From positions 930,001 to 994,000 of the forward strand of contig NZ_CP031311.1 of the NCBI RefSeq assembly GCF_004799685.1: a stretch of DNA of 64,000 bases, in the 5' to 3' direction. A model generated the notes under the pieces. That model was not told where the DNA came from. It made no database searches and was given only the letters and a program-made list of their open reading frames with translations. The stretch comes from Halobellus limi (GTDB lineage: Archaea; Halobacteriota; Halobacteria; Halobacteriales; Haloferacaceae). Position numbers and translations under genes: made by a program. Numbering within the stretch: the first letter of the stretch is position 1; the number at the start of each line of letters is the position of its first letter. Below, piece by piece: positions 1 through 64,000 of this stretch.

Positions 1-897
1 CTCTGGTTCTTCAACGAGGTGATGGGCCTGCAGGTCACCGAACGCGACGGCGACACCGCCTACCTCCGCGGGATGCGAGACTGGGAACACCACACGCTCA
101 GCCTCACCGAGAGCGGGAAGAGCGGCGTGGACCACTTCGCGTTCCGAACCGCCAGCGAGGAGGCGTTAGACGAACTCGAACAGCAGTTCGAAGCGGAGGG
201 CGAGGAGATCACCCACGTCGAGGCCGGCGAGGAGAACGGCATCGGCGAGGCCATCCGCGTCGAGAAGTTCGGCCACAACTACGAGTTCTACTGGGACGTC
301 GAGAAGCCAGACGCGCCAGAGGGACAGCGGTCGGGGCTCAGAAACCGCGTCTACAGCGAGTCCGTCGGGAACCGGATCGCCCCGCGGCGGATCGACCACA
401 TCCACGTGAACGACCCCGGCCAGAACGCGTTCGACCACGACGAGTGGCTGCGCGAGACGATGAACTTCCAGCTGAACGAGCGTTACGAGGCCGAGGACGG
501 CGAGTACTGGGGCTGGTGGTACGCCGTCACGCCGCTCCCGCACGACATCGCCATCCACCGCGAACCCGAGGACGACCCGACGCAGTTCCACCACGTCGCC
601 TTCCACCTCGACAGCCTCCAGGACCTCTGGACCGCCGGCGACATCTGCAGCGAGCACGGCATCGAGATCAACAACCGCAGCGACGGCCCGGCGATGCACG
701 CGATCACGCGCGCGGACTGTATGTACGTGAAGGACCCCGCAAGCGGCCTCCGCCTGGAGCTGTTCGCCGGTCCCGGTTACCTCAACTTCGAGCCCGACTG
801 GGAGCCGATCGAGTGGAAAGAAGAGACCCTCGGCGGCCCGACCAACCACCAGTGGCACGGCGGCGGCCCCACCTGGGACGGCATCGACTACGTCTGA
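1..897 (+). CDS. Extradiol (VOC-fold) dioxygenase, 5' end outside window
   Basis: The reading frame is open from base 1, so the N-terminus lies upstream; 298 residues are visible. Two glyoxalase/VOC repeats are present: one ends near residue 95, the second starts near residue 130. Candidate metal ligands are the His in IDHIHVN (about residue 133), the His in FHHVAFHLDS (about 198) and the Glu in LRLELFAGPG (about 253). This His-His-Glu layout is typical of type I extradiol dioxygenases such as catechol 2,3-dioxygenase, which open an aromatic diol ring with Fe(II) and O2. The aromatic substrate cannot be told from sequence. The next gene is convergent, so this is the last gene of its unit. Confidence 0.85.
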   Translation, partial: LWFFNEVMGLQVTERDGDTAYLRGMRDWEHHTLSLTESGKSGVDHFAFRTASEEALDELEQQFEAEGEEITHVEAGEENGIGEAIRVEKFGHNYEFYWDVEKPDAPEGQRSGLRNRVYSESVGNRIAPRRIDHIHVNDPGQNAFDHDEWLRETMNFQLNERYEAEDGEYWGWWYAVTPLPHDIAIHREPEDDPTQFHHVAFHLDSLQDLWTAGDICSEHGIEINNRSDGPAMHAITRADCMYVKDPASGLRLELFAGPGYLNFEPDWEPIEWKEETLGGPTNHQWHGGGPTWDGIDYV

Positions 898-966
898 TCC
901 GCCCGGCGCCGGACGGGTCTGAACCGCCCGTTCTCTCTCACCGCTGTTTCCGGATCGACCCTCGGA

Positions 967-1746
967 TTACCCCGACAGCGGCGAGATCCGATAGAGCATC
1001 CGCGCGGCTTCGAGCGCCCCGGTCTTCGCGAGCGCGCCGCTCCGATAGGCGCCGTACTTCGCGTAGAACCCGCTCTTTCTGGCGCCCGCGCCGGCGTAGT
1101 GACGCGCGGACATCGGAATCGGCGTCCGCCGGCCCTCGACTCTCGTCGCGCCGTCTCTGATCGCGTCCAGGACGACGTCGGCCGTCAGCTCCGCGCGGGT
1201 GACGTTGTCGATCTCGATCTCCGTGTACGCGCGGCCGACGTACCCGACCTTGTGCGCGTCGCTGCCGGCGACGCCGGGGTAGCCGTACGCGTCGGCGTAC
1301 CGCCGCGCCCGGCGGTTCTTCCACCCGGTGAACGCCCAGGAGTTGTACACCTCGATCGCGTCGGGGTCGACGGTCTGAAGTCGGCTCTTTCGGACCCCGT
1401 GTCGGCTGCGCTGGAACGGGTGCGGCACGATGGCGGCGCCCCCGCGCTCGCGGACCCACTCGGCGGTTTCGCCCATCGGGGCGCGCCGCGGCGGCATCTC
1501 CTCGACGCCGAGCGCGAGCAGGTGGCCGTCCGCGGTCGACACCTCGACGCCCGGGATCCCGACGAGGCCGTACATCGGGGCCAGTTCCGCCGCTCGGACC
1601 GACTCGTGGATGACGTCGTGGTCGGTGACGACGACGGCGTCGAGACCGATCTCGGCGGCCTGTTCTAAGAGCAGTTCGGAGGGATCCGACCCGTCGTAGG
1701 AGGCGTCCGAGTGGACGTGCGGATCGATTCGTACGGTGAGCGACAC
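967..1746 (-). CDS. PHP-domain metal-dependent phosphoesterase
   Basis: A 259-residue protein starting at GTG. The PHP motifs appear in order: RIDPHVHSDAS at the N-terminus, VVTDHD, GVEVST, the His in IVPHPF, and VAGSDAHK near residue 180. These are the usual metal ligands of polymerase-and-histidinol-phosphatase domains. The family hydrolyses phosphoester bonds; stand-alone archaeal members are often annotated as PHP hydrolases acting on nucleotides or nucleic-acid ends, but the substrate here is unknown. The GTG directly precedes the first metal motif. Longer in-frame starts add an arginine-rich stretch unlike a haloarchaeal protein, so they are rejected. Confidence 0.85.
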   Translation of the reverse strand: MSLTVRIDPHVHSDASYDGSDPSELLLEQAAEIGLDAVVVTDHDVIHESVRAAELAPMYGLVGIPGVEVSTADGHLLALGVEEMPPRRAPMGETAEWVRERGGAAIVPHPFQRSRHGVRKSRLQTVDPDAIEVYNSWAFTGWKNRRARRYADAYGYPGVAGSDAHKVGYVGRAYTEIEIDNVTRAELTADVVLDAIRDGATRVEGRRTPIPMSARHYAGAGARKSGFYAKYGAYRSGALAKTGALEAARMLYRISPLSG

Positions 1747-1900
1747 GGCCGCGAGTACGGACCGACGGGAGTAAAGCCTGTCTGCTTCGCGCCGGGTCCG
1801 CAGATCCGAGACGAGGGACAGCCGCCGACGCGCGGGCCCCTCGGAGTGCCGCACTGATGCGTTCGCACCGCCGCGCTGACGCGTCCGCGGACGTATCGTT

Positions 1901-2974
1901 CTACGAGAGATCCGCCGCGATCCGTTCGCCGACGTCGTGGCCGTTCCAGAGCGCCTCGGGCACCCGTCCCTCGCCGACGACCCAGTCGCCGGCGACGTAC
2001 AGCCCCGCGTCCGCGACGCGTTCGGTGGCCTCCCGGTCGACCGCCGCATCGGGGAGCGCGTAACGCCATCCCTGGTCGTCGACCCAGTCGGGATCGCGGT
2101 ACCGCTCGTCTCCGAGCAGTCTCGCGACTCGATCCGCGACGTCGTCGGCGACGTCTCCGAGCGGGTCGTCGTAGCGTTCCTCCGACCACGCGGGGCTCAT
2201 CTGGGCGATCAGGAGGCTCTCGCCGTCGGGGACGTGGCCGGCCTTACACTCCTCGCGGGAGAGCCAGCCGACGGCGTGTTCCCGATCGGCGTCCACGAGG
2301 CCGTACCAGGGGCGGGACTCGCAGAACGGGTAGTGGAGCACGACCGTCCGAATCGTCCGGTAGGGGACGGCCTCGACGGCCTCGACGAGTTGGCCGAGCC
2401 GGTCGTCCTCCCACTCGGTCGCCCGCAGCAACGCGGCCGTCTGCGGTGCCGGCGGCGTCAGGAGGAGCGCGTCGAACGGGCCGTGGCGTTCCCCGTCGGC
2501 GTCGACGAGCGTCCACTCGCCGCCCGCGACGCCCTCGACCTCCCGTTCGATCGCCTCGATCCGCGTCCGCCGGTGAACGGTCGCGTCGGTTCGATCGAGC
2601 AGGCGCTTCGCCAACTGAGTGATCCCCTCGGTCCACGTGAACTTCCGGGAGTCGCGGCCGTCGCCCGGACTGATCTCGCCGTCGCCGTCGAACGTCCAGA
2701 CCGGTTCCTCGATCTCGGCGAGGCCGTCGTCGCCGAGTTCGTAGAGCAGGGCTTCCGTCCGCCGGTCCGCGTCCTTCAGGTAGTTCGCGCCGTGGTCGTA
2801 GCGACACCCGTTCTTCCGGCGGGTCGCCGCGCGGCCGCAGACGCCGCCGCTCTTCTCGACGACGGTCACGGCCGCGTCGGCATCGCGGAGCGCGTACGCC
2901 GCGCCGACGCCCGCCGCACCCGCGCCGACGATGCCGATGCGCGTGGCGGTCTCGTCCTCGACTCGGTCTGTCAC
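1901..2974 (-). CDS. Renalase-like FAD/NAD(P)-dependent amine oxidoreductase
   Basis: A 357-residue flavoprotein starting at GTG. The FAD-binding GIVGAGAAGVGAAYAL motif lies near residue 13, followed by the second-strand Glu (VVEKS) and a CGRAATRR segment that matches the GGR-type FAD contact of amine oxidases. YDHGANYL and a C-terminal VADAGLYVAGDW segment (second FAD contact) support the renalase/monoamine-oxidase-like family. Such enzymes oxidise amines or reduced nicotinamides; the substrate here is unknown. It stands alone on the minus strand, diverging from the KaiC-like gene at 3111. Confidence 0.85.
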   Translation of the reverse strand: MTDRVEDETATRIGIVGAGAAGVGAAYALRDADAAVTVVEKSGGVCGRAATRRKNGCRYDHGANYLKDADRRTEALLYELGDDGLAEIEEPVWTFDGDGEISPGDGRDSRKFTWTEGITQLAKRLLDRTDATVHRRTRIEAIEREVEGVAGGEWTLVDADGERHGPFDALLLTPPAPQTAALLRATEWEDDRLGQLVEAVEAVPYRTIRTVVLHYPFCESRPWYGLVDADREHAVGWLSREECKAGHVPDGESLLIAQMSPAWSEERYDDPLGDVADDVADRVARLLGDERYRDPDWVDDQGWRYALPDAAVDREATERVADAGLYVAGDWVVGEGRVPEALWNGHDVGERIAADLS

Positions 2975-3110
2975 GTTCGGAGGGGAGTCCCGAACGGGCT
3001 TTACCGTTCGGGCCGAGCGCGCCGCCTCCGAGAGTCCCCCCGCGGCTTCCCGTTACGATAGCTGAGAATCGGCCCGGAACCGTTTTAGGGGCGTCCGTCG
3101 AGTCGCCACT

Positions 3111-3815
3111 ATGCGGATACCGAGCGGCGTCAGCGGGTTCGACCACCTGATCCAGGGGGGGTTCCTTCCCGGGCGCCTGTACGTGCTCTCCGGCCCGCCG
3201 GGGAGCGGAAAGACGACGTTCACCGCCCAGTTCGTCGCCGAGGGGCTCAGAAACGGGGAGAACTGCCTCTACGTCACGATGCACGAGTCCCGCGAGGAAC
3301 TCGTCAACGACATGTCCAGCTACGAGTTCGGCTTCGAGACGCTCGCGGCCTCCGAGCAGTTCCGATTCGTCAACCTGGCGAACAAGAAGGGAAAACGGCT
3401 GTTGAGCCAGTCGTCCTCGGGCGGCGGTCCCTCCAGCGTCCAGAGCCTGACCGACAAGATGGTCGCGTTCGTGAACTCCCGCGAGATCGATCGGCTGGTG
3501 ATCGACTCGACGATGCTCTTAGAGCTGTTCTTCACCGACGGCGAGGAGGAGATGGCGCGGTTTCTCACCGCGCTGAAGGGCTGTGACGCGACGACGCTTC
3601 TCATCTCGGAGATGACCGACCCGAGCGCGTACTCCGACGAGCACTTTCTCGCCCACGGCGTCGTCTTCTTCCACAACTACCTGGAGGCGACCGGGATGAC
3701 CCGCGGGATCCAGGTCGTGAAGATGCGGGGGACCGACATCGACTGCGACATCCGGTCGCTGCGATTCACCGACGAGGGTCTCGTCGTCGACCCGACGAAA
3801 CGCGTGGACTTCTGA
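3111..3815 (+). CDS. Single-domain KaiC/RecA-like ATPase
   Basis: A 234-residue protein made of one RecA/KaiC domain. It has the KaiC-type opening (IPSGVSGFDHLIQGGF), a Walker A motif GPPGSGKTTF near residue 30, and a Walker B-like strand (RLVIDS) near residue 130. Haloarchaea encode many such single-domain KaiC relatives, often linked to signalling, but no clock KaiA/KaiB is seen. It carries no visible phosphorylation-site tail. The next gene starts one base after its stop, so the two form an operon and probably act together. Confidence 0.8.
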   Translation: MRIPSGVSGFDHLIQGGFLPGRLYVLSGPPGSGKTTFTAQFVAEGLRNGENCLYVTMHESREELVNDMSSYEFGFETLAASEQFRFVNLANKKGKRLLSQSSSGGGPSSVQSLTDKMVAFVNSREIDRLVIDSTMLLELFFTDGEEEMARFLTALKGCDATTLLISEMTDPSAYSDEHFLAHGVVFFHNYLEATGMTRGIQVVKMRGTDIDCDIRSLRFTDEGLVVDPTKRVDF

Positions 3816-3816
3816 A

Positions 3817-4230
3817 ATGTACGAACGCGCCTTCGACACCGGCTGGGACTCGCTGTCGGGCGAGGAGGCGATCCGCCGGATGTACGCGCTCGGCATCGCC
3901 ACGGAGCTCGGGCACCGACTCCCGGACGAGCGCTCGCGGATCCGAGCGCTCGCGTCGAGCGCCTACGAGCGGAGCGTTCTGGACCTGGCGTTCGAGGAGG
4001 GTAAGCGGGAGGTACAGGACGTACACCCCCACCACGAGAGTGCCGAGGAGACCTGGGAGGTCCTCGTCGAGGAGTCCGATTCGCCGGCGCCCTCACCGGA
4101 GTCTCTCCAGACCGACCGCCGTCCGAACGACGTTCCCGACGCGGTCGGACAGCCGCCGCTGCTCGACGGGTACGGCATCGACGACCTCGAACGGCTCCGG
4201 CTCCCGTCGTTCCTCACGCGCGAGGAGTGA
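3817..4230 (+). CDS. Small acidic protein cotranscribed with the KaiC-like ATPase
   Basis: A 137-residue protein whose ATG lies one base after the stop of the KaiC-like gene, which implies translational coupling. The N-terminal 85 residues are predicted helical (SGEEAIRRMYALGIA; SSAYERSVLDLAFEEGKREV) with a conserved-looking HPHHES segment. A Pro/Ser/Asp-rich linker and a short C-terminal part (DDLERLRLPSFLTREE) follow. There is no membrane segment or Cys motif. I do not recognise the family. Position suggests a partner or regulator of the ATPase. Confidence 0.7.
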   Translation: MYERAFDTGWDSLSGEEAIRRMYALGIATELGHRLPDERSRIRALASSAYERSVLDLAFEEGKREVQDVHPHHESAEETWEVLVEESDSPAPSPESLQTDRRPNDVPDAVGQPPLLDGYGIDDLERLRLPSFLTREE

Positions 4231-4306
4231 GAGCGATCGGTAGGCCTCGGAGCGATCGAGCGGGATCGGGAGAGGGGTTCTTGCCGCTCCGGTTCCAAGG
4301 AGGCGT

Positions 4307-4714
4307 ATGGCGAAGGACACGGCCGACGAACTCCCGACGACAGACTCCGAGTGGCGCGAACGGCTCACCGACGAGGAGTACGAGATCCTGCGCGAGCGCG
4401 GCACCGAACCGAAGTTCAGCGGCGAGTACCTCGACGTCCACGAGGACGGGACGTTCAGGTGCGCCGGCTGTGGCGCCGCGCTCTTCGACAGCGAGACGAA
4501 GTTCGACTCGGGGTCGGGGTGGCCCTCCTTCTTCGACGCCGACGAGGAGGCGGTCGAGACCCGGACCGACACGCGACACGGGATGCGGCGGGTCGAGGTG
4601 CTGTGTCGGAACTGCGGCGGCCACCTGGGGCACGTCTTCGACGACGGCCCCGAGCCGACCGGCAAACGCTACTGCATCAACTCGGTCGCGTTGGAGTTCG
4701 ACGCCGAGGAATGA
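4307..4714 (+). CDS. msrB: Peptide-methionine (R)-S-oxide reductase MsrB
   Basis: A 135-residue, single-domain MsrB that reduces methionine-R-sulfoxide in oxidised proteins. The structural zinc site is complete: CAGC near residue 49 and CRNC near residue 97. The family signatures FDSGSGWPSFF and GGHLGHVFDDGP are present, and the catalytic Cys lies in GKRYCINSVAL near the C-terminus. The length is normal for the family. The convergent universal stress gene starts 60 bases downstream on the other strand. Confidence 0.95.
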   Translation: MAKDTADELPTTDSEWRERLTDEEYEILRERGTEPKFSGEYLDVHEDGTFRCAGCGAALFDSETKFDSGSGWPSFFDADEEAVETRTDTRHGMRRVEVLCRNCGGHLGHVFDDGPEPTGKRYCINSVALEFDAEE

Positions 4715-4774
4715 CGGGGAAGGGCTGGGGAGACTCCTTCCCGGGCCACCCTACAGGACGCCGGCGGCCCGCTC

Positions 4775-5209
4775 TCACTCTTCCGTCGCGAGGTTCGTCG
4801 TCAGCACCGGCGTCTGCGAGCGGGCGACGACCTTCTGGGAGACGCTGCCCATCAGGTTGTTGGTGTAGTCACCGCTGCGGGTGCCCATCGTGATGAGGTC
4901 CGCGTCGATGCTCTCTGCGTACGCGAGGATCTGATCCGCGGGGTCGCCCTCGCGGATCGCCGTCGTGACGTCGATGCCGGCCTCGCGCAGTCGCGTCGCG
5001 GCCCGGTCCGTGGCCGCCTCGCCCTCGCCTTCGAGTTCCGCGAGCACGTCGGTCTTCATCTCGTCGTGCAGGGTGAGGAAGGCCCTGTCGTCGATGACGT
5101 AGAGGACGTGGACGTCGGCCCCGCGCAGATCGGCGATGTCGGCTGCGGTCTGGACGACCGCATCCATCGAATCCGTCCCGTCCGTCGGCAGCAAGATTCT
5201 TCCGAACAT
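4775..5209 (-). CDS. Universal stress protein, UspA family
   Basis: A 144-residue single Usp domain. It opens with MFGRILLPTDGTDSM, the standard first strand and nucleotide-contact loop. Near residue 113 it has MGTRSGDYTNNLMGSVSQKV, which fits the ATP-binding G-2x-G-9x-G-S/T signature of ATP-binding Usp proteins. Such proteins bind ATP as dimers and are usually induced under stress. It is cytoplasmic, with no signal peptide. The ATG at 5207-5209 gives a family-typical N-terminus. Confidence 0.92.
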   Translation of the reverse strand: MFGRILLPTDGTDSMDAVVQTAADIADLRGADVHVLYVIDDRAFLTLHDEMKTDVLAELEGEGEAATDRAATRLREAGIDVTTAIREGDPADQILAYAESIDADLITMGTRSGDYTNNLMGSVSQKVVARSQTPVLTTNLATEE

Positions 5210-5268
5210 ATGGCTCTGTCGGACGTTTCACCTCCGGCACCCTATATCCTCCTTTCTCGTTCGGGCGA

Positions 5269-5357
5269 TCTCACCGCGGGTTACTCGGCGTCGAACGGTC
5301 TCGCGGCGGCTACTCGACGCCGAACGGTCTCGCCGCGGGTCACTCGGCGTCGGGCGC
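5269..5357. repeat. Three ~30-base tandem repeats across the 3' end of the regulator gene
   Basis: Three imperfect copies lie at 5269-5298, 5299-5327 and 5328-5357, each built on tctc-cgcgggt-actcggcgtcg. The third copy contains the last codons and stop of the receiver-PAS gene on the minus strand. The other two are downstream copies of that gene end, and the copy nearest the UspA gene retains its own stop-like triplet. Confidence 0.75.
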
Positions 5358-6326
5358 GGGAATCGTCCCCGTCACGGACGGTGCACCCTCGACGGTCTCG
5401 CGGATCGATTCGAGTTCCCTCCGGATCTCGGAGCGGCCCAGCTCCGCCTCGCCGACGCGCTCGACGAGATCCTGCACGGCGTCTCCGACGGCGCCCAGCG
5501 CGGCGTTCCGGTCCCGTTCTTCCGTGACGTCTTCGGCGATCCCCAACACCGCCTCCGTCCCGTCCGGCCGCAGCTCCAGCGGGTACTTCACGACGCGCTC
5601 GACGCGCTCGCCGGATTCGTCGGTGACGCGCTGGTCGGTGACGACGAGCGGCTTCCCCTTCTCGAGGACGACTTCGTCCTCGGCACGAAACCGGGATACG
5701 ACGTCGGGATCGTCGATGACGTCCGATTCGAGTTCGCCCTCGATCGCTTCGGGCGGACGTCCGTACCCCTCCGCGCCGGCCCGGTTGACGAAGCGATAGC
5801 GTCCCTCGCGGTCCTTGAGGAAGACGCACTGCGGGAGCCGATCGAGGACCTGCCTGAGCCGGCGTTCGCTCTGTTCGACGGTCCGTTCCGCTCTGGTTCG
5901 GGCGCACGCGTTGCGGACGCTGTTGGCCAACACGTCGAAGCGGTCGGCCTTCCCGCCCTTTCGGAGGTAGTCGGTCACACCCGCCGAGATCGACTCGCTC
6001 GCGATCTCCTCGGAGCCTTTGCCGGTGAAGAGGACGAACGGGATCTCCGAGTCCCGCTCGCGGACGGCCCGGAGCAGTTCGAGGCCGTCCATTCCGGGCA
6101 TGTCGTAGTCGCTGACGACGCAGTCGACCTCGCAGACGCGTTCGAGCGCGGCGACCGGATCCGTGGCGGTCTCCACCCGAATCTCGGGGTGGTCGCCGTC
6201 GCCGTCTCGGGCCAGTCTGAGCGCGGTCAGGTCTGCGAACGCGTCGTCGTCGTCGACGTGAAGGACGTCGATCGGTCCGCCTTCGTCCCCCTCGACGAGT
6301 GCGTTCGTCCCCCCGTTCCCGTTCAT
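5340..6326 (-). CDS. Response-regulator receiver fused to a PAS domain
   Basis: A 328-residue soluble signalling protein. The receiver domain (about residues 15-140) has the acidic pocket (VLHVDDDD), the phospho-acceptor Asp in VVSDYDMPG, the Thr in VLFTGKGSEE, and a Lys in LRKGGKADRF. A PAS domain follows (about residues 155-270; FLKDREGRYRFVNRAGAEGY), then a helical tail. There is no histidine-kinase HisKA/HATPase module and no DNA-binding domain, so it must pass its signal to another protein. This layout is common in haloarchaea. The 3' end is repeated downstream. Confidence 0.88.
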   Translation of the reverse strand: MNGNGGTNALVEGDEGGPIDVLHVDDDDAFADLTALRLARDGDGDHPEIRVETATDPVAALERVCEVDCVVSDYDMPGMDGLELLRAVRERDSEIPFVLFTGKGSEEIASESISAGVTDYLRKGGKADRFDVLANSVRNACARTRAERTVEQSERRLRQVLDRLPQCVFLKDREGRYRFVNRAGAEGYGRPPEAIEGELESDVIDDPDVVSRFRAEDEVVLEKGKPLVVTDQRVTDESGERVERVVKYPLELRPDGTEAVLGIAEDVTEERDRNAALGAVGDAVQDLVERVGEAELGRSEIRRELESIRETVEGAPSVTGTIPAPDAE

Positions 6327-6434
6327 ATCGGTTGAAAATACACTCGCTGTGATAGGTGTTTGGCTTCGAGCGGCGGTACTGTTTAGTTAGGAGTGAAATC
6401 GGTGGGACGGATGCAGGGAAGCCCTCGGAAGCCC

Positions 6435-6529
6435 CCGCGTTCTCGACTCGATGCGCTCGCTGTGCTCCTCGTCGCTCACTGTGTTCGCTCCTGCGGTGCT
6501 TACGTCGCGCGTCGTCGTCGAGAACGCGG
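6435..6529. repeat. 13-base perfect inverted repeat with 69-base loop
   Basis: The arms ccgcgttctcgac (6435-6447) and gtcgagaacgcgg (6517-6529) are exact reverse complements. The loop is rich in gctcgct/ctcact repeats. This may be a small mobile-element remnant, a structured RNA or a terminator; none is proven. Confidence 0.6.
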
Positions 6530-6681
6530 CCCCTTCCATTCCCGCCCGTCGGTGGTTTTCCGGGTGGGAGTCGCTTAATTAAACACGACCCGAACGGCCC
6601 CCGAGCGTTTATATACGAACGGGCGGCCATCCGCGCCGTGATCTGACGTACGCCCCGCGTCGGGCTACGGTTGTTCGGCAC

Positions 6682-6767
6682 GTCGACGCGGGGACGAGGA
6701 CGACGACCACTTCGCGCGGCTGTCGTCGACGCAGGGACGAGCGCGACGACCGCTTCGCGCGGCCGTC
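6682..6767. repeat. 43-base direct repeat, two copies
   Basis: The copies at 6682-6724 and 6725-6767 differ at only a few positions; the shared core is cgacgac-c-cttcgcgcgg. A second, shorter degenerate pair (cgccact-cgc-ccgaccgt) follows at about 6790-6850. Confidence 0.7.
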
Positions 6768-6926
6768 GTCGCGAGCGGGTGCCGACTGTTCGCCACTTCG
6801 CGCCGACCGTTATTCGCGGGTCGCCACTCCGCACCGACCGTCGTTCCGCCGGGGCGCGCCCGAAAATCCACCTTCGCGACCGGACGGCCGCGGCGTTGAA
6901 GTCGCTCCCGCCCCTCCCCACGAGCG

Positions 6927-8537
6927 ATGGATTCGCGGTTCTTCCCGGAACGGTGGCCGACGCGACCCGAAACGGCCGTGTTCGTCTCCGGCGTCACGAG
7001 TATGGGCCTGGAGATCCTCGCCGGCCGGATCCTGGCCCCGGAGTTCGGCAACAGCATCTACACGTGGGGCGGCATCATCGGCGTCTTCCTCGCCGCGCTC
7101 AGCCTCGGCTACCACCGCGGCGGGAAGCGGGCGGCGACGAGCGCCTCCCACGGCCGCCTCGTCGGGGTCTTTCTGGCGACGGCGCTGTACGTCGCGGGCG
7201 TCGTCCTCCTGGGTGACCTCGTCGTCCAGTCCACCGGCGTGCTCCCGCTGCCCAGCCAGTTCGCGTCGCTGCCGGCGATCACGCTGCTCTTCGGCCCGCC
7301 GACGTACCTCCTGGGGTACGTGAGCCCCTACGCCGCGGAGCTGGCCGGCGGCGACGTCGGCGCGACCGCGGGGCACGTCTACGCCGTCGGGACCGTCGGG
7401 AGCATCGTCGGCGCGTTCGCGACGACCTACCTGCTCGTGCCGCTGCTGTCGGTGCCGCAGATCGGCCTCGTCCTCGGGCTCTCGGCAGTTCTGGCGGCCG
7501 CAGCCGTCGCCGCACCCGCCCTCGACGGAACGACCGGCATCCGCGTCGGCGTCGTCGCCCTCGCGCTCGTCGCGGCGACGGCCACGGGCGGCCTCGGGCC
7601 GGGCGTCGGCGGCGACGTCGTGCACGCGGAACAGACCGCCTACCAGGAGCTCCGCGTCGTCGACCGCGGCGACACCCGCACGCTGTACCTCGACGGGCAA
7701 CCCCACAGCGCGATGGCCCTCGACGACCCGACGAGACACGTCTTCGAGTACACCCGGTACTTCCACGCCTCGATGCTCTTCGCCGACGAGACGGACGACG
7801 TCGACCGCGTCCTGTTCGTCGGCGGCGGCGGCTTCACCGGCCCGCGGATCTTCCACGAGACGTATCCGAACGTCACCGTCGACGTCGTCGAACTCGACCC
7901 CGCGGTCGTCGACGCCGCCGACGAGCACTTCGGCATCCCCGACTCGCCGCGGATGAACGTCCACGTCGGCGGCGGTCGCCAGTACCTCGCGGAGACGAAC
8001 CGCACCTACGACGTGATCGTCCTCGACGCCTATCGGAAGGACACCGTGCCGTTCCAACTCACCACGGTCGAGTTCATGCGGCTGGCCGCCGAGCGTCTCG
8101 ACGAGGACGGCGTCCTCGTCGCGAACCTCATCTCCGCGCCCAGCGGGCCCGCCTCGGAGTTCTACCGCGCGGAGTACAAGACGATGCGGCAGGTCTTCCC
8201 GCGCGTCTACAGCTTCCCGACCGCCGGCGGCCCGGTCGTCCAGAACATCGAGGTGATCGCGACGAAGGACGACGCGTTGCTCACCCGCGAGGAGTTGCAG
8301 GCCCGCAGCGAACGCCGCGACGTCGGTATCGACCTCTCGTCGGACCTCTCCTCGTACCGGACGGACGAGCCGACCGACGACGTCCCCGTACTCAGAGACG
8401 ACCGCGCGCCCGTCGACAGCCTGCTCGACGGGGCGGTCGGACAGCGGTACGTCCGCGTCCGCGCGAACGAGACGAACGGGACAGTCGCCGGCGACCGGAC
8501 GTCGCTTCGGGAGCCGCGGCTCCGCGCGACGGCGTAG
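6927..8537 (+). CDS. Membrane-anchored spermidine-synthase-like protein
   Basis: A 536-residue protein. The first about 215 residues hold six or seven hydrophobic helices, beginning with VFVSGVTSMGLEILAGRILAP, as in the transmembrane region of large bacterial and archaeal speE-like proteins. The C-terminal half is a Rossmann-fold aminopropyltransferase/methyltransferase: YLDGQPHSA, the glycine-rich loop VLFVGGGGFTGPR near residue 299, the acidic strand end VVELDPAVVDAA, and VIVLDAYRKDTVPF. The usual spermidine-synthase catalytic Asp region is partly altered, so a polyamine product is not assured. It lies three bases from a convergent gene. Confidence 0.82.
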   Translation: MDSRFFPERWPTRPETAVFVSGVTSMGLEILAGRILAPEFGNSIYTWGGIIGVFLAALSLGYHRGGKRAATSASHGRLVGVFLATALYVAGVVLLGDLVVQSTGVLPLPSQFASLPAITLLFGPPTYLLGYVSPYAAELAGGDVGATAGHVYAVGTVGSIVGAFATTYLLVPLLSVPQIGLVLGLSAVLAAAAVAAPALDGTTGIRVGVVALALVAATATGGLGPGVGGDVVHAEQTAYQELRVVDRGDTRTLYLDGQPHSAMALDDPTRHVFEYTRYFHASMLFADETDDVDRVLFVGGGGFTGPRIFHETYPNVTVDVVELDPAVVDAADEHFGIPDSPRMNVHVGGGRQYLAETNRTYDVIVLDAYRKDTVPFQLTTVEFMRLAAERLDEDGVLVANLISAPSGPASEFYRAEYKTMRQVFPRVYSFPTAGGPVVQNIEVIATKDDALLTREELQARSERRDVGIDLSSDLSSYRTDEPTDDVPVLRDDRAPVDSLLDGAVGQRYVRVRANETNGTVAGDRTSLREPRLRATA

Positions 8538-8540
8538 CGG

Positions 8541-9296
8541 TCAGAACCCGAGGCCGCCCCAGCGGATGTACACCATCACCGCGACGATGCTGAGCTGCAG
8601 GACGCCCTCGACGCCGCTCAGTTTCGCATTGCGCATCCCGATCGCGCCGATGAGGTCCGCGTCGGGGTCGTCCGAGGTCATCTCCAGGTACATCCGGGCC
8701 TCGCCGGGCAGGAGCACGCCGAAGCCGAGGACGGTGAGCACGGTGACGATGCCGAGCGCGGCGAGGATCGATGCCCCCGGCATCGCGAAGGTGCCGAGGT
8801 TCGCGACCAGTGACGCCGCGCCGCCGCCGACGACGAGGGCGAACAGCGCGAGCCACCGCCAGTCGGCGAACGAGTCGAACTGGTAGCCGACCGCGAGGAG
8901 CGCTGCGCCCATCGCGACGACCGAGAACAGCCCGCCCCACGCGGCGAGGCCCGGGAGTAGCCCCATCCGCGCCGCAAGCACCATCCCGCCGAAGATGGTC
9001 GTGAAGGCGAGCGTCGGCATCAGGAACGCCATCTTCGGCGTGAACCGCTGGAAGACCGCGGCCCGCTCCTCGACGTCGAGGCCGCCGAGAACCGGCCCGA
9101 GGACCATCGCCATGAAGAGGTCGATGCCCGTCCAGAGCACGCCGGCCATCACGTGGACGTAGGTCAACTGCTCTACCGTTCCGAACAGGACGGCGGCGAC
9201 GAACAGCGTGATTGGTATCAGAACCGCTCCCGCGCCGAAGACCGGGTTCGCCCTGTTCGCCATCCCCCGAATCGTCGTCCTGATAGAGACGCTCAC
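8541..9296 (-). CDS. Integral membrane protein, CopD/DUF2269-like
   Basis: A 251-residue protein with seven likely membrane helices. The second carries a His and the segment HVMAGVLWTGIDLFMAMVLG, a pattern seen in CopD/DUF2269-type proteins, some of which bind haem or copper. Family assignment is from this pattern only. The GTG at 9294-9296 is chosen because a TATA-like box lies 23-32 bases upstream; an internal ATG at 9261-9263 (MANRANPVFG) is a reasonable alternative. The 3' end nearly touches the convergent gene at 8537. Confidence 0.7.
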   Translation of the reverse strand: MSVSIRTTIRGMANRANPVFGAGAVLIPITLFVAAVLFGTVEQLTYVHVMAGVLWTGIDLFMAMVLGPVLGGLDVEERAAVFQRFTPKMAFLMPTLAFTTIFGGMVLAARMGLLPGLAAWGGLFSVVAMGAALLAVGYQFDSFADWRWLALFALVVGGGAASLVANLGTFAMPGASILAALGIVTVLTVLGFGVLLPGEARMYLEMTSDDPDADLIGAIGMRNAKLSGVEGVLQLSIVAVMVYIRWGGLGF

Positions 9297-9318
9297 ATCG
9301 TCACTCGAACGAACGGAC

Positions 9319-9328
9319 GATAAATATT
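9319..9328 (-). promoter_or_regulatory. TATA-like box for the membrane protein gene
   Basis: Read on the minus strand this is aatatttatc, placed 23-32 bases before the GTG at 9296. That spacing is usual for leaderless haloarchaeal transcripts. Confidence 0.5.
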
Positions 9329-9529
9329 CTATCGATTGTCACAATCGGTGACTGACAGTTCGAGCCGTGTGTCGGTTCCGGCGTGGCGACGCACCCGACC
9401 GTAGAGGACAATCCTCCCGCCGTCGCCGCTCAGTGTCGGTCCGTCTCGGACGCTCGCGGCGCTGTCGAGGTAATTCGGTGGAAAAATCGCGGATCGTACG
9501 TCGCCTAGGCGGCGACGGTCAGAACCGGA

Positions 9530-9724
9530 TTAGACGCGGACGACGTTCGTCGCGCGGGGGCCCTTGGGGGCCTGTTCGATCTCGAATTCGATCTCCGTTC
9601 CCTCGGTGAGGTCCTCGCCGCCGACGTCTTCCATGTGGAAGAATACGTCCTCGTCCGCGTCCTCTGTCTCGATGAAACCGTAGCCGCCTGTGTCGTTGAA
9701 GAAATCAACCGTACCGTTTGCCAT
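9530..9724 (-). CDS. cspA: Cold shock domain protein
   Basis: A 64-residue single cold-shock (OB-fold) domain. It has the RNP1-like GTVDFFNDTGGYGFIETE and RNP2-like DEDVFFHMEDV motifs, which bind single-stranded RNA or DNA. It is more acidic than bacterial CspA, as expected for a halophile. The start at the ATG (9722-9724) gives the standard length; longer in-frame extensions are basic and not part of the domain. A TATA-like box at the right leaderless spacing supports this start. Confidence 0.95.
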   Translation of the reverse strand: MANGTVDFFNDTGGYGFIETEDADEDVFFHMEDVGGEDLTEGTEIEFEIEQAPKGPRATNVVRV

Positions 9725-9750
9725 TGCAGATAGACGAACGCCCGAGACAC

Positions 9751-9759
9751 GGATAAGGC
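9751..9759 (-). promoter_or_regulatory. TATA-like box for cspA
   Basis: On the minus strand this reads gccttatcc, 27-35 bases before the cspA ATG. The spacing suggests a nearly leaderless transcript. Confidence 0.45.
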
Positions 9760-9978
9760 TTCGGTATTCGTCTCCTCGATCCCGAATCTGCTCCACGAAT
9801 GTGCTATTATCGAAGGATCTGCTGATCACTCGCGTGTACGGTCGGTTCCGAGCCGTGAGGGCGACCACCCCGACAGAAGCCGAGCGGTGTCGGACGGCGG
9901 CTCCGACGTTTCGGTCCCGCCGGCACGCGACCCCGGGGAACGGCGGCGCGGGCGTTCGACCGCGGCGTCTCTCTGCCG

Positions 9979-11319
9979 CTACGCGCCGCGTGGGAAGTTC
10001 TCGATCGTCTCCGCGCGGAAGGCGTCCTCGTCGAACTCGTAGTCCTCCTCGAAGAACTCCAGGATGGTCTCCGTGTCGCGCATCGCGTTCTTCAGGCTCG
10101 TCGACGCCCCCGGCGAGGGCGTGATGTTGAAGATGATGTCGTCGCCGACGATCTTCGCCTCGCCCATATCGAGGGACTTCTCGCTCGTGTCGACGATCTG
10201 CGGTCGGACGCCGCCGTAGCCCTTCGCGCGCTCGATGTCGTCGAGTTCGACGCTCGGGACGACCTTCTGGACCTCGGGGAGGAACGCCCGCGTGCCGAGT
10301 TCGGGGACGTCGTAGAGGAGGTTCGTGAGGACGTACGGGAGGAGAATGCGGTCGGCGAGGATGTTGGCGTAACTGAGGAACGAGGCGGCGTTCAGCCCGA
10401 AGACGTCGAGGAAGTCACTGACCGTCGAGACGCGCCCGCGCTCCAGCGTGGGGACGAGTTTCGCCGTGGGTCCGAAGCGGGTGATACTCCCGTCGTGGAC
10501 GTCGGCGTCGCCGTGGACCGCCGCGAACGGCAGTTTCTTCATCTGGAGCGTGTAGACCTTTCCATTTAAGAGGTCGTCGGCGAGGAAGAAGCTCCCCGCG
10601 ACCGGCAGCAACACCATGTCCTCGCCGTAGCCCAGTTCCTTCGCGATCTGGAGGCTGTGGGAGCCGGCGGCGACGACCGCGACCTCGCAGTCGAACGGTC
10701 CCCGTCCGGTCGTGAGCGTGTAGCCGTCGGTGTTCTTCGTGACGTCTTCGACCTTCGTGTCGGTGAACACGTCGACGTGTGCCTCCTCCCGGGCGTTCTC
10801 GACCATCGACTTCGCGGTCGCACCGTAGTCGACGACGTACCCGTCCGGGGTCTGTAACGCGAGCATCTCCACGTCGGGGTCGCGGCCCTCCACGACCTTC
10901 GGTTCGATCTCGCCGATCTCCTCGCGACCGATCGGTTCGAGTTTCGGGAACAGGTCGCCGAACCCCTCCTCGTGGTAGCGGTCTTCGAGTTTGTCGACCT
11001 CCTCCTCGCCGACGCCGAGCACCATCTTGCTGCGCTTGGCGTGCATCTCGCGGTCGGGGTCGTGGTTCTCCAGATACCCCGCGAGCAGTTCCGCGCCCGT
11101 CTTGACGCCCTCGGCCTTCTCTAAGGTGTAGTTCGTCTCGATGTCTCCGAAGTGAAGCGTCTGTGAGTTGTTGGTGTGATGGGAGTTGATCGCCGCGATC
11201 TCCGACTCCTTCTCGACCAGCGCGATCGAATCGATGTCCGTGAACTTCGCAGTGGTGTACAGAAGCGATGCCCCGCTGATGCCGCCGCCGACGATAACGA
11301 GATCGTACTTTCCAGACAT
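9979..11319 (-). CDS. mqo: Malate:quinone oxidoreductase-like FAD enzyme
   Basis: A 446-residue flavoprotein. The FAD motif IVGGGISGASLLYTTAKF is at the N-terminus, the acidic VEKES strand end near residue 37, and NNSQTLHFGDIETNY near residue 50 resembles the Mqo signature. The C-terminus has the second FAD contact (PSPGASTSLKNA). Mqo oxidises malate to oxaloacetate at the membrane and passes electrons to quinone. It is similar in size to but slightly shorter than bacterial Mqo (about 490). A related 2-hydroxyacid substrate is possible. It appears monocistronic. Confidence 0.8.
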   Translation of the reverse strand: MSGKYDLVIVGGGISGASLLYTTAKFTDIDSIALVEKESEIAAINSHHTNNSQTLHFGDIETNYTLEKAEGVKTGAELLAGYLENHDPDREMHAKRSKMVLGVGEEEVDKLEDRYHEEGFGDLFPKLEPIGREEIGEIEPKVVEGRDPDVEMLALQTPDGYVVDYGATAKSMVENAREEAHVDVFTDTKVEDVTKNTDGYTLTTGRGPFDCEVAVVAAGSHSLQIAKELGYGEDMVLLPVAGSFFLADDLLNGKVYTLQMKKLPFAAVHGDADVHDGSITRFGPTAKLVPTLERGRVSTVSDFLDVFGLNAASFLSYANILADRILLPYVLTNLLYDVPELGTRAFLPEVQKVVPSVELDDIERAKGYGGVRPQIVDTSEKSLDMGEAKIVGDDIIFNITPSPGASTSLKNAMRDTETILEFFEEDYEFDEDAFRAETIENFPRGA

Positions 11320-11685
11320 AATCGATTCCTGTGGGAGTGTCTATCTCCCCGAGTGCACTCCAGCGGGATAACTCCATATTTTTCCGACCGGCGTTAAGAC
11401 GATCGACGAAGTCGATTTCGACGGAATTGGCGCGTCGGCGGTAGCGTCGTATCGCTCACCGAAGGCACGCCGACGAGGGCGGATCGGCGAGTTCCTGCGA
11501 GACTCGACGGCGACGGACGACTCCGTTACGCCGCAGTCCCCGGGAGGGATCCATCGGGCCGTCGACTCACCGCCTCGCCTCGAAAACACCGCCCCGAAAT
11601 GACGTCTCGACGCGTCATCCTGTCACTCTCACTCGTTGCGCCCGCACTTCGTGCGTTTCTTCTACGGCGGGTAGAATCGAGGGGT
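11320..11685. other. 366-base intergenic region between divergent genes
   Basis: No gene is supported. It must contain the mqo promoter (an AT stretch at about 11377-11384 reads aaaaatatgg on the minus strand) and the promoter of the small gene at 11686. Nothing else stands out. Confidence 0.5.
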
Positions 11686-11856
11686 ATGGGCTTTGGAAGC
11701 TACGACGAATCCGAACAGCAGGAGCAGACCACCGAGGCGGACGACAGCGAGGCGGTCAACGTCCACGAGCACGACCACGACGGCGACGTCAACGTCGAGT
11801 CCGACGTCGACACCGACGCGCTCGTCGATCGACTCGGCGAGATGCGCGAGGAGTAG
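11686..11856 (+). CDS. Small acidic haloarchaeal protein (DUF5786-like)
   Basis: A 56-residue, very acidic protein. It starts MGFGSYDESEQQEQ, a hallmark N-terminus of a small conserved haloarchaeal family I recall as DUF5786. The middle is His/Asp-rich (VNVHEHDHDGDVNV) and the end is helical (ALVDRLGEMREE). The ATG at 11686 is chosen because the family begins there and a gagggg ribosome-binding-like stretch precedes it. Upstream in-frame codons are basic and unrelated. Function unknown. Confidence 0.8.
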   Translation: MGFGSYDESEQQEQTTEADDSEAVNVHEHDHDGDVNVESDVDTDALVDRLGEMREE

Positions 11857-11900
11857 CGCGCCGCTCCGTCGGACTGTCGTACGCTCGCGCGATACCCCTC

Positions 11901-12542
11901 TCAATCCTCCTCCGGGAACCCCTCGACGATCTCCACGCCTGACGAGGCGCCGATCCGTTCGGCGCCCGCTTCGAGCATCGCCATCGCCTCCTCGTAGGAT
12001 CCGATGCCGCCGCTGGCTTTGACCGGGAGGTACGCCGCCATCAGCTCGACGTCGGCGACGGTCGCGCCGCCGTCGGCGAACCCGGTGGACGTCTTCACGA
12101 AGTCGGCGCCGGCCTCCGCGGCCGCCTCGCAGGCGCGGTGCTTCTCGTCGTCGGTCAGCAGCGCCGTCTCGATGATGACCTTCACCGGGATGGGGACCGC
12201 GGCGACGACCTCGGCGACGTCGGCCGCGACGGCGTCGTCGTCGCCGGCCTTCAGGCGCCCGACGTTGAGGACCATGTCCACCTCGTCGGCGCCGGACTGC
12301 CAGGCGTCGACGGCCTCGCCGTGTTTCGCGGCCGTCGAGTGCTGGCCGTGCGGGAACCCGACGACCGTCGCGAGCGTGACGTCGGGGGCGTACGCGGCCG
12401 CCTCGGCGACGTAACACGGCGGGATACAGGCGTTCATTCCGTGCTCCTCCGCCTCCTCGAGGACGGCCTCGACGGCGTCGAGCGTCGTCGTCGGCCCCAA
12501 GACCGTGTGATCGACACACGCGGCGAACTCCGTTCTGTTCAT
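11901..12542 (-). CDS. deoC: Deoxyribose-phosphate aldolase
   Basis: A 213-residue TIM-barrel enzyme that splits 2-deoxyribose-5-phosphate into acetaldehyde and glyceraldehyde-3-phosphate. It has the family motifs [19 protein letters not shown], the [10 protein letters not shown] strand, and the Schiff-base Lys in DFVKTSTGF near residue 150. The length is normal for the short archaeal form. The ATG at 12540-12542 ([13 protein letters not shown]) matches family starts. Together with the uridine phosphorylase and PfkB kinase farther right it supports nucleoside catabolism, although the genes are not in one operon. Confidence 0.95.
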
Positions 12543-12632
12543 ACCGTCTCCTGGACACCGAGCGAGAAAAATCGAGGGGTCGCAATAGTGAAGTACGACA
12601 GCCGACAACACAGCGGAGACGGCGCTCGATCA

Positions 12633-13322
12633 ATGACACCGATATTTGGGTACGGCAGCCTGATTCTCCCGACGAGTCTGATATCCAGGTTCGAGAACGT
12701 CAATCCGACGCTCGACGACGTCTACGAGGGCAACACCGATCGGAACGTCAGGGCGAACGCCCTGGAGAAGTGGGAGAAGCGACGGGAACGCATCGTGTAC
12801 GTCCCGGCGAAGATACGGGGCTTTCGTCGGTACTACTCGCTGGAGTCCGATCGGGGCGGCACGATGCTGGAGGCCGTCCGGACCGACGATCCCGACGACT
12901 GGATCAACGGCGTCCTCGTGTTCGGGCTGACCGCGGAGGAGAAGGCCCAGATCAGAGAGACGGAGAGCCCGTACGATTACACCGGCGTTCGGGACCCGGA
13001 ACTGGAGTACTACGTCGATCCGGACCGCTTCGACGAGTACGACATCACCGACATTTCGGAGGTCCGGCTGTTCGCCAACAGCGCCGAGAGCGCGGACATC
13101 GCCGCCGACAAACCGCGAAACGGGACGTACCACAGCCGGATCGTCAACGGGATCATGATGATCGGCGAGATGTACGGCTCGGCGGTGGCCACGGAGTTCT
13201 ACCGGGACTTCTGTGCCACGACGTACGAGACCGCCTACGACTCGACCGACGCGAGCGAGTTCAACACGGTCGCGGAGAACGACGAGCTCTCGGGTGATTC
13301 AGGGTGGACAGTGCGAGAGTAG
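12633..13322 (+). CDS. Gamma-glutamylcyclotransferase-fold protein
   Basis: A 229-residue protein opening with PIFGYGSLILP, the substrate-binding YGS signature of the GGCT/AIG2 fold. It continues with RGFRRYYSL, VLVFGLTAEE and a RETESPYDY segment where the usual catalytic Glu could sit. GGCT-like enzymes cyclise gamma-glutamyl groups to 5-oxoproline; many relatives have unknown substrates. The start is the ATG directly before the fold. Its last codons overlap the start of the following membrane protein by 19 bases, so the two are tightly coupled. Confidence 0.75.
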   Translation: MTPIFGYGSLILPTSLISRFENVNPTLDDVYEGNTDRNVRANALEKWEKRRERIVYVPAKIRGFRRYYSLESDRGGTMLEAVRTDDPDDWINGVLVFGLTAEEKAQIRETESPYDYTGVRDPELEYYVDPDRFDEYDITDISEVRLFANSAESADIAADKPRNGTYHSRIVNGIMMIGEMYGSAVATEFYRDFCATTYETAYDSTDASEFNTVAENDELSGDSGWTVRE

Positions 13323-14560
13323 TCTCGAAGACGATTTCGGACTTCCGGAACCACTGTTTCGAGGAGGGAGACAAGTTCTGGTACGCGGCGATCGTGCCGC
13401 AGTCGACGCTCTCGGGACTGGACGACACCGAGGAGTACGAGTACGTCGAGCTGTCCGCCCCGGAGGTGGACGAAGACGGGACGCTGGCGCAGATCATCGC
13501 GTTCAGCGACGATCACGACGTCGCGGAGTTCTCGACGGACGAGGGTCGGCCCTGGGCCTGCATCCGGACCAGGCTCCAGCGGGAGATCGGCCTCGATCCG
13601 GACGACGGCGACGACGACGAGAACATGGAGGTCGTGATCCGCGAGTGCGAGACGGAGACGCTGGAGGGGCTGAACGTCCACCGCGTCTCGGCGTGGGAGC
13701 AGGAGGACCGCGACATCACGACCCAGGGCCTCGCCGGATACATCTCCGCGGGCGATATGGACGACACGGACGCCCTAAAGCGGGGCGACGTCTGCGAGCT
13801 GATCAACCCGGAGACGGGCTCGCGGATCCAGTTGCCGATCGAAACGTACGATCACAAGAACCGGAAGGACAACACGATCAGGATCAACGGCATCACGCGG
13901 AAGCTCCTCCGCGTGGACTCGAAAGACGAGGGCGAGGACAACGAGGTCAGACTCCGGATACTCACCGAAGTCGACGAGGAGGAAGGAACCGTAGAGCGGG
14001 CCTCGAAGTGGCTCGGCCGGCGGTTCGTCGATTACAGTTACTCGAACTTCCGCGTCCTGCCGGGGTACGACCGGGACGAGGGCCGGAACGTCGTCCGGAT
14101 GAACGAGGACGCGATGAAGGGGCTCGGCATCGAGGAGAACGACCGCGTCCTCTTGAGTTGGCTGCGCGACGAGAAGCGACGGCGCAACGTCCGCTGTCAG
14201 TCCGGGTGGGAGGAGGACAAAGACCTCGAACCGGAGGCCACACCGGAGAGTTCCTACGGCGAGGAGGAGTCGCTGTCCGTTCGGATTCCGAGCACCGAAC
14301 GCGACAACCTGAACATCAGCGTCGGCGACAGCATTCAGATACGACGCGATATGCGGTACCAGGCCGGCAAGCAGGTGTCGCTGTCGGCGTTCGGTATCCT
14401 GGGCGTGGTCGTCGGGACCGGTCAGTTGATCAATATGGTCTTCGAACAGATTACGTTCGCCTACGTCGTCTCTTCGGTGAGCATCGTTCTCGTGCTGTCG
14501 GTGTTCACCGTCTGGCTCGTGATGAATCCGATCCGGCAGAAGTGCCGAACGCCCGAGTAG
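13304..14560 (+). CDS. Membrane-anchored protein with beta-barrel (Cdc48-N-like) segments
   Basis: A 418-residue protein starting at GTG inside the preceding gene. The first about 345 residues are hydrophilic. At least two segments (VVRMNEDAMKGLGIEENDRV and VRIPSTERDNLNISVGDSIQ) resemble the strand-helix-strand units of double-psi beta barrels, as in the Cdc48/VCP N-domain; this is my reading and not a confirmed hit. Two membrane helices lie at the C-terminus (about residues 362-408), with a short basic tail. The soluble part should face the cytoplasm if the tail-anchored topology holds. No catalytic motif is recognised. Confidence 0.6.
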   Translation: MDSARVVSKTISDFRNHCFEEGDKFWYAAIVPQSTLSGLDDTEEYEYVELSAPEVDEDGTLAQIIAFSDDHDVAEFSTDEGRPWACIRTRLQREIGLDPDDGDDDENMEVVIRECETETLEGLNVHRVSAWEQEDRDITTQGLAGYISAGDMDDTDALKRGDVCELINPETGSRIQLPIETYDHKNRKDNTIRINGITRKLLRVDSKDEGEDNEVRLRILTEVDEEEGTVERASKWLGRRFVDYSYSNFRVLPGYDRDEGRNVVRMNEDAMKGLGIEENDRVLLSWLRDEKRRRNVRCQSGWEEDKDLEPEATPESSYGEEESLSVRIPSTERDNLNISVGDSIQIRRDMRYQAGKQVSLSAFGILGVVVGTGQLINMVFEQITFAYVVSSVSIVLVLSVFTVWLVMNPIRQKCRTPE

Positions 14561-14651
14561 GCAGTCGAACCGACACTCCCGCTGGGTTCGCCCCGGGACG
14601 GGCGTCGGCCCGCTTCGGTACCGTTTTGCCCGCGGGTCCGGATCCGCCAGT

Positions 14652-15500
14652 ATGGCGATACTTCCGGAGGGGTTCGCGCTGCCGCCACCGACGTACCTCG
14701 CGGCGCTCCTCGCCGCCGCCGCGGTCGTCGCGCGCGCCGCGCTCCGACGACGCCCGACGGTCACGACCGGTCGCGTCCTCGCCCTCGCGCCCTGGATGGC
14801 GCTTGGATCCGCACTGCACGTCCTCTACGTCGTCGAGGCGCTTCCCGCGCTCGCCCGCCCGCTGGCGGGCACGCCCGCCGTGTACGTCACCGTCGCGGTC
14901 GCCGCCGTCGGCGCCTGGGTCGCTCTCGACGCCGTCCTCGACGAGCGCGACGGCGACTCCGCGGGGCAGTCCCCGCGCGTCGCCCGCGCCCTCGCGCTCG
15001 GCGGCGGCGCGCTCGCGCTCGTCGCCGTCGTCCGCGTCCTCGCCGTCGGCGTGGCCGCGGGCGCGTTGTCGCCGCTCGTTCCCGCCGCCAGCGTCGTCGT
15101 CGCCGCGGTTCTCGCCGCCGCCGTCTGGTTCGCCCTCACTCGCGTCGCCCCGGAGACCCGGACCACCGGCGCGCTCGGCGCCTTCGCGGTCTTCGCACAC
15201 GTCCTCGACGGCGTCTCGACGGCCGCCGGGATCGACCTGCTGGGGTTCGGCGAGCGGACGCCGCTCTCGCGGCTCATCGTCGAGTTCGCCGCCGGGCTGC
15301 CGACCGAACCGGTGCTGGGTTCGGGGTGGCTGTTCGTGCTCGTCAAGATCGCGGTCGCCTCGCTCGTGGTGTGGCTCTTCGCCGACCTCGTCGAGACGGA
15401 CCCGACCGAGGCGCGGTTGCTGCTCGGGTTCGTCGCGGCCGTCGGGTTCGGGCCGGCGACCCACAACGTCCTGCTTTTCGCGATCAGCGCGCCCGGGTGA
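14652..15500 (+). CDS. DUF63 family membrane protein
   Basis: A 282-residue protein with seven or more hydrophobic helices. It has the DUF63 landmarks: a PPPTYL start, WMALGSALHVLY in helix 2, AVFAHVLDGVSTAAGIDLLGF in the middle and GFGPATHNVLLF near the end. The buried His and Asp residues are conserved in the family, which is widespread in archaea and of unknown function. The ATG at 14652 matches the family start. The downstream gene is 130 bases away on the same strand. Confidence 0.85.
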   Translation: MAILPEGFALPPPTYLAALLAAAAVVARAALRRRPTVTTGRVLALAPWMALGSALHVLYVVEALPALARPLAGTPAVYVTVAVAAVGAWVALDAVLDERDGDSAGQSPRVARALALGGGALALVAVVRVLAVGVAAGALSPLVPAASVVVAAVLAAAVWFALTRVAPETRTTGALGAFAVFAHVLDGVSTAAGIDLLGFGERTPLSRLIVEFAAGLPTEPVLGSGWLFVLVKIAVASLVVWLFADLVETDPTEARLLLGFVAAVGFGPATHNVLLFAISAPG

Positions 15501-15629
15501 ACGACGAGCAGACCGCCGAACGTCGCCGCGCCCCGCAGTGCTCGACGCCGGCCGTGGCCTCCCGTCCGAGGAACCAGCGGCATTTATTTGCGAGCGACCG
15601 CAGCGAACAGTTGTAGCACGCCCTCCCGT

Positions 15630-16817
15630 ATGATCGACGACGCCCTCCCGCTCCGAAAGCGCACGCTCGTCGTACTGCTGCTGTGCATCGTCGCCCTCTC
15701 CGCGTTCGTCTGGATGTCGGGCGCGGCTGTGACCGACGGCGAGCCGCGGGTCAGCGCCAACGTGAGCGAACGGTACCGATCGGTCGACGCGCTCACCGCG
15801 ACCCGCTCTATCGAGATCCGGACCAACGGGACGACGACCACGCGAACCGTCGCCGACGTGACGCTCGTCCCCGGGACCGACCGCGAGCGGGTCCGGTTTC
15901 GGCAAGACGGCTCACGCCGCTACGAGCGGCGCGTCTCCAACGGCTCGACGCTGTGGCTCTACGACCGCGACCGGCAGACCGTCACGACCGTCGACCTCAG
16001 CGGACCGCCGACGCGGTCGGTGCTTCCGGGGCGCCTGCAGCGACTCGTCGCGGAGGCCGGACTGACGGACTCCTCCGGACGCCCGCAGAAACCGGCGGTC
16101 GCGCCGCTCCCGGTCGTACCTCGACGCGATGGCGCACAGTTCGGCCCCGCCACCGACGGGGAGTACACCGTCCGGTACGTCGAGACGGCCTCGGTCGGCG
16201 ATCGCGAGGCGCACGTCCTCAGCGTCGCTCCGCGGGGGAACCGAACGGACGCCGGGTACCGCCAGCGACTCTGGCTCGACACGGAACGCTTCTATCCGCT
16301 CCGTACGCAGACCGTCTGGACCGACGACGGAACGCGGCGGTCGGTCACGACCACCTACACGGACGTGACCTTCGACGCGTCGGTTTCGGCGGCCGCGTTC
16401 CGCCCCGACATCGACTCCGAGACGACAGTCGATCAGCTCGAATCCCCCGACACCGAGTGGTATCGTAGCGCCGATCGGCTCTCCGCGCGGAGTTCGATCG
16501 CGGTCCCGGACCCGTCGGTCCCGTCGGAGTTCTCCCTGACGTACGCCACTCGGACGACCGGGCGCGTGCGGGGCGTCGGACTCCGGTACGCCACGGACGG
16601 AAGCCGTCTCACGGTGGCGAAGTACAACTTCACCTACGCGCTCGACGAGGACGAGCGCGATCTCACGATCGGCGGTCGGCCGGCGACGCTCGACCGCGGG
16701 CCGACGACCTCGCTGTCGTGGGCGTGCGGCCGGTACCGATACACGGTCCGCGGCACGGGGGTCGAGACGGACCGACTGGTCGCGGTCGGCCGGTCGATCG
16801 GATGCCCGACCGCGTGA
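15630..16817 (+). CDS. Membrane-anchored LolA/outer-membrane-lipoprotein-sorting-like protein
   Basis: A 395-residue protein with one N-terminal membrane helix (about residues 10-30; VVLLLCIVALSAFVWMSG) and a long extracellular part. It has repeated beta-strand patterns typical of LolA-like folds: VRFRQDGSRRYERRVSNGSTLWLYDRDRQ in outline, a YPLRTQTVW segment, and VTFDASVSAAAFRPDI. Several Asn-X-Ser/Thr sites suit surface glycosylation. LolA-like domains bind hydrophobic ligands; archaea have no outer membrane, so the role is unknown. The ATG at 15630 puts the helix at the N-terminus. Confidence 0.75.
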   Translation: MIDDALPLRKRTLVVLLLCIVALSAFVWMSGAAVTDGEPRVSANVSERYRSVDALTATRSIEIRTNGTTTTRTVADVTLVPGTDRERVRFRQDGSRRYERRVSNGSTLWLYDRDRQTVTTVDLSGPPTRSVLPGRLQRLVAEAGLTDSSGRPQKPAVAPLPVVPRRDGAQFGPATDGEYTVRYVETASVGDREAHVLSVAPRGNRTDAGYRQRLWLDTERFYPLRTQTVWTDDGTRRSVTTTYTDVTFDASVSAAAFRPDIDSETTVDQLESPDTEWYRSADRLSARSSIAVPDPSVPSEFSLTYATRTTGRVRGVGLRYATDGSRLTVAKYNFTYALDEDERDLTIGGRPATLDRGPTTSLSWACGRYRYTVRGTGVETDRLVAVGRSIGCPTA

Positions 16818-17239
16818 TGCCGTCGGCCCTCTCGGATCGCCGTGACGCACTCACCCCGTCTCCGGACGCGCCCCCACCTGGAACTTCTGACTGTGAAACC
16901 GCGCCTGCCGTTATATGTCCCGCCGTCTCCTCCCGTCGAGTGCGATGGACACAGCCGACGGACGTCAGGTGTCGACCCCGCTTGCGTCGCCCTTTCGCCC
17001 GTCGTCCGCGACTCCGTCGTCACCGCGTCCCCGCTGACGCCTTCCTGTGCCCTCCTACGAGACTTCGCTTCCCGGAACCGCTACCCCCGGAGTCGATGTC
17101 CCGTCTGCGCTCGCGCGTCGAACCGATTCCGCACGGCGGACGGCGGCGGGTACCCGCTGTCTCGACGGGCGGCTCGCGGAACTTCCGGTGGAGAAATCTG
17201 TGGGGCTTTTTATTCCGCCGGGCGTCCTCCGGGCAACAC
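16818..17239. other. 422-base intergenic region
   Basis: No protein-coding signal. The frames here are Pro/Arg/Ser-rich and lack the acidic bias of neighbours. A weak TATA-like gttatatg occurs at about 16909. The last 35 bases hold the promoter of the winged-helix gene. Confidence 0.5.
17206..17214 (+). promoter_or_regulatory. TATA-like box for the winged-helix/membrane module
   Basis: The sequence ctttttatt ends 26 bases before the GTG at 17240. This is the expected spacing for a leaderless start and is the main reason for choosing that GTG. Confidence 0.55.
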
Positions 17240-17611
17240 GTGAGCGAGGACCCGGCGCTCGGTGACGTTCTCGACGTCCTCAGCGACGAGTACGCCCGGG
17301 CGATCCTCGCCGCAACGAGTGTCAAGCCCATGTCTGCACAGCAACTCGCCGACGAGTGCGAGATGTCCAAACCGACGGTGTACCGGCGGGTCGAACGGCT
17401 CCGAGACTACGACCTCATCGAGGAGCGCACGGCGATCCAGGACGACGGGAACCACTACAGCGTCTACGCGGCGACGCTCTCGGAACTCTCCGTCGAGTTG
17501 GACGAGGGGTCGTTCGAGGCCGACGTGACGCGACGCGAACCCGAGGCCTTCCCGGGGCAACGCGAGACAGACACCGCCGACCGCTTCGCGAAGATGTGGG
17601 AGAACCTCTGA
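17240..17611 (+). CDS. Winged helix-turn-helix regulator (module copy 1)
   Basis: A 123-residue ArsR-like DNA-binding protein. The winged helix covers about residues 5-75: LGDVLDVLSDEYARAIL, then the helix-turn-helix MSAQQLADECEMSKPTVYRR and a wing with QDDGNHY. A C-terminal acidic part ends DTADRFAKMWENL. There is no Cys metal site. It is followed after one base by a small membrane protein. The same two-gene arrangement, with a clearly similar regulator, occurs at 49477-50207. Confidence 0.85.
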   Translation: MSEDPALGDVLDVLSDEYARAILAATSVKPMSAQQLADECEMSKPTVYRRVERLRDYDLIEERTAIQDDGNHYSVYAATLSELSVELDEGSFEADVTRREPEAFPGQRETDTADRFAKMWENL

Positions 17612-17612
17612 G

Positions 17613-17924
17613 ATGCTCCCGCTGGCTGCCGTCATCGACTGGCTGATCAACGCGTTGTCCTTCGGCTCGACGCTCGTCGGCGGATACGTCGGCTACCAGG
17701 CGTACCGGGGCTATCGCCGACACGACAGCCGGGCGATGCGAGCGCTCTCGCTCGGGCTGCTCCTTCTCACCACCGTCGCGTTCGGGATCGCGTTCGGCGG
17801 CACGCTGCTCCTCCGGGAGGGGTATCTCGGCCTGCAGTACCAGCGTCCACTGACACTCGTGACGCGGGCCCTGCAGTTCCTCGGAGTCCTCCTCATCGCG
17901 TACTCGCTTCACGCCCGGGAGTGA
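17613..17924 (+). CDS. Small three-helix membrane protein (DUF7521-like, module copy 1)
   Basis: A 103-residue protein with three membrane helices (about residues 5-27, 43-65, 79-98). It resembles a family I recall as DUF7521, which sits next to winged-helix genes in haloarchaea. The loop between helices has YQAYRGYRRHDSRAMRALSL. The ATG starts one base after the regulator stop, indicating coupling. Likely a membrane partner of the regulator, for example a sensor, by context only. Confidence 0.75.
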   Translation: MLPLAAVIDWLINALSFGSTLVGGYVGYQAYRGYRRHDSRAMRALSLGLLLLTTVAFGIAFGGTLLLREGYLGLQYQRPLTLVTRALQFLGVLLIAYSLHARE

Positions 17925-18224
17925 GCGCACGGCCCCGCGTGAATCGTCCGGGGCGTTCGCCTCGGCTGTCGACCTCGTCCCACCCGTGAACGGGCGGACT
18001 TTCGCCTCGAAACCCCGTAAATAAACCGCCGGGGGAACTTCGGGGCGAGAAACTGTGCCCGCCCTCTCTTGTCGGAGCGCCCCGTAGGAGCGCGTATGAT
18101 TGACATTCGAGGAGGTTCGGCGAATCCCAGTCTCGGTCCCTCGGACGGTCGGCGCTCCCCGCCCGTCCGATGCCCGGAAACGTTCGCTAACGATCCCGGC
18201 GCGGGCTCGCGGCGCGCGTGAACG
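17925..18224. other. 300-base intergenic region
   Basis: No gene seen. AT-rich stretches at about 18015 (cgtaaataaacc) and near 18098 (gtatgattgac) are possible promoter elements for the downstream HTH gene. Confidence 0.45.
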
Positions 18225-18590
18225 ATGGCGGGCCTGCTACCCTCCCCGCGATCGATCGAGCAGCCGCCGCAGGAGCGAACCGAGGTCGTCGTCGACGGGA
18301 GCGGATCCGGCACGGTGTTTACGGTCCTGGCCTCGGAGACGGCTCACACGATTCTCGGCGCGCTGCGGGAAGAGCCACGACCGGTCTCCGCGATCGCCGA
18401 GACGGTCGAGACGTCGCTGCAAAACACGCGGTATCACGTGGAGCGCCTCTGTGAGGCCGGGTTCGTCGAACCGGTCGACACGCGGTACTCCGCGAAAGGC
18501 AGGGAGATGACCGTGTACGGGTTGCGGGTCGACCGGCTCGTCATACGGTTCGAGGACGGCTCTCAGTCGGCGGAGTCGACCGCGGACTGA
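18225..18590 (+). CDS. ArsR-family winged helix-turn-helix protein
   Basis: A 121-residue protein. After a 30-residue leader, the winged helix runs from about residue 30 to 105: GTVFTVLASETAHTILGALR, the helix-turn-helix SAIAETVETSLQNTRYHVER, and a wing with DTRYSAKGREMTVYGL. The YSAKGREM-type wing is common in haloarchaeal ArsR-like regulators. No metal-binding Cys. The start is an ATG but later in-frame starts are possible. The target is unknown; it is independent of the module upstream. Confidence 0.8.
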   Translation: MAGLLPSPRSIEQPPQERTEVVVDGSGSGTVFTVLASETAHTILGALREEPRPVSAIAETVETSLQNTRYHVERLCEAGFVEPVDTRYSAKGREMTVYGLRVDRLVIRFEDGSQSAESTAD

Positions 18591-18718
18591 CGCCGCTCTG
18601 GGTCCCTCTGGGAGCCGTCGGCACCGCGCGGGATCGAAGGGACACGGGTCCCGACGACGCGGACCTCCCGTCGTCGCGTCCGAGCGTTTTTGTCTCCGGC
18701 CCGCCTTCCCACGCAGAG

Positions 18719-19582
18719 ATGCCCCGGGTTATCTGCGCCGGCCACGTGAACTGGGACGTGACGCTCCGCGTCGAGACGCTGCCGGACCCGGACGGCGAGG
18801 TCGCGGTCGACTCGCGACGCTCCGGCGGCGGCGGCAGCGCCGCCAACGTGGCCACCGGACTCGCGGACCTCGACGTCGATTCGGGGCTGCTCGGCAGCGT
18901 CGGCGACGACGAACACGGGCGGACCGCGCGCGCTGAACTCGCCGACGCGGGCGTCGACGTCGACCACGTGCTCACCGTTCCCGAAACCGAGACCACCACG
19001 AAGTACATCATCGTCGAGCCCTCGGGCGAGGTGATGGTCCTCGGCTGCTCGGGTGCCAACGAGTCCTTCGCGGCCGACGATCTCCCCGAGTCGGCGCTGG
19101 CCGACGCCGACCACCTCCATATGACGAGCCAAAGCCCCGAGACGGCGGCCCGCCTCGCCGAGCGCGCACGCGAACGCGACGTCCCGGTGAGCTTCGACCC
19201 CGGGCGGCGGATCGACCAGCGGGGGTACGGCCCGGCGCTCACGTCGGTCGATTACCTCTTCCTGAACGACCGGGAGGCGGCGCTGGCACTCGACGCGTTC
19301 GACCTCGAAGCGCAGACGCTCGTCCTCAAACACGGCCCCGACGGCGCGGAGATCCGCCGGGGCGAGGACCGCACCGCCCACCCCGGCTATCCCATCGAGG
19401 TCGTCGACACGACCGGCGCCGGCGACGCGTTCGCCGCGGGGTTCATCGCCGCGAGCGTCGGCGGGGCGAACGACCACCGTGCGCTGGCGGTCGCGAACGC
19501 CTGCGGCGCGCTGGCCTCGAAGGCGCCCGGGGCGCGGACGTCGCTCACCTGGGACGACGTCCGGGCGTTCCTTGGGGAGTGA
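18719..19582 (+). CDS. PfkB-family sugar or nucleoside kinase
   Basis: A 287-residue ribokinase-family enzyme. It has the N-terminal CAGHVNWD strand, the GGGGSAANVATGLADL PfkB signature-1 region near residue 37, and the C-terminal signature DTTGAGDAFAAGFIA near residue 220 with the catalytic Asp and anion hole. It phosphorylates a sugar or nucleoside with ATP; the exact substrate is not readable. Two genes downstream is uridine phosphorylase, so ribose or a nucleoside is a plausible substrate. Its last codons begin a series of tandem repeats. Confidence 0.88.
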   Translation: MPRVICAGHVNWDVTLRVETLPDPDGEVAVDSRRSGGGGSAANVATGLADLDVDSGLLGSVGDDEHGRTARAELADAGVDVDHVLTVPETETTTKYIIVEPSGEVMVLGCSGANESFAADDLPESALADADHLHMTSQSPETAARLAERARERDVPVSFDPGRRIDQRGYGPALTSVDYLFLNDREAALALDAFDLEAQTLVLKHGPDGAEIRRGEDRTAHPGYPIEVVDTTGAGDAFAAGFIAASVGGANDHRALAVANACGALASKAPGARTSLTWDDVRAFLGE

Positions 19583-19720
19583 GACGCACGGGCGTTCCGG
19601 GGGAGAGCGAGAGATCTGGGCGTTCCTGGGAAGTGAGACGTCCTGCGTTCCTGGGGGGCAAATACATCGTGCGTTCCACGGGGAACGCGATCGCGCGTTC
19701 CCCGACGGGCGAGACGTCCC
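19563..19720. repeat. Six ~26-base tandem repeats from the end of the PfkB gene
   Basis: The core gcgttcc recurs at 19565, 19592, 19620, 19645, 19671 and 19695, a spacing of 24-28 bases. The first copy is the last codons and stop of the kinase gene; the pattern ggcgttcc..gggg.gtgagacg is recognisable in copies 1-3 and decays rightward. Confidence 0.75.
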
Positions 19721-19770
19721 GCCGCGTATCAGGAGCGTTTTTGACCCTCGCCGATGACGGGTACGTACTC

Positions 19771-20346
19771 GTGTTCTCTGCGTCCGCCGTCTCCGGGGGC
19801 TCTCTCACCGGGACGCCGCTGTCCGTGCTCGTCGCCGTCGCTCCGGGCCAGGTCGGGTTCGGTGGCGGTACCGGCGTCGGAGTCGGGCGCTTCGTCCTCG
19901 TCTGTGTCGCCTGTGGACTCCTCGGCGCGGCGGTGATGGACCTCCCGATGATGAAGCAGGAAGACGGGTTCACGCCGGCGTACGTCGCCGCCGCGCTCCT
20001 CAGGCGCACGTCGCCCGGAGAAGTCCCTTTCCGCGAGGCGGTCGTCGTCCACCACGCCACGGGCGCCATCGCGGGCGGGCTGTACGGACTCGCCTTTCTC
20101 CTCTTCGCCGCGGTGCTCCCCGCCGGTGCCGTCGTGGGCGGCGTCGAGGCGGTCCCCCACGTCGCCGCGGCCGCCGGGATCGCCGCGTTCGTCTACGGGT
20201 TCTTCGCCCACGTGGTGCTGCCCCGTGCGGGCCGGCGCATCTACGAGGAGCGGGCGACGGCGGTCCGCGGGCAGTGGCTCCGGTCGGCGGTCGTCTTCGG
20301 GGTCGTGATCGGCGTAGCCGTTCCGGCCCTCACGAGCGTGCTGTAG
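19771..20346 (+). CDS. Multi-helix membrane protein, function unknown
   Basis: Up to 191 residues with four to five hydrophobic helices. A VMDLPMMKQEDGFTPAYVAAAL motif follows the second; this MDLP-GFTPAYVAA pattern is one I associate with conserved haloarchaeal membrane proteins. The start is uncertain. The frame is open back to 19579, but that part is made of the tandem repeats and reads unlike protein. GTG 19771 is chosen because a ttttt TATA-like stretch lies about 30 bases upstream. It precedes uridine phosphorylase by 77 bases. Confidence 0.6.
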   Translation: MFSASAVSGGSLTGTPLSVLVAVAPGQVGFGGGTGVGVGRFVLVCVACGLLGAAVMDLPMMKQEDGFTPAYVAAALLRRTSPGEVPFREAVVVHHATGAIAGGLYGLAFLLFAAVLPAGAVVGGVEAVPHVAAAAGIAAFVYGFFAHVVLPRAGRRIYEERATAVRGQWLRSAVVFGVVIGVAVPALTSVL

Positions 20347-20423
20347 CGATCGACCCTTCTCCGGTGGCCTCCGACGTCGGCGCTGACCGCGTCGTTTTTC
20401 ACCGCCTCGCGCGAGGTGCCGGT

Positions 20424-21152
20424 ATGGCCAAACAGCCGCACCTGCTCGTCGAGTCGGGCGACGTCCACGACACCGCGCTCATCCCGGGCGACCCCGGGCG
20501 CGTCGACCGCATCGCCGCCCAGTGTGAGGACGCCGAGACCGTCGCGGAGAACCGCGAGTACAAGGTCGTGAACGCGACCTACGAGGGCGTTCCGCTGACG
20601 ATCTGTTCGACCGGCATCGGCTGTCCCTCCGCCGCCATCGCCGTCGAGGAACTCTCCCGCGTCGGCGTCGAGACCGTGATCCGCGTCGGGACGACGGGCG
20701 CGCTCCAGCGCGGCATCGAGATCGGCGACATGGTCGTCGCGACCGGCGCGGCGAAGGAGGAAGGGACCTCCAAGCGCTACGAGGACGCCGTGATCCCGGC
20801 CGTTCCCGACTACGAGGTGCTCACCGCACTCGTCGACTCGGCGGAGGCGCGAGGCGAGGACGTCCACGTCGGGCCGATCGTCTCCGACGACGCGTTCTAC
20901 AACGAGAACGACGCGTACGTCGAGGAGTGGGAGGCGGCGAATCTCCTCGCTATCGAGATGGAGGCCGCCGCGGTGTTCTCGCTCGCGCGGCGGAAGGGCC
21001 TCGCGGCGGGCGCGATCTGCACCGTCGACGGCAACCTCGTCGAGGGGACGCAGAAGGGCGCGGACTCCGACTCCGAACTCCCTGAGAAGGCCAAGGACAA
21101 CGTCGAGCGCGCCATCGCGCTCACGCTCGACGCCGTCGTCGACCTGGCGTAG
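20424..21152 (+). CDS. udp: Uridine phosphorylase
   Basis: A 242-residue member of the PNP/UDP phosphorylase superfamily that converts uridine (or related nucleosides) plus phosphate to base and ribose-1-phosphate. It has LIPGDPGRVDRIA at the phosphate site, TGIGCPSAAIAVEEL, RVGTTGALQ and the ribose-contact IEMEAAAVFSLA near residue 180. The length fits trimer-of-dimers family members. The ATG at 20424 gives the usual N-terminus. The next gene starts two bases after its stop. Confidence 0.9.
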   Translation: MAKQPHLLVESGDVHDTALIPGDPGRVDRIAAQCEDAETVAENREYKVVNATYEGVPLTICSTGIGCPSAAIAVEELSRVGVETVIRVGTTGALQRGIEIGDMVVATGAAKEEGTSKRYEDAVIPAVPDYEVLTALVDSAEARGEDVHVGPIVSDDAFYNENDAYVEEWEAANLLAIEMEAAAVFSLARRKGLAAGAICTVDGNLVEGTQKGADSDSELPEKAKDNVERAIALTLDAVVDLA

Positions 21153-21153
21153 G

Positions 21154-22677
21154 ATGCGCGGGCGGGGGCTCCTCGACGCGGCGCTGGACCGTCTCGTCGC
21201 GGCGCGGAGTCGCATCCGGCGGATCGAGCGGCGGGAGCTCGGGGAGTTCCGCCGCTGGATCCAGGACACGAGCAACCTGCTGCACCTCTCGATCGTCCTC
21301 TTCGTCCCCGTCGTGATCGGCTTCGTCACCTACGTCTCGAACCAGGTGCAGACGCTGTCGTTCCTGCTCTTCCCGCCGCTGGCCTCGGGGACCTTCACGC
21401 TCTTTCGGGACCCCGAGGGCGAGTACGCGAACCCGGTCCGGTTCGTCGCGAGCCTCAGCGTCGGGGCGCTGTGCGGGCTCGTCGCCTACACCGCGACCGT
21501 CTGGGCGTACGGGAGCGTCGCGCCCGGCGTCGTCCACCCCGAGAGCGCCGCGCTCGCCATCTTCCTCACCGGGCTGGTCACCTGGGCGGCCGACGTCGAG
21601 GCGCCCTCGGCCTTCGCGACGGCGCTCTTAGCGCTCGTGACCGGCGACGTCGACCCGGCCACCTATCTCGTCAGCATCGTCCTGGCGTCCTCGCTCGTCG
21701 CGGGCGCGTTCGTCGTCTGGCGCGAGCAGTTCTACGAGCGACGCGCGAAGTACCTCTACGAGACCGTTCGCGGCGACGACCACGTGCTGGTCCCGATGCG
21801 GGGGGACACCGACGACCGGACCGCCCTGTTCGGGGCGCGACTGGCGGCCGCCCACGAGGCGGGGAAGGTCGTCCTCTGTGACGTCGTCGACGACGCGACG
21901 GGTCGAGAGAGCGGGCAGGCCGACGCTGCCGACACCGCCGAAGCCGCGGGCGACGCCGGACGCGACGACGAGACGAGTGCCGCTGGCGGTGTCGAGGTCG
22001 ATGACACGGCGAGTGCCGCGGGCGGTACCGACGACGAGACGCTCTCTCCGGCGACCGCCGAGCGGGTCGACCGACTCGAGGGGCTCGCCGGGACGATCCG
22101 GACCCGGGTCGGCGTCCCCTGCGAGGTCGTCGTCGTCGCCGGCGACCCCGTCCAAGCGACGCTGCAGGCGGCGCGGAACGCGAACTGCGACCTGATCGTG
22201 ACGCCCTACGAGGCCGACCGCGGCGCGCTCTCGACGTTCGTTCGCGGGATCTTCCGCAGCGAACTCGACGCGGTCGCCTTCCGGTCGTCGTCGGACCGGC
22301 GTCGCTGGTCCCGCGTGCTGGTCCTCGTGGCGCGCCCCGGCGACACGGCCCACGCGATGATCGACTTTGCGACCCGGCTCACCTACGGCCGCGGGATGGT
22401 GAGCGTGACGACCTGCGTCGGCAGCGACGTCGAACGCCGACGGGCCGAGAACCGGCTGGACCACCTCGTCGAGACGGTCGAGGGCAACGTCGAGACGCGG
22501 GTCGCCCGCTCGTCGGTCGACGACTTCATCGCCGCGAACGCCGGACACTACGACCTGCTCGTACTGGGGTCCAGCGGCGAGCGCTCGCCCGCCTCCCGGT
22601 TCGTCTCGCCGCCGATGTTCCAGCGGTTGGAGGGCCTCGACTGCGACGTCGCCGTGTTCGACCGCGGGGCGCCGTGA
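21154..22677 (+). CDS. HPP-domain membrane protein fused to tandem UspA-like domains
   Basis: A 507-residue fusion. The N-terminal 200 residues form an HPP-type membrane domain with four or five helices and the motif FLLFPPLASGTFTLFRDPEG, in which a PP pair replaces part of the usual HPP signature. Two Usp-like domains follow (from DDHVLVPMRGDTDD and from WSRVLVLVARPGD). The second ends with LVLGSSGERSPASRF. A low-complexity Ala/Gly/Asp linker with an internal repeat (ASAAGG) lies near residue 285. The family is linked to anion (nitrite) transport in plastids; here it may be a stress-gated membrane protein. It is coupled to udp by a one-base gap. Confidence 0.82.
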   Translation: MRGRGLLDAALDRLVAARSRIRRIERRELGEFRRWIQDTSNLLHLSIVLFVPVVIGFVTYVSNQVQTLSFLLFPPLASGTFTLFRDPEGEYANPVRFVASLSVGALCGLVAYTATVWAYGSVAPGVVHPESAALAIFLTGLVTWAADVEAPSAFATALLALVTGDVDPATYLVSIVLASSLVAGAFVVWREQFYERRAKYLYETVRGDDHVLVPMRGDTDDRTALFGARLAAAHEAGKVVLCDVVDDATGRESGQADAADTAEAAGDAGRDDETSAAGGVEVDDTASAAGGTDDETLSPATAERVDRLEGLAGTIRTRVGVPCEVVVVAGDPVQATLQAARNANCDLIVTPYEADRGALSTFVRGIFRSELDAVAFRSSSDRRRWSRVLVLVARPGDTAHAMIDFATRLTYGRGMVSVTTCVGSDVERRRAENRLDHLVETVEGNVETRVARSSVDDFIAANAGHYDLLVLGSSGERSPASRFVSPPMFQRLEGLDCDVAVFDRGAP

Positions 22678-22713
22678 CGGTCCACGGTTTCCGAGCGGCC
22701 CGCAGCGCGGTCG

Positions 22714-24027
22714 CTATTCCCGCCGTTCGGACGGATCGCCGTCGTCACCGCCGCCGGCTCCTCCCCCGTGGTCGGTTTCCGTCCCGGCGTCGGCTCTTCC
22801 CCCGTGGTCGGCGTCCTCCCCGTCGTCGCCTGCCTCCCCGACGGCCTCGGCCGCGGCTTCGATGTCGCCGCCGCCGTCGTCGCCGAGGAGGTGCGTCTCG
22901 AGCGTCTCCGCGCCCTGCCGACCCAGCGCGGACTCCGCGAGGAAGTGCGCGCCCAGCGTCGCGGGGCTGATGACCGTGTCCGCCCCGGCTCGTTTCAGCT
23001 TGTTGATGTTCTCCCGCTGGGTCGCGGCGGCGACGATGGTGACCCCGGGGTTCAGCTGCCGGGCCGTGAGGATCGTCAGCGCGTCCTCCGCGTCGTTGTT
23101 GGTGGCGGCGACGACGGCCTGTGCGGCCTCGATCCTGCCGCGGTGCTGAGCCTCCTCGTCGCTCGGGTCGTCGGTGAGGACCGTGTACCCGCGCTCGGAG
23201 AGCCGCCTGGCGCGCTCCTCGTCGTCGACGACGACGAGCACGTCCGCCTGCGTCGAGAGTTCTTCGAGAATCGGTTCCGTCAGGTCCCCGAATCCGAGCA
23301 CGAGGACGTGGTTGTCGAGTACGTCGAGTTGTTCTTCTGTCATGCGTCCGAGTGCCTTCGAAAACCGCGCCTCGATGAGCGGCGTGAACACGACCCCGAG
23401 CACGACGGCGAACGAGGAGACGGTCACGAGAAGCACCGAGAGCGCGAACAGTTCGCCGACCGCGGAGTTCGGGGTGATGTCGCCGTAGCCGACGGTGCTG
23501 CCGGTCACGAGCGTGAAGTAGAACGCGTCTAGGAGCGTGCTTATCCCGTCGAAATCCTCGCGCAGCGCGAACGCCCCGGCGGTCCCGTACGCCTGTGCTC
23601 CCCCCAGCGCCGCCAGCGAGGCGATCTGACTCGTGGTCAGCGACAGCTCCCGATCAAAGGCGCGGACGTTCAGTCCGACGATGGCGAGCGCCAGCACCGA
23701 GAGCGCGATGAGCGGGAGCGACAGCTGCGAGGACTGGAGGACCCCCTGTACGGCCGTGATCGGGAACAGGAAGAGCGTCGCGTACCAGGCCGCCCGGAGG
23801 CGTCGCTGGAGGCCGAACGCGCTCAGGAGCAGGACGAACCCGGTGAGCGTGCCGGTGAATGCCGTCACCTGCCGGATGACGCCGGGGATGACGACGCCGA
23901 ACAGTGTGAAGTCCGCGCCGGTTCCGACGCCGATGTTGGCGATGCCGGTCACGACCGACAGCACGCCGACCAGGAGCGTCAGGACGACGGAGGCGCGTGC
24001 GCCGATCCAGTCCCGCGAGAGCGCCAT
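22714..24027 (-). CDS. K+ channel with NAD-binding (TrkA-N/RCK) domain
   Basis: A 437-residue protein with several N-terminal membrane helices (more than the basic two), a pore loop with the selectivity filter TVGYGD near residue 176, and a cytoplasmic RCK/TrkA-N Rossmann domain beginning VLVLGFGDLTEPILEEL near residue 243. DEEDA-type loops follow, but I do not see a clear full TrkA-C domain. The last 40 residues are a low-complexity tail with a DHGG...ADAGTETDHGGG tandem repeat (bases about 22753-22812). It should gate potassium flux by ligand or redox state. Confidence 0.88.
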   Translation of the reverse strand: MALSRDWIGARASVVLTLLVGVLSVVTGIANIGVGTGADFTLFGVVIPGVIRQVTAFTGTLTGFVLLLSAFGLQRRLRAAWYATLFLFPITAVQGVLQSSQLSLPLIALSVLALAIVGLNVRAFDRELSLTTSQIASLAALGGAQAYGTAGAFALREDFDGISTLLDAFYFTLVTGSTVGYGDITPNSAVGELFALSVLLVTVSSFAVVLGVVFTPLIEARFSKALGRMTEEQLDVLDNHVLVLGFGDLTEPILEELSTQADVLVVVDDEERARRLSERGYTVLTDDPSDEEAQHRGRIEAAQAVVAATNNDAEDALTILTARQLNPGVTIVAAATQRENINKLKRAGADTVISPATLGAHFLAESALGRQGAETLETHLLGDDGGGDIEAAAEAVGEAGDDGEDADHGGRADAGTETDHGGGAGGGDDGDPSERRE

Positions 24028-24132
24028 ACCCCTTCCTCCCGCGTCATCGACTTAAGAATCTCGCACTCGGGGGTGTGCCTGCCGGGTCGCTCCGTCAGCC
24101 GGCGGGGCGATCGTCGCGCGACGGGACCCGTC

Positions 24133-24399
24133 TCATCGCCAGGCCGCGAGGTCGACGACCGCCGAGAGGTCCACCGAGAGCCACGTCTCCATTCGCTCGA
24201 TGCCGGTCAGCCCCGCCGGGTGGACGGTGCCGCGGTCCGCGCCGTCGTCGCGTTCGGCGATCGAGAGCCGAAGTTCCGGGACCGTTCGACGAGAGTCGGA
24301 CTCCGAGGTCGCGGCCGCCGGAGGATCTATCGACCGTGTCGCCGACCGCTTCGACCGGCGAGCGTCGCCATCGTCGGGAGCGCGGGGTGTACTGCTCAT
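24133..24399 (-). CDS. Small DUF7511-like protein
   Basis: An 88-residue protein. The first 40 residues are disordered and Arg/Ser-rich. The last 48 form the recognisable part: ELRLSIAERDDGADRGTVHP followed by GIERMETWLSVDLSAVVDL, a pattern I associate with the haloarchaeal family DUF7511. Function is unknown. It is isolated between the K+ channel and the pst operon. Confidence 0.6.
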   Translation of the reverse strand: MSSTPRAPDDGDARRSKRSATRSIDPPAAATSESDSRRTVPELRLSIAERDDGADRGTVHPAGLTGIERMETWLSVDLSAVVDLAAWR

Positions 24400-24907
24400 C
24401 GCTCGGTTACGTGATCCGCCGTCGGGTACAAAGCCGCTGCTAAGAGCGTGACGTACCTCTCCGTGCGTCGGATAGCCGGACTGACGGATATATAGCGCTC
24501 CGGTCGGATCTGTCCGATTCCCCTACCACGTCCCGAGACGGGTCTTCCGAGGACTGCGGCGAGGACGTGTCGACGGACGCCTTACGGGACAGAACGCGAT
24601 TGCGACGCTGAGAGAGCGTGACGCCGGGAGAGGGGTGGACGTGCACGGTATCGGCCACAGAGAGCCCGTTCTCCCGGGCCTGATCGCGCGGAGCGAAACA
24701 GTGAACGTCCCCTCGCTGACCCGCTGTACTTTGTGTGTCTCCATCTCTTGACTCCGCTGTCTTCGGCGGGTGGTTCGTGTGACTCCCGCGTCGGATCCGA
24801 GCCGGGATGCTGTCGCGGCGCACGAACGTCGCGTCCGGATCCGACCCGCCCGGGCGTCGCTGCGACGCCGCCCGGCGCTCACTGCACGCTACCGCTCGTA
24901 CCCCGGA
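24400..24907. other. 508-base intergenic region left of pstB
   Basis: No gene is supported; frames on both strands are Arg/Ser-rich. A tatata stretch at about 24489 may be the promoter of the small gene at 24399 on the minus strand. This region lies downstream of pstB, where phoU is often found in other haloarchaea, but no phoU-like frame is present. Confidence 0.5.
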
Positions 24908-25831
24908 TCAGCCGAACTTCCCGTTGATGTAGTCTTCGACCCGCTGGCTCCGCGGGTCGTCGAAGATCTGGTCCGTGTCTCCGTACTCGACCAGCTTCCC
25001 GCCGGTCAGAAAGACCGCCGTCTGATCGGAGATGCGCTCGGCCTGTTGCATGTTGTGCGTGACGATGACGACCGTGTACTCCCTGGAGAGCTCGTGGATG
25101 AGCTCCTCGATCTTCGAGGTGGCGATCGGATCCAGGGCGGATGCGGGCTCGTCCATCAGCAGGACCTCGGGATCCGTCGCCAGCGCCCGAGCGATGCAGA
25201 GCCGCTGCTGCTGGCCGCCCGAGAGGCCGAGGGCGTTGTCGTCGAGTCGGTCGTTGACCTCCTCCCACAGCGCCGCCTGTTTGAGAGATCGCTTGACCAG
25301 CCGTTCCTCGGCGTCCTCGTCGCTCCGGCCGAACAGCCGTGCGAGGAGGCTCGTGTCGACGTCGCCGTGTTTCCGCGGACCGTAGGAGATGTTGTCCCGG
25401 ATCGACTTCGGGAACGGGTTCGGGGACTGAAACACCATCCCGACGCGCTTGCGGAGTTCGACCAGATCGACGCCGTCCTGGTAGATCTCCTCGCCGTCGA
25501 GCCGGACCGATCCGTCGACGCGGGCCGACTTGATCCGGTCGTTCATCCGGTTGAGACACCGGAGGTACGTCGACTTCCCGCATCCGGACGGACCGATGAG
25601 AGCCGTCACGCTCTGTTCGGGGATCTCCATCGAGACGTCCTTCAGGGCGTGATCGTCGCCGTAGTGGACGTCGAGGCCCTCGACCGCCAGCTTCGTCTCG
25701 CCGTCGAAGCGGTAGTCGGTCCACTCCTCGTGTAGCCGTTCGTCCGATTCGCCGCTCGTCGTCTGGAGCGGCCGGGCCGTTCCCGCGTCGCTCTCCGCCT
25801 GGGTCTGCTCTGTTGGTTCGATTTCACTCAT
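24908..25831 (-). CDS. pstB: Phosphate ABC transporter ATP-binding protein PstB
   Basis: A 307-residue ABC ATPase that powers phosphate import. It has Walker [20 protein letters not shown] near residue 97, the Q-loop in [15 protein letters not shown], the ABC signature LSGGQQQRL, Walker [13 protein letters not shown] and the switch His in [10 protein letters not shown]. The PNPFPKSI segment is typical of PstB. An acidic 45-residue N-terminal extension precedes the core. Its start overlaps the end of pstA by eight bases, and it is the last gene of pstSCAB. Confidence 0.97.
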
Positions 25832-27458
25832 AGCTCAGTTTCCTCCGGAAGTAGTACCGCGTCGCGATCCCCACCGCGTAGAACGAGAGCACCACGGCGA
25901 GGAGCACCAGCGCCGTCGCCCACCGGAACTCCTCGGGGTTCGCGACGTTGTCGCCGAGTCCGACCCCCGCGGTGATGAGCGCGAACAGCTGGTAGGGGAG
26001 GGCCGACGTCGCCTGGAGCAGTTCGGGATTCGTCACGAACGGCGGCGAGGCGACGAACTCGAAGCCGCCGATCACGTCGGCCGTCTGGCTCCCGGGAACG
26101 AAGGTCCCGCCGGCCATCGTCAGCAGGATGGGCGCCGTCTCGCCCGCGATCCGTCCGACGCCGAGGATCACTCCGGTCACGACGCCGGGCAGCGCCGCCG
26201 GCAGCACGACACTCCGGATGGTCTGCCACTTCGAGACGCCGAGGGCCGCGCTGGCGTCGCGGTACTCGTCGGGGACCGAGATCATCGCCTCGCGGCTCGT
26301 GATGAGGACCAGGGGCAAGAGCATGAAGCCGAGCGTCAGCATCCCAGCGAGCAGCGACTTGCTGTTGCCGAACCGGGGGATGAGGAAGGCGAAGCCGAAG
26401 AGGCCGAAGACGATGCTCGGGGTGCTCCAGAGGCCGTTGGTCGCGACCTCGACGGCCTGCGTGAACGGCCCCCGTTCGGCGTACTCGGTCAGGAAGATCG
26501 CCGCGCCGACGCCCAGCGGCACCGCGAACAGGACCGCGCCGACGACCAGCCAGACCGTCCCGACGATCGCGGGCAGGACGCCCTGGAAGTCGTTCAGCAA
26601 CGCGACGCCGTTCATCACGAACGGCACGGAGAACGGCCACGAGAACGTGAAGCCGAGTCCGTCCAGTCCGATCGTCGTCGCCGGGCCGACGCCCGGGCCG
26701 AACTCGGCGCCGGTGAGGAGTCCCGGGATCCCCCGCACGACGGTGAACGCGACGAGGACGAACAGGAAGGCCACGATCGAGAGCGCGTTCAGGTAGACGA
26801 GGACGTACGCCCCCACGTGCCGGCCGCGAGCGCCGAAGCCGCCGTACGCCTTCGCCGCGGCCCAGCCGGCGTACATCGCGTTCAGGAGCGTCACGACCGG
26901 AACCACGAACTCGGCGGTCAGCGACGCGGGCTGCTCCCAGCCGAGGTCCCACACCCACCCGGGGCCGAGGACGCTCGTCAGGAACGCGAGGCCGGTGACG
27001 ACCGACAGCGCGCCGATCGGGACGGTCGAACCGACGTCCTCGCGCGGGAACGCCGTCGCCGCGAAGGCGACACCGCCCAGCAGGAGACCGACGACGAGGC
27101 CGCCGGAGACGCCGAGCCCGAGCGTCTCCGAGGCGAAGCCGCCGCCGACGAGGAACCAGGGGACGCCGGCGGCGACGGCAGCTATCAGCCCCGCGCTGTC
27201 GTCCGCGGTCGTCCCGACGTACCCGAGCCGCGAACTCAGGCCGAAGGAGGAGACCGCTCCGCCGAGGAGGACGAGGAGTCCGCCGAGCAGCGTCACCGTC
27301 GGTACGCCGGCGATCGAGCCGGTGACCGACACCTGTTCCGCCAGGGAGGCGATCGCCAGGACGAAGAGGACCGTCGAGAGCCCGATCGCCGCCGCGGCCG
27401 CGAGGTCGGTCCCGGAGGTCTCCCGGTTGACGAGCGTCGATCGCGTCGCACCGGCCAT
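25824..27458 (-). CDS. pstA: Phosphate ABC transporter permease PstA
   Basis: A 544-residue permease, longer than the about 300 of bacterial PstA. The first 230 residues hold extra hydrophobic helices. The C-terminal part is the standard six-helix permease with [12 protein letters not shown] and the EAA-loop-like [20 protein letters not shown] that contacts PstB. It forms the membrane pore with PstC. Its start codon overlaps the pstC stop (tgatg), implying translational coupling. Confidence 0.95.
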
Positions 27459-28600
27459 CAGACGTCACCTCCGAACTGCCGCTTCATCCGCCACTCGATG
27501 TACTGCGAGCCGATCGAGATGAACAGGACGGTGATAAAGAGGATCACGCCGGCGACGAACAGCGCGTCCATCTGGAGCCCGTCCGCGTCGCCGTAGTTGC
27601 GGGCGATGATCGACGTGAGGGTCTCCTGCCCGTAGAACGCGTTATAGAGCGGATCGGTGAGCCGCGGAACCCCCTTCAGCATCACCGTCGCGGCCATCGT
27701 CTCGCCGATGGCGCGACCCACGCCGAGCAGCACCGCGGCGGAGACGCCCGAGAACGCCGCCGGGAGCGTGATCGACGTCATCGTCTGCCAGTCGGTCGTC
27801 CCGACCGCGAGCGACCCGCTCTTGATCGACTCGGGCACGCTCGAGAGCGCGTCCTCCGCGACGGAGACGACCGTCGGGAGCGCCATCAGCCCGACGACGA
27901 CGCCGACGAAGAGGTACGTCCCCTGACCGGTGAGCCGGAACTGGGTGGACGCCCACGGGCTCAGGATGGTGAACCCGATGAACCCGTAGACGATAGAGGG
28001 GATGCCCGCGAGGATCTCGACGCCGGGCTTGACGACCTCCCGAACGGGTGGCGGGGCGATCTCCGAGAGGAACAGCGCCGCCGAGACCCCGAGCGGTGCG
28101 GCCACCGCCGTCGCGATGACGGTCACCATCACCGTCCCGTGGATCATCGGGACCATCGAGAACCGGACGGGGTCGCTGACGGCGTCCCAGCGCGTCTCGA
28201 GAAACATCCGAAGCCCCGGCACGGTCACGCCGAAGACGGTCGCGCTCTCGTATCGGACGACCGGGATCGACTCCAGGAAGATGAACACGATGATGAGTCC
28301 CAGGATCAGGAGCGTCGAGACGGTCGTCGTCAGCGTCAGGACGCGAGCCGTTACCTCCTGGTGGCGAAGCCACCCGTACGCGACGGCGACGAGGAACGTC
28401 GCGAACGGCACGACGGTCAGCGCCGAGACGAGCAGGAAGCCGGCGAGCGCGGCGACGAGCGAGACCGAGGCGACCGTCACGACCGCGAGCGCCTCGGGTT
28501 CGGTCTCGTCGACGAAGTCGCGCGCTTGTCGACCCCGGCGCCTCGCGACCGCCCGGATCCTCGACCGTCCGCGTTCGATGAGATTGTGAGTTGATGACAT
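27458..28600 (-). CDS. pstC: Phosphate ABC transporter permease PstC
   Basis: A 380-residue permease with seven or eight membrane helices. It has GVSAALFLSEIAPPPVREVV, GIPSIVYGFIGF and the ATPase-contact loop SVAEDALSSVPESIKSGSLA. It pairs with PstA to form the phosphate channel. The ATG lies about 150 bases after the pstS stop; that gap holds several palindromes, including a long hairpin that may set different mRNA levels for pstS and pstCAB. Confidence 0.95.
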   Translation of the reverse strand: MSSTHNLIERGRSRIRAVARRRGRQARDFVDETEPEALAVVTVASVSLVAALAGFLLVSALTVVPFATFLVAVAYGWLRHQEVTARVLTLTTTVSTLLILGLIIVFIFLESIPVVRYESATVFGVTVPGLRMFLETRWDAVSDPVRFSMVPMIHGTVMVTVIATAVAAPLGVSAALFLSEIAPPPVREVVKPGVEILAGIPSIVYGFIGFTILSPWASTQFRLTGQGTYLFVGVVVGLMALPTVVSVAEDALSSVPESIKSGSLAVGTTDWQTMTSITLPAAFSGVSAAVLLGVGRAIGETMAATVMLKGVPRLTDPLYNAFYGQETLTSIIARNYGDADGLQMDALFVAGVILFITVLFISIGSQYIEWRMKRQFGGDV

Positions 28601-28674
28601 TGAGTGTATGAATATGACCGACCGCGTGCCGCGTCGGGGCCGCGGCCCCGCTACCGAGCCCTCGGGCTCGTAAT

Positions 28675-28747
28675 GGTTACTCTCACTTTTTCACCGCCGA
28701 GCGCAACCCCCGTTGACGGCGCTCGGCGGGAAGAGCCGAGAGTAATC
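28675..28747 (-). repeat. REP-like palindromic element after pstS
   Basis: Outer arms ggttactctc (28675) and gagagtaatc (28738), inner arms ccgccgagcgc and gcgctcggcgg. It begins a few bases after the pstS stop on the minus strand. A near-identical element in the same orientation to its gene follows sdhA at 59886-59965. Two further short palindromes lie at about 28637-28650 and 28655-28670. Confidence 0.8.
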
Positions 28748-28751
28748 ATCA

Positions 28752-29963
28752 TCAGTAGTCGATCCAGTCGCTCAGCTTCTCGCGCTCGGCCTCGATGTCC
28801 GCGGTCGGGAGGGGGATGTAGTTGACGTCCTCGACGAACACCCGCTGTCCGAACTCCGTCAGGAACATGTTCAGGAACGCGGCCTCGCGCTGGTCCGTCC
28901 CGCTCGGCGTGTCCTCAGTGATCTTCGTGTACATGTGCAGGTCGCGGTTGAGCGGGTACTCGCTGTCGAAGATGGTGTTCTCCGCGTCGGGGTCGGGCTC
29001 GTAGACGGTCCCCTCGAAGTCGATCGCGATCGGCTGGACCTGATCGCTCGTGAAGGCGAGCGCCATGTACGCGATGGCACCGTCGTTCTGCGAGACGAGC
29101 TGGGCGACCTGCTGGTTCTGCCCCTGCCGGGTGTCGACGTCCATCGACGCGTCGGCGTCGCCGAGCATGTTGAGCCGGAAGGAAGTGTCCGTCCCGGAGC
29201 CCTCCGCGCGGCCGATCACGAACAGTTCCTGGTCGTAGTCGATCCCGTCGAGTTCGCTCCAGTTGTCGACCTCGCCCTGGAAGACGGCCCGGACCTGCTC
29301 GCCGGTGAGCTGGTCGATCCCGGCGTCGGCGACGTCGGAACTGACCACGATGGGCTGCCCGTCGCGGCCGACGACGTGGTCGACGACCTCCTCGTCCCGG
29401 CGCTCCTCGCTCCAGTCGAGTTCGGCCGTGATCGGCCCCGAGGAGTTCCCGATGTCGACGAGTCCGTCGACGACCGCCTCACAGCCGGTTCCCGAGTGCG
29501 AGAGGCCGACGGTCGTCGGGAACGGCGGCTCCGAGCGCTGCTCGGTCGGCTCGAACCCGGCCTGGCTCGCGAAGTAGTCGGCGATCATCATGTCCGGCTC
29601 GCCGAGTTCCTCCCAGCCGGGCACGGTGCTCTCCGAGTTCGAGCCCCAGTACTCACCGTCGCTCGGCGGCGCGTTGGAGTTCCAGTAGGAACTGCCCTTG
29701 TTCGAGATCGGGTAGACCGTCGAGGAGCCCTCGGCGTTGAGAAGCGAGGTATCGACGCCGCCCTCTCCCCCGCCCGAGGCGTCGGACTGCGACTGCGTCG
29801 GCGTGCTCTCGCCGCCGCCGTCCCCGCCGGAGGCCGACTCCGTGTTCGAGCCGCCCTGCGAGGCACCGCAGCCCGCAAGACCGGCGGTTCCGACGGCACC
29901 CGAGGCGACGAGGAATTCCCGACGTGATACGCGGTCTCCGAGGCGCTCTGATTCGCGCGTCAT
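28752..29963 (-). CDS. pstS: Phosphate-binding lipoprotein PstS
   Basis: A 403-residue extracellular phosphate-binding protein. A Tat-type signal (SRREFLVASGAVGTAGLAGC) ends in a lipobox Cys near residue 34, followed by a Ser/Gly-rich linker. The mature part has the PBP-like phosphate-site features TVGLSHSGTGCEAVVDGLVD and IGRAEGSGTDTSFRLN near residue 235. It captures phosphate and delivers it to PstC/PstA. ATG 29961-29963 is chosen; a GTG one codon upstream is an alternative. First gene of pstSCAB. Confidence 0.95.
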   Translation of the reverse strand: MTRESERLGDRVSRREFLVASGAVGTAGLAGCGASQGGSNTESASGGDGGGESTPTQSQSDASGGGEGGVDTSLLNAEGSSTVYPISNKGSSYWNSNAPPSDGEYWGSNSESTVPGWEELGEPDMMIADYFASQAGFEPTEQRSEPPFPTTVGLSHSGTGCEAVVDGLVDIGNSSGPITAELDWSEERRDEEVVDHVVGRDGQPIVVSSDVADAGIDQLTGEQVRAVFQGEVDNWSELDGIDYDQELFVIGRAEGSGTDTSFRLNMLGDADASMDVDTRQGQNQQVAQLVSQNDGAIAYMALAFTSDQVQPIAIDFEGTVYEPDPDAENTIFDSEYPLNRDLHMYTKITEDTPSGTDQREAAFLNMFLTEFGQRVFVEDVNYIPLPTADIEAEREKLSDWIDY

Positions 29964-29996
29964 CACCTGTATCCATCCGGGATCGGATAAAAGCGG

Positions 29997-30005
29997 TTTA
30001 TAATA
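29997..30005 (-). promoter_or_regulatory. TATA-like box of the pst operon
   Basis: On the minus strand this reads tattataaa, 34-42 bases before the pstS ATG. The divergent side of the same 177-base spacer has ctatagccctatagacacctaatag at 30080-30104, three related ctatag/ctaatag units that could be TATA or operator sites for the gene at 30141. Confidence 0.5.
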
Positions 30006-30140
30006 GGCGTCTACGGTGGTCCCATCCGCTCCGGAATCCTCGTCTCCGAAAGGAGCCGAAGAGAGCCGACGCGAGTGCTCTATAGCCCTATAGACACCTA
30101 ATAGCAGGACGCAAACCGTCCCGGCGACAGCGGGCGAACG

Positions 30141-31079
30141 ATGAGTCCGAACCGAGTGGAGGGCGACCGGACGGTCGTCGGACTGCCGACCGAGGAGGCG
30201 GTGGAAGCGGTCGTCGCTGCGGACCCGACGCGCGACCCCGATGAGGTCCGGTCACTCCTCGATCACGTCACGGAGGACGGCCGAGTGACGCGCGACGGCA
30301 TCGACGCGACCGTCTCGGACGTCGCGAAGCGTCTGGCGACCGCGGAGACCCGCGTCGAACTCGCCCGGTCGGCGCTCGACGACGCGTCGAGGGCCGCCGC
30401 CGGAGTCAGGGAACTCGACGTCGTCGCGTCGCGCTTAGAAGGGTATCGAGCGACGCTCGACGCGGTCACGACGCGGGTGGAACGGCTCGGGGCGGAACTC
30501 CGGGAAACGTCGACCCCGGCGGACCGCCCCGACGCAGTCTACGAGTCGGTCGTCGAACTCCGGCGGATCGCGATCGAGATTCGGGAGCCACAGCGGCGGG
30601 CCGACGACCTGCAACTGGATCTCGAAGAGTTCGGGCGGTGGCTCGGCTCCCACGAGCGCAGACGCCGCGCGTTCGCGGAGGACGTCGACGCCGTCGCCGA
30701 CTCGCTCGAAGCCGCTCGGGGCGACCGCGACGACGCCGAGTCGTGGCTCGACGCGTCGTTGCAGGCGGCACTGGTCCCGGTACTGATCGCGGACCTGCGG
30801 GCCGAACTGGCCGACCTCCGCGAGATGGCCGAACGCGACGGCGTCGCGGACGGAAAGTGGGCCGAGGAACTCGAAGGGCGCCTCGACGCGCTCGAATCGC
30901 GGGCCGAATCGGTGCGGGACACGCTCGACGAAGCCGGGACCCCGGCGTGGGCGGAGGCCCACGGCGACCGGATCGACGCGTTCGCGCGTTCCCTCGACGG
31001 GGTCGAACCGCCCGTGGACTGGGGTGCGGTTCGGTCCGACCTCGAACGGGCCCGCGCGCTCGACGAACCGTATCCCTGA
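30141..31079 (+). CDS. Coiled-coil protein, halo-transducer-like
   Basis: A 312-residue, all-helical, acidic protein. After a 70-residue N-terminal part (GLPTEEAVEAVVAADPTRDP; a helix-turn-helix-like region), long heptad-containing helices run to residue 290. There is no membrane segment or HAMP/MCP signalling hairpin, despite the name halo transducer protein given to similar haloarchaeal proteins. Function is unknown. It is divergent from pstS and shares its spacer, so a phosphate-response link is possible but unproven. Confidence 0.7.
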   Translation: MSPNRVEGDRTVVGLPTEEAVEAVVAADPTRDPDEVRSLLDHVTEDGRVTRDGIDATVSDVAKRLATAETRVELARSALDDASRAAAGVRELDVVASRLEGYRATLDAVTTRVERLGAELRETSTPADRPDAVYESVVELRRIAIEIREPQRRADDLQLDLEEFGRWLGSHERRRRAFAEDVDAVADSLEAARGDRDDAESWLDASLQAALVPVLIADLRAELADLREMAERDGVADGKWAEELEGRLDALESRAESVRDTLDEAGTPAWAEAHGDRIDAFARSLDGVEPPVDWGAVRSDLERARALDEPYP

Positions 31080-31120
31080 CCGTTTCGCTGGGCTCTCGGA
31101 CACTCTCGGCTGTGACTGGG

Positions 31121-31192
31121 CGGTTCCGGTGTGAACGGGAGGTTTAGACGCGACCGGGGCTCCGGTGTGACCGAGAGATTTGGACGCGACCG
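31121..31192. repeat. 36-base tandem repeat downstream of the coiled-coil gene
   Basis: Two copies at 31121-31156 and 31157-31192 share tccggtgtga-cg-ga-tt-gacgcgaccg. The tga-containing block also resembles the gene's own stop region (tgaccg at 31077) and tgactg at 31113, so the array may descend from the gene end. Confidence 0.65.
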
Positions 31193-31317
31193 AGTGGTTT
31201 CGCCTCCGACTGCGGGAAACGCGACGGGAGGCCTCGTCGCCGGGGCGACCCGGTTTTCGCGACCCGGTTCCGGGGCCGAGCGACAAGTGTAAATCGCCTC
31301 CCCGAGAGAAGCCGTCG

Positions 31318-32571
31318 ATGGCATCGCTCCCCGTCGAAATCCTCTACGGCCTCTACCTCGGCGTGCTCACTGGGCTCGTCCCGTCGTTCATCGCGTGGCT
31401 CCTCGGCTTCGGGTTCAAGTACTTCACCGGGATCACGATCCCCGGCCTGGGCGTCGTCGGCCTCGGCGTGATGATCGCCGGCCTCAACGGCGGACTCTTA
31501 GCGCTCGCGGACCCCTCGCTCACGGGGTCTGCGAACCAACTCCGGCTCACGGTCGCGCTGCTTGTCGTCCTGATGGGGACGCTGTACGCGCACGGCCAGG
31601 GCGACAAGATGGGCGCGTCGCTCCCGCGTCGGATGACGCTCCGCGAACTCACGAAGCGGACCCTCTCGGCGGACGTCGTCGAACTGGTCGGCGGCCGCGG
31701 CCAGGCCCGGATCACCGTCGTCGGCGAGATCGGCGACATAGAGGGGTACCCGCCGCTCCCGGCGGCGCTGCGGGAGGCGATCCGCGCGGAGACGTGGACG
31801 TTTCCGGCGGATCTCCCGCTCGTCGAACTGGAATCGCGCGTCGCGGCCGCGCTCCGAACGGAGTACGACCTCGTCGAGGTGTCGGTGACGCTCGACGAGC
31901 GCGCCCGGGCCACGGTTTCCGCGGCGCCGCCGACGAGCGGCCTCTCGAAACACCTCAAACCGGGCGAGCGGGCGGTGTCGGTGGACGCGTTGGTCCCGAC
32001 GGGGGCCGCGCGGGGCGACGAGGTGACGGTCCTCGCCGACGGCGAGCGGTTCGACGCGCGGCTTCTGGGCGTCGTCGAGGACGCGGGGGCGGACGCCGGG
32101 ACGTCTGGATCGGCGGGGGAGCCGCCGGCCGCCGAAACCGACGGCGGTGACGAGACGACCGGCGCGCCGGTCGCGACGAGCGAGGCGACGGTCCCGACGG
32201 CGACGGGCGGCCCGGCGCGGGTCACGCTCGCGGCCGGTCGACAGCCGGCGACGACGCTCCTCGCGGCCGACGACGTCCGTCTGATCGTCGAGTCCCGGGG
32301 GAGCCGACGGGAGTTCGAGTTGGTCGGACTGCTCCGCCGCACCGGCAAGCGGTTCCGGCGGTTCACGGTCGGGGCGGGGAGCGAGTTGGCGGGGACCACG
32401 ATCGGGGAGGCCGGCGTCCGGGAGATCCACGGCGTGATCGTCCTCGCGATCAGACACGACGGGTCGTGGTCGATCGCGCCCCGCGGATCGCACGCCGTCG
32501 CCGCCGGCGACGACCTCCTCGTCGTCGGTGGCAAGGCGGACCTGGACGCGTTCGGGGAGGTGGCGGCGTGA
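31318..32571 (+). CDS. Membrane protein with C-terminal TrkA-C-like domain (first of pair)
   Basis: A 417-residue protein. Three membrane helices lie in the first about 95 residues (VEILYGLYLGVLTGLVPSFIA; GLGVVGLGVMIAGLNGGLLA; LTVALLVVLMGTLYAHG). A cytoplasmic part follows, with a Gly/Ala-rich linker near 260, and ends in a TrkA-C-like beta domain (SELAGTTIGEAGVREIHGVI ... DDLLVVGGKADLDAF). There is no TrkA-N Rossmann domain, so it is not a canonical Trk regulator. TrkA-C domains often bind cyclic-di-AMP or other ligands. It overlaps the next gene by four bases (gtga). Confidence 0.78.
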   Translation: MASLPVEILYGLYLGVLTGLVPSFIAWLLGFGFKYFTGITIPGLGVVGLGVMIAGLNGGLLALADPSLTGSANQLRLTVALLVVLMGTLYAHGQGDKMGASLPRRMTLRELTKRTLSADVVELVGGRGQARITVVGEIGDIEGYPPLPAALREAIRAETWTFPADLPLVELESRVAAALRTEYDLVEVSVTLDERARATVSAAPPTSGLSKHLKPGERAVSVDALVPTGAARGDEVTVLADGERFDARLLGVVEDAGADAGTSGSAGEPPAAETDGGDETTGAPVATSEATVPTATGGPARVTLAAGRQPATTLLAADDVRLIVESRGSRREFELVGLLRRTGKRFRRFTVGAGSELAGTTIGEAGVREIHGVIVLAIRHDGSWSIAPRGSHAVAAGDDLLVVGGKADLDAFGEVAA

Positions 32572-33842
32572 GTCCCGCCGCGGTGACCGGGCTCTCGCTC
32601 CAGGTCGGCGCGGGCATCCCGGACGATCCGACGCTGATCGGCGCGCTGACGCGCGTGATCGGCCTCGCCCTCCTCGCTGCGCTGCTGGCCGCGCTCGGGG
32701 CGATTCTCTACCGGTGGTACACCCGCGAGGAGATCCCGGCGTGGCTGGCGACGCTCGTCGGCGCGTCCGGGGTGGCGGTGTATCTCAACGCCGTCGGCCT
32801 CTTCCAGCGCGCCGTGGGGTCGAACCCCGCCGACGTGTTCGATCCGACGGTCGTGCTCGTCAACGCGGCGACGCTCGCCGCCGCCATCGCCGTCTCGCCC
32901 GCCGGCCGGGCGGTCGGTGACCGACTGGCGACGAGCGTGTTCGCGCTCGTCGGGGCGCGCGAACTCGACACCGAGGTGAGCCGACTGGTCAGCAACGTCG
33001 GACGCATCCGCGCGGTCGAACTCCCGGAAGAGGCCGACGACGTGGCCGATATCGAGGGGTACGAGCCCGTCCCGGGGGCGACGAAGGAGGAACTGGCGGG
33101 CAAGACGCTCCTCGTGCCCCGGAACCTCCGCGGGGAGGCTCTCCGGGACCGGGTCGCCGCGCGCATCAAGGAGGACTACGGCGTCGGCTACGTCGACCTC
33201 GAACTCGCCGACGACGGGACGGTGACGAAACTCGGCCTCGGTCGTCGCGTCGCCGGCCTCGGAACGACGCTCGCGCCCGGGTTCGCCGCCGTCGCCGTCC
33301 GTGCCGATCCGGGCGCGGGGGCGTCCGCCGGCGACGCCGTACAGTTGTGGCAGCGGGTCGACGGGACGGGAGCGGACGGAGAGAGTAGCGAAAAAACGGC
33401 CAGGCGCGTCGCGAGCGGCGAACTCCGCGCCTCGACCGACGACGTCGCCACGGTGATCCTCGACGAGACCGACGCGGCGGCGCTCGCGCCCGGGGAGTCC
33501 TACCGACTGCTCACGCTTCCGACCGACCCCGGCGCGGAGCGCGAGTTCACGGCCCTGCTGCGCGCGGCCGACGAGACGATGGACGCCGTCGCCGTCGAGG
33601 AGGGCAGCGCCCTCGACGGCGCGACGCTGGGCGACGTCGCCGCGACGGTGGTCGCCATACGGCCGCCGGGGAACCCGATCGAGGCGATCCCCGCGCGGAG
33701 CAGGGAACTCGCCGCCGGCGACGAGCTGTACGTGGTCGCCCGCCCCGAGCGGCTCCGCGAGGTGGCCGGACTCGCGGCGGCCGCGTCCGCGGACGGCGGC
33801 GTCGACGGGTCGGACGGGGACCGCGACGACCCGACGGCGTAA
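32568..33842 (+). CDS. Membrane protein with C-terminal TrkA-C-like domain (second of pair)
   Basis: A 424-residue protein starting at a GTG that overlaps the previous stop. Three hydrophobic helices lie in the first about 115 residues (IGLALLAALLAALGAILYRW; ATLVGASGVAVYLNAVGL; VNAATLAAAIAVS). A long soluble part follows, with another Trk-C-like end (GSALDGATLGDVAATVVAIR ... AAGDELYVVARPERL). The same layout as its partner points to a duplicated pair forming a complex. Likely a membrane sensor or regulator of ion flux, by domain only. SAMP1 follows after 31 bases. Confidence 0.78.
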   Translation: MSPAAVTGLSLQVGAGIPDDPTLIGALTRVIGLALLAALLAALGAILYRWYTREEIPAWLATLVGASGVAVYLNAVGLFQRAVGSNPADVFDPTVVLVNAATLAAAIAVSPAGRAVGDRLATSVFALVGARELDTEVSRLVSNVGRIRAVELPEEADDVADIEGYEPVPGATKEELAGKTLLVPRNLRGEALRDRVAARIKEDYGVGYVDLELADDGTVTKLGLGRRVAGLGTTLAPGFAAVAVRADPGAGASAGDAVQLWQRVDGTGADGESSEKTARRVASGELRASTDDVATVILDETDAAALAPGESYRLLTLPTDPGAEREFTALLRAADETMDAVAVEEGSALDGATLGDVAATVVAIRPPGNPIEAIPARSRELAAGDELYVVARPERLREVAGLAAAASADGGVDGSDGDRDDPTA

Positions 33843-33873
33843 CGCTCAACTCGTCCGGGGCGCGAGTGGGAGT

Positions 33874-34155
33874 ATGCAGATCACCTGGCGGCTGTTCGCC
33901 GATCTCGCCGAGGTCGCGGGCGGACGAGAACACACCGTCTCCGTCGGCGGCGACGGCACGGTCGACGACGCGATCGACGCGCTCTTAGCGGAGTGTGACG
34001 GTCTCGACGACCGGATTCTCGACGGTGACTCCATCGCCGACGACGTGAACCTGATGCGGAACGGCACGCCCGCCTCGCCGGCGGACGAGATCGACGACGG
34101 CGACGAACTCGCGATGTTCCCGCCGGTGACCGGCGGCTCACTGCCGATTGTTTGA
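33874..34155 (+). CDS. samp1: SAMP1/MoaD-type ubiquitin-like modifier with C-terminal extension
   Basis: A 93-residue beta-grasp protein. It starts MQITWRLFADLAEVAGGREH, has the LMRNG turn near residue 61, and the family C-terminus DGDELAMFPPVTGG at residues 75-88. Haloarchaeal SAMP1 and MoaD normally end exactly at GG, whose carboxylate is adenylated by UbaA/MoeB for protein modification or sulfur transfer. Here five residues (SLPIV) follow the diglycine. The added DNA is part of a 26-base repeat array, so the original stop was probably lost. Protease removal would be needed for activity; alternatively it is inactive, or the sequence contains an error. Confidence 0.88.
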   Translation: MQITWRLFADLAEVAGGREHTVSVGGDGTVDDAIDALLAECDGLDDRILDGDSIADDVNLMRNGTPASPADEIDDGDELAMFPPVTGGSLPIV

Positions 34156-34203
34156 CCGGCGGACCCTGGGCGGCTGTGTGACCGGCGGACCCGGACCGAC
34201 AGC
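34126..34203. repeat. Three 26-base tandem repeats across the 3' end of samp1
   Basis: Units at 34126-34151, 34152-34177 and 34178-34203 share tgaccggcgg. The first encodes the diglycine region, the second supplies the actual stop codon (34153-34155) in a shifted frame, and the third is non-coding. Confidence 0.85.
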
Positions 34204-34268
34204 TCCCGACTGACCGTCCCGATCGACGAACGGCTTCGTCCGTCCGGTCAACGGCGGAGAGACGCCGG

Positions 34269-36284
34269 CTACGACAGCCACTCGTCGGGCTTCGTGTCGT
34301 AGTCGATGTCGTCCGCGGCGATCCGCTCTTGCAGGTCGGGGTCGAGTTCGAACTCGTCGAACCCCTCGCCGTCGTAGCGGATCCGCACCCCGACTTCGGT
34401 GGGCTCCGGCTCGCGGTTGCGCCGACGCGCGATCTCGACGTCGTGGTCGTCGTACTCCTTGCGGATCGTCATCAGGTTGACCGGCCGGCCCCACAGTTCG
34501 TGGACGCGTTCGAGGACGTCGCGCGCCTCGTCGAGGTCGAGCATAATCCCGTTGTATCGGTGTCCGAGAAGCAACTCCCCGCGGTTCCGGAAGTTGTCGT
34601 CGAAGACGGCGATCGTCGGCTTCCCGAAGTTGGTGAACTGCAGGAGCAGCTTCTTCTTCACGTCGTCGGGGTCCGTCGAGGCGACGCGGAAGTCCCCCGT
34701 CGAGCGGGTGTACTCGTACGTGAAGTAGTCGTTCGACTCGACGAACTCCGGGGAGAGGAACGCGTCGAGGAACGTCACGTCGTTGTGACTCTCGCGGACC
34801 TCGTACATCCGGTTCCACCCGGCGGTCTTCTCGACCTCGGCGAGGGCCGCCTCGACGCTGCCGTACCTCGCGTCGTCGAACATGTATCTGGAGAGCTCTT
34901 CGAGCTCCGAGCGCCTGACGCGCCGGAGGAACCCCCGGTTCTGCGGTTTCACGAGCGAGAAGTGTCGCTCGGCCAGCCCCTCGTAGGTGAGGACCTTCCA
35001 CGGATAGCGCTCGACGTCGACGGCGTCGGGGTCCGACAGCGCCCGATCGAGCGTCTCCCAGTCCACGCGGGGGTCGTCCTCGGGGAGGGCCGCGAGATCC
35101 TCCAGGGTGTCCGGCCTGATGCGGTCGATCGCCGGGTGCGGTTCGAGGAGGGACTGGACCGCCTCGAAGTCGACGGCGTCGTGGAAGTTCCGCCAGGTGA
35201 TCCCCTCGACGCGGAGGAGCCTCTCCGCGACTTCCCGCCGGTTGGCCGCGTTCTCGACGTACTCCCAGAGTTCTTTCCCAAGCTTGTACGGGTTGAGCCC
35301 GGGCGAGCCCAGCACGCGGGCCTGGTGGTCGGCGTAGGTGAGGAACTCGTCGGTGCCGGCGAAGCGCTCCTCGCCCATCATCTGCGACTCCCAGTAGGCC
35401 GCCCAGCCCTCGTTCATCGTCTTCGTCATCTTCTGCGGCGCGAAGTAGTACGCCTCCCGGCGGAGGAGTTCGAGGACGTCGGTCTGCCAGGGCTCCATCT
35501 CGACGGCCTCGCCGGTCTCCTCGTCGTAGACGGTCCCCCGTTCGAGGAGGAACCCGAGGACGTCCGCCCGCGGCCGGTCGAGGTCCGCCGCGGCGGCCTC
35601 CGCCTCCGCGAGTTCGTCGAGCCACTCGTCGTCGAAGACCGCGCCGCTGACTGCGGGCGAGAAGTCCATCTCGTCGAGTCGCTCTCTGAGGTCCTCCGGC
35701 CGGCTCCGCTCCCCGTCGCGGTCGGCGGTCAGCGGCCGGTGCTGGTCGATCGTGTCCTCCAAGCAGGTGACGGCGTCGACGAAGCGCTCGACGTCCTCGC
35801 GGTCGATCTCGGAGTCCTCGACGTACCGCTGGATCGTCTCGGCGTGGCGTTCGAGCATCGCGGCGGCGTCGAGGTCGCCGTCGCCGGAGAACCTGGAAAA
35901 CCACTCGTTGTTGCGGAAGAAGTCCGCGTGCGCCTCGACGTGGGTGATCACGGCCTTCTGGTCGGCCAGGGAGTTCGACTCCTGCAGGAAGGCGTGGCTC
36001 GGGTCGTCGTTGTTGACGATCTCGAAGGCCTTGCCCATCCCGAACTGGTCCTGCTTGCGCTGGCGGTCGTAGGTCATCCCCCAGCGCCAGTGCGGGTACC
36101 GGGTCTGGAAGCCGCCGTAGGCGATGAGCTGGTTCATCTCGTCGTGGTCGACCACCCAGTAGTTCACCGGGTAGGGGTCGAGTCCGAGTTTCCGGGCGAG
36201 CGCGGCGGCCTCCCGCACCGGCTCTTCGAGCCGATCGGCCTCCTCGCGCGCCGCCCGTCTGAAACGTCGCGGTCTGGTTGTCAT
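34269..36284 (-). CDS. spoVR: SpoVR family protein
   Basis: A 671-residue protein, longer than the about 510 of E. coli YcgB because of extra acidic segments. It has SpoVR landmarks: PYPVNYWVVDHDEMN, YPHWRWGMTYDRQ, THVEAHADFFRNN, FAPQKMTKTMNEGWAAYWES, and the C-terminal TNFGKPTIAVFDDNFRNRGE. SpoVR/YcgB is conserved with YeaG/YeaH in stress-response operons; its biochemical role is not settled. ATG at 36282-36284 gives the family start. It is the last gene of the prkA1-prkA2-yeaH-spoVR set. Confidence 0.93.
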   Translation of the reverse strand: MTTRPRRFRRAAREEADRLEEPVREAAALARKLGLDPYPVNYWVVDHDEMNQLIAYGGFQTRYPHWRWGMTYDRQRKQDQFGMGKAFEIVNNDDPSHAFLQESNSLADQKAVITHVEAHADFFRNNEWFSRFSGDGDLDAAAMLERHAETIQRYVEDSEIDREDVERFVDAVTCLEDTIDQHRPLTADRDGERSRPEDLRERLDEMDFSPAVSGAVFDDEWLDELAEAEAAAADLDRPRADVLGFLLERGTVYDEETGEAVEMEPWQTDVLELLRREAYYFAPQKMTKTMNEGWAAYWESQMMGEERFAGTDEFLTYADHQARVLGSPGLNPYKLGKELWEYVENAANRREVAERLLRVEGITWRNFHDAVDFEAVQSLLEPHPAIDRIRPDTLEDLAALPEDDPRVDWETLDRALSDPDAVDVERYPWKVLTYEGLAERHFSLVKPQNRGFLRRVRRSELEELSRYMFDDARYGSVEAALAEVEKTAGWNRMYEVRESHNDVTFLDAFLSPEFVESNDYFTYEYTRSTGDFRVASTDPDDVKKKLLLQFTNFGKPTIAVFDDNFRNRGELLLGHRYNGIMLDLDEARDVLERVHELWGRPVNLMTIRKEYDDHDVEIARRRNREPEPTEVGVRIRYDGEGFDEFELDPDLQERIAADDIDYDTKPDEWLS

Positions 36285-36313
36285 GGTCTGTTGTTGGTGT
36301 GGTTCATCGGCAG

Positions 36314-37672
36314 TCAGGACGACCCCGCCGGTGACGCCGTCGATACCTTCGACGACGCCGGCTGGAGGATCTCGTAGATCGCGTCGGTGACGTCCTCGGG
36401 GCCGCTGACCCGCGCCACGACGACGCTTTCGTCGTCGGAGAAGGCGTCTTCGACCTCCTCGGCGTGCGTCGCGTTGATCGCCGTGCCGCCGGGCTGGGTC
36501 TCCACGTACGCGTGTCGGTTCGCGGGGATCTCGCGCATCAGCGGGATCACCTTCTCGGTGGTGTCGTTCGAGGAGTTCTCGGAGTCGCCGGCGGCGAAGA
36601 CGTAGCGGTTCCACTCCGCCCAGGGGTACGCGGCCTCCAACACCTCCTTCGCCAGTTCGTACGCGCTGGAGATGCGCGTGCCGCCGCCCGAGCGGATGCC
36701 GAAGAACTCCTCGCGGTCGACCTCCCAGGCGTCGGCGTCGTGGGCGATGTAGACGAACTCGGCGTTGTCGTACTTCCCCTGGAGGTACCAATCCAGCGGC
36801 GTGAACGTCCGCTCGACGAGTTCGCGCTTGGTCTCGCGCATCGACCCCGAGACGTCGCGGATGTTCACGACGACGACGTTCTTCTGCTTCTTCTCCTCGA
36901 TCTCGGGGTGGCGGTACCGCTCGTCGTCGCGGCGGAACGGCACTTCCTTGAGCCCCTTCCGCCGGATCCGCTGGACCGCCGTGGTCCGCTCGACGTTCGA
37001 CTCCATCTCCGCGAAGGAGCCCCACGTCCCGCGTTCTTCGTCTTCGATCTCGTCCCACTCGGACTCGATCCAGGCGAGGGAGACGAGGATGTTCCGCTCG
37101 CGACACCACTGGAAGACCGACTGCGGCGTCTCGCCGTCGACCTTCATCGCCTCGCGGACGAACTCCTCGTCGAAGTCGGTCGCGAGCTTCCGTTTTAAGC
37201 CCTGTTTGAACAGCCGCTCGAAGTCGAGCGTGCTGTTCGGGCCCGTCCGCGTGACGTCGGTGAAGTCGCCCTGGACCTCCTCGATCACCTCCTTGCCCTT
37301 GGGTTCGAGGTCCAAGCCGAGCTCCTCGTCGAGTTCCTCGGCGAACTCCTCGGGGTCCATCTCGTAGTAGCCGTGTTCGCCGCCCTCCTCGCCGGGCTCG
37401 CCCTCTTCGCCCTCGTCGTCCCCGTCGCCGTCGCCGGGCTGCGGCTGGCCGACCGGCTGTCCGACGTCCGGCGTGCCGCCGTCGCCCTGGCCGACCCCGC
37501 CGCGGTCGAGCCTGTCGTACTGGAACTCGGGGAGGTCGACGACCTTGATCGGGATCTGGATCTGGTCGGACTCGGATCCGCTGAGGTCGCCGTAGCGGAT
37601 GAACGATTCGAGGTCCTCGCGGCGCTCCTCGCCGACCTCACGGAACCGTTCGAGGTCCTCTCTCAGTCCCAT
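36314..37672 (-). CDS. yeaH: YeaH/YhbH (DUF444) family protein with VWA-like site
   Basis: A 452-residue protein. The N-terminal half is charged, with an acidic Gly/Pro-rich linker (about residues 65-110). The C-terminal half is a von Willebrand A-like domain with a MIDAS-type motif in [19 protein letters not shown] near residue 270 and [20 protein letters not shown] near 350. YeaH works with the PrkA/YeaG kinase in bacteria. Its start overlaps the end of prkA2 by ten bases, indicating coupled translation. Confidence 0.93.
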
Positions 37673-39972
37673 CGGTGACGCACCTCCCGCATCACGGCGC
37701 GGCTCGTCAGCTCCGCCGACGCCGGCGTGTAGCCGCGGTCGATCAGTTCCTCGACGGTCTGTGCCTTCAGCCGCGCCGTCTCCGTGTTCTCCGGCGGGTC
37801 CTCCCACTGCGCGGGGTCGAAGTCCTCGTAGAGCCGACGGACGTCGGCCCACTCGTTCGTGTCCAGCACCGATCTGATCACCGGGATCTCCGAGAGGTCG
37901 ACGTCGTCGACGGCGAACTCCTCGTCGCGGTTCTGCCACGCGTAGCGGTTCAGCGCGGTGATGATCTTCTCGCGGCGGAACCGCTTTACCGTCTCCGTGG
38001 GCTGGTTGCCGAGGTAGTCGTCCTCGTCGAACCGGCCCAGCTGTTCGGTCTCGAAGAGCTTCATCCGCAGCGGGTCCGGGTCGATCGAGCCGTGGATCGT
38101 CTCGACCTGCTCGTCGCCGTCCCACGCGTAGACGTGCTCGACGTACTCGGCGACGGTCTCGCGTTCGACCGAGTGCTCCGCGAGCAGCGCCGCGAGGACG
38201 TCCTCCTCCTGCCTGTCGAGGACGTACTCCTTGGCCATCGCGACCCGCCCCTCGTACTCCGCGCGCTCGGAGCGCGAGAAGACCGGCGCGTCGTGTAACC
38301 CCTGGGCCATCGCGTCGAGGACGTCCTCGGGGAGGACGACCCGCTCGACGTCGAGGTCGGGGTGCCACCGGTCGGTGTCCTCGTGTAACAGGTCCGCGAT
38401 GACGTCGCGGGTGAACGTGACCGGGATGCCGTGGATCCCCTCGCTCTCGCCGTCGAAGGCGAACTCCTCGACGCCCGTCCGGCCGTCGTCCTCACGGACG
38501 TAGCCGTAGTCGAACAGCAGCGCCTTGTCGACGAGGTCGTAGCCGGCGGGGACGTCCTCGCCGTCGAGACGGGTGAGCACGCTGTACATCGCCGCGGCCT
38601 CGATCGCGTGCGGCGCGAGCTCCTTCGAGCGGACCGCTCCGGCGCCGCTCTGCACGTCGACGAGGAGCGGGGCGCGGACCCGTTCGCGCAGTTCCTCCTC
38701 CTCGTCGACGTCCCAGACCGCCGTCTCGTCGGTGAGTTCGCGGCGGATCAGCTCCGCCTCCAGAGAGAGGTTTGTGAGATACCGGAACTCGTGTTTGTCG
38801 AGCCGGCGTTTCAGCGCCTTCAGCGGGTCGCGGCCGTTCCGGTCCGCGTACTTGTCGAGCTCGGCGTCGAGGTCCGGGTTCGAGATGATGAGCAGCTGGG
38901 TGTCGACGTCCATCCCGGTGCCCTTGTCGAGCTTGACGTGGCCCTCGTCGGGGACGTTCAGGAGCTTCTGCAGCAGGTCCGCGTGCTGGGCGGCGTCCTC
39001 GACGATCGTGAGGAGCCCGTTGCCCTGCGAGAGCACGCCGTCGTAGCTGAACGCCTGCGGGTTCTTCCGCCCTCGCGAGTCGAGTTCGCGGAGCATCCCC
39101 GGCATCCACGACCCCACGAGCCGCTCTTTGGGGGAGCCGTCGTCCTCGGAGTGGAGGACGCCGATCCCCCGTCCGACGTCGACGACGTAGTTCTTCACGC
39201 GCAGGTGGGTGGGGTCGGTGACCGCCGAAAAGAGGTCGCGCGTCCCGTCCCTGCGGTACTTCTCCTCCAGGTGGTCGTACGCCTCGCGGCAGAACGGGTC
39301 GAGTTCCGTGTCGACCGCGATGGGCACGTGATCGTCGGACTGGTCGTTCAGCGCCGCCAGCAACTCCCCCCGGACGTCGGCCGGAAAGACCGAGAGCGGG
39401 TGCGACTGCACCGGGCTCTCGTACCAGTCGGTCTCGCGCTCCGCGCCGCTCGTCTCGCCGCCGTAGGAGAGCCCGCGGGTGTCGCTGGCGCTCGCGACGT
39501 TCCACTCGACGGTGTACCGGCGACCCTCCTCCGTCCTCGAGTACGCCCGCAGCCCGTTGATCAGACAGCGCTTCAGTTCGGACTTCCCGGTGGCGGTGGG
39601 GCCGTCGAACCAGAGGATCTTCTCGGATTTCCCCCGCTCGGCGGCGATGGTCCGGAGATCGTCGACGAAGCCGTTCAGCACCTCCGTGTTCCCGAGGACG
39701 GCGTGTTCGCCGTCGTTCGCCGGATCGTCGAAGAAGCGGTACCGCTGTCTGGTCTCGCCCTCCTCCAGCACCGTCCGCGTGCCCATCGACTCGATCGCGT
39801 CCAGCAGGTACTTCGAGGCGTGCGCGGCGATCGACGGCCGCTCGAAAGCGGCCTCTACGTAGGCGTCGAGGCTCATCGGCTCCTCGTAGGTGCCTCTGAG
39901 GTGCTCGTCCGCGCGCTCGACGTAGTCGCGCGCCGGGTCGGAGTCGGAGCCGTGGGTGTGTTTGGCGGTCAT
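37663..39972 (-). CDS. prkA2: PrkA-type AAA serine protein kinase, second copy
   Basis: A 769-residue PrkA-family protein. An AAA domain lies near the middle of the N-terminal half, with Walker [14 protein letters not shown] near residue 125, and [15 protein letters not shown] in place of a classical Walker B/sensor region. PrkA (YeaG) phosphorylates serine residues and is expressed in starvation. This copy diverges from prkA1: it has a changed P-loop (TATGKS), an extra acidic part and a longer C-terminus. The two probably form a hetero-oligomer. Start by ATG 39970-39972; the gene lies two bases downstream of prkA1. Confidence 0.93.
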
Positions 39973-39974
39973 AC

Positions 39975-42044
39975 TCACTCCTCGAGTTCGCTCTTGGCCA
40001 CCTCCGCGCCGGCGAACTCCAGCACCTCGCGCGCGCCCTCCGGGGAGTACCCCTGTTCGATCAGCGCGTCGATCCACGCGCTGCGCTCGTCGTCGTCGAG
40101 TTCGTTCGCGCTGACCAGCGCCGAGAAGTTGATGTTGTGCTTCTTGTCCTCCCAGAGCTTCCGCTCTAAGGCGCGGCGGAGGCGGTCGTTGTCCTGCGGG
40201 TCGAAGGAGGTGCCGTCGCGGGCGCGCCGGGAGACCCAGTTCGAGACCTCTTGGCGGAAGTCGTCCTTTCTGTCCTCGGGGATCTCCAGCTTCTCCTCGA
40301 CGGATCGGAGGAACGTCTCGTCGGGGTCCTGCTCGCGCCCGGTGAGTTCGTCCTCGACGGTGGCGTCGTCGATGTACGCCATCACGTGGTCCATGTACTT
40401 CTCGCCCTGCCGTCTGATCTCGTCGACGTCGTAGGCGAGGGCGTGGCGGACGTCCTCGATGGCCCGGTCTTTGTACTCCTCGCGGACGAGTTCGAGGTAG
40501 CGGTGGTACCGGTCGAGGTTGTCCTCGGGGATCGAGCCGTGGTTCTCCAAGTTGGCCTCGAAGTGCGAGAACACCGACAGCGGCGAGAGGTACGACCGGC
40601 CGCGGTGCGTCGAGTCCATGATCGCCTCGGCGATCTCGTCGCCGATGAACCGCGCGGAGACGCCGTCCATCCCCTCGCCGATGTCGGCCTTCTCCTCGCC
40701 GTTCTCTCTGAGCTTTCTGACGTCGACGTCGTCGCCGTCGTCTATCTCTCCGTTGTACGCCTTCGCCTTCTGCACGAGCGAGACCGACCCGTCGGGCTCG
40801 GTGAGCCGCGTCAGGACGCCGAACAGCCCCGCCATCTCCAGGGCGTGCGGCTCGATGTGCATATCCGGCACGTCGGCGTTCCGGAGCATCTTCCGATAAA
40901 TTTCGGCCTCCTCGTCGTACTCCAACACGTACGGGAAGTCGATCCGCTTCGTCCGGTCGTTGAACGCCTCCATCTTCTCGTCGCCTTTCTTCTCTCTGTA
41001 CTCGGGCATGTTCGTCCGCCCGACGATCACCTGGTCGATGTCGATTCTGGGGTTGTTCTTCGGTTTGATCGTCTGCTCTTGGGAGGCGTGCAGGAAGTCG
41101 TAGAGGAACTCCCGCTGGAGCTTCAAGAGCTCCTCGCCGGAGAAGAGCCCGCGGTTCGCGTTACAGAACGCGCCGGAGTAGTCGAAGGCGCGCGGGTCGG
41201 ACTCGCCGTAGACCGCGAGTTTCGAGTAGTTGACGTCGCCGGTCAACTCCGTCTCGTCCTGGTTCTTCTTGTCCTTCGGCTCGAACGTCTCGACGCACTG
41301 GCGCTTGTTCTCCGAGGCGACGAGGCGGACGATCTCGACGTGGTTCTCCAGGACTTTCCGCAAGTCGTCGTCGTAGTGGGCCAGCAGCTTGTCGAGGTAG
41401 AACTCCGAGGCCGGATCGAGCGTCTGGTCGTTCCGGATGGTGTAGGGGGCGTCGAGGCGCTCGTTGAGCCGTTCGATGACCCCGTCGCGCTGCGGCTGCG
41501 GCAGCAGGACGAGCGGGTCCTGGTTCATCGGCGAGGTGACGACGTCGTCCTCGGGGTCCTGATCGCGGACGACGTCGCAGAGGTTCGTCCACCGGAAGGT
41601 GTACATCCGCCCCGCGTCTGTCGCCGTGTAGTCCTCGAAGTAGCGTCGCACCATCCAGTCGAAGTGCGACTTCCCGGAGCCGACCGGGCCGAGAAGGAGT
41701 TTGATACGCTTCTGGGGGCCGAGTCCCCGCGCACCCGATTTCACCTTGTTCACGAACTCGTGGATCGACTCGTGGACCTCCCGTCCGTAAAAAGTGTTCT
41801 CGCCGTCGTGGAGCGGGTCCTCGGCGGCCATTCGGTACTCGACGACGCCGGCGTCCTCGTCGTAGTCGGTGCCGTAGTGGTCGAACATGTCCGCCACCCG
41901 CTGGTGGGCGTTGCGCGCGATCCGCGGGTCCTCGTACACGGCGTCGAGGTACCACTCGAAGCGCTTGGCTTCGCGGAGGTCTTCTGGCACCGAGTCCTTG
42001 TACTGCCGGCTCAGGGTTTCGAGGGTTTCTCTGTCACCGTTCAT
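39975..42044 (-). CDS. prkA1: PrkA-type AAA serine protein kinase, first copy
   Basis: A 689-residue PrkA/YeaG-type kinase. Walker A is LLGPVGSGKSHFDWMVRRYF near residue 118, close to bacterial PrkA. RGLFSGEELLKLQREFLYDF, VIVGRTNMPEYREKK and KRIDFPYVLEYDEEAEIYRK are further family blocks, and the C-terminus is the PrkA-specific kinase-like domain. It heads the prkA1-prkA2-yeaH-spoVR operon. A 9-base palindrome sits 83-104 bases upstream of its start. Confidence 0.95.
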   Translation of the reverse strand: MNGDRETLETLSRQYKDSVPEDLREAKRFEWYLDAVYEDPRIARNAHQRVADMFDHYGTDYDEDAGVVEYRMAAEDPLHDGENTFYGREVHESIHEFVNKVKSGARGLGPQKRIKLLLGPVGSGKSHFDWMVRRYFEDYTATDAGRMYTFRWTNLCDVVRDQDPEDDVVTSPMNQDPLVLLPQPQRDGVIERLNERLDAPYTIRNDQTLDPASEFYLDKLLAHYDDDLRKVLENHVEIVRLVASENKRQCVETFEPKDKKNQDETELTGDVNYSKLAVYGESDPRAFDYSGAFCNANRGLFSGEELLKLQREFLYDFLHASQEQTIKPKNNPRIDIDQVIVGRTNMPEYREKKGDEKMEAFNDRTKRIDFPYVLEYDEEAEIYRKMLRNADVPDMHIEPHALEMAGLFGVLTRLTEPDGSVSLVQKAKAYNGEIDDGDDVDVRKLRENGEEKADIGEGMDGVSARFIGDEIAEAIMDSTHRGRSYLSPLSVFSHFEANLENHGSIPEDNLDRYHRYLELVREEYKDRAIEDVRHALAYDVDEIRRQGEKYMDHVMAYIDDATVEDELTGREQDPDETFLRSVEEKLEIPEDRKDDFRQEVSNWVSRRARDGTSFDPQDNDRLRRALERKLWEDKKHNINFSALVSANELDDDERSAWIDALIEQGYSPEGAREVLEFAGAEVAKSELEE

Positions 42045-42483
42045 TGTTTGTCCGTCTCGGGGAGCGACAGGCCCCGGCGGCCGTTCGGCGGACGGGGCAC
42101 GGCGAGCGGGTCGTTCGCGCCGTCACTTGGTATGTCTCCACATACCAATGCGCACACGCGCAACGAGACATCACGGGGCGACGGCGACGAGACGGCGACG
42201 GGGCGACAGAACGTCGATTGCGGCTGACGGTGCGTGTGCGGGCGGTCGCTCGATCCGGTTGACCGAGACTGAACGTATGTGAGTGATCAACACACATAAG
42301 CCTTCCTTCGATTACGGTCCCGGTAGCCGGGGGGTCGATTCCGATCACTCGGCGGGGGCTCACCGTCGGCCGACGGTATTTGTAGGAGGACGAACGAAGG
42401 GAGGGTATGATCGGATACCCGGACGGCGACTCCGGCGAGGCGAGACCCCTCCGGCGGGGAATACCGGGGGCGAACGCGGCGCG
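42045..42483. other. 439-base divergent promoter region, prkA operon / DUF5820 gene
   Basis: No full gene. It holds the palindrome at 42127-42148, a weaker tatgtg/cacata inverted pair at 42276-42298 around tgatca, a TATA-like gtatttgta at about 42375, and a 26-codon small frame at 42407-42487. It must control both the prkA operon (left) and the DUF5820 gene (right). Confidence 0.6.
42127..42148. promoter_or_regulatory. 9-base perfect palindrome upstream of prkA1
   Basis: The sequence ttggtatgt-ctcc-acataccaa is a perfect 9-base inverted repeat with a 4-base spacer. It looks like a dimeric repressor or activator operator; a short RNA hairpin in the prkA1 leader is the alternative. Confidence 0.6.
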
Positions 42484-42487
42484 ATGA
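42407..42487 (+). CDS. Possible 26-residue leader ORF overlapping the DUF5820 gene
   Basis: ATG at 42407 lies about 30 bases after a gtatttgta TATA-like box, the usual leaderless spacing. The frame runs 26 codons and its TGA overlaps the next ATG (atga), a typical coupling junction. The peptide (starting MIGYPDGDSGEARP) has no recognised domain. Chance is a real possibility. Confidence 0.25.
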   Translation: MIGYPDGDSGEARPLRRGIPGANAAR

Positions 42488-42912
42488 GCGACGACGACCC
42501 GGACGGCGCGGTCGGGGGCGACCCGTCCGAGGACGAGCCGCCGGCGGGGTGGACGCTCTGGAACGACGAGCCGCACGGCCGGCGGATCTTGGTCTACCGC
42601 CCGGACGCGTTCAACGAGGCCAACGACCTGCCCGCCGAGTGCATCCCGACGATACTGGTCTCGAACCGCTCTCGGGCGCGGCGACCGGGGGCCTCACAGA
42701 TCGCGACCGACACCTGGCACGTCGCGCTCACGCTCGAACCCGAGGTCGAGGCCGTCGTCGAATCGTACGAGAGCCGCGAGGCCGCCGTCGCGGGCGCGAA
42801 CGACCTAGCCGGGCGCTTCGCCGACGGCGAGGTCGACTACCGGGCGGCGTATCAGATCCCGCGGGAGGCGTACCTCGACCGCCTCGACGACGTCGTCGGC
42901 GACGGCGAGTGA
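42484..42912 (+). CDS. DUF5820-like haloarchaeal protein
   Basis: A 142-residue acidic soluble protein. The core (GWTLWNDEPHGRRILVYRPD ... LPAECIPTILVSNRSRARRPG ... TWHVALTLEPEVEA) matches a haloarchaeal family I recall as DUF5820. There is no catalytic motif or membrane helix. ATG 42484 is chosen because upstream in-frame residues are basic and unrelated. Function unknown. Confidence 0.75.
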   Translation: MSDDDPDGAVGGDPSEDEPPAGWTLWNDEPHGRRILVYRPDAFNEANDLPAECIPTILVSNRSRARRPGASQIATDTWHVALTLEPEVEAVVESYESREAAVAGANDLAGRFADGEVDYRAAYQIPREAYLDRLDDVVGDGE

Positions 42913-42964
42913 ACGGCCGCGGACCGCTCGACCGCCGATGTGTCATCCGACGCCCGTCGGCCGC

Positions 42965-44533
42965 TCACCACCGCGCGAACGGCACGCCGCTCGCGGACCG
43001 CCCGACGTAGTCCGCCTGCATCTCGCGGATCGCCGCCGACACCGACGCGCCGTCGGCGACGGCGTCGCGAACCCTCGCGCGCTTCCAGGCGCTCGGCGCG
43101 GTCCGCGCGGCTTCGCGGCGCGCCTCGATCGGGCCGAGCGCCCACTCGACCGTCTCGGCGCCGACGCCGAGTTCGTCGAGGCCGCGCCGCGCCAGCGCGA
43201 ACAGCTCGTCGTAGATCCGCCCGGTCGCCGCCGTTTGCTCGCCGTCGCGGGTGACCCACCGGAGGTCGGCCGCGGGGCCGTCGTCGACCGCCGCGTAGAA
43301 CGACTCGCGGGCGTCCTCCCACGGCAGCGTCGCGAGCGGGTGGTCGGTGGCGTCGACGCCGACGAGGACGCCGACGACGAGCGCCTGCACGCCGACGGTG
43401 TCCCGCAGCGTCGGCTGCGTCGGGAGCGGGCGGTACTCGATCCGGATCGACCCCTCGTCGGCCCCGGCCGACGGCCCGCCGTCGGCCCCGCGCGGGACGT
43501 CGCCGCCGAAGACCGGGCGGACCCACCGCCAGTACGTCCCCCGCTTCGCGCCGAAGGCGGGGTAGGCCTCGCTCCCGACGTCTCCCTTGCCGGCGGGATC
43601 GCCGCTCTCGACCGGATCGTCGAGGTCCGGCGGGGCGACGAGCGTCGGGTCCGACGCGATCCGGTCGATCAACTCCGCGATCGTGTCGACGTCGCGCGGC
43701 ACCCGACACTTGTTCGAACCCTCGTCCACCGAGCGCTCGAAGATCGGAATCCGGAGTTCGTGCGGCGTCCGTTCGAGGACCGACGCCGCGCCCTCCTCTT
43801 CGGCCCACTCGTCGTACAGGTCCGCGGGGAGGAACGGCGAGTTCGCGGTGAGCGAGAGGACCGGGCCCATCGTCCGCGTCGCGGCGTTCACAAAGCGCGG
43901 TACGTCGTCGGGGTCCGGAATCTGGAGGTGCGGCTGCATCGACGTCGCCAGCGACTCGACGAGCATCGACTTCGCCGTCTCCAGGCCGGGGAGGTCGAGG
44001 TCGGTCCGACCGCCGTTGGCCTCGCGGATCTTCCCGTCGAGCGCGACGTACCTCGGCACGGGTCGCATGTTGTCCGCGAGAAAGACCCCGTCGGACTCCG
44101 CGCCGCGTTCGAGGTACCGAACGGTCCCCTCCGCGGGCGGCACCGTCCACATCGCGTCGAGGACGAACCGCCGATCGGACTCCCCGAGGGTCCGCTGGAC
44201 GGCCCCGTGGACGTCGTCCAGTTCGTCGAACTGCCGGCGGAGTCCGGCGTCACAGACCACGTCGGGGCCGGTGTGGAGTTCGGCGTTGTGAACGCCGAGT
44301 TCGCGGCTACAGCCGTCGATCTCGAAGAGGCGTTCGGGCGCGGCCGCGAGGCTCCCGTCCCCGTCGACGACGTAGCCCTCGAGTTCGAGGCCGACCGCGA
44401 AGTCGGGGGCGTCGAACAGCCCGGCGGCGACGTCCTCCCGCAGCGACTCCGCCTCGCGCTCGACGCGTCGCTCGAACGCCGCGCGTCGCTCGGGATCGAG
44501 TGCCGCTCGGACGGCGTCGATCGTCTCGGTCAT
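42965..44533 (-). CDS. Glutamate-cysteine-ligase-like (GCS2-type) enzyme
   Basis: A 522-residue member of the carboxylate-amine ligase superfamily. It has VGLELEGYVVDGDGSL near residue 45, NAELHTGPDVVC near 82, GKIREANGG, and SIRIEYRPLPTQPTLRDTVG near 375, matching the GCS2 ATP and metal positions. These enzymes join glutamate to an amine, as in gamma-glutamylcysteine synthesis. It is longer than short GCS2 proteins (about 370), so it may be a paralogue with another amine substrate. It stands apart from other thiol-metabolism genes. Confidence 0.78.
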   Translation of the reverse strand: MTETIDAVRAALDPERRAAFERRVEREAESLREDVAAGLFDAPDFAVGLELEGYVVDGDGSLAAAPERLFEIDGCSRELGVHNAELHTGPDVVCDAGLRRQFDELDDVHGAVQRTLGESDRRFVLDAMWTVPPAEGTVRYLERGAESDGVFLADNMRPVPRYVALDGKIREANGGRTDLDLPGLETAKSMLVESLATSMQPHLQIPDPDDVPRFVNAATRTMGPVLSLTANSPFLPADLYDEWAEEEGAASVLERTPHELRIPIFERSVDEGSNKCRVPRDVDTIAELIDRIASDPTLVAPPDLDDPVESGDPAGKGDVGSEAYPAFGAKRGTYWRWVRPVFGGDVPRGADGGPSAGADEGSIRIEYRPLPTQPTLRDTVGVQALVVGVLVGVDATDHPLATLPWEDARESFYAAVDDGPAADLRWVTRDGEQTAATGRIYDELFALARRGLDELGVGAETVEWALGPIEARREAARTAPSAWKRARVRDAVADGASVSAAIREMQADYVGRSASGVPFARW

Positions 44534-44586
44534 CGACTGTCTATCGCGGCCGACGGCTACTGATACTGTCGGCTCGGGATCGGCGC

Positions 44587-45699
44587 TCACTCCCTCCCGT
44601 CTCTCCGATCGCGACCCTCCCCGCTCGTCGTCCGCAGGATCAGCGGGCCGATCGAGAGCGTCCGCTTCGCGACCGTGCCGATCCGCAGGACGAACGAGAG
44701 GAGGATCGCGAACGGGGCGAGCGCGGCGGCCATCGCGAGCGCGACGATCCAGACGTAGTGCGCCACGCCGAGCGTCGTCGACGAGAGGGTCGCGAGCACT
44801 CCGTGAAAGAGCAACACGTTCGTCGCGACGACGAGCGCCGGGACGGCGCTGTACAGCATCGCCCGAGAAAGGTCGACGAGCTCCCACTGGAAATACAGCG
44901 TCTTGACGTGCTCTCTCGCGGGGCCGAAAAGCGTCAGCACGGCCACCACGTCGTCGAGCACGTCGGCCAGCTCTCGCTCGGACGCGGAGTCGCCCCGCGC
45001 GTCTCCTCCGACCGCGTCGGGGCCGTGGCTCGGAGCCCCCTCGTCTTCGAACGCCGCCCGCAAGCGCCGGGCCTCGTAGATCTTCCACGAGTAGTTGAAG
45101 TTCAGCGCCGCCGACAGCACGTCGAAGGTGCCGAACTGCGCGTCCGCGAGGGCCGATTCGGTCGAGGCGGCGTTGCGACGGAGTTCGTCGGCGAACTCCG
45201 TCACGCGGTCGACCTCGGGACGGGCTCCGGCCGCGCTCTCGGCGGCCTCAGAGAGCGCTCGCGCCCGGTCTCCCGCGGCACCGATCAGTTCGCGGAGGAA
45301 CGTCGCCGGCGTCGCCGGTGCGACGTCGATCCCGAGTTCGTCCTCGACGTCCCGCCGGAACGACATCGCGCCCTCCATCCGCTCGCGCTGGTCTCCGAGC
45401 GGCCCGAGTTCCTGTGAGAGCACGAGCGAGTTGATCGAGACGACGAGCGTGACGCCCGTGACCGTCGCGGTCAGAAGCGCCTGAAACAGGGTCTCGACCG
45501 GGTCGCCCACTTCGACGACGACCCGGTTCGGGAGGAGCGTCGCGGCGACGACGGTCCCGAGAGCGAAGACCGCGAGGAGTGCCGCGGCGACGACCCAGCG
45601 GTTCGCCTCCAGCAGCACCCACAGCTTCAGCCGGTTCTCGTCGGCCCGTCGACGCATCGTGTCGTCCGGTTCGTCGTTCTCCGGCGTGTCCTCGCTCAT
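44587..45699 (-). CDS. Four-helix membrane protein with long cytoplasmic loop
   Basis: A 370-residue protein. Two membrane helices lie near residues 30-52 and 70-95 (FQALLTATVTGVTLVVSINSL), then an about 170-residue soluble loop rich in Ala/Glu with likely coiled coil, then two more helices (about 280-305 and 315-345). The N- and C-termini are charged. No family is recognised; the arrangement resembles some anion-channel-like proteins in overall shape only. It lies upstream of the GCS2-like gene in the same direction, 53 bases apart. Confidence 0.65.
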   Translation of the reverse strand: MSEDTPENDEPDDTMRRRADENRLKLWVLLEANRWVVAAALLAVFALGTVVAATLLPNRVVVEVGDPVETLFQALLTATVTGVTLVVSINSLVLSQELGPLGDQRERMEGAMSFRRDVEDELGIDVAPATPATFLRELIGAAGDRARALSEAAESAAGARPEVDRVTEFADELRRNAASTESALADAQFGTFDVLSAALNFNYSWKIYEARRLRAAFEDEGAPSHGPDAVGGDARGDSASERELADVLDDVVAVLTLFGPAREHVKTLYFQWELVDLSRAMLYSAVPALVVATNVLLFHGVLATLSSTTLGVAHYVWIVALAMAAALAPFAILLSFVLRIGTVAKRTLSIGPLILRTTSGEGRDRRDGRE

Positions 45700-45792
45700 G
45701 TCTCATTCCGGGATGCCACGTTCGCGAGTGCGAGTTCGAGCGGATCCGCGGACCGCTCGGACCGACTCGTCGGTCGACGCCTCGAGGAGGCG

Positions 45793-46644
45793 TCAGTTCT
45801 CGTCGTCTTTCAGCTCTTCGAGTTCGGCTTCGACCTCGGCGTCGGAGACGTCGACGTCGGCCGCGGAATCGCCCTCGGTGTCGGCCGCGGAGTCGCTCTC
45901 GCCTTCGGCCGCCGACGCCGCTTCGGCTCCGTCGGACTCCTCGGCCCCGCCGCCCATCTCGGCCTTCAGCGTCTCCAGTTCGGAGTCGACCTCAGCGTTC
46001 GTCCGGCCGGATTCGAGTTCGCGGTCGATGCTGTCCTTGTCGGACATCGCGTCCTCGAACGCGCCGGTGTCGACGAGTTCGTCCATCGCCTCCGAGCGGG
46101 CCTCCATCTCGTCGGTCCGCTCCTCGGCGCGTTCGATGGCGCGGGAGACGTCGTTCATCTCGTCGCCGACGCCGGTCATCGCCTCCGAGACCCGCGAGGA
46201 GGCCTCGGCGGCCTCGTAACGCGCCTTCATCGTCTCCTTCTTCGTCCGGAACTCCTCGATGCGGTTCTGCAGTTCGTTCTTCTTCTCGACGAGGTCGTCC
46301 TGCGTCGACTGGAGGTCGGCGATCTGACCCTCCAGTTCCTCGATCTGGTTCATCTTCGCCTGCTTCTTCTCTAAGGCCTGCCGCGCGAGGTCGTCGCGGT
46401 CCTGCCGGACGGCCTCTCTGGCCTGCTCGTTGTGCTTCTCGACGTTCTCTTCGAGGCGTCGCTTCTGGATCTCCAGGCGCTTCTTCTGGGTCGTCAGGTC
46501 GGCGATGCCCTGCTTTACGTCCTGGAGTTCGTCGCGCATCTGTTCGTAGGAGTAATCGAGCGTCTCCGTCGGATCCTCCGCGCGGTTGAGGAGGGCGTTG
46601 AGCTTCGAGCGGACGACGTAAGACGCGCGTGAGAGGATTCCCAT
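45793..46644 (-). CDS. pspA: PspA/IM30 family membrane-protecting protein
   Basis: A 283-residue protein. It starts MGILSRASYVVRSKLNALLN, the amphipathic helix typical of PspA/Vipp1. Long coiled-coil helices follow (about residues 25-215), including DPTETLDYSYEQMRDELQDV. The last 60 residues are a very acidic, repetitive Ser/Asp/Glu tail ending in a short helix. PspA relatives (ESCRT-III superfamily) bind stressed membranes. The ATG at 46642-46644 is chosen over a start six codons upstream. Confidence 0.92.
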   Translation of the reverse strand: MGILSRASYVVRSKLNALLNRAEDPTETLDYSYEQMRDELQDVKQGIADLTTQKKRLEIQKRRLEENVEKHNEQAREAVRQDRDDLARQALEKKQAKMNQIEELEGQIADLQSTQDDLVEKKNELQNRIEEFRTKKETMKARYEAAEASSRVSEAMTGVGDEMNDVSRAIERAEERTDEMEARSEAMDELVDTGAFEDAMSDKDSIDRELESGRTNAEVDSELETLKAEMGGGAEESDGAEAASAAEGESDSAADTEGDSAADVDVSDAEVEAELEELKDDEN

Positions 46645-46703
46645 ACGTCTCCCGTTGGGCACGGCGGAGTTAAAACCTCACGTCACCAACGGGTCGAAAC
46701 CGA

Positions 46704-47393
46704 ATGTCAGAGACGATCCTGCTACCGGGCGGCCGCGACGCTCGCGGGACGCTCGACGCCGCGTCCGAGAACGTGGACCGCCCGGTCGATGCGACGCGCT
46801 CGACCACGGCCTGCGTCGTCGCCTGTCCGCCGCATCCACAGCACGGCGGCCACCGCGGCGACCAGCGGCTCCGCGCCGTGAGCGAGGAACTGAACGAGGG
46901 CGGGACCGACTGCCTCCGGTTCGACTACGGCCCGTGGGACGGCGGCCGCGGCGAGCGCACCGACGTCGAGTCGGCGGTCGCGTGGGCGAACGAGCGGTAC
47001 GACTGGGTCGGCCTCTTCGGATTTAGTTTCGGGGGCGCGCTCGCGCTCTCGGCGGCAGCACACGGTGCGGACGTCGCGGGCGTCGCCGCGCTCGCGCCCC
47101 CGGCGTCTCTCGGCACGAAACGCTCGGACCCCGACGCGCCGGACGACGAGGGAATCGGCGGCGTCGACGTCGTCGCCGACGTCCACGACGTCCCGTCGGA
47201 CCTCCCGGTTCAGATCCTCTACGGCACGCGCGACGACGTCGCCGAGGTCGGGCCGGTGGTCGCGGCCGCCAGAGAGCGCGGCTTCGAGGTCGTCGAGTTC
47301 CCCGCGGACCACTTCTTCATCGGGCAGGCGGGGAAGGTCGCGACCGCCGTGGCGGACTTCCTGGCACCACTCCTCGGCGGGTCGTCGCGGTAG
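46704..47393 (+). CDS. Alpha/beta-hydrolase
   Basis: A 229-residue alpha/beta-hydrolase. CPPHPQHGG near residue 41 fits the HG oxyanion region, the nucleophile elbow is LFGFSFGGALALS near residue 106 with Ser in GFSFG, an Asp lies in ILYGTRDDVAEV, and the catalytic His is in PADHFFIGQ near residue 205. It is cytoplasmic. The dienelactone hydrolase/KANL3-like group is most similar by motif. Substrate unknown. Confidence 0.85.
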   Translation: MSETILLPGGRDARGTLDAASENVDRPVDATRSTTACVVACPPHPQHGGHRGDQRLRAVSEELNEGGTDCLRFDYGPWDGGRGERTDVESAVAWANERYDWVGLFGFSFGGALALSAAAHGADVAGVAALAPPASLGTKRSDPDAPDDEGIGGVDVVADVHDVPSDLPVQILYGTRDDVAEVGPVVAAARERGFEVVEFPADHFFIGQAGKVATAVADFLAPLLGGSSR

Positions 47394-47402
47394 CGCCCCG
47401 TC

Positions 47403-47831
47403 TCACGTCGACGCTTCGCTGTAGCCGGCGGCCAGGGAGACGGCGACGGCGACGACCCCGGCGGCGACGGCGAAGGCCCAGAAGCCTGCCCAGGCGGCCG
47501 CGCCGAGACTCGTCGTCGCCGCGTACGTCACCGCCACCGCCGCGAGGCCGCCTCCGACGGGGACGAGAAACGGGAGATTGGACCACTGGCCCCCGGCGTT
47601 GGCGTATTCGACCGCGTAGCCCCAGAGGTTGCCGACGGTGAAGCGGAGGACGACCACGGCGAACAGGCCGGAGGCGACGGCCGTGACGGCCTCGAACGGC
47701 GTTAGGGAGGTGAGTTCACCGAACCCGGAGAGGGCGCGCCGGAGCGAACCGACGGCCCCGAGCAGGAAGGCGGCGACGTCGAGGAAGTACCACGGGCGGA
47801 GGCGGTCGTGGAGGCGGTGGTGGAGGGACAT
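47403..47831 (-). CDS. Small four-helix membrane protein
   Basis: A 142-residue protein with four hydrophobic helices (about residues 13-32, 45-68, 85-103, 110-135). The N-terminal part is basic (HHRLHDRLRPWYF). I do not recognise the family. It ends nine bases from the convergent hydrolase gene. At its right is the transition to the AT-richer island. Confidence 0.65.
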   Translation of the reverse strand: MSLHHRLHDRLRPWYFLDVAAFLLGAVGSLRRALSGFGELTSLTPFEAVTAVASGLFAVVVLRFTVGNLWGYAVEYANAGGQWSNLPFLVPVGGGLAAVAVTYAATTSLGAAAWAGFWAFAVAAGVVAVAVSLAAGYSEAST

Positions 47832-48283
47832 ACCGTTGTCTTAGTCGGACGTGTCAAAAATTCTCGTGACGGTTTCTTCGACGCTCTTTGTGCTGCGGAA
47901 TCTACGTCGTCACAGGGCATCGCGATGTGGAGAGAGGGTAGTGTGCGGAGAGGGTGTCATAGAAGGCTTCTCACTCCCAAACAAGAATCGTTCAATACAG
48001 CCACCTTTTTGCTGACTCGGGTGCGCCTCCGGCGCACCGCTCGTTGCAAAAAGGGAATCCACGGATCGCTAAATACCACACAGAGATCGTCCGGCGACAT
48101 CTCGTCAACACGCCCCAGCCGCCGTATTTCGATTGATCTGCAGACTGTTGGGAAGTATACGTTGAGGATTGTATGGCAAGGATGTCGATTATGGACTTGA
48201 TGAGTCCGAACTCACTCAGTCAGAGTGAGCTGTATCTTCCGCCCTGATTCAGTCAGCATTCGGTTGAGTAGGGGGAGACGAAA
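47832..48283. other. 452-base intergenic region, left edge of AT-rich island
   Basis: No gene is supported. It carries a hairpin element (48001-48056) and otherwise AT-richer sequence than the left side. Short frames near 48170-48240 are too brief to call, although they could be remnants of a lost gene. Confidence 0.5.
48001..48056. repeat. Composite hairpin element, left side of island
   Basis: Outer arms cctttttgc (48004-48012) and gcaaaaagg (48046-48054); inner arms ggtgcgcc (48020-48027) and ggcgcacc (48031-48038). It begins with ccaccttttt, which is found in inverted orientation at 50904-50913. Confidence 0.75.
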
Positions 48284-49303
48284 TCAGCGTCGACGCCAAG
48301 TAACGTATCCACCCACTACACCAATAACGACCACGATAGCTGCTATCGACTGATAAACTGTTGATGCGGGATTCTGCCGTGAGTTCCAGTCATCCATCCA
48401 GCCTTCTTCGAGTGATTCGGCCCGGTCTTGGACGTCATCGAATTCGTAGTCCGAGAGGGCAAGCGCTGCGGTTTGGTTTGCAGTGACAGTCGACTCGTTA
48501 TGGACCCTCCAGAAGTGTTGAGCCGTCTCATTTCCGCGTTCGGGAACTGATGATACGTTCATCGCGATTGCCTCGCTCGTGCCGGCCATCCCGGAGAGTT
48601 GTTCGTCGATACCCTCGTATCCTAAGTGGTCCGAAACGTCGTTCTTCGCTTCGAGTGTCGCCACGTATTGGGCGTAGAGGCGCTGGGGATCGATATCAGT
48701 CCCGTTTTCTCGCTGTTCGAGTAATCCAATAAGTGTCGTCGCATTCGATCGGTACGCAGTCGAATCGTTGTCGAAGGAACGAAGTTCGGGAAGCGCTTCG
48801 TGTGCGGTTTCATTGAAGTCGGTGATCTGCGGTGCAGCCTGGACTGACGCGTTATAGACCGTCGTCCCGTTTTCACGGACCGTTTTCATTCGCTCCATAT
48901 ACACGAGCGTCTCGTTGATTGATGTAGCCGTTGACGACACGTTAGATGCGGCCGTACTGACGTTCTGTGACGTCGTGCGGAGTGGATCGATATCTTCCGT
49001 TCCGAGGTCTTGAGCGGCCCGTCGTTGTGCGAGTTCGGTAAGTACCGCTTCAGCAGTGGATTCCGAGGTGACACGCTCACTATTCGTATAGATGTCGATG
49101 CCACTGGCCCAGGAGAAGATGTTCTCGTGCCGGTAGACACTGTACTGTTGTCCGTCAACGGTGATATCCGCAATATGGGTCGTTTCTTGGTCCAGTAGTA
49201 CTGGCCGTGGATCTGAAGCTCCTTGTGCAAGCGCAGCCATCGGCGTTGCGCCCACCAAGAGCATTATCACAACGAAACCGGTAACCAGTTTTCGTCCTTT
49301 CAT
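48284..49303 (-). CDS. Exported, membrane-anchored surface protein
   Basis: A 339-residue protein. A Sec-type signal peptide (residues 1-25, LVTGFVVIMLLVGATPMAALA) and one C-terminal helix (about 315-334, AAIVVVIGVVGGYVTW) with an RRR tail give an N-out, C-anchored topology. The extracellular part is helical and rich in Asn-X-Ser/Thr sequons (NVSTAASNVSST, NVSSVPERGNET), as in glycosylated haloarchaeal surface proteins. No enzyme motif is seen. Its codons are AT-richer than in neighbouring genes outside the island. Function unknown. Confidence 0.75.
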   Translation of the reverse strand: MKGRKLVTGFVVIMLLVGATPMAALAQGASDPRPVLLDQETTHIADITVDGQQYSVYRHENIFSWASGIDIYTNSERVTSESTAEAVLTELAQRRAAQDLGTEDIDPLRTTSQNVSTAASNVSSTATSINETLVYMERMKTVRENGTTVYNASVQAAPQITDFNETAHEALPELRSFDNDSTAYRSNATTLIGLLEQRENGTDIDPQRLYAQYVATLEAKNDVSDHLGYEGIDEQLSGMAGTSEAIAMNVSSVPERGNETAQHFWRVHNESTVTANQTAALALSDYEFDDVQDRAESLEEGWMDDWNSRQNPASTVYQSIAAIVVVIGVVGGYVTWRRR

Positions 49304-49476
49304 CGTCCACGTGTGATATTCTGTTATGCCGATAAGAAAGAAGATGGAGAGTTACAAATGGCGAAACTGTGGGGAGTTATCGAGATGAAATTAATAGCAC
49401 TGAATCTCTCAATAGATTTGTCGTTGAACTAACCAAGTCCGAAACGTGGCGTTCGACTCGTTTCTGGAGTATCCAG

Positions 49477-49779
49477 TCAGTATCGAGAGAGTGCATAAAA
49501 AATCACAACGAGCCCCGCGGTAATCAGCAGGCTATCAATCGTTTGAAGCGCGAGTGATTCACGTCCGCCAAGATGGTAATCTCGACGAATACCGAGCTGA
49601 TAGATGATGTCGAGGAGTCCACCGAACGTGATGAGCGCGAAGCCTCCAGATGCGAGACGAAGGCTTTGTTCCTGGACGCGAAGGTAGGCTCGATAGCTGA
49701 GCGCCGTTAAGGCTCCCCCGGCGATGAATAAGAGTGAATTGGCTACGAGAAAACTCCAGAACTCCGGCGGTTCAGCCAT
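49477..49779 (-). CDS. Small three- or four-helix membrane protein (DUF7521-like, module copy 2)
   Basis: A 100-residue protein with three or four helices, starting MAEPPEFWSFLVANSLLFIA. It has the same layout as the protein at 17613-17924 (ALSYRAYLRVQEQSLRLASG matches YQAYRGYRRHDSRAMRALSL in position and pattern). It lies two bases after the winged-helix gene stop. Likely a membrane partner of the regulator. Confidence 0.75.
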   Translation of the reverse strand: MAEPPEFWSFLVANSLLFIAGGALTALSYRAYLRVQEQSLRLASGGFALITFGGLLDIIYQLGIRRDYHLGGRESLALQTIDSLLITAGLVVIFYALSRY

Positions 49780-49781
49780 AT

Positions 49782-50207
49782 TTACCCACTACTGAGATCA
49801 GAAGATGAACCATCACGGTGAGGCGAGTTGGCGTTTGTATCTTTCGAGACGTCTTCTGTCCCCTTCTCCAGATCGTTCCAGAAGTCCGCGAATTTGTCAC
49901 TATAGTCTTTCTTGAGCTGGATATCGATATCGAACTGCCCCTCATCAACCCGGAACCGTGCCTCCTTGAGGTTCGTTTTGAACTGCTTAGAGTGGTGGCC
50001 ATCATTGTTGATATCCCTCTGCTCGTCCAGCATATCGTATTCTTGGAGCGCGTGAATCCGTCGATAGATCGTTGGCTCCGAGACATCACAGTGTTCGGCG
50101 AGTTCGGTAGCTGACAGGGGTCGGAGGCTGGCTAACGCGAGAATTTGTCGAGCAACCTCGCTCCCGAGCACGTCGAACACGTTCTCTGGCTCCCATTCTT
50201 TGCTCAC
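49782..50207 (-). CDS. Winged helix-turn-helix regulator (module copy 2)
   Basis: A 141-residue regulator with a clear match to the protein at 17240: NVFDVLGSEVARQILALASL, then LSATELAEHCDVSEPTIYRR, a wing with NNDGHHS, and a conserved C-terminal YSDKFADFWNDLEKG. An extra Ser/Asp tail ends it. The GTG at 50205-50207 is chosen because a ggagg ribosome-binding site lies about 10 bases upstream on the minus strand. Confidence 0.85.
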   Translation of the reverse strand: MSKEWEPENVFDVLGSEVARQILALASLRPLSATELAEHCDVSEPTIYRRIHALQEYDMLDEQRDINNDGHHSKQFKTNLKEARFRVDEGQFDIDIQLKKDYSDKFADFWNDLEKGTEDVSKDTNANSPHRDGSSSDLSSG

Positions 50208-50917
50208 AGTCTATACCTCCTCTGTTGATTTTCCACGTATGTACGATTGGGGGTCGGTTTCACGATCCGAAGCCGTCCCTCAACCGTTCGTATTCAGTTG
50301 TTGCTACGGTTGTCGTATCAATCTTTCCCGAAAAGATGGTTTCCATAGTGGAAGGTGAGGGGGGGAGGGTAGGGAGCTACAGAGAAGGGTGGCACGACGA
50401 ATCGAACTCTCTGGGATTTGTTTTCCACCGGTTGTTGGGGTATCGTGATATCCGCTGTTCACTGTGTTTGGTTGGATATCATTAATACCCAACTGTCTGT
50501 TTACGCCTGTCCCTTGTTAATTAGTCTCCTGGATTCGCGTTCCGAAACCGTGCTCAACGGTGATACACGCGAAGAACCATTTACGTACTGGGTTGTCAGT
50601 GCAGAGTGCCATACCAAACGGTCCACTTTACGAAATACCGGGTGACTCGCTTAGTATGCAAACATATTCTTATGACTAATTCGGCTGTGAGATCGTGAAA
50701 TAAACGCCGTGGCAACGATTCTATGACGCCTTGTGGTGCGGATGCAGTCGCGGTGCGGAAGGGCTGTTGTAGTGCGGTGGTGGTATCCCAGTATTCGTCC
50801 CGCGAGGCGAGCGGATGCGAGCCTCGCGGTCTTTTTCCCTCCAGGTTTTTGCACGGTGGGTTCCCGCAGCGGCGCGTAGCGCCGCGAGGAAACCCACCGC
50901 TGGAAAAAGGTGGGGGA
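50208..50917. other. 710-base AT-rich intergenic region
   Basis: No gene is convincing: short frames here are rich in Cys/Ser/Val and not acidic. The left end holds the promoter of the winged-helix gene. The right end (50801-50914) is a set of nested palindromes. The middle, AT-rich part could be a degraded mobile element, but I see no transposase fragment. Confidence 0.5.
50801..50914. repeat. Nested palindromes next to the tfs stop
   Basis: Three hairpins: cgcgaggc/gcctcgcg (50801-50828) followed by a T-run; cggtgggtt/aacccaccg (50854-50899); gcggcgc/gcgccgc with a 3-base loop inside it (50869-50885). The sequence aaaaaggtgg (50904-50913) closes the set. It lies directly after the tfs stop on the minus strand, so it may be its terminator. 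Confidence 0.75.
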
Positions 50918-51247
50918 TTAGTTATAACCCCGCCACCGGTGCCCGCACTCGGTACACTTGAAGAACCGCGTCGGCGGTTCGTCCGCCGATCCCGTCTGCT
51001 TGATCGTGTACCACGCCTCCCGGTTGCCGCACTCGTCGCAGACGACGTCGGTCGCGGTCGGCTTGCCCTCGAAGTTCGCGTCCTCGGTCGTCTCGATCAC
51101 GTCGTCGTCGGTCTGCTCCTCCGTCGAGACGAACTGCGCCGCCAACTCCTCGTCCTGTTCGGCCTGCGCGCCGCAGTCGTCGTTCGTGCAGACCATCGAT
51201 CCGTCCCGGGAGACCATCATCGAACCGCACTCGTCGCAGAACTGCAT
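50918..51247 (-). CDS. tfs: Transcription factor S (RPA12/Rpb9/TFIIS-like)
   Basis: A 109-residue protein with two zinc ribbons. The N-terminal one has MQFCDECGSMM and CTNDDCGAQ; the C-terminal one has VVCDECGNREAWYTIKQTGS ... FFKCTECGHRWRGYN. The acidic DE pair that stimulates RNA cleavage is represented by SADEPP, as in archaeal TFS. It rescues backtracked RNA polymerase. Cytoplasmic. The length is normal. Confidence 0.95.
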   Translation of the reverse strand: MQFCDECGSMMVSRDGSMVCTNDDCGAQAEQDEELAAQFVSTEEQTDDDVIETTEDANFEGKPTATDVVCDECGNREAWYTIKQTGSADEPPTRFFKCTECGHRWRGYN

Positions 51248-51278
51248 TGCGTCACGCTTCGCCCCGCGGACACAAGTG

Positions 51279-51324
51279 TTTCACCCTTCGGCCATCGGGC
51301 TTCTCACTCTTCGACCATCGGACA
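51279..51324. repeat. 23-base repeat across the 3' end of the Cys-motif gene
   Basis: Copies at 51279-51301 and 51302-51324 (t-tcac-cttcg-ccatcgg) match at most positions. The right copy holds the last codons and stop of the gene at 51304; the left copy is a downstream duplicate with its own stop triplet (51281-51283). Confidence 0.75.
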
Positions 51325-51825
51325 CTCCCGGACGCGGAAGCGCTCGCTGTCGACGACCTCGAGGATCTCGGTGCCCTCGTGGGTGCACGCCAGCTCGGGG
51401 GGGTCGGCCAGGTACGGACACCGCTGACAGTAGGACTCCTTCGAGACGACGCGCTCTGCCGGCTCGTCCTCGGAGGCCTCGGACGTCCGGACCGTCGCGT
51501 CTCCGTCGACGGGCTCGGCTCCGACGCGCAGCTCCGGCGACTCGTCGGCGTCGTCCGCCAGCGACGCCCAGAGCGTCTCCTCGTCGATCTCGGGGACCGA
51601 CATCTCGTCGAAGTGATCGCCGGCGGCGTCGGAGGCGCCCTCGGTGGACGACGTCTCGTCGCCCTCGTCGGCCCGTGCTCCCGTGGAGGCCTCCCGACGG
51701 CGGCGCTCCGAGATCCGATCGGCCAACTCCGAAAGCGGGGCGTCCCGCTCGGGTTCCCCGACCGACTCGTCGTTCGATTCCGCCGGACCACTCGGGTCGG
51801 GGGAATCCCGGTCGTCCCCGCTCAT
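51304..51825 (-). CDS. Acidic protein with C-terminal four-Cys motif
   Basis: A 173-residue protein. The first 120 residues are disordered and rich in Asp/Glu/Ser. The conserved part is the last 45 residues: SKESYCQRCPYLADPPELAC, a His in THEG, and a final Cys in VRECPMVEE. Four Cys and one His suggest zinc or an iron-sulfur site. It overlaps the upstream gene by four bases (atga). Function unknown; cotranscription with a zinc-ribbon protein suggests a shared complex. Confidence 0.7.
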   Translation of the reverse strand: MSGDDRDSPDPSGPAESNDESVGEPERDAPLSELADRISERRRREASTGARADEGDETSSTEGASDAAGDHFDEMSVPEIDEETLWASLADDADESPELRVGAEPVDGDATVRTSEASEDEPAERVVSKESYCQRCPYLADPPELACTHEGTEILEVVDSERFRVRECPMVEE

Positions 51826-52856
51826 TTCCGTACCATCTCCGTCCCGAAATTGAACTCCCGATCCGGCTCCTCGCGCGTGCCGGCGGATCGGTCCTCTGAC
51901 GCCGTCGAATCCGTCCCGTCGCCACGGGAACCGGTGGCATCATCGCTTGCGTCAGTCGAACGCGCGTCGGCTTCCGAGGTATCGGCCGCTCCGCCCCCGT
52001 CCCCGGCAGCGGACGGTTCTCCCGCCGAGTGTGCGGGCTGCTCTCCGGAACCGTTCCGGTCGTCCTCGGTCGCGGGGCCGTCGCGCGCGCGGTCGGCCGG
52101 TCCTCCCCCCTCGCTTCCGGCCTCCAGCGCCGGCCGGTCGCCGACGGTCAGCCGGTTCGATCCGAAGAACCCCGTCTTGGGGTCGAGGCCGTCGAACGGC
52201 GAGTCGCAGTGCGGGCAGCGCGGTTCGTCGAGCAGGCCCAGGCGGACGGACTCGCCGCAGGACTCGCAGGCGGCCTCGGCGACGCCGTGGCGGTTCGCCT
52301 CCCGGCGCAGGTCCGCTGCCGCCTCTCGCGTCTCGACTGCGCCTTCGAGGTCCGACAGGCGCGACCGAAGCGCGAGCACCGCCGAGCCGAGGCGGTCGAG
52401 CTTCGAGCCGTGCTCGTCGGTCGCGTCGGTGAGGTACTCGAGGATCTCCTCGTAGTTCTCGAACCCCGCCGACAGTCGGCGCTCGATCTCCGGGTGGTCG
52501 TGCTCGGCCGACGCCTTGGCGTCCGTTTCGCGTTTGACCTGAATGACCCGCTCTCTGACGTCCGTGATCTTCTCGTCGAGATCGGCCTCCAGGGCCGCGA
52601 CGCGCTCGGCGACCTCGTCGAGTTCCCGCTCGATCGATTCGACGTCTGCCTCCCGCGCTGTCTCGCCCTCGGCTCCCGGTCGGTCACCGCCGGCGAGGGC
52701 GCTTTCGCCGTCGCTACTTCCGTCCTCGTCGAGTTCGCGGTGTGCGGCGATCAGCCGGCGCACGACTTCCTCGCGCGTGCGGTCCGTGGCCGCGGCTCTG
52801 TCGTCCACCCACGCTTCGAGCTCGTCCGGCAGGCCGTCGACGCGCTCGCTCCCCAT
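51822..52856 (-). CDS. Coiled-coil and zinc-ribbon protein with RHH-like N-terminus
   Basis: A 344-residue protein. Residues 8-45 (LPDELEAWVDDRAAATDRTR) resemble a ribbon-helix-helix DNA-binding unit. Coiled coil spans about 75-190 (SIERELDEVAERVAALEADL). A zinc ribbon follows: CESCGESVRLGL and CPHCDSPFDGL (about 203-228). The last 115 residues are an acidic disordered tail. Overall it looks like a DNA- or nucleoid-associated protein. No family name is assigned. Confidence 0.68.
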   Translation of the reverse strand: MGSERVDGLPDELEAWVDDRAAATDRTREEVVRRLIAAHRELDEDGSSDGESALAGGDRPGAEGETAREADVESIERELDEVAERVAALEADLDEKITDVRERVIQVKRETDAKASAEHDHPEIERRLSAGFENYEEILEYLTDATDEHGSKLDRLGSAVLALRSRLSDLEGAVETREAAADLRREANRHGVAEAACESCGESVRLGLLDEPRCPHCDSPFDGLDPKTGFFGSNRLTVGDRPALEAGSEGGGPADRARDGPATEDDRNGSGEQPAHSAGEPSAAGDGGGAADTSEADARSTDASDDATGSRGDGTDSTASEDRSAGTREEPDREFNFGTEMVRK

Positions 52857-52993
52857 CTAGGCTACGTTCACCTCGGCGTACGTAAATCAATACCGGCGTC
52901 AGGGTCCCGTGACGACGGGGCCCGTGGCAACTCGGCTCTGTCCCGCTTCGAGCGCGGCAGCCCGGAACCGTCACCGTGGCGTTCGCGGCGGTC

Positions 52994-54352
52994 CTACTCC
53001 AGGTACTCCTCTTCGCGCTCGTCGTCGTCGGGCCCCCCCGCGTCGGATCGTCGGTTCACGTCGACCTGGTAGTGCTGGAGGATGTCGCGGCCGAGAAGCA
53101 GCGGGTAGTCCATGTGCGAGCGGTCCTCGACGCTCGCGGTGACGGTGTGCTGCGTGCCGCCGATGCCGATGACGAGGTCGACGACCGGGCGGGCCTTCCC
53201 GGACTTCACCGACCCCGAGCGGACGCGCGTCATGCTCTTGATCGGTCCGGCGCCGATCTCGGCGGCCAGCGACGTGTCGATGCTCGTCCGCGTCGCTCCC
53301 GTGTCGGACTTCGCCTTCGCCTGCGTCGACCCGCTGGTCCCCGAGACGACGACCTCCTCGATGTACCCGATCGTCGGGCGGTCGCCGACCGGCCCCGAGT
53401 TCACGCGCGGCATCCCCGCCGGCCGGGAGTCGTCGAGCGTCGCCGACAGCTCCTCGACGCGCTCGTCGTCGACCTCGCCGCCGCTCTGTTCGATCGCGAG
53501 CTTGGCGATGTACGGTGCGGGGCTTCGCCCGGTCGCCTTGTGCAGGCCTCTGAACCCGGCGGTCGGGTTGACCTCGAGGACGAACCAGCCGTCGTCGCCC
53601 TCGATGAGGTCGACGCCGACGTAGTCCAGTTCCATCACTTCCGCCGCGTACAGCGCGGTCTCTCTGGCCTCTTTCGGCATGTTCTCCGTCGCGTCGGTGA
53701 CGTCGCCGCCGAGCGCGACGTTGGTCCGCCACTCGCCCTCGGGCGCGTAGCGGTACATCGCGCCGATGACCTCCCCGTCGACGACGTACACGCGGAGGTC
53801 GCGGTGCTCGTTCTCGTCGCGGTCGATGAGGTCCTGGAGGAACGCCTGTCGGCTCCCGACCTTGGGGTTGACCGGCTCCGTGAGGTCGACCTTCCACGTC
53901 CCGCCGCCGTGGGTCCCGATCGCGGACTTGTAGACGCCGACCTCGCCGAAGCGGTCCCGGCCCTTGTTCAGCCGCTCGTTCGAGAGCGCGAGCAGCGCGT
54001 CGGGGACCTTGATGTTCCAGTTCGCGAGCGTCGCCGCCGTGGCGAACTTGTGGATCGCGGTCAGCACCGAGGCGGGCTCGTTCAGCATCGGGCGGATCCG
54101 CTCGAAGGTCGTCGCCAGCCCCAGCAGTTCGGCCGGCTCCTCGGTGTTCGAGAGCAGCAGCCGGTTGGCCACGATGTCCACTTCGGGCTCGATGGCGACG
54201 TCGCCGTCCTCGACGCTGATCGCGGTGTTCTCCCGGCGCAGCCAGATGCCCTCGTGGCCGAGGTCGTCGACGGCGTTGAGAATCGCCTTCGTTTCCTTGC
54301 TGTTGTGCAGTGAGAGGACGCCGACTCGAACCGGATCTCCGTCAGTAGACAT
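52994..54352 (-). CDS. RimK-like ATP-grasp ligase fused to a RimB-like retropepsin domain
   Basis: A 452-residue fusion. Residues 1-300 are an ATP-grasp ligase (RVGVLSLHNSKETKAILNAV; GTHGGGTWKVDL; Mg-binding EVNPTAGFRGLHKATG near 280), of the RimK type that adds amino acids, usually glutamate, to a peptide or protein. After a linker, residues about 335-440 form a retropepsin-like domain with the active-site motif KSDTGATRTSI and LLLGRDIL near the end, as in RimB-type ATP-dependent zinc proteases. Ligase and candidate protease in one chain suggest linked tag addition and removal. It is divergent from an M14 deacylase. Confidence 0.85.
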   Translation of the reverse strand: MSTDGDPVRVGVLSLHNSKETKAILNAVDDLGHEGIWLRRENTAISVEDGDVAIEPEVDIVANRLLLSNTEEPAELLGLATTFERIRPMLNEPASVLTAIHKFATAATLANWNIKVPDALLALSNERLNKGRDRFGEVGVYKSAIGTHGGGTWKVDLTEPVNPKVGSRQAFLQDLIDRDENEHRDLRVYVVDGEVIGAMYRYAPEGEWRTNVALGGDVTDATENMPKEARETALYAAEVMELDYVGVDLIEGDDGWFVLEVNPTAGFRGLHKATGRSPAPYIAKLAIEQSGGEVDDERVEELSATLDDSRPAGMPRVNSGPVGDRPTIGYIEEVVVSGTSGSTQAKAKSDTGATRTSIDTSLAAEIGAGPIKSMTRVRSGSVKSGKARPVVDLVIGIGGTQHTVTASVEDRSHMDYPLLLGRDILQHYQVDVNRRSDAGGPDDDEREEEYLE

Positions 54353-54472
54353 ACCCTTCCGTACACGACCACGCCAAGAAAGAGGTGCCGGTCCGAGGCA
54401 CTCTCGGCCGGTGTGAACGCTTCCCACTTCGGGGGCCGCCACCGGCCGGATCCGCGGCGTCGGGTTGCGAGC

Positions 54473-54480
54473 GTTTATCC
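54473..54480 (+). promoter_or_regulatory. TATA-like box for the M14 deacylase gene
   Basis: The sequence gtttatcc ends 23 bases before ATG 54503, matching a leaderless start. It is the basis for preferring 54503 over the in-frame ATG at 54494. Confidence 0.5.
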
Positions 54481-54502
54481 CGCCGGGTGTCCGATGGCGC
54501 GT

Positions 54503-55519
54503 ATGAGCACCGACGGGACCTTCACGTACAACGGGGGGAAGGTCGAACCCGGAGAGCGACAGAACCTCCGGTACGGTATCAGCGAGACGTACCTCGGCGA
54601 TCCGGTCCGCATTCCGGTCACCGTCATCAACGGCGAGCGGTCGGGACCGACGGTGTTCCTCTCGGCGGCGGCGCACGGCGACGAACTCAACGGCATCGAG
54701 GTGGTCCGCGAGGTCGCCCACGAGTGGGACCTCGCGGACCTCGCCGGAACGCTCGTCTGCCTGCCGGTGATGAACGTCCCCGGATTCCTCGCCCAGCAGC
54801 GCTATCTCCCCATCTACGACCGCGACCTGAACCGGTCGTTCCCCGGCCGGGAGGACTCGACGAGCGCCAAGCGGATGGCCGCGCGCATCTTCGACAACTT
54901 CGTCGCGCCCTGTGACTTCGGCATCGACTTCCACACCTCCACGCGCGGTCGGACGAATATGCTCCACGTTCGCGCGGACATGTCCGACGAGGCGGTCGAG
55001 CGACTCGCGCGGGCGTTCGGCTCGAACGTGATCATCGACAGCGAGGGCAGCGACGGCATCCTCCGGACGGAGGCCACGCGGGTCGGCATCCCGACGGTGA
55101 CCGTCGAGATGGGCGAGGCACACCGGTTCCAGCGCGGCCTCATCGACGACGCGCTCGACGGCGTCGAGAGCGTCTTCGCGGAGTACGAACTGCTGGAGGC
55201 GTCGGCCGTCCGCTGGCCCGGCTGGCGGACCGTCATCGACGACGCGAACGAGAAGACGTGGATCCGCGCCGACGCCGGCGGCATCGTCGATATGCACCAC
55301 GAGCGCGGCTCGCTCGTCCGCGAGGGCGAACGGATCTGTACGCTCACGAACCCCTTCAAGGACGACAACGTCGCGGTCGAGGCCCCCTTCACGGGCCTGC
55401 TCGTCGGCGTGCTGGAGAACCCCGTGGTCTACCCCGGCAACCCGCTCTGTCACCTCGTCGAACTCGAACCGGACGTCCGTCGGGTCGTCGAGCGGGAACA
55501 GGCGGCCGGTGGAACGTAG
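54503..55519 (+). CDS. Succinylglutamate desuccinylase/aspartoacylase (M14) family protein
   Basis: A 338-residue zinc hydrolase of the AstE/ASPA group. The zinc ligands appear as HGDELNG near residue 59 and the FHTSTRG His near residue 145. VEMGEAHRF near residue 200 holds the catalytic Glu. The C-terminal domain is beta-rich (DADAGGIVDMHHERGSLVRE). These enzymes remove acyl or amino-acid groups. It is divergent from the ATP-grasp/retropepsin fusion with 150 bases between. The same three families are found together in bacterial peptide-modification clusters, so it probably acts in the same pathway. Confidence 0.88.
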   Translation: MSTDGTFTYNGGKVEPGERQNLRYGISETYLGDPVRIPVTVINGERSGPTVFLSAAAHGDELNGIEVVREVAHEWDLADLAGTLVCLPVMNVPGFLAQQRYLPIYDRDLNRSFPGREDSTSAKRMAARIFDNFVAPCDFGIDFHTSTRGRTNMLHVRADMSDEAVERLARAFGSNVIIDSEGSDGILRTEATRVGIPTVTVEMGEAHRFQRGLIDDALDGVESVFAEYELLEASAVRWPGWRTVIDDANEKTWIRADAGGIVDMHHERGSLVREGERICTLTNPFKDDNVAVEAPFTGLLVGVLENPVVYPGNPLCHLVELEPDVRRVVEREQAAGGT

Positions 55520-55637
55520 CGGCACCGAATCCGTTCGGTCCGGAGTCACCCCGGCGCTGTCGGCCGATTCCTCCGACGGCGTATCCCAGCCGCACACGTA
55601 AGTTCTATAGTGGGTCCGGCCTGACTCTCAGGAGAGT

Positions 55638-56033
55638 ATGAGTCAGTCTTACAATCGGGGCCTCATCGAGGACTTCGGCCGCTGGCGGGAGTTCTCGGCC
55701 GGGATGTGGGCCTGGGTGTTCCACAAGTTCACCGGATGGGTGCTCGTGGGGTATCTCTTCACCCACATCGCCGTCCTCTCGACGGCGCTGCAGAGCCCGG
55801 ATGCGTACACGACGACGATCCAGTCCCTGGAGAGTCTGCTCGTCGTGCGCATCCTCGAGGTCGGGCTGCTGTCGGTGGCCGTCTTCCACATTCTCAACGG
55901 CCTCCGGCTGCTGTTCGTCGATCTCGGCGTCGGGCTCGAAGCACAGGACAAAAGCTTCTACGCGTCGCTGCTTTTGACGGGCGCAATCGCCGTCGCGAGC
56001 GTGCCGACGTTCCTCGCGGGGGTGTTCGGCTGA
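55638..56033 (+). CDS. sdhC: Succinate dehydrogenase membrane subunit SdhC
   Basis: A 131-residue membrane anchor of complex II with three helices. The His in [20 protein letters not shown] and in [16 protein letters not shown] are the likely haem b ligands. It binds quinone and haem with SdhD and anchors SdhAB. A ggag ribosome-binding site lies about eight bases before the ATG. Its stop overlaps the sdhD start (tgatg). Confidence 0.95.
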
Positions 56034-56404
56034 TGGCCGAGCGCTACTCCTCCTTCGAGGCCGGCGGCCGCCGCTGGCTCTGGCAGCGCATCACGGCCGC
56101 GTTCCTCGTGGTCGTGCTCGCCTTTCACTTCTTCCTGCTCCACTTCGTGAACCACGCCGACGAGGTCACCTTCGCGATGTCGCAGGCGCGGATGCAGGAA
56201 CTGACGTACTTCTCGCTGATGATCCTCTTCCTCCTGACCGCGACGTTCCACGGCGTCAACGGCGTCTACAACGCCCTCATCAATCAGGGCCTCACCGGGA
56301 CGCGGAAGACGGCCGTGAAGCTCGTCCTCGTCGTCGCCAGCGCCGTCGTGATCGTCCAGGGCGTCAGAACCGCACTCGCGTGGGCCGGAGGCGTCCCGAT
56401 CTAA
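56033..56404 (+). CDS. sdhD: Succinate dehydrogenase membrane subunit SdhD
   Basis: A 123-residue second anchor of complex II, with three helices: ITAAFLVVVLAFHFFLLHFV, YFSLMILFLLTATFHGVNGV and LVLVVASAVVIVQGVRTAL. The His residues in helices 1 and 2 fit haem or quinone contacts. The start is fixed by overlap with sdhC. It is translated together with sdhB, whose ATG lies 14 bases after its stop. Confidence 0.93.
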   Translation: MAERYSSFEAGGRRWLWQRITAAFLVVVLAFHFFLLHFVNHADEVTFAMSQARMQELTYFSLMILFLLTATFHGVNGVYNALINQGLTGTRKTAVKLVLVVASAVVIVQGVRTALAWAGGVPI

Positions 56405-56418
56405 TCGCCCTTCCACCA

Positions 56419-57309
56419 ATGAGCACGCAACTTCCAGACCAGACCGAGGATGAATCGTCCGCCGGCGAGGCCGAACCGACGTCCGCCGCGCAGGAGCGCC
56501 GGATGGCGAAGAAGCGCGAGCGGGCCGCCGAACGAGACGAGAGGCGGCAGGCCGAGGAGGCCGAAGCGGCCCTCGCCGACGAGGAGACGTACCACCTGAA
56601 GGTGTTCCGGTACGACCCCGAGATCGAGGGCAAGAAGGAGCCGCGCTTCGACGACTTCCACGTCCCCTACCACAAGGGGATGACCGTCCTCGACGCGCTG
56701 ATGTACGCCCGCGACACGTACGATTCGAGCCTCACCTTCAGACACTCCTGCCGGCAGGCGGTCTGCGGGTCGGACGCGATGTTCGTCAACGGGTCACAGC
56801 GGCTCTGCTGTAAGACGCAACTCTCGGATCTCGAAGAGCCGGTCCGCATCGAGCCGCTCCCGCACGCGGAGGTCGTAAAGGACCTGGTCGTGGATATGGA
56901 GCACTTCTACGACCAGATGGAGGCCGTCGAGCCGTACTTCCAGACGAACGACTTACCCGACGGCGAACTCGAAGAGCAGCGGCAGTCCCGGGAGAACCGC
57001 GAGAAGGTGAAGATGTCGACGCGCTGTATCTGGTGCGGCGCGTGTATGTCCTCCTGTAACATCGCCGCGGGCGACAACGAGTACCTCGGCCCGGCGGCCA
57101 TCAACAAGGCGTACCGCTTCACGATGGACGAGCGCGAGGGCGAGGATATGAAGCAGCAGCGCCTGGAGATCCTCGAACAGGAACACGGCGTCTGGCGGTG
57201 TCAGACGCAGTTCTCCTGTACGGAGGTCTGTCCGAAGGACATCCCGCTGACCGAGCACATCCAGGAACTGAAACGAGAGGCGGTGAAGAACAACCTCAAG
57301 TTCTGGTGA
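56419..57309 (+). CDS. sdhB: Succinate dehydrogenase iron-sulfur subunit SdhB
   Basis: A 296-residue electron-transfer subunit. The [2Fe-2S] site is CRQAVCGSD plus the Cys pair in SQRLCC; [4Fe-4S] is CIWCGACMSSC; [3Fe-4S] is CQTQFSCTEVCPK, with normal spacings. An N-terminal extension of about 57 residues (DQTEDESSAGEAEPT...RRMAKKRERAAERDERRQ) is highly charged and not found in typical SdhB. The start ATG 56419 follows sdhD after 14 bases. Confidence 0.97.
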   Translation: MSTQLPDQTEDESSAGEAEPTSAAQERRMAKKRERAAERDERRQAEEAEAALADEETYHLKVFRYDPEIEGKKEPRFDDFHVPYHKGMTVLDALMYARDTYDSSLTFRHSCRQAVCGSDAMFVNGSQRLCCKTQLSDLEEPVRIEPLPHAEVVKDLVVDMEHFYDQMEAVEPYFQTNDLPDGELEEQRQSRENREKVKMSTRCIWCGACMSSCNIAAGDNEYLGPAAINKAYRFTMDEREGEDMKQQRLEILEQEHGVWRCQTQFSCTEVCPKDIPLTEHIQELKREAVKNNLKFW

Positions 57310-57315
57310 GCGAGA

Positions 57316-57546
57316 CTATTCGAGAAGCGTGACGTCTCTGTTATCGTCGATGACGACGGTGTAGCCCTCGTAGTCGAAACGGACCTCTTCGATCGCCATC
57401 GAGTCGGAAGCGAACAGGGCGTCGAGGGCGTCGGGGTCGAGGACGGATGCCAGCGGCGTCAGTTCCAGCGGCGAAACGTCTTCCGCGTCTGCGACCGCCG
57501 AAACGACCGCTCCGGAGACTGTTTCTGGTCGTGGGCTGTACTCCAT
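57316..57546 (-). CDS. HalOD1 output-domain protein
   Basis: A 76-residue HalOD1 domain: ETVSGAVVSAVADAEDVSPL, LASVLDPDALDALF and a final beta hairpin VRFDYEGYTVVIDDNRDV. HalOD1 is a small haloarchaeal output domain of unknown function, common as a lone gene. ATG 57544-57546 is chosen; an upstream TTG is possible. It lies antisense between sdhB and sdhA. Confidence 0.9.
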   Translation of the reverse strand: MEYSPRPETVSGAVVSAVADAEDVSPLELTPLASVLDPDALDALFASDSMAIEEVRFDYEGYTVVIDDNRDVTLLE

Positions 57547-58035
57547 AGTCAAATATGTTAATCGCTCATCAATAAGGGTTGCTTACTCGTTCAGTGTTGA
57601 AAACCAAACGGGCGGGTGGACGGGGTGAGGTGGTCGCTGAAAATCGATCGTGATTATGGCTCTGTGACCGCCGTTCTCCCCGCGGGAATCCCGGAGTTAA
57701 TCGACGACTAGCGTCGCGCTCGCCCCCGGGCGATCGACTCGGTCCCCGACTCGACGGGGACGGACACCCGTTCGATCAGACAGCCGAGAACGACGCGGTC
57801 GAAACGGTCACCGGACGGACCGGTCGACTTCGAATCGTCGGGAGGGCACGGGACCACCGGTCACGGCTCGCCCCCCGTCGTCGGCCGAATCCGAATCTTT
57901 TACTCTCTGTCTTCCTTTCCGTCGGCTATGGGCAGGACTATCGCCGAGAGACGCACGCTGGATTCCGGATTCGGTGAACTCACGCCTCGAAGAGCCGCTG
58001 ACAACCTCGCTAGCTGATACCTCGGAGACTACACT
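57547..58035. other. 489-base promoter region of sdhA and the HalOD1 gene
   Basis: No full gene. Left: likely promoter of the HalOD1 gene with AT-rich tatgttaatcgc near 57553. Right: a cttttact TATA-like box at about 57896 before a possible 29-codon leader frame (57928-58017) and the sdhA start. The rest shows nothing. Confidence 0.55.
57928..58017 (+). CDS. Possible 29-residue leader ORF before sdhA
   Basis: ATG 57928 lies 26-33 bases after a TATA-like cttttact, the usual leaderless spacing. The frame ends in TGA at 58015-58017, 18 bases before the sdhA ATG. The peptide (MGRTIAERRTLDSGF...) has no known family. It may be a leader peptide that couples to sdhA, or chance. Confidence 0.3.
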   Translation: MGRTIAERRTLDSGFGELTPRRAADNLAS

Positions 58036-59886
58036 ATGCACGAACACGACGTCATCGTGGTGGGCGCGGGAGGCGCGGGCCTCCGCGCGGCCATCGCGGC
58101 GCAAGAAGAAGGGGCCGACGTGGCCATCGTCTCGAAACTCCACCCGGTACGGAGCCACACCGGCGCGGCGGAGGGCGGCATCAACGCCGCGCTCCGGGAG
58201 GGCGACTCCTGGGAGGACCACGCCTACGACACGATGAAGGGGTCGGACTACCTCGGCGACGCCCCGGCCATCGAGACGCTGGCGCAGGACAGCCCCGAGG
58301 AGGTCATCCAACTGGAACACTGGGGGATGGCCTTCTCCAGGGAGGACGACGGCCGCGTCAGCCAGCGGCCGTTCGGCGGCCTCTCGTTCCCGCGGACGAC
58401 CTACGCGGGCGCGGAGACCGGGCACCAGCTCCTGCACACGATGTACGAGCAGCTGGTCAAGCGCGGCATCCAGGTCTACGACGAGTGGTACGTCCTCGAC
58501 CTCGCCGTCAGCGACGAGGAGACGCCCGAAGAGCGGAGCTGCCACGGCGTCGTCGGCTACGACGTCCAGTCCGGGAACATCGAGGGCTTCCGCGCCCGGG
58601 ACGGCGTCATCCTCGCGACCGGCGGCCCCGGCCAGGTGTACGACCACACCACCAACGCGGTGGCCAACACCGGCGACGGCGTGGCGATGGCCTACCGCGC
58701 GGGCGTCCCGATCGAGGACATGGAGTTCATCCAGTTCCACCCGACGACGCTCCCCTCGACGGGCGTCCTGATCACCGAGGGCGTCCGCGGCGAGGGCGGG
58801 ATCCTCTACAACGAGGACGGAGAGCGCTTCATGTTCGAGTACGGCTACGCGAACAACGACGGCGAACTCGCCTCCCGCGACGTCGTCTCTCGGGCGGAGC
58901 TGACGGAGATCAACGAGGGCCGCGGCATCGAGGACGAGTACGTCCACCTCGATATGCGTCACCTCGGCGAGGAGCGGATCGTGGACCGACTGGAGAACAT
59001 CATCCACCTCTCGGAGGACTTCGAGGGCGTCGACCCGCTCGAAGAGCCGATGCCGGTCAAGCCCGGCCAGCACTACGCGATGGGCGGCGTCGAGACCGAC
59101 GAGAACGGCGAGACGTGCATCTCCGGACTCTACGCCGCCGGCGAGTGCGCCTGCGCCTCGGTCCACGGCTCGAACCGCCTCGGCGGCAACGCGCTGCCGG
59201 AACTCATCGTCTTCGGTGCCCGGGCGGGCCACCACGCCGCCGGCCGCGACATCGGCGAGGCCGAGATCCCGACCGGCAAGCGCGGCGAGTGGGAGGCCGG
59301 CGACGTCGAGACGCCGGTCGAACCCGGTGCCGTCGAACCGAGCGTCGAGGCCGACGCCACCGGCGGCGACGCGGTCGCTGACGGCGGCTCCGGCCCCGAT
59401 CCGGCCGGCCTCGTCGAGCGCGCGACCGAGCGCGCCAAAGAGCGCGTCGAAGCGCTTCTGGACAACGAGGACGGTCGCAACCACGCGGAGATCCGCGCCG
59501 AGGTCCAGCAGTCGATGACGGAGAACGTCAACGTCTTCCGCGAGAAGGAGGGCCTCGAACAGGCGCTTCGGGACATCCGCGAGGCGCGCGAGGCCTACGA
59601 GGACGTCGGCGTCGCCGACCAGTCGCGGACGTTCAACACCGATTTACAGCAGACCATCGAGACGCGGAACGTCATCGACCTCGCGGAGGCGATCACGCTC
59701 GGCGCGCTCGCCCGCGAGGAGTTCCGCGGCGCGCACTGGCGCAAGGAGCACCAGGAGCGCGACGACGAGAACTGGCTGAAGCACACGCTGCTGTCGTGGA
59801 ACGACGGCTCGCCCGAGCTGTGGTACAAGCCGGTGCTGCTCGAAGGCGAGAACAAGCGGTACGAGCCGAAGATCCGGAGCTACTGA
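58036..59886 (+). CDS. sdhA: Succinate dehydrogenase flavoprotein subunit SdhA
   Basis: A 616-residue FAD subunit that oxidises succinate to fumarate. The FAD motif is DVIVVGAGGAGLRAAIAAQE; the covalent-flavin His is in RSHTGAAEGGINAAL near residue 45. The substrate-binding HPTTLP and catalytic Arg region (LDMRHLGEERI) follow, and YAAGECACASVHGSNRLGGN near 370 closes the FAD site. An acidic linker insert (TGGDAVADGGSGPDP) lies near residue 445. The gene lies apart from sdhCDB. Confidence 0.97.
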   Translation: MHEHDVIVVGAGGAGLRAAIAAQEEGADVAIVSKLHPVRSHTGAAEGGINAALREGDSWEDHAYDTMKGSDYLGDAPAIETLAQDSPEEVIQLEHWGMAFSREDDGRVSQRPFGGLSFPRTTYAGAETGHQLLHTMYEQLVKRGIQVYDEWYVLDLAVSDEETPEERSCHGVVGYDVQSGNIEGFRARDGVILATGGPGQVYDHTTNAVANTGDGVAMAYRAGVPIEDMEFIQFHPTTLPSTGVLITEGVRGEGGILYNEDGERFMFEYGYANNDGELASRDVVSRAELTEINEGRGIEDEYVHLDMRHLGEERIVDRLENIIHLSEDFEGVDPLEEPMPVKPGQHYAMGGVETDENGETCISGLYAAGECACASVHGSNRLGGNALPELIVFGARAGHHAAGRDIGEAEIPTGKRGEWEAGDVETPVEPGAVEPSVEADATGGDAVADGGSGPDPAGLVERATERAKERVEALLDNEDGRNHAEIRAEVQQSMTENVNVFREKEGLEQALRDIREAREAYEDVGVADQSRTFNTDLQQTIETRNVIDLAEAITLGALAREEFRGAHWRKEHQERDDENWLKHTLLSWNDGSPELWYKPVLLEGENKRYEPKIRSY

Positions 59887-59965
59887 TAAAGATTACTCTC
59901 GTCTCTTCCCGCCGAGCGCCACCCGTTGCCGACGCTCGGTGGTAAAAAGTGAGAGTAATCTTTAT
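59886..59965 (+). repeat. REP-like palindromic element after sdhA
   Basis: A perfect 15-base outer inverted repeat (ataaagattactctc at 59886-59900; gagagtaatctttat at 59951-59965) surrounds an inner imperfect stem ccgccgagcgc/gcgctcggtgg-like. It starts at the sdhA stop codon. Its reverse complement aligns with 28675-28747 after pstS, so both copies have the same orientation relative to the upstream gene. Confidence 0.85.
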
Positions 59966-59993
59966 GAGAGCGAGACGCACCGCGGCGGCAAAC

Positions 59994-60001
59994 GTTTATA
60001 C
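59994..60001 (+). promoter_or_regulatory. TATA-like box for the flavin reductase gene
   Basis: The sequence gtttatac ends 22 bases before ATG 60023, consistent with a leaderless transcript. Confidence 0.55.
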
Positions 60002-60022
60002 GCGCCAGCGGAAGGGCAGCGT

Positions 60023-60601
60023 ATGACCGACCGTCCACACGTCGTCGCCGTCTGTGGCAGTCTACGCGAGGCAAGTCGGACTCGACTGGCGCTCTCTCAC
60101 GCCCTCGACGGGGTTCGGGAGGCCGGCGGGAGTGGGGAACTGATCGATCTCCGGGAGTTCGAGCTGCCGATGTACGACCCCGACGTGGACGATCAGGCCG
60201 ACGGCCGCGAACTCCGGGCCCGACTCCGGGCCGCCGATGCCGTCATCTTGGGGACGCCGATGTACCACGGCTCTTACTCGAACGTCGTGAAGAACGCCCT
60301 CGACTACTGCGGGTTCGACGAGTTCGAGGGCAAGACCGTCGGTCTGCTGGCCGTCGCCGGAGGGTCGTTCCCCGTGACGGCGCTCGAACACCTGCGCTCG
60401 GTCTGTCGGGCCCTCGACGCCTGGGTCGTCCCGCATCAGGTCGCGGTCCCCCGCGCTTCCGGCGCCATCAGCGAGGACGGGACGTTCGACGACGAGGATC
60501 TCGCCGAGCGGGTCCGGGTCCTCGGTCGGAGAGTCGTCCAATACGCCGACATCGAGCCCGATCCGGCTTCCTTCGAGAGCGAGCACAACGCGGGCGCTTA
60601 A
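60023..60601 (+). CDS. NADPH-dependent FMN reductase-like protein
   Basis: A 192-residue flavodoxin-fold protein. It has AVCGSLREASRTRLALSHAL at the FMN phosphate loop, the YDPDVDD segment, and GTPMYHGSYSNVVKNALDYC near residue 80, the signature of NAD(P)H-dependent FMN reductases (SsuE/azoreductase-like). It reduces flavin or a quinone-type acceptor. The physiological acceptor is unknown. ATG 60023 is supported by the TATA-like box; upstream in-frame codons fall in the palindromic element. Confidence 0.88.
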   Translation: MTDRPHVVAVCGSLREASRTRLALSHALDGVREAGGSGELIDLREFELPMYDPDVDDQADGRELRARLRAADAVILGTPMYHGSYSNVVKNALDYCGFDEFEGKTVGLLAVAGGSFPVTALEHLRSVCRALDAWVVPHQVAVPRASGAISEDGTFDDEDLAERVRVLGRRVVQYADIEPDPASFESEHNAGA

Positions 60602-60627
60602 CACACAACTTGGTTCACGGCGCAGAG

Positions 60628-60895
60628 TCCTCGCTGTCGTTCGGGTACGAGATGCGAGAGAAGGGATGTTGAACCACGGTCGCAGCGGAGCTGCTCCCTG
60701 ATTCAAACCCCTCGTCCGATACGCGGCCCTCACTGTCGTTCGGGCACGAGATGCGAGGGGAGGGATTTGAACCGAAGCCAGACGTGCTCGCTCACGTCGT
60801 TCGCTGCGCGCGACTGGCAGGGTTCAAATCCTCCGTCCGACAGATATCGCTCGCTGTCGCTCGGCAATCTAGTGCGAGGGGAGGGATTTGAACCC
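60628..60895. repeat. Degenerate copies of the tRNA-Leu 3' end
   Basis: The block tcgctgtcg-tcgg...gatgcgagg(g)gagggat(t)tgaacc appears near 60628-60675, 60727-60773 and again as the real tRNA 3' end at 60846-60895, about 99 and 119 bases apart. Between copies, gattcaaaccc and ggttcaaatcc appear in the opposite direction, so each unit contains head-to-head T-arm-like sequences. Confidence 0.7.
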
Positions 60896-60956
60896 ACGGA
60901 CTCCTACGAGAGCGGATCTTGAGTCCGCCGCCTTTTCCAAACTCAGCCACCCTCGC
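60873..60956 (-). tRNA. tRNA-Leu (anticodon CAA)
   Basis: On the minus strand the acceptor GCGAGGG pairs with CCCTCGC, the anticodon stem is GCGGA/TCCGC around the loop CTCAAGA, so the anticodon is CAA and it reads UUG. A long variable arm (class II) is present, with TCTCGTAGGAGT. The T-loop TTCAAAT is normal, but the T-stem GTGGG/CCCTC has one U-U mismatch. A discriminator A follows at 60873. CCA is not encoded. Confidence 0.92.
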
Positions 60957-61047
60957 GCAGTCCGGGGTTCGATTTCGCGGAGGTTTAACCCTCCGGTTTT
61001 TCGCCGTCCGAGCGGCCGATCCGAACTGGGACCGCTGCGGGCGCTCG

Positions 61048-61290
61048 CTACGCGAACCGCTCGCGGAGGCGGGACGGAACTTCGAGCGCGACGGCGGCGG
61101 CGACGGCGGGAGCGACGACGGCGAGAACCACGAGCGCGACGCCGCCACCGACGACGGCGAGCGCGAGGAGCCCGAGCAGCAACGCCGGCACTGCGACGAC
61201 CACCGCACCGCGCGCGACGACGCCGGCGACGCCGGCCGCGTAGTCTCCGATCGCTCCGGGTACCTCGCGGAGAGTCGCGTCCTCAGACAT
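61048..61290 (-). CDS. Small hydrophobic membrane protein
   Basis: An 80-residue protein with one or two membrane helices (about residues 28-70, rich in Ala/Val/Gly) after a short polar N-terminus (SEDATLREVPGAIGDYAAG). The C-terminus ends EVPSRLRERFA. Haloarchaea have many such short proteins; no family is assigned. ATG at 61288-61290 is preferred to one nine codons upstream because it starts the conserved-looking polar part. Confidence 0.55.
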   Translation of the reverse strand: MSEDATLREVPGAIGDYAAGVAGVVARGAVVVAVPALLLGLLALAVVGGGVALVVLAVVAPAVAAAVALEVPSRLRERFA

Positions 61291-61360
61291 ACGCGAACCG
61301 ACGCGGTCCGGAAACAAAGAACTGTCCCATCGACGCCGGTGTACCCTCCCGCCGACCGCC

Positions 61361-62074
61361 TCACCACTCGATGGGCTCGCGGTCCTGCCAGAACCGGCCG
61401 GCCGGCGAGCCGGGGCGGAACCGACAGAGCCACGTCGGCGTCTCCGCGCCCTCCTCGACGGACCGGTCGGCCTCCTCGCCGCCCATCTCGGTGCGGACCC
61501 ACCCGGGCGACACCGAGTTCGCGAGCAACCCCTCGTCGCCGTACTCGCCGTGGAGGTACGCCGTGAGGCCGTTCAGCCCGGTCTTCGAGACGCGGTAGGC
61601 CGGCGAGCTTCCCGACTGTTCCCCGCCGAGCGCGCCCATCCCCGAGGAGAGGTTGACGACGCGGCCGCCGTCGGTTTGCAGCAGCAGCGGGACCGTGTGC
61701 TTGCAGACGAGCATCGGGCCGCGGAGGTTCGTCGCGAGCGTTCGATCGATCGTCTCGACCGGCTCGGAGACGATGTCCGTATCGGACCCTCCGACCCCGG
61801 CGTTGTTGACGACGACGTCCAGCCGCCCCGCCGACTGGAAGATCTCGTCGGCCGCGTCGGAGATCTCGCCCTCCTGGGTGACGTCGACGAGGAGGTGCTC
61901 CCATTCGTCGGGGACGTCGTGCGTGATCGACCGCGTGGCGGCGAAGACCGTCGCCCCGAGATCGTGGAGGTTCTCGGCGATCTGGCGGCCGAGTCCGCGG
62001 TTGGCTCCGGTGACGAGCGCGACCTGCCCGTCGAGGGAGTCGTACAGCTCCGGCTCCGGTGAGTGCTCGGTCAT
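61361..62074 (-). CDS. Short-chain dehydrogenase/reductase
   Basis: A 237-residue SDR. It has the cofactor motif VALVTGANRGLGRQIAENL, NNAGVGG near residue 92, the catalytic Ser in VVNLSSGMGALG, and the YxxxK pair in SPAYRVSKTGLNGL near residue 163. The C-terminus ends with an unusual FRPGSPAGRFWQDREPIEW segment. It reduces a ketone or oxidises an alcohol with NAD(P); substrate unknown. ATG 62072-62074 gives the family start. Confidence 0.9.
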   Translation of the reverse strand: MTEHSPEPELYDSLDGQVALVTGANRGLGRQIAENLHDLGATVFAATRSITHDVPDEWEHLLVDVTQEGEISDAADEIFQSAGRLDVVVNNAGVGGSDTDIVSEPVETIDRTLATNLRGPMLVCKHTVPLLLQTDGGRVVNLSSGMGALGGEQSGSSPAYRVSKTGLNGLTAYLHGEYGDEGLLANSVSPGWVRTEMGGEEADRSVEEGAETPTWLCRFRPGSPAGRFWQDREPIEW

Positions 62075-62207
62075 AGTCCGAGTGAGGCGGCGGGCGTAAA
62101 AGGGGATTCCGTCTCGTCGCGGGCGGCTCTCCCGAGCGCGCGGTCGCGCGCTCACGACGGCGAACCGTTCGCGCCCGGCGACCCCGCTCTCCGAGTCTCC
62201 CGTCGAA

Positions 62208-62813
62208 TCAGTCCTCGAAGTCGCGACGCATCGCGATCTCGAACCACGGGCACAGCCGGAGTTGCCGGTACCACTCGGGGTGCTCGTGGAGGTGCTCGTA
62301 GTCGGCCCACAGCAGTCCCGCGATCTCCTCCTCGTCGGGATCGAGCGACGTGTCGTCGAGGGTCACCTTCAGCACCGAACAGACCTCCCACTCCAGGCCG
62401 GCGTTCTCGTAGTAGCGCTTGTACTCGAACTTGTCGGTCACCCGGAGGTCGTCGTACTGGTCGGGCGTGATCCCGAGTTCCTCCTCCAGGCGCTGGGCCG
62501 TCGCGTCGATCTGCGACTGTCCCTCGACGGGGTGGGAGGCGACCGTGCCGTCCCAGTGGGTGTCCCAGAGGCGCTTGCCCGGCGCGCGCTGGCCGAGCAG
62601 GATGCGCCCCTCGTCGTCGAAGACCAGACAGGTGAACGCCCGGTGTCGGACGCCGTCGCCGGTGTGGGCGTCGAGTCGGTTCGCCAGCCCCGTCCGGTTG
62701 TCGTCGGAGTCGACGGCGATCACGTCCTGGAGGGCGTTCTCGTGGACGTCGGCGTCGTCGCTCGCGGCGGTCCCGCCGGCGGCCGCGGCGTCGTCGCGCT
62801 GATCTGCACTCAT
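62208..62813 (-). CDS. idi: Isopentenyl-diphosphate delta-isomerase type 1
   Basis: A 201-residue Nudix-type IPP isomerase that converts IPP to DMAPP for archaeal lipid and carotenoid synthesis. The Nudix fold has VRHRAFTCLVFDDEGRILLG, GKRLWDTHWDGTVASHPVEG, the metal-binding RLEEELGI and the catalytic Cys region AFTCLVF/WEVCSVLKV. It is longer than bacterial Idi by an acidic N-terminal extension of about 35 residues. ATG 62811-62813 is chosen. Confidence 0.93.
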   Translation of the reverse strand: MSADQRDDAAAAGGTAASDDADVHENALQDVIAVDSDDNRTGLANRLDAHTGDGVRHRAFTCLVFDDEGRILLGQRAPGKRLWDTHWDGTVASHPVEGQSQIDATAQRLEEELGITPDQYDDLRVTDKFEYKRYYENAGLEWEVCSVLKVTLDDTSLDPDEEEIAGLLWADYEHLHEHPEWYRQLRLCPWFEIAMRRDFED

Positions 62814-62886
62814 ACTCGCCCTCTCGAAGAGGGAGAACAAGGAGTCTTCGATGCGTCGTCGCGAACCGGCCGCGAGGGACGGCGAC

Positions 62887-63699
62887 TCACGTCTCCCCGC
62901 CGTCCGTTCTGTCGGCACTCGCCGCTTCGCCGTCGTCGAACCGCTCGTCGATCGTCGTTCCGTCGCCGTCGAACCACTCGTCGACCGCCGCTCGAACCCG
63001 CCGTCTGACCCGTCCGTCGGTGCTCGGCCGGCCGAGGCTCACCGCGTCGGCCCCGTACGCCAGGTACTCGCGGACGCTCTCGCCCCCGCGGACCTCGTTG
63101 TTGGCGACGACGAAAAGCGACGGGGCGGCCGCGGCGACGTCGGCGACGACGGACTCCGAGTCCATCGCGTCGACGTGAATCGCGTCCGCGCCGGCGGATT
63201 CGACCGCGCGGGCGACCCCCGCGAGGTCGACGCCTGTGACCTCCGTACGGACTTTCACGCTCACGTCGGCGCCGGCGTCGCTCGCGGCGGCGACGAACGA
63301 ACGGAGCCGGTCGGTATCGCGGAGGAGCGCCTCCCCGCAACCGGCGTCGCACATCTCCGACTGCCGGCAGTGGGCGTTGATCTCGACGATCGCGTCGCGG
63401 TCGGCACAGACCGCTGCGACCGCCGAGACCGGTTCGAGCGTCGCGCTCCTGACGTTGACTCCCGGCCGGATCGGAGCGTCCGAGAGCGCGTCGAGTTCGC
63501 GCTCGACGAACGCGAGCGGGTCCGGCGGGAGGAACTCCGTGCGGTCCCGGGCGACGAGCGCGCGGGCGGCCTCCCGGGTCGACTCGTCGAGGGCGATGCC
63601 CCCGAGGAACGCCGCGCCGGCGTGGTCGCTGCCGTCGCGGGCCCAGTCGGCGTCCGCCTCGCCGCTGAGACTCGCCAGCGCGACCCGGGGCTCGAACAT
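62887..63699 (-). CDS. tRNA-dihydrouridine-synthase-like TIM-barrel protein
   Basis: A 270-residue FMN-type TIM barrel. It has VEINAHCRQSEMCDAGCGEALL near residue 115 in outline, VSVKVRTEVTGVDLAGVAR, DAIHVDAMDS, and VANNEVRGGESVREYLAYGADAV (phosphate-binding end). The DUS-type fold fits, but a canonical DUS catalytic Cys in a loop is not sure: three Cys cluster in CRQSEMCDAGC. Archaeal relatives are annotated as DUS or as methanogenesis-marker-9-like. It overlaps the upstream gene (tgatg), so it is cotranscribed with cofD. Confidence 0.75.
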   Translation of the reverse strand: MFEPRVALASLSGEADADWARDGSDHAGAAFLGGIALDESTREAARALVARDRTEFLPPDPLAFVERELDALSDAPIRPGVNVRSATLEPVSAVAAVCADRDAIVEINAHCRQSEMCDAGCGEALLRDTDRLRSFVAAASDAGADVSVKVRTEVTGVDLAGVARAVESAGADAIHVDAMDSESVVADVAAAAPSLFVVANNEVRGGESVREYLAYGADAVSLGRPSTDGRVRRRVRAAVDEWFDGDGTTIDERFDDGEAASADRTDGGET

Positions 63700-64000
63700 C
63701 AATCGACCGCCTCCAGTGCTCTTTTCGCCGCTCGGGCGACCCGCTCGGCGTCGTCGGGACCCCCGATCTCCGTGTCGGTCCGGACGACCGGCCGGTCCAG
63801 GTCCGTCCCGTCGTCGGCGTCGAGGACGAACGCGTCCGCGAAGGGGTAGGCGTCCGCGACGCCCGCCGTCGAGGGATCGCGGCCGACGCCCGCCATCAGG
63901 TCCGCGGCGGGGCCGGAGAACACCTCGTCCTCCACGAACGGCGAGACGGCGACGACCCGCGTCGACGCCAGCGCGTCGGCGAAGGCGTCCATCGCGAGCA
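63699..64000 (-). CDS. cofD: 2-phospho-L-lactate transferase CofD, C-terminal part
   Basis: The last about 100 residues of a protein whose 5' end lies beyond the window edge. [40 protein letters not shown] and [13 protein letters not shown] match the CofD/UPF0052 C-terminus. CofD makes coenzyme F420-0 from Fo and a lactyl-phosphate donor. An in-frame ATG at 63990-63992 is internal to the fold and not the real start. Confidence 0.82.

Follow-up and report, generated by a model that had tools for sequence, protein, structure and literature searches.

Small archaeal modifier proteins of Halobellus limi encoded with residues beyond the diglycine: probable precursors for maturation by the JAMM1 desampylase

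The 64-kb window of the Halobellus limi genome analysed here (G000:C1:930001-994000, G000 being this genome in the locus identifiers) holds a gene for the small archaeal modifier protein SAMP1, whose features are listed in Table 1. Its open reading frame starts with the ATG at 33874, and its 93-residue translation ends in FPPVTGG-SLPIV (full ending, FPPVTGGSLPIV), bearing out the claim of the first-pass annotation that this modifier does not terminate at its GG. The diglycine is encoded by GGC-GGC at 34132-34137, and the five residues behind it by TCA CTG CCG ATT GTT. The product belongs to the SAMP1 family, scoring 95.3 bits against the NCBIfam model NF041918 (cut-off 60) with a match to positions 2-91 of its 91, where position 91 corresponds to the second glycine of the SAMP1 core, while Pfam assigns it to the ThiS family. 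The nearest solved structures are those of Haloferax SAMP1 (4hro and 3po0), both terminating at GG, and the fold follows from these homologs. A GG at the extreme C-terminus is a trait of the SAMP1 type member and not part of the NF041918 model; in the encoded protein, five residues follow the GG, which would become the very last residues only after cleavage.

Table 1. Features of the samp1 locus, in positions of the 64-kb window.
Feature	Position	Strand	Evidence
samp1 ORF, ubiquitin-like small archaeal modifier protein 1, putative precursor form, 93 aa	33874..34155	+	Translation, profile matches, structure alignment
Predicted mature SAMP1 core, 88 codons, ending in GDELAMFPPVTGG	33874..34137	+	Endpoint shared with the NF041918 model and Haloferax SAMP1; dN/dS
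SLPIV tail after the diglycine, the predicted part cut off by the desampylase	34138..34152	+	Sequence; H. rarus SRATV in the same position
TGA stop, within the second TGACCGGCGG copy	34153..34155	+	Sequence
Three degenerate 26-base units, each with the exact 10-mer TGACCGGCGG	34126..34203	+	10-mers at 34127, 34153 and 34179
SpoVR-family gene, convergent, downstream of samp1; neighbour outside the proposed mechanism	34272..36269	-	PF04293, 264 bits

The stop codon of samp1 had been placed in the second unit of a 26-base repeat, and this is where it lies: the TGA belongs to the second of three exact copies of the 10-mer, which follow each other at a spacing of 26 bases and have no further copies in the window. 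As this spacing is not divisible by three, the TGA of the second copy enters the samp1 frame, and the stop thus derives from the repeat. No other 10-mer of the whole 64-kb window forms a like triple, and none of 300 simulated sequences of 2.4 kb contained one. The repetition of the unit as a whole is nevertheless weaker than claimed, because only the three in-register 10-mers are exact, whereas the 26-base units agree poorly outside them (17, 17, and 19 of 26 bases overall) and were not called by Tandem Repeats Finder.

Halobellus rarus, the sister of H. limi in the tree of the neighbouring SpoVR flank (support 100/99), holds the first two repeat copies with identical spacing. Its second copy is degenerate (TGACCGGCGA), and its stop falls at the same codon as in H. 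limi, which places the event before the origin of the species H. limi. The proposal that an original TGA behind the GGC had turned into TCA finds no support among the relatives: the codon at this place is TCC in H. rarus and TAG in the next relative (G008), and others have TCG, AGC, CGA, or CGG. From the suggestion that a tandem repeat and a lost TGA produced the tail in this strain, what survives is at most a local cause, as H. rarus has its tail at the same place together with some of the repeat. The repeat accounts at most for this species pair; as a general cause of tails it was rejected, since the majority of tailed species have no such repeat.

The SAMP1 tail of H. rarus, SRATV, occupies the same place and has the same length as SLPIV. 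This rejects a strain-specific oddity, and makes a sequencing error unlikely, given that the H. rarus assembly is independent. FPPVTGG is invariant in the Halobellus SAMP1 orthologs, and the tails after it are unrelated and span 0 to 8 residues: none in G003, G006, and G008; R in two cases; SRP and SAR; SLPIV and SRATV; SLSSVDP, of seven residues; and SERCDPVA and SGIGRGDA, of eight. Three more congeners with a more distant SAMP1 terminate at GG. The SAMP1 core is under purifying selection, with dN/dS values of 0.25-0.43 against 11 congeners. Activation needs a free C-terminal glycine and the encoded protein ends otherwise, so that the loss of its stop codon might be taken to have left the gene dead or in decay in this strain. 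Such a fate is, however, extremely improbable in view of these dN/dS values, a FPPVTGG unchanged in all congeners of the clade, a sister species with equal tail length, and the presence of tails in 48 species. Moreover, a second SAMP1 ending in GG, for which a genome search had been advised, was not found in H. limi, and the genome has no replacement SAMP1.

A survey of SAMP1 3' ends covered 219 haloarchaeal genes in 71 genera. The GG is intact in all of them (219/219), with or without a tail, and 48 of the 219, spread over 15 genera, are tailed. Tails have a median of 4 residues and reach 113 at the longest. In the first 160 genes, on which tail length was compared with read-through, the untailed ones show a median of 47.5 codons from their stop to the next in-frame stop, and tails are far shorter (P 3 × 10⁻¹⁵). 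Tails are therefore not simple read-through into random sequence, and long ones are either rare or removed. The longest, in L030 (G048:C1:1203520-1203798), extends 113 residues past the GG, a length that short-tail drift does not explain. In genus g13 (e.g., L024, L082, and L086), tails of the xVGR type abut a conserved element, GATCGGTCGTTTCAAACG, promoter-like for the next gene. A conserved tail acting as a signal was considered for this genus and set aside, because constraint on DNA and on protein are inseparable where tails adjoin such an element.

The other SAMPs of H. limi are tailed as well (3/3), with SAMP2 ending in LRLIKGG-SSPR and SAMP3 in FPPVAGG-APGRAR. Unprocessed, all three would be devoid of a free GG end. 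The SAMP2 gene matches a Haloferax SAMP2 query with 77% identity and 92 bits. The other gene is labelled SAMP1 as well by NCBIfam; we take it to be SAMP3 from its sequence (FATFREA...FPPVAGG) and from what is known of the Haloferax protein. Within Halobellus, tails were found in 13 of the 13 SAMP3 genes and in 10 of the 12 SAMP2 genes examined. Most of the SAMP3 tail stops overlap a possible ATG or GTG start of the next gene, as ATGA or GTGA, and for this reason the length of the SAMP3 tail may be set by translational coupling.

The H. limi genome also encodes a UbaA-like E1, MoaE, and the desampylase JAMM1 (G000:C2:307628-308020). With the haloarchaeal desampylase model NF041370, whose cut-off is 130, the latter reaches 165 bits, and its metal motif is intact (HSHP...SETD; EVCG ... 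HSHPTGPPHPSETD). By this model, 160 of 212 genomes possess JAMM1, H. limi among them, and PF14464 partitions the genomes identically except for G112, recovered by NF041370 as a divergent match. Tailed SAMP1 genes are present in 48 of 167 JAMM1-bearing genomes and in 0 of 52 JAMM1-less ones (untailed, 119 and 52, respectively). PF14464 is the sole source of the JAMM1 call for a few of the 52 and for some relatives that carry the gene. The raw association is strong (Fisher P about 5 × 10⁻⁷). With the genus as the unit, tails occur in 15 of 50 JAMM1 genera and in none of the JAMM1-less genera (P 0.0025-0.0034). Under a two-state model fitted and simulated on the SAMP1 tree, built on 252 bases, 10.7 tailed genomes would be expected among the 52 JAMM1-less ones, and zero was obtained in 0.25% of the simulations (P 0.0025). 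GC content was discarded as a confounder, as the association persists after stratification by GC (P 4 × 10⁻⁴). A strict independent-pairs test on the same tree, with between 0 and 4 informative pairs, each of them pointing the expected way, is underpowered. In JAMM1-less genomes, tailed SAMP3 and SAMP2 are likewise absent (0/11 and 0/5, respectively).

Tailed SAMPs are thus very probably precursors matured by JAMM1, with a stop position that is thereby free to drift. The product of samp1 would be a SAMP1 precursor, in which the beta-grasp core through the Gly-Gly is predicted to be the functional modifier and sulfur carrier, and SLPIV would block the C-terminal carboxylate. The cell's own JAMM1 would cut behind the second glycine and release SLPIV, after which UbaA could activate SAMP1. 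JAMM1 is expected to tolerate many residues past the glycine, and because of this the samp stop would drift in JAMM1 lineages and stay fixed immediately behind the GG in JAMM1-less ones. The same enzyme would mature all three SAMPs, leaving their stop position nearly free within a short range. The observations in support are the tail, the conserved GG, the parallel in SAMP2 and SAMP3, the genes for JAMM1, UbaA, and MoaE, and the co-occurrence of tails with JAMM1 among genomes, while the cut of SAMP1 by JAMM1 in H. limi itself is one that we infer. JAMM1 may owe its retention solely to deconjugation, and a different peptidase could trim the short tails. This last explanation, in which general carboxypeptidases or other proteases would make JAMM1 dispensable and its association merely historical, agrees with tails that are short and mostly unconserved, and with a presence of JAMM1 that changes just 13 times on the tree, hence with few independent losses. 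It is unlikely all the same, since the association holds by genus, after GC stratification, and in simulations on the tree, and is repeated in SAMP2 and SAMP3, and since an exopeptidase would need to halt exactly at the GG.

Among the three fates first envisaged for the gene (dead, proteolytically matured, or kept in reserve by its tail), maturation is the one supported, and death can be discarded because of the conserved core and the GG intact throughout the survey. The third, a regulatory lock in which tailed SAMP1 forms a stored inactive pool freed by controlled JAMM1 cleavage, is conceivable from the need for cleavage before activation, and a SAMP1-MoaE fusion is activated in a JAMM1-dependent manner in Haloferax (PMC4443979). 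Nonetheless, it is very unlikely, as the Halobellus tails are unconserved in sequence and length and missing in three congeners, which fits better with tolerated drift. It seems fairly likely that most Halobellus, and probably many haloarchaea, produce their SAMPs partly or wholly through JAMM1, and that the desampylase is there an obligatory maturase whose loss is possible only when all samp genes end in GG.

The maturation of SAMP precursors is already known in principle. The JAMM1 of Haloferax volcanii (HvJAMM1) cleaves a linear SAMP1-MoaE fusion precisely behind the GG, both in vitro and in vivo, restoring molybdopterin synthase in vivo, and no cut is detectable in the cell when the fusion has no GG (PMC4443979). 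This system shares the SAMP1 and desampylase families with Halobellus; however, Haloferax SAMP1 ends at GG (PDB 4hro, 3po0), and the linear substrate is an engineered fusion and not a natural precursor. In Caldiarchaeum subterraneum, CsJAMM cuts the SAMP precursors Csub_C0702 and Csub_C1603, whereas the CsUb precursor is cut by CsRpn11, exactly after the GG (PMC6043591). Archaeal ubiquitin-like precursors and a JAMM protease that cuts them would thus be common to both organisms. Caldiarchaeum differs in belonging to another phylum and in lacking a survey of tails against the protease, while Halobellus is characterized by tails on all three SAMPs and by their high variability. The release of ThiS or MoaD from fusions by JAB proteins was proposed by Iyer et al. 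in 2006 (PMC1779556).

The literature searched contains no report of haloarchaeal SAMPs as frequent precursors, of whole tailed SAMP sets, or of tails limited to JAMM1-bearing genomes, although earlier remarks are possible. In eukaryotes, the removal of a C-terminal peptide from precursors exposes the Gly-Gly, often by an enzyme that also deconjugates; mostly cysteine proteases make this cut, whereas in haloarchaea one metalloprotease would serve both tasks. Ubiquitin, SUMO, and NEDD8 are made as such precursors (PMC11354881). In the literature examined, a maturation role of haloarchaeal JAMM beyond desampylation has been approached through engineered fusions, and tails found solely alongside JAMM1 represent a natural experiment on this role. 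Culturable haloarchaea allow a direct test of how the processing of precursors, so characteristic of the ubiquitin systems of eukaryotes, can arise from a deconjugating enzyme. Annotation and tagging that presume a GG end will overlook or misread many SAMPs.

Besides SAMP2 and SAMP3, the H. limi genome holds two other ThiS/MoaD-like genes. One encodes a divergent fourth SAMP-like protein whose HPAMRGG abuts the stop (L213, G000:C1:2913894-2914454, minus strand), and the other, a beta-grasp protein ending in YPFLFCL (L036, G000:C1:1000574-1000708, minus strand). The latter is perhaps related to the CC-ending beta-grasp family described in haloarchaea together with the TBP-like arCOG06308 (PMC2948915), its double cysteine end then being altered here. 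In the SAMP3 region (L034, G000:C1:410915-414172), an 89-residue neighbour, with zero matches in NCBIfam and Pfam, ends in KAMRAGG directly before its stop, and its start codon is overlapped by the stop of the SAMP3 tail. Two other haloarchaeal genomes (L344, G026:C1:1346558-1347700; L345, G044:C1:1508691-1509757) have an in-frame fusion in which SAMP3 continues past its GG into such a small KAMRAGG-ending protein, its customary neighbour in the operon. As read from the genes, these fusions would be natural linear double-GG precursors, comparable to ubiquitin fusions, and their KAMRAGG partner is, from gene order and its GG end, probably arCOG06308.
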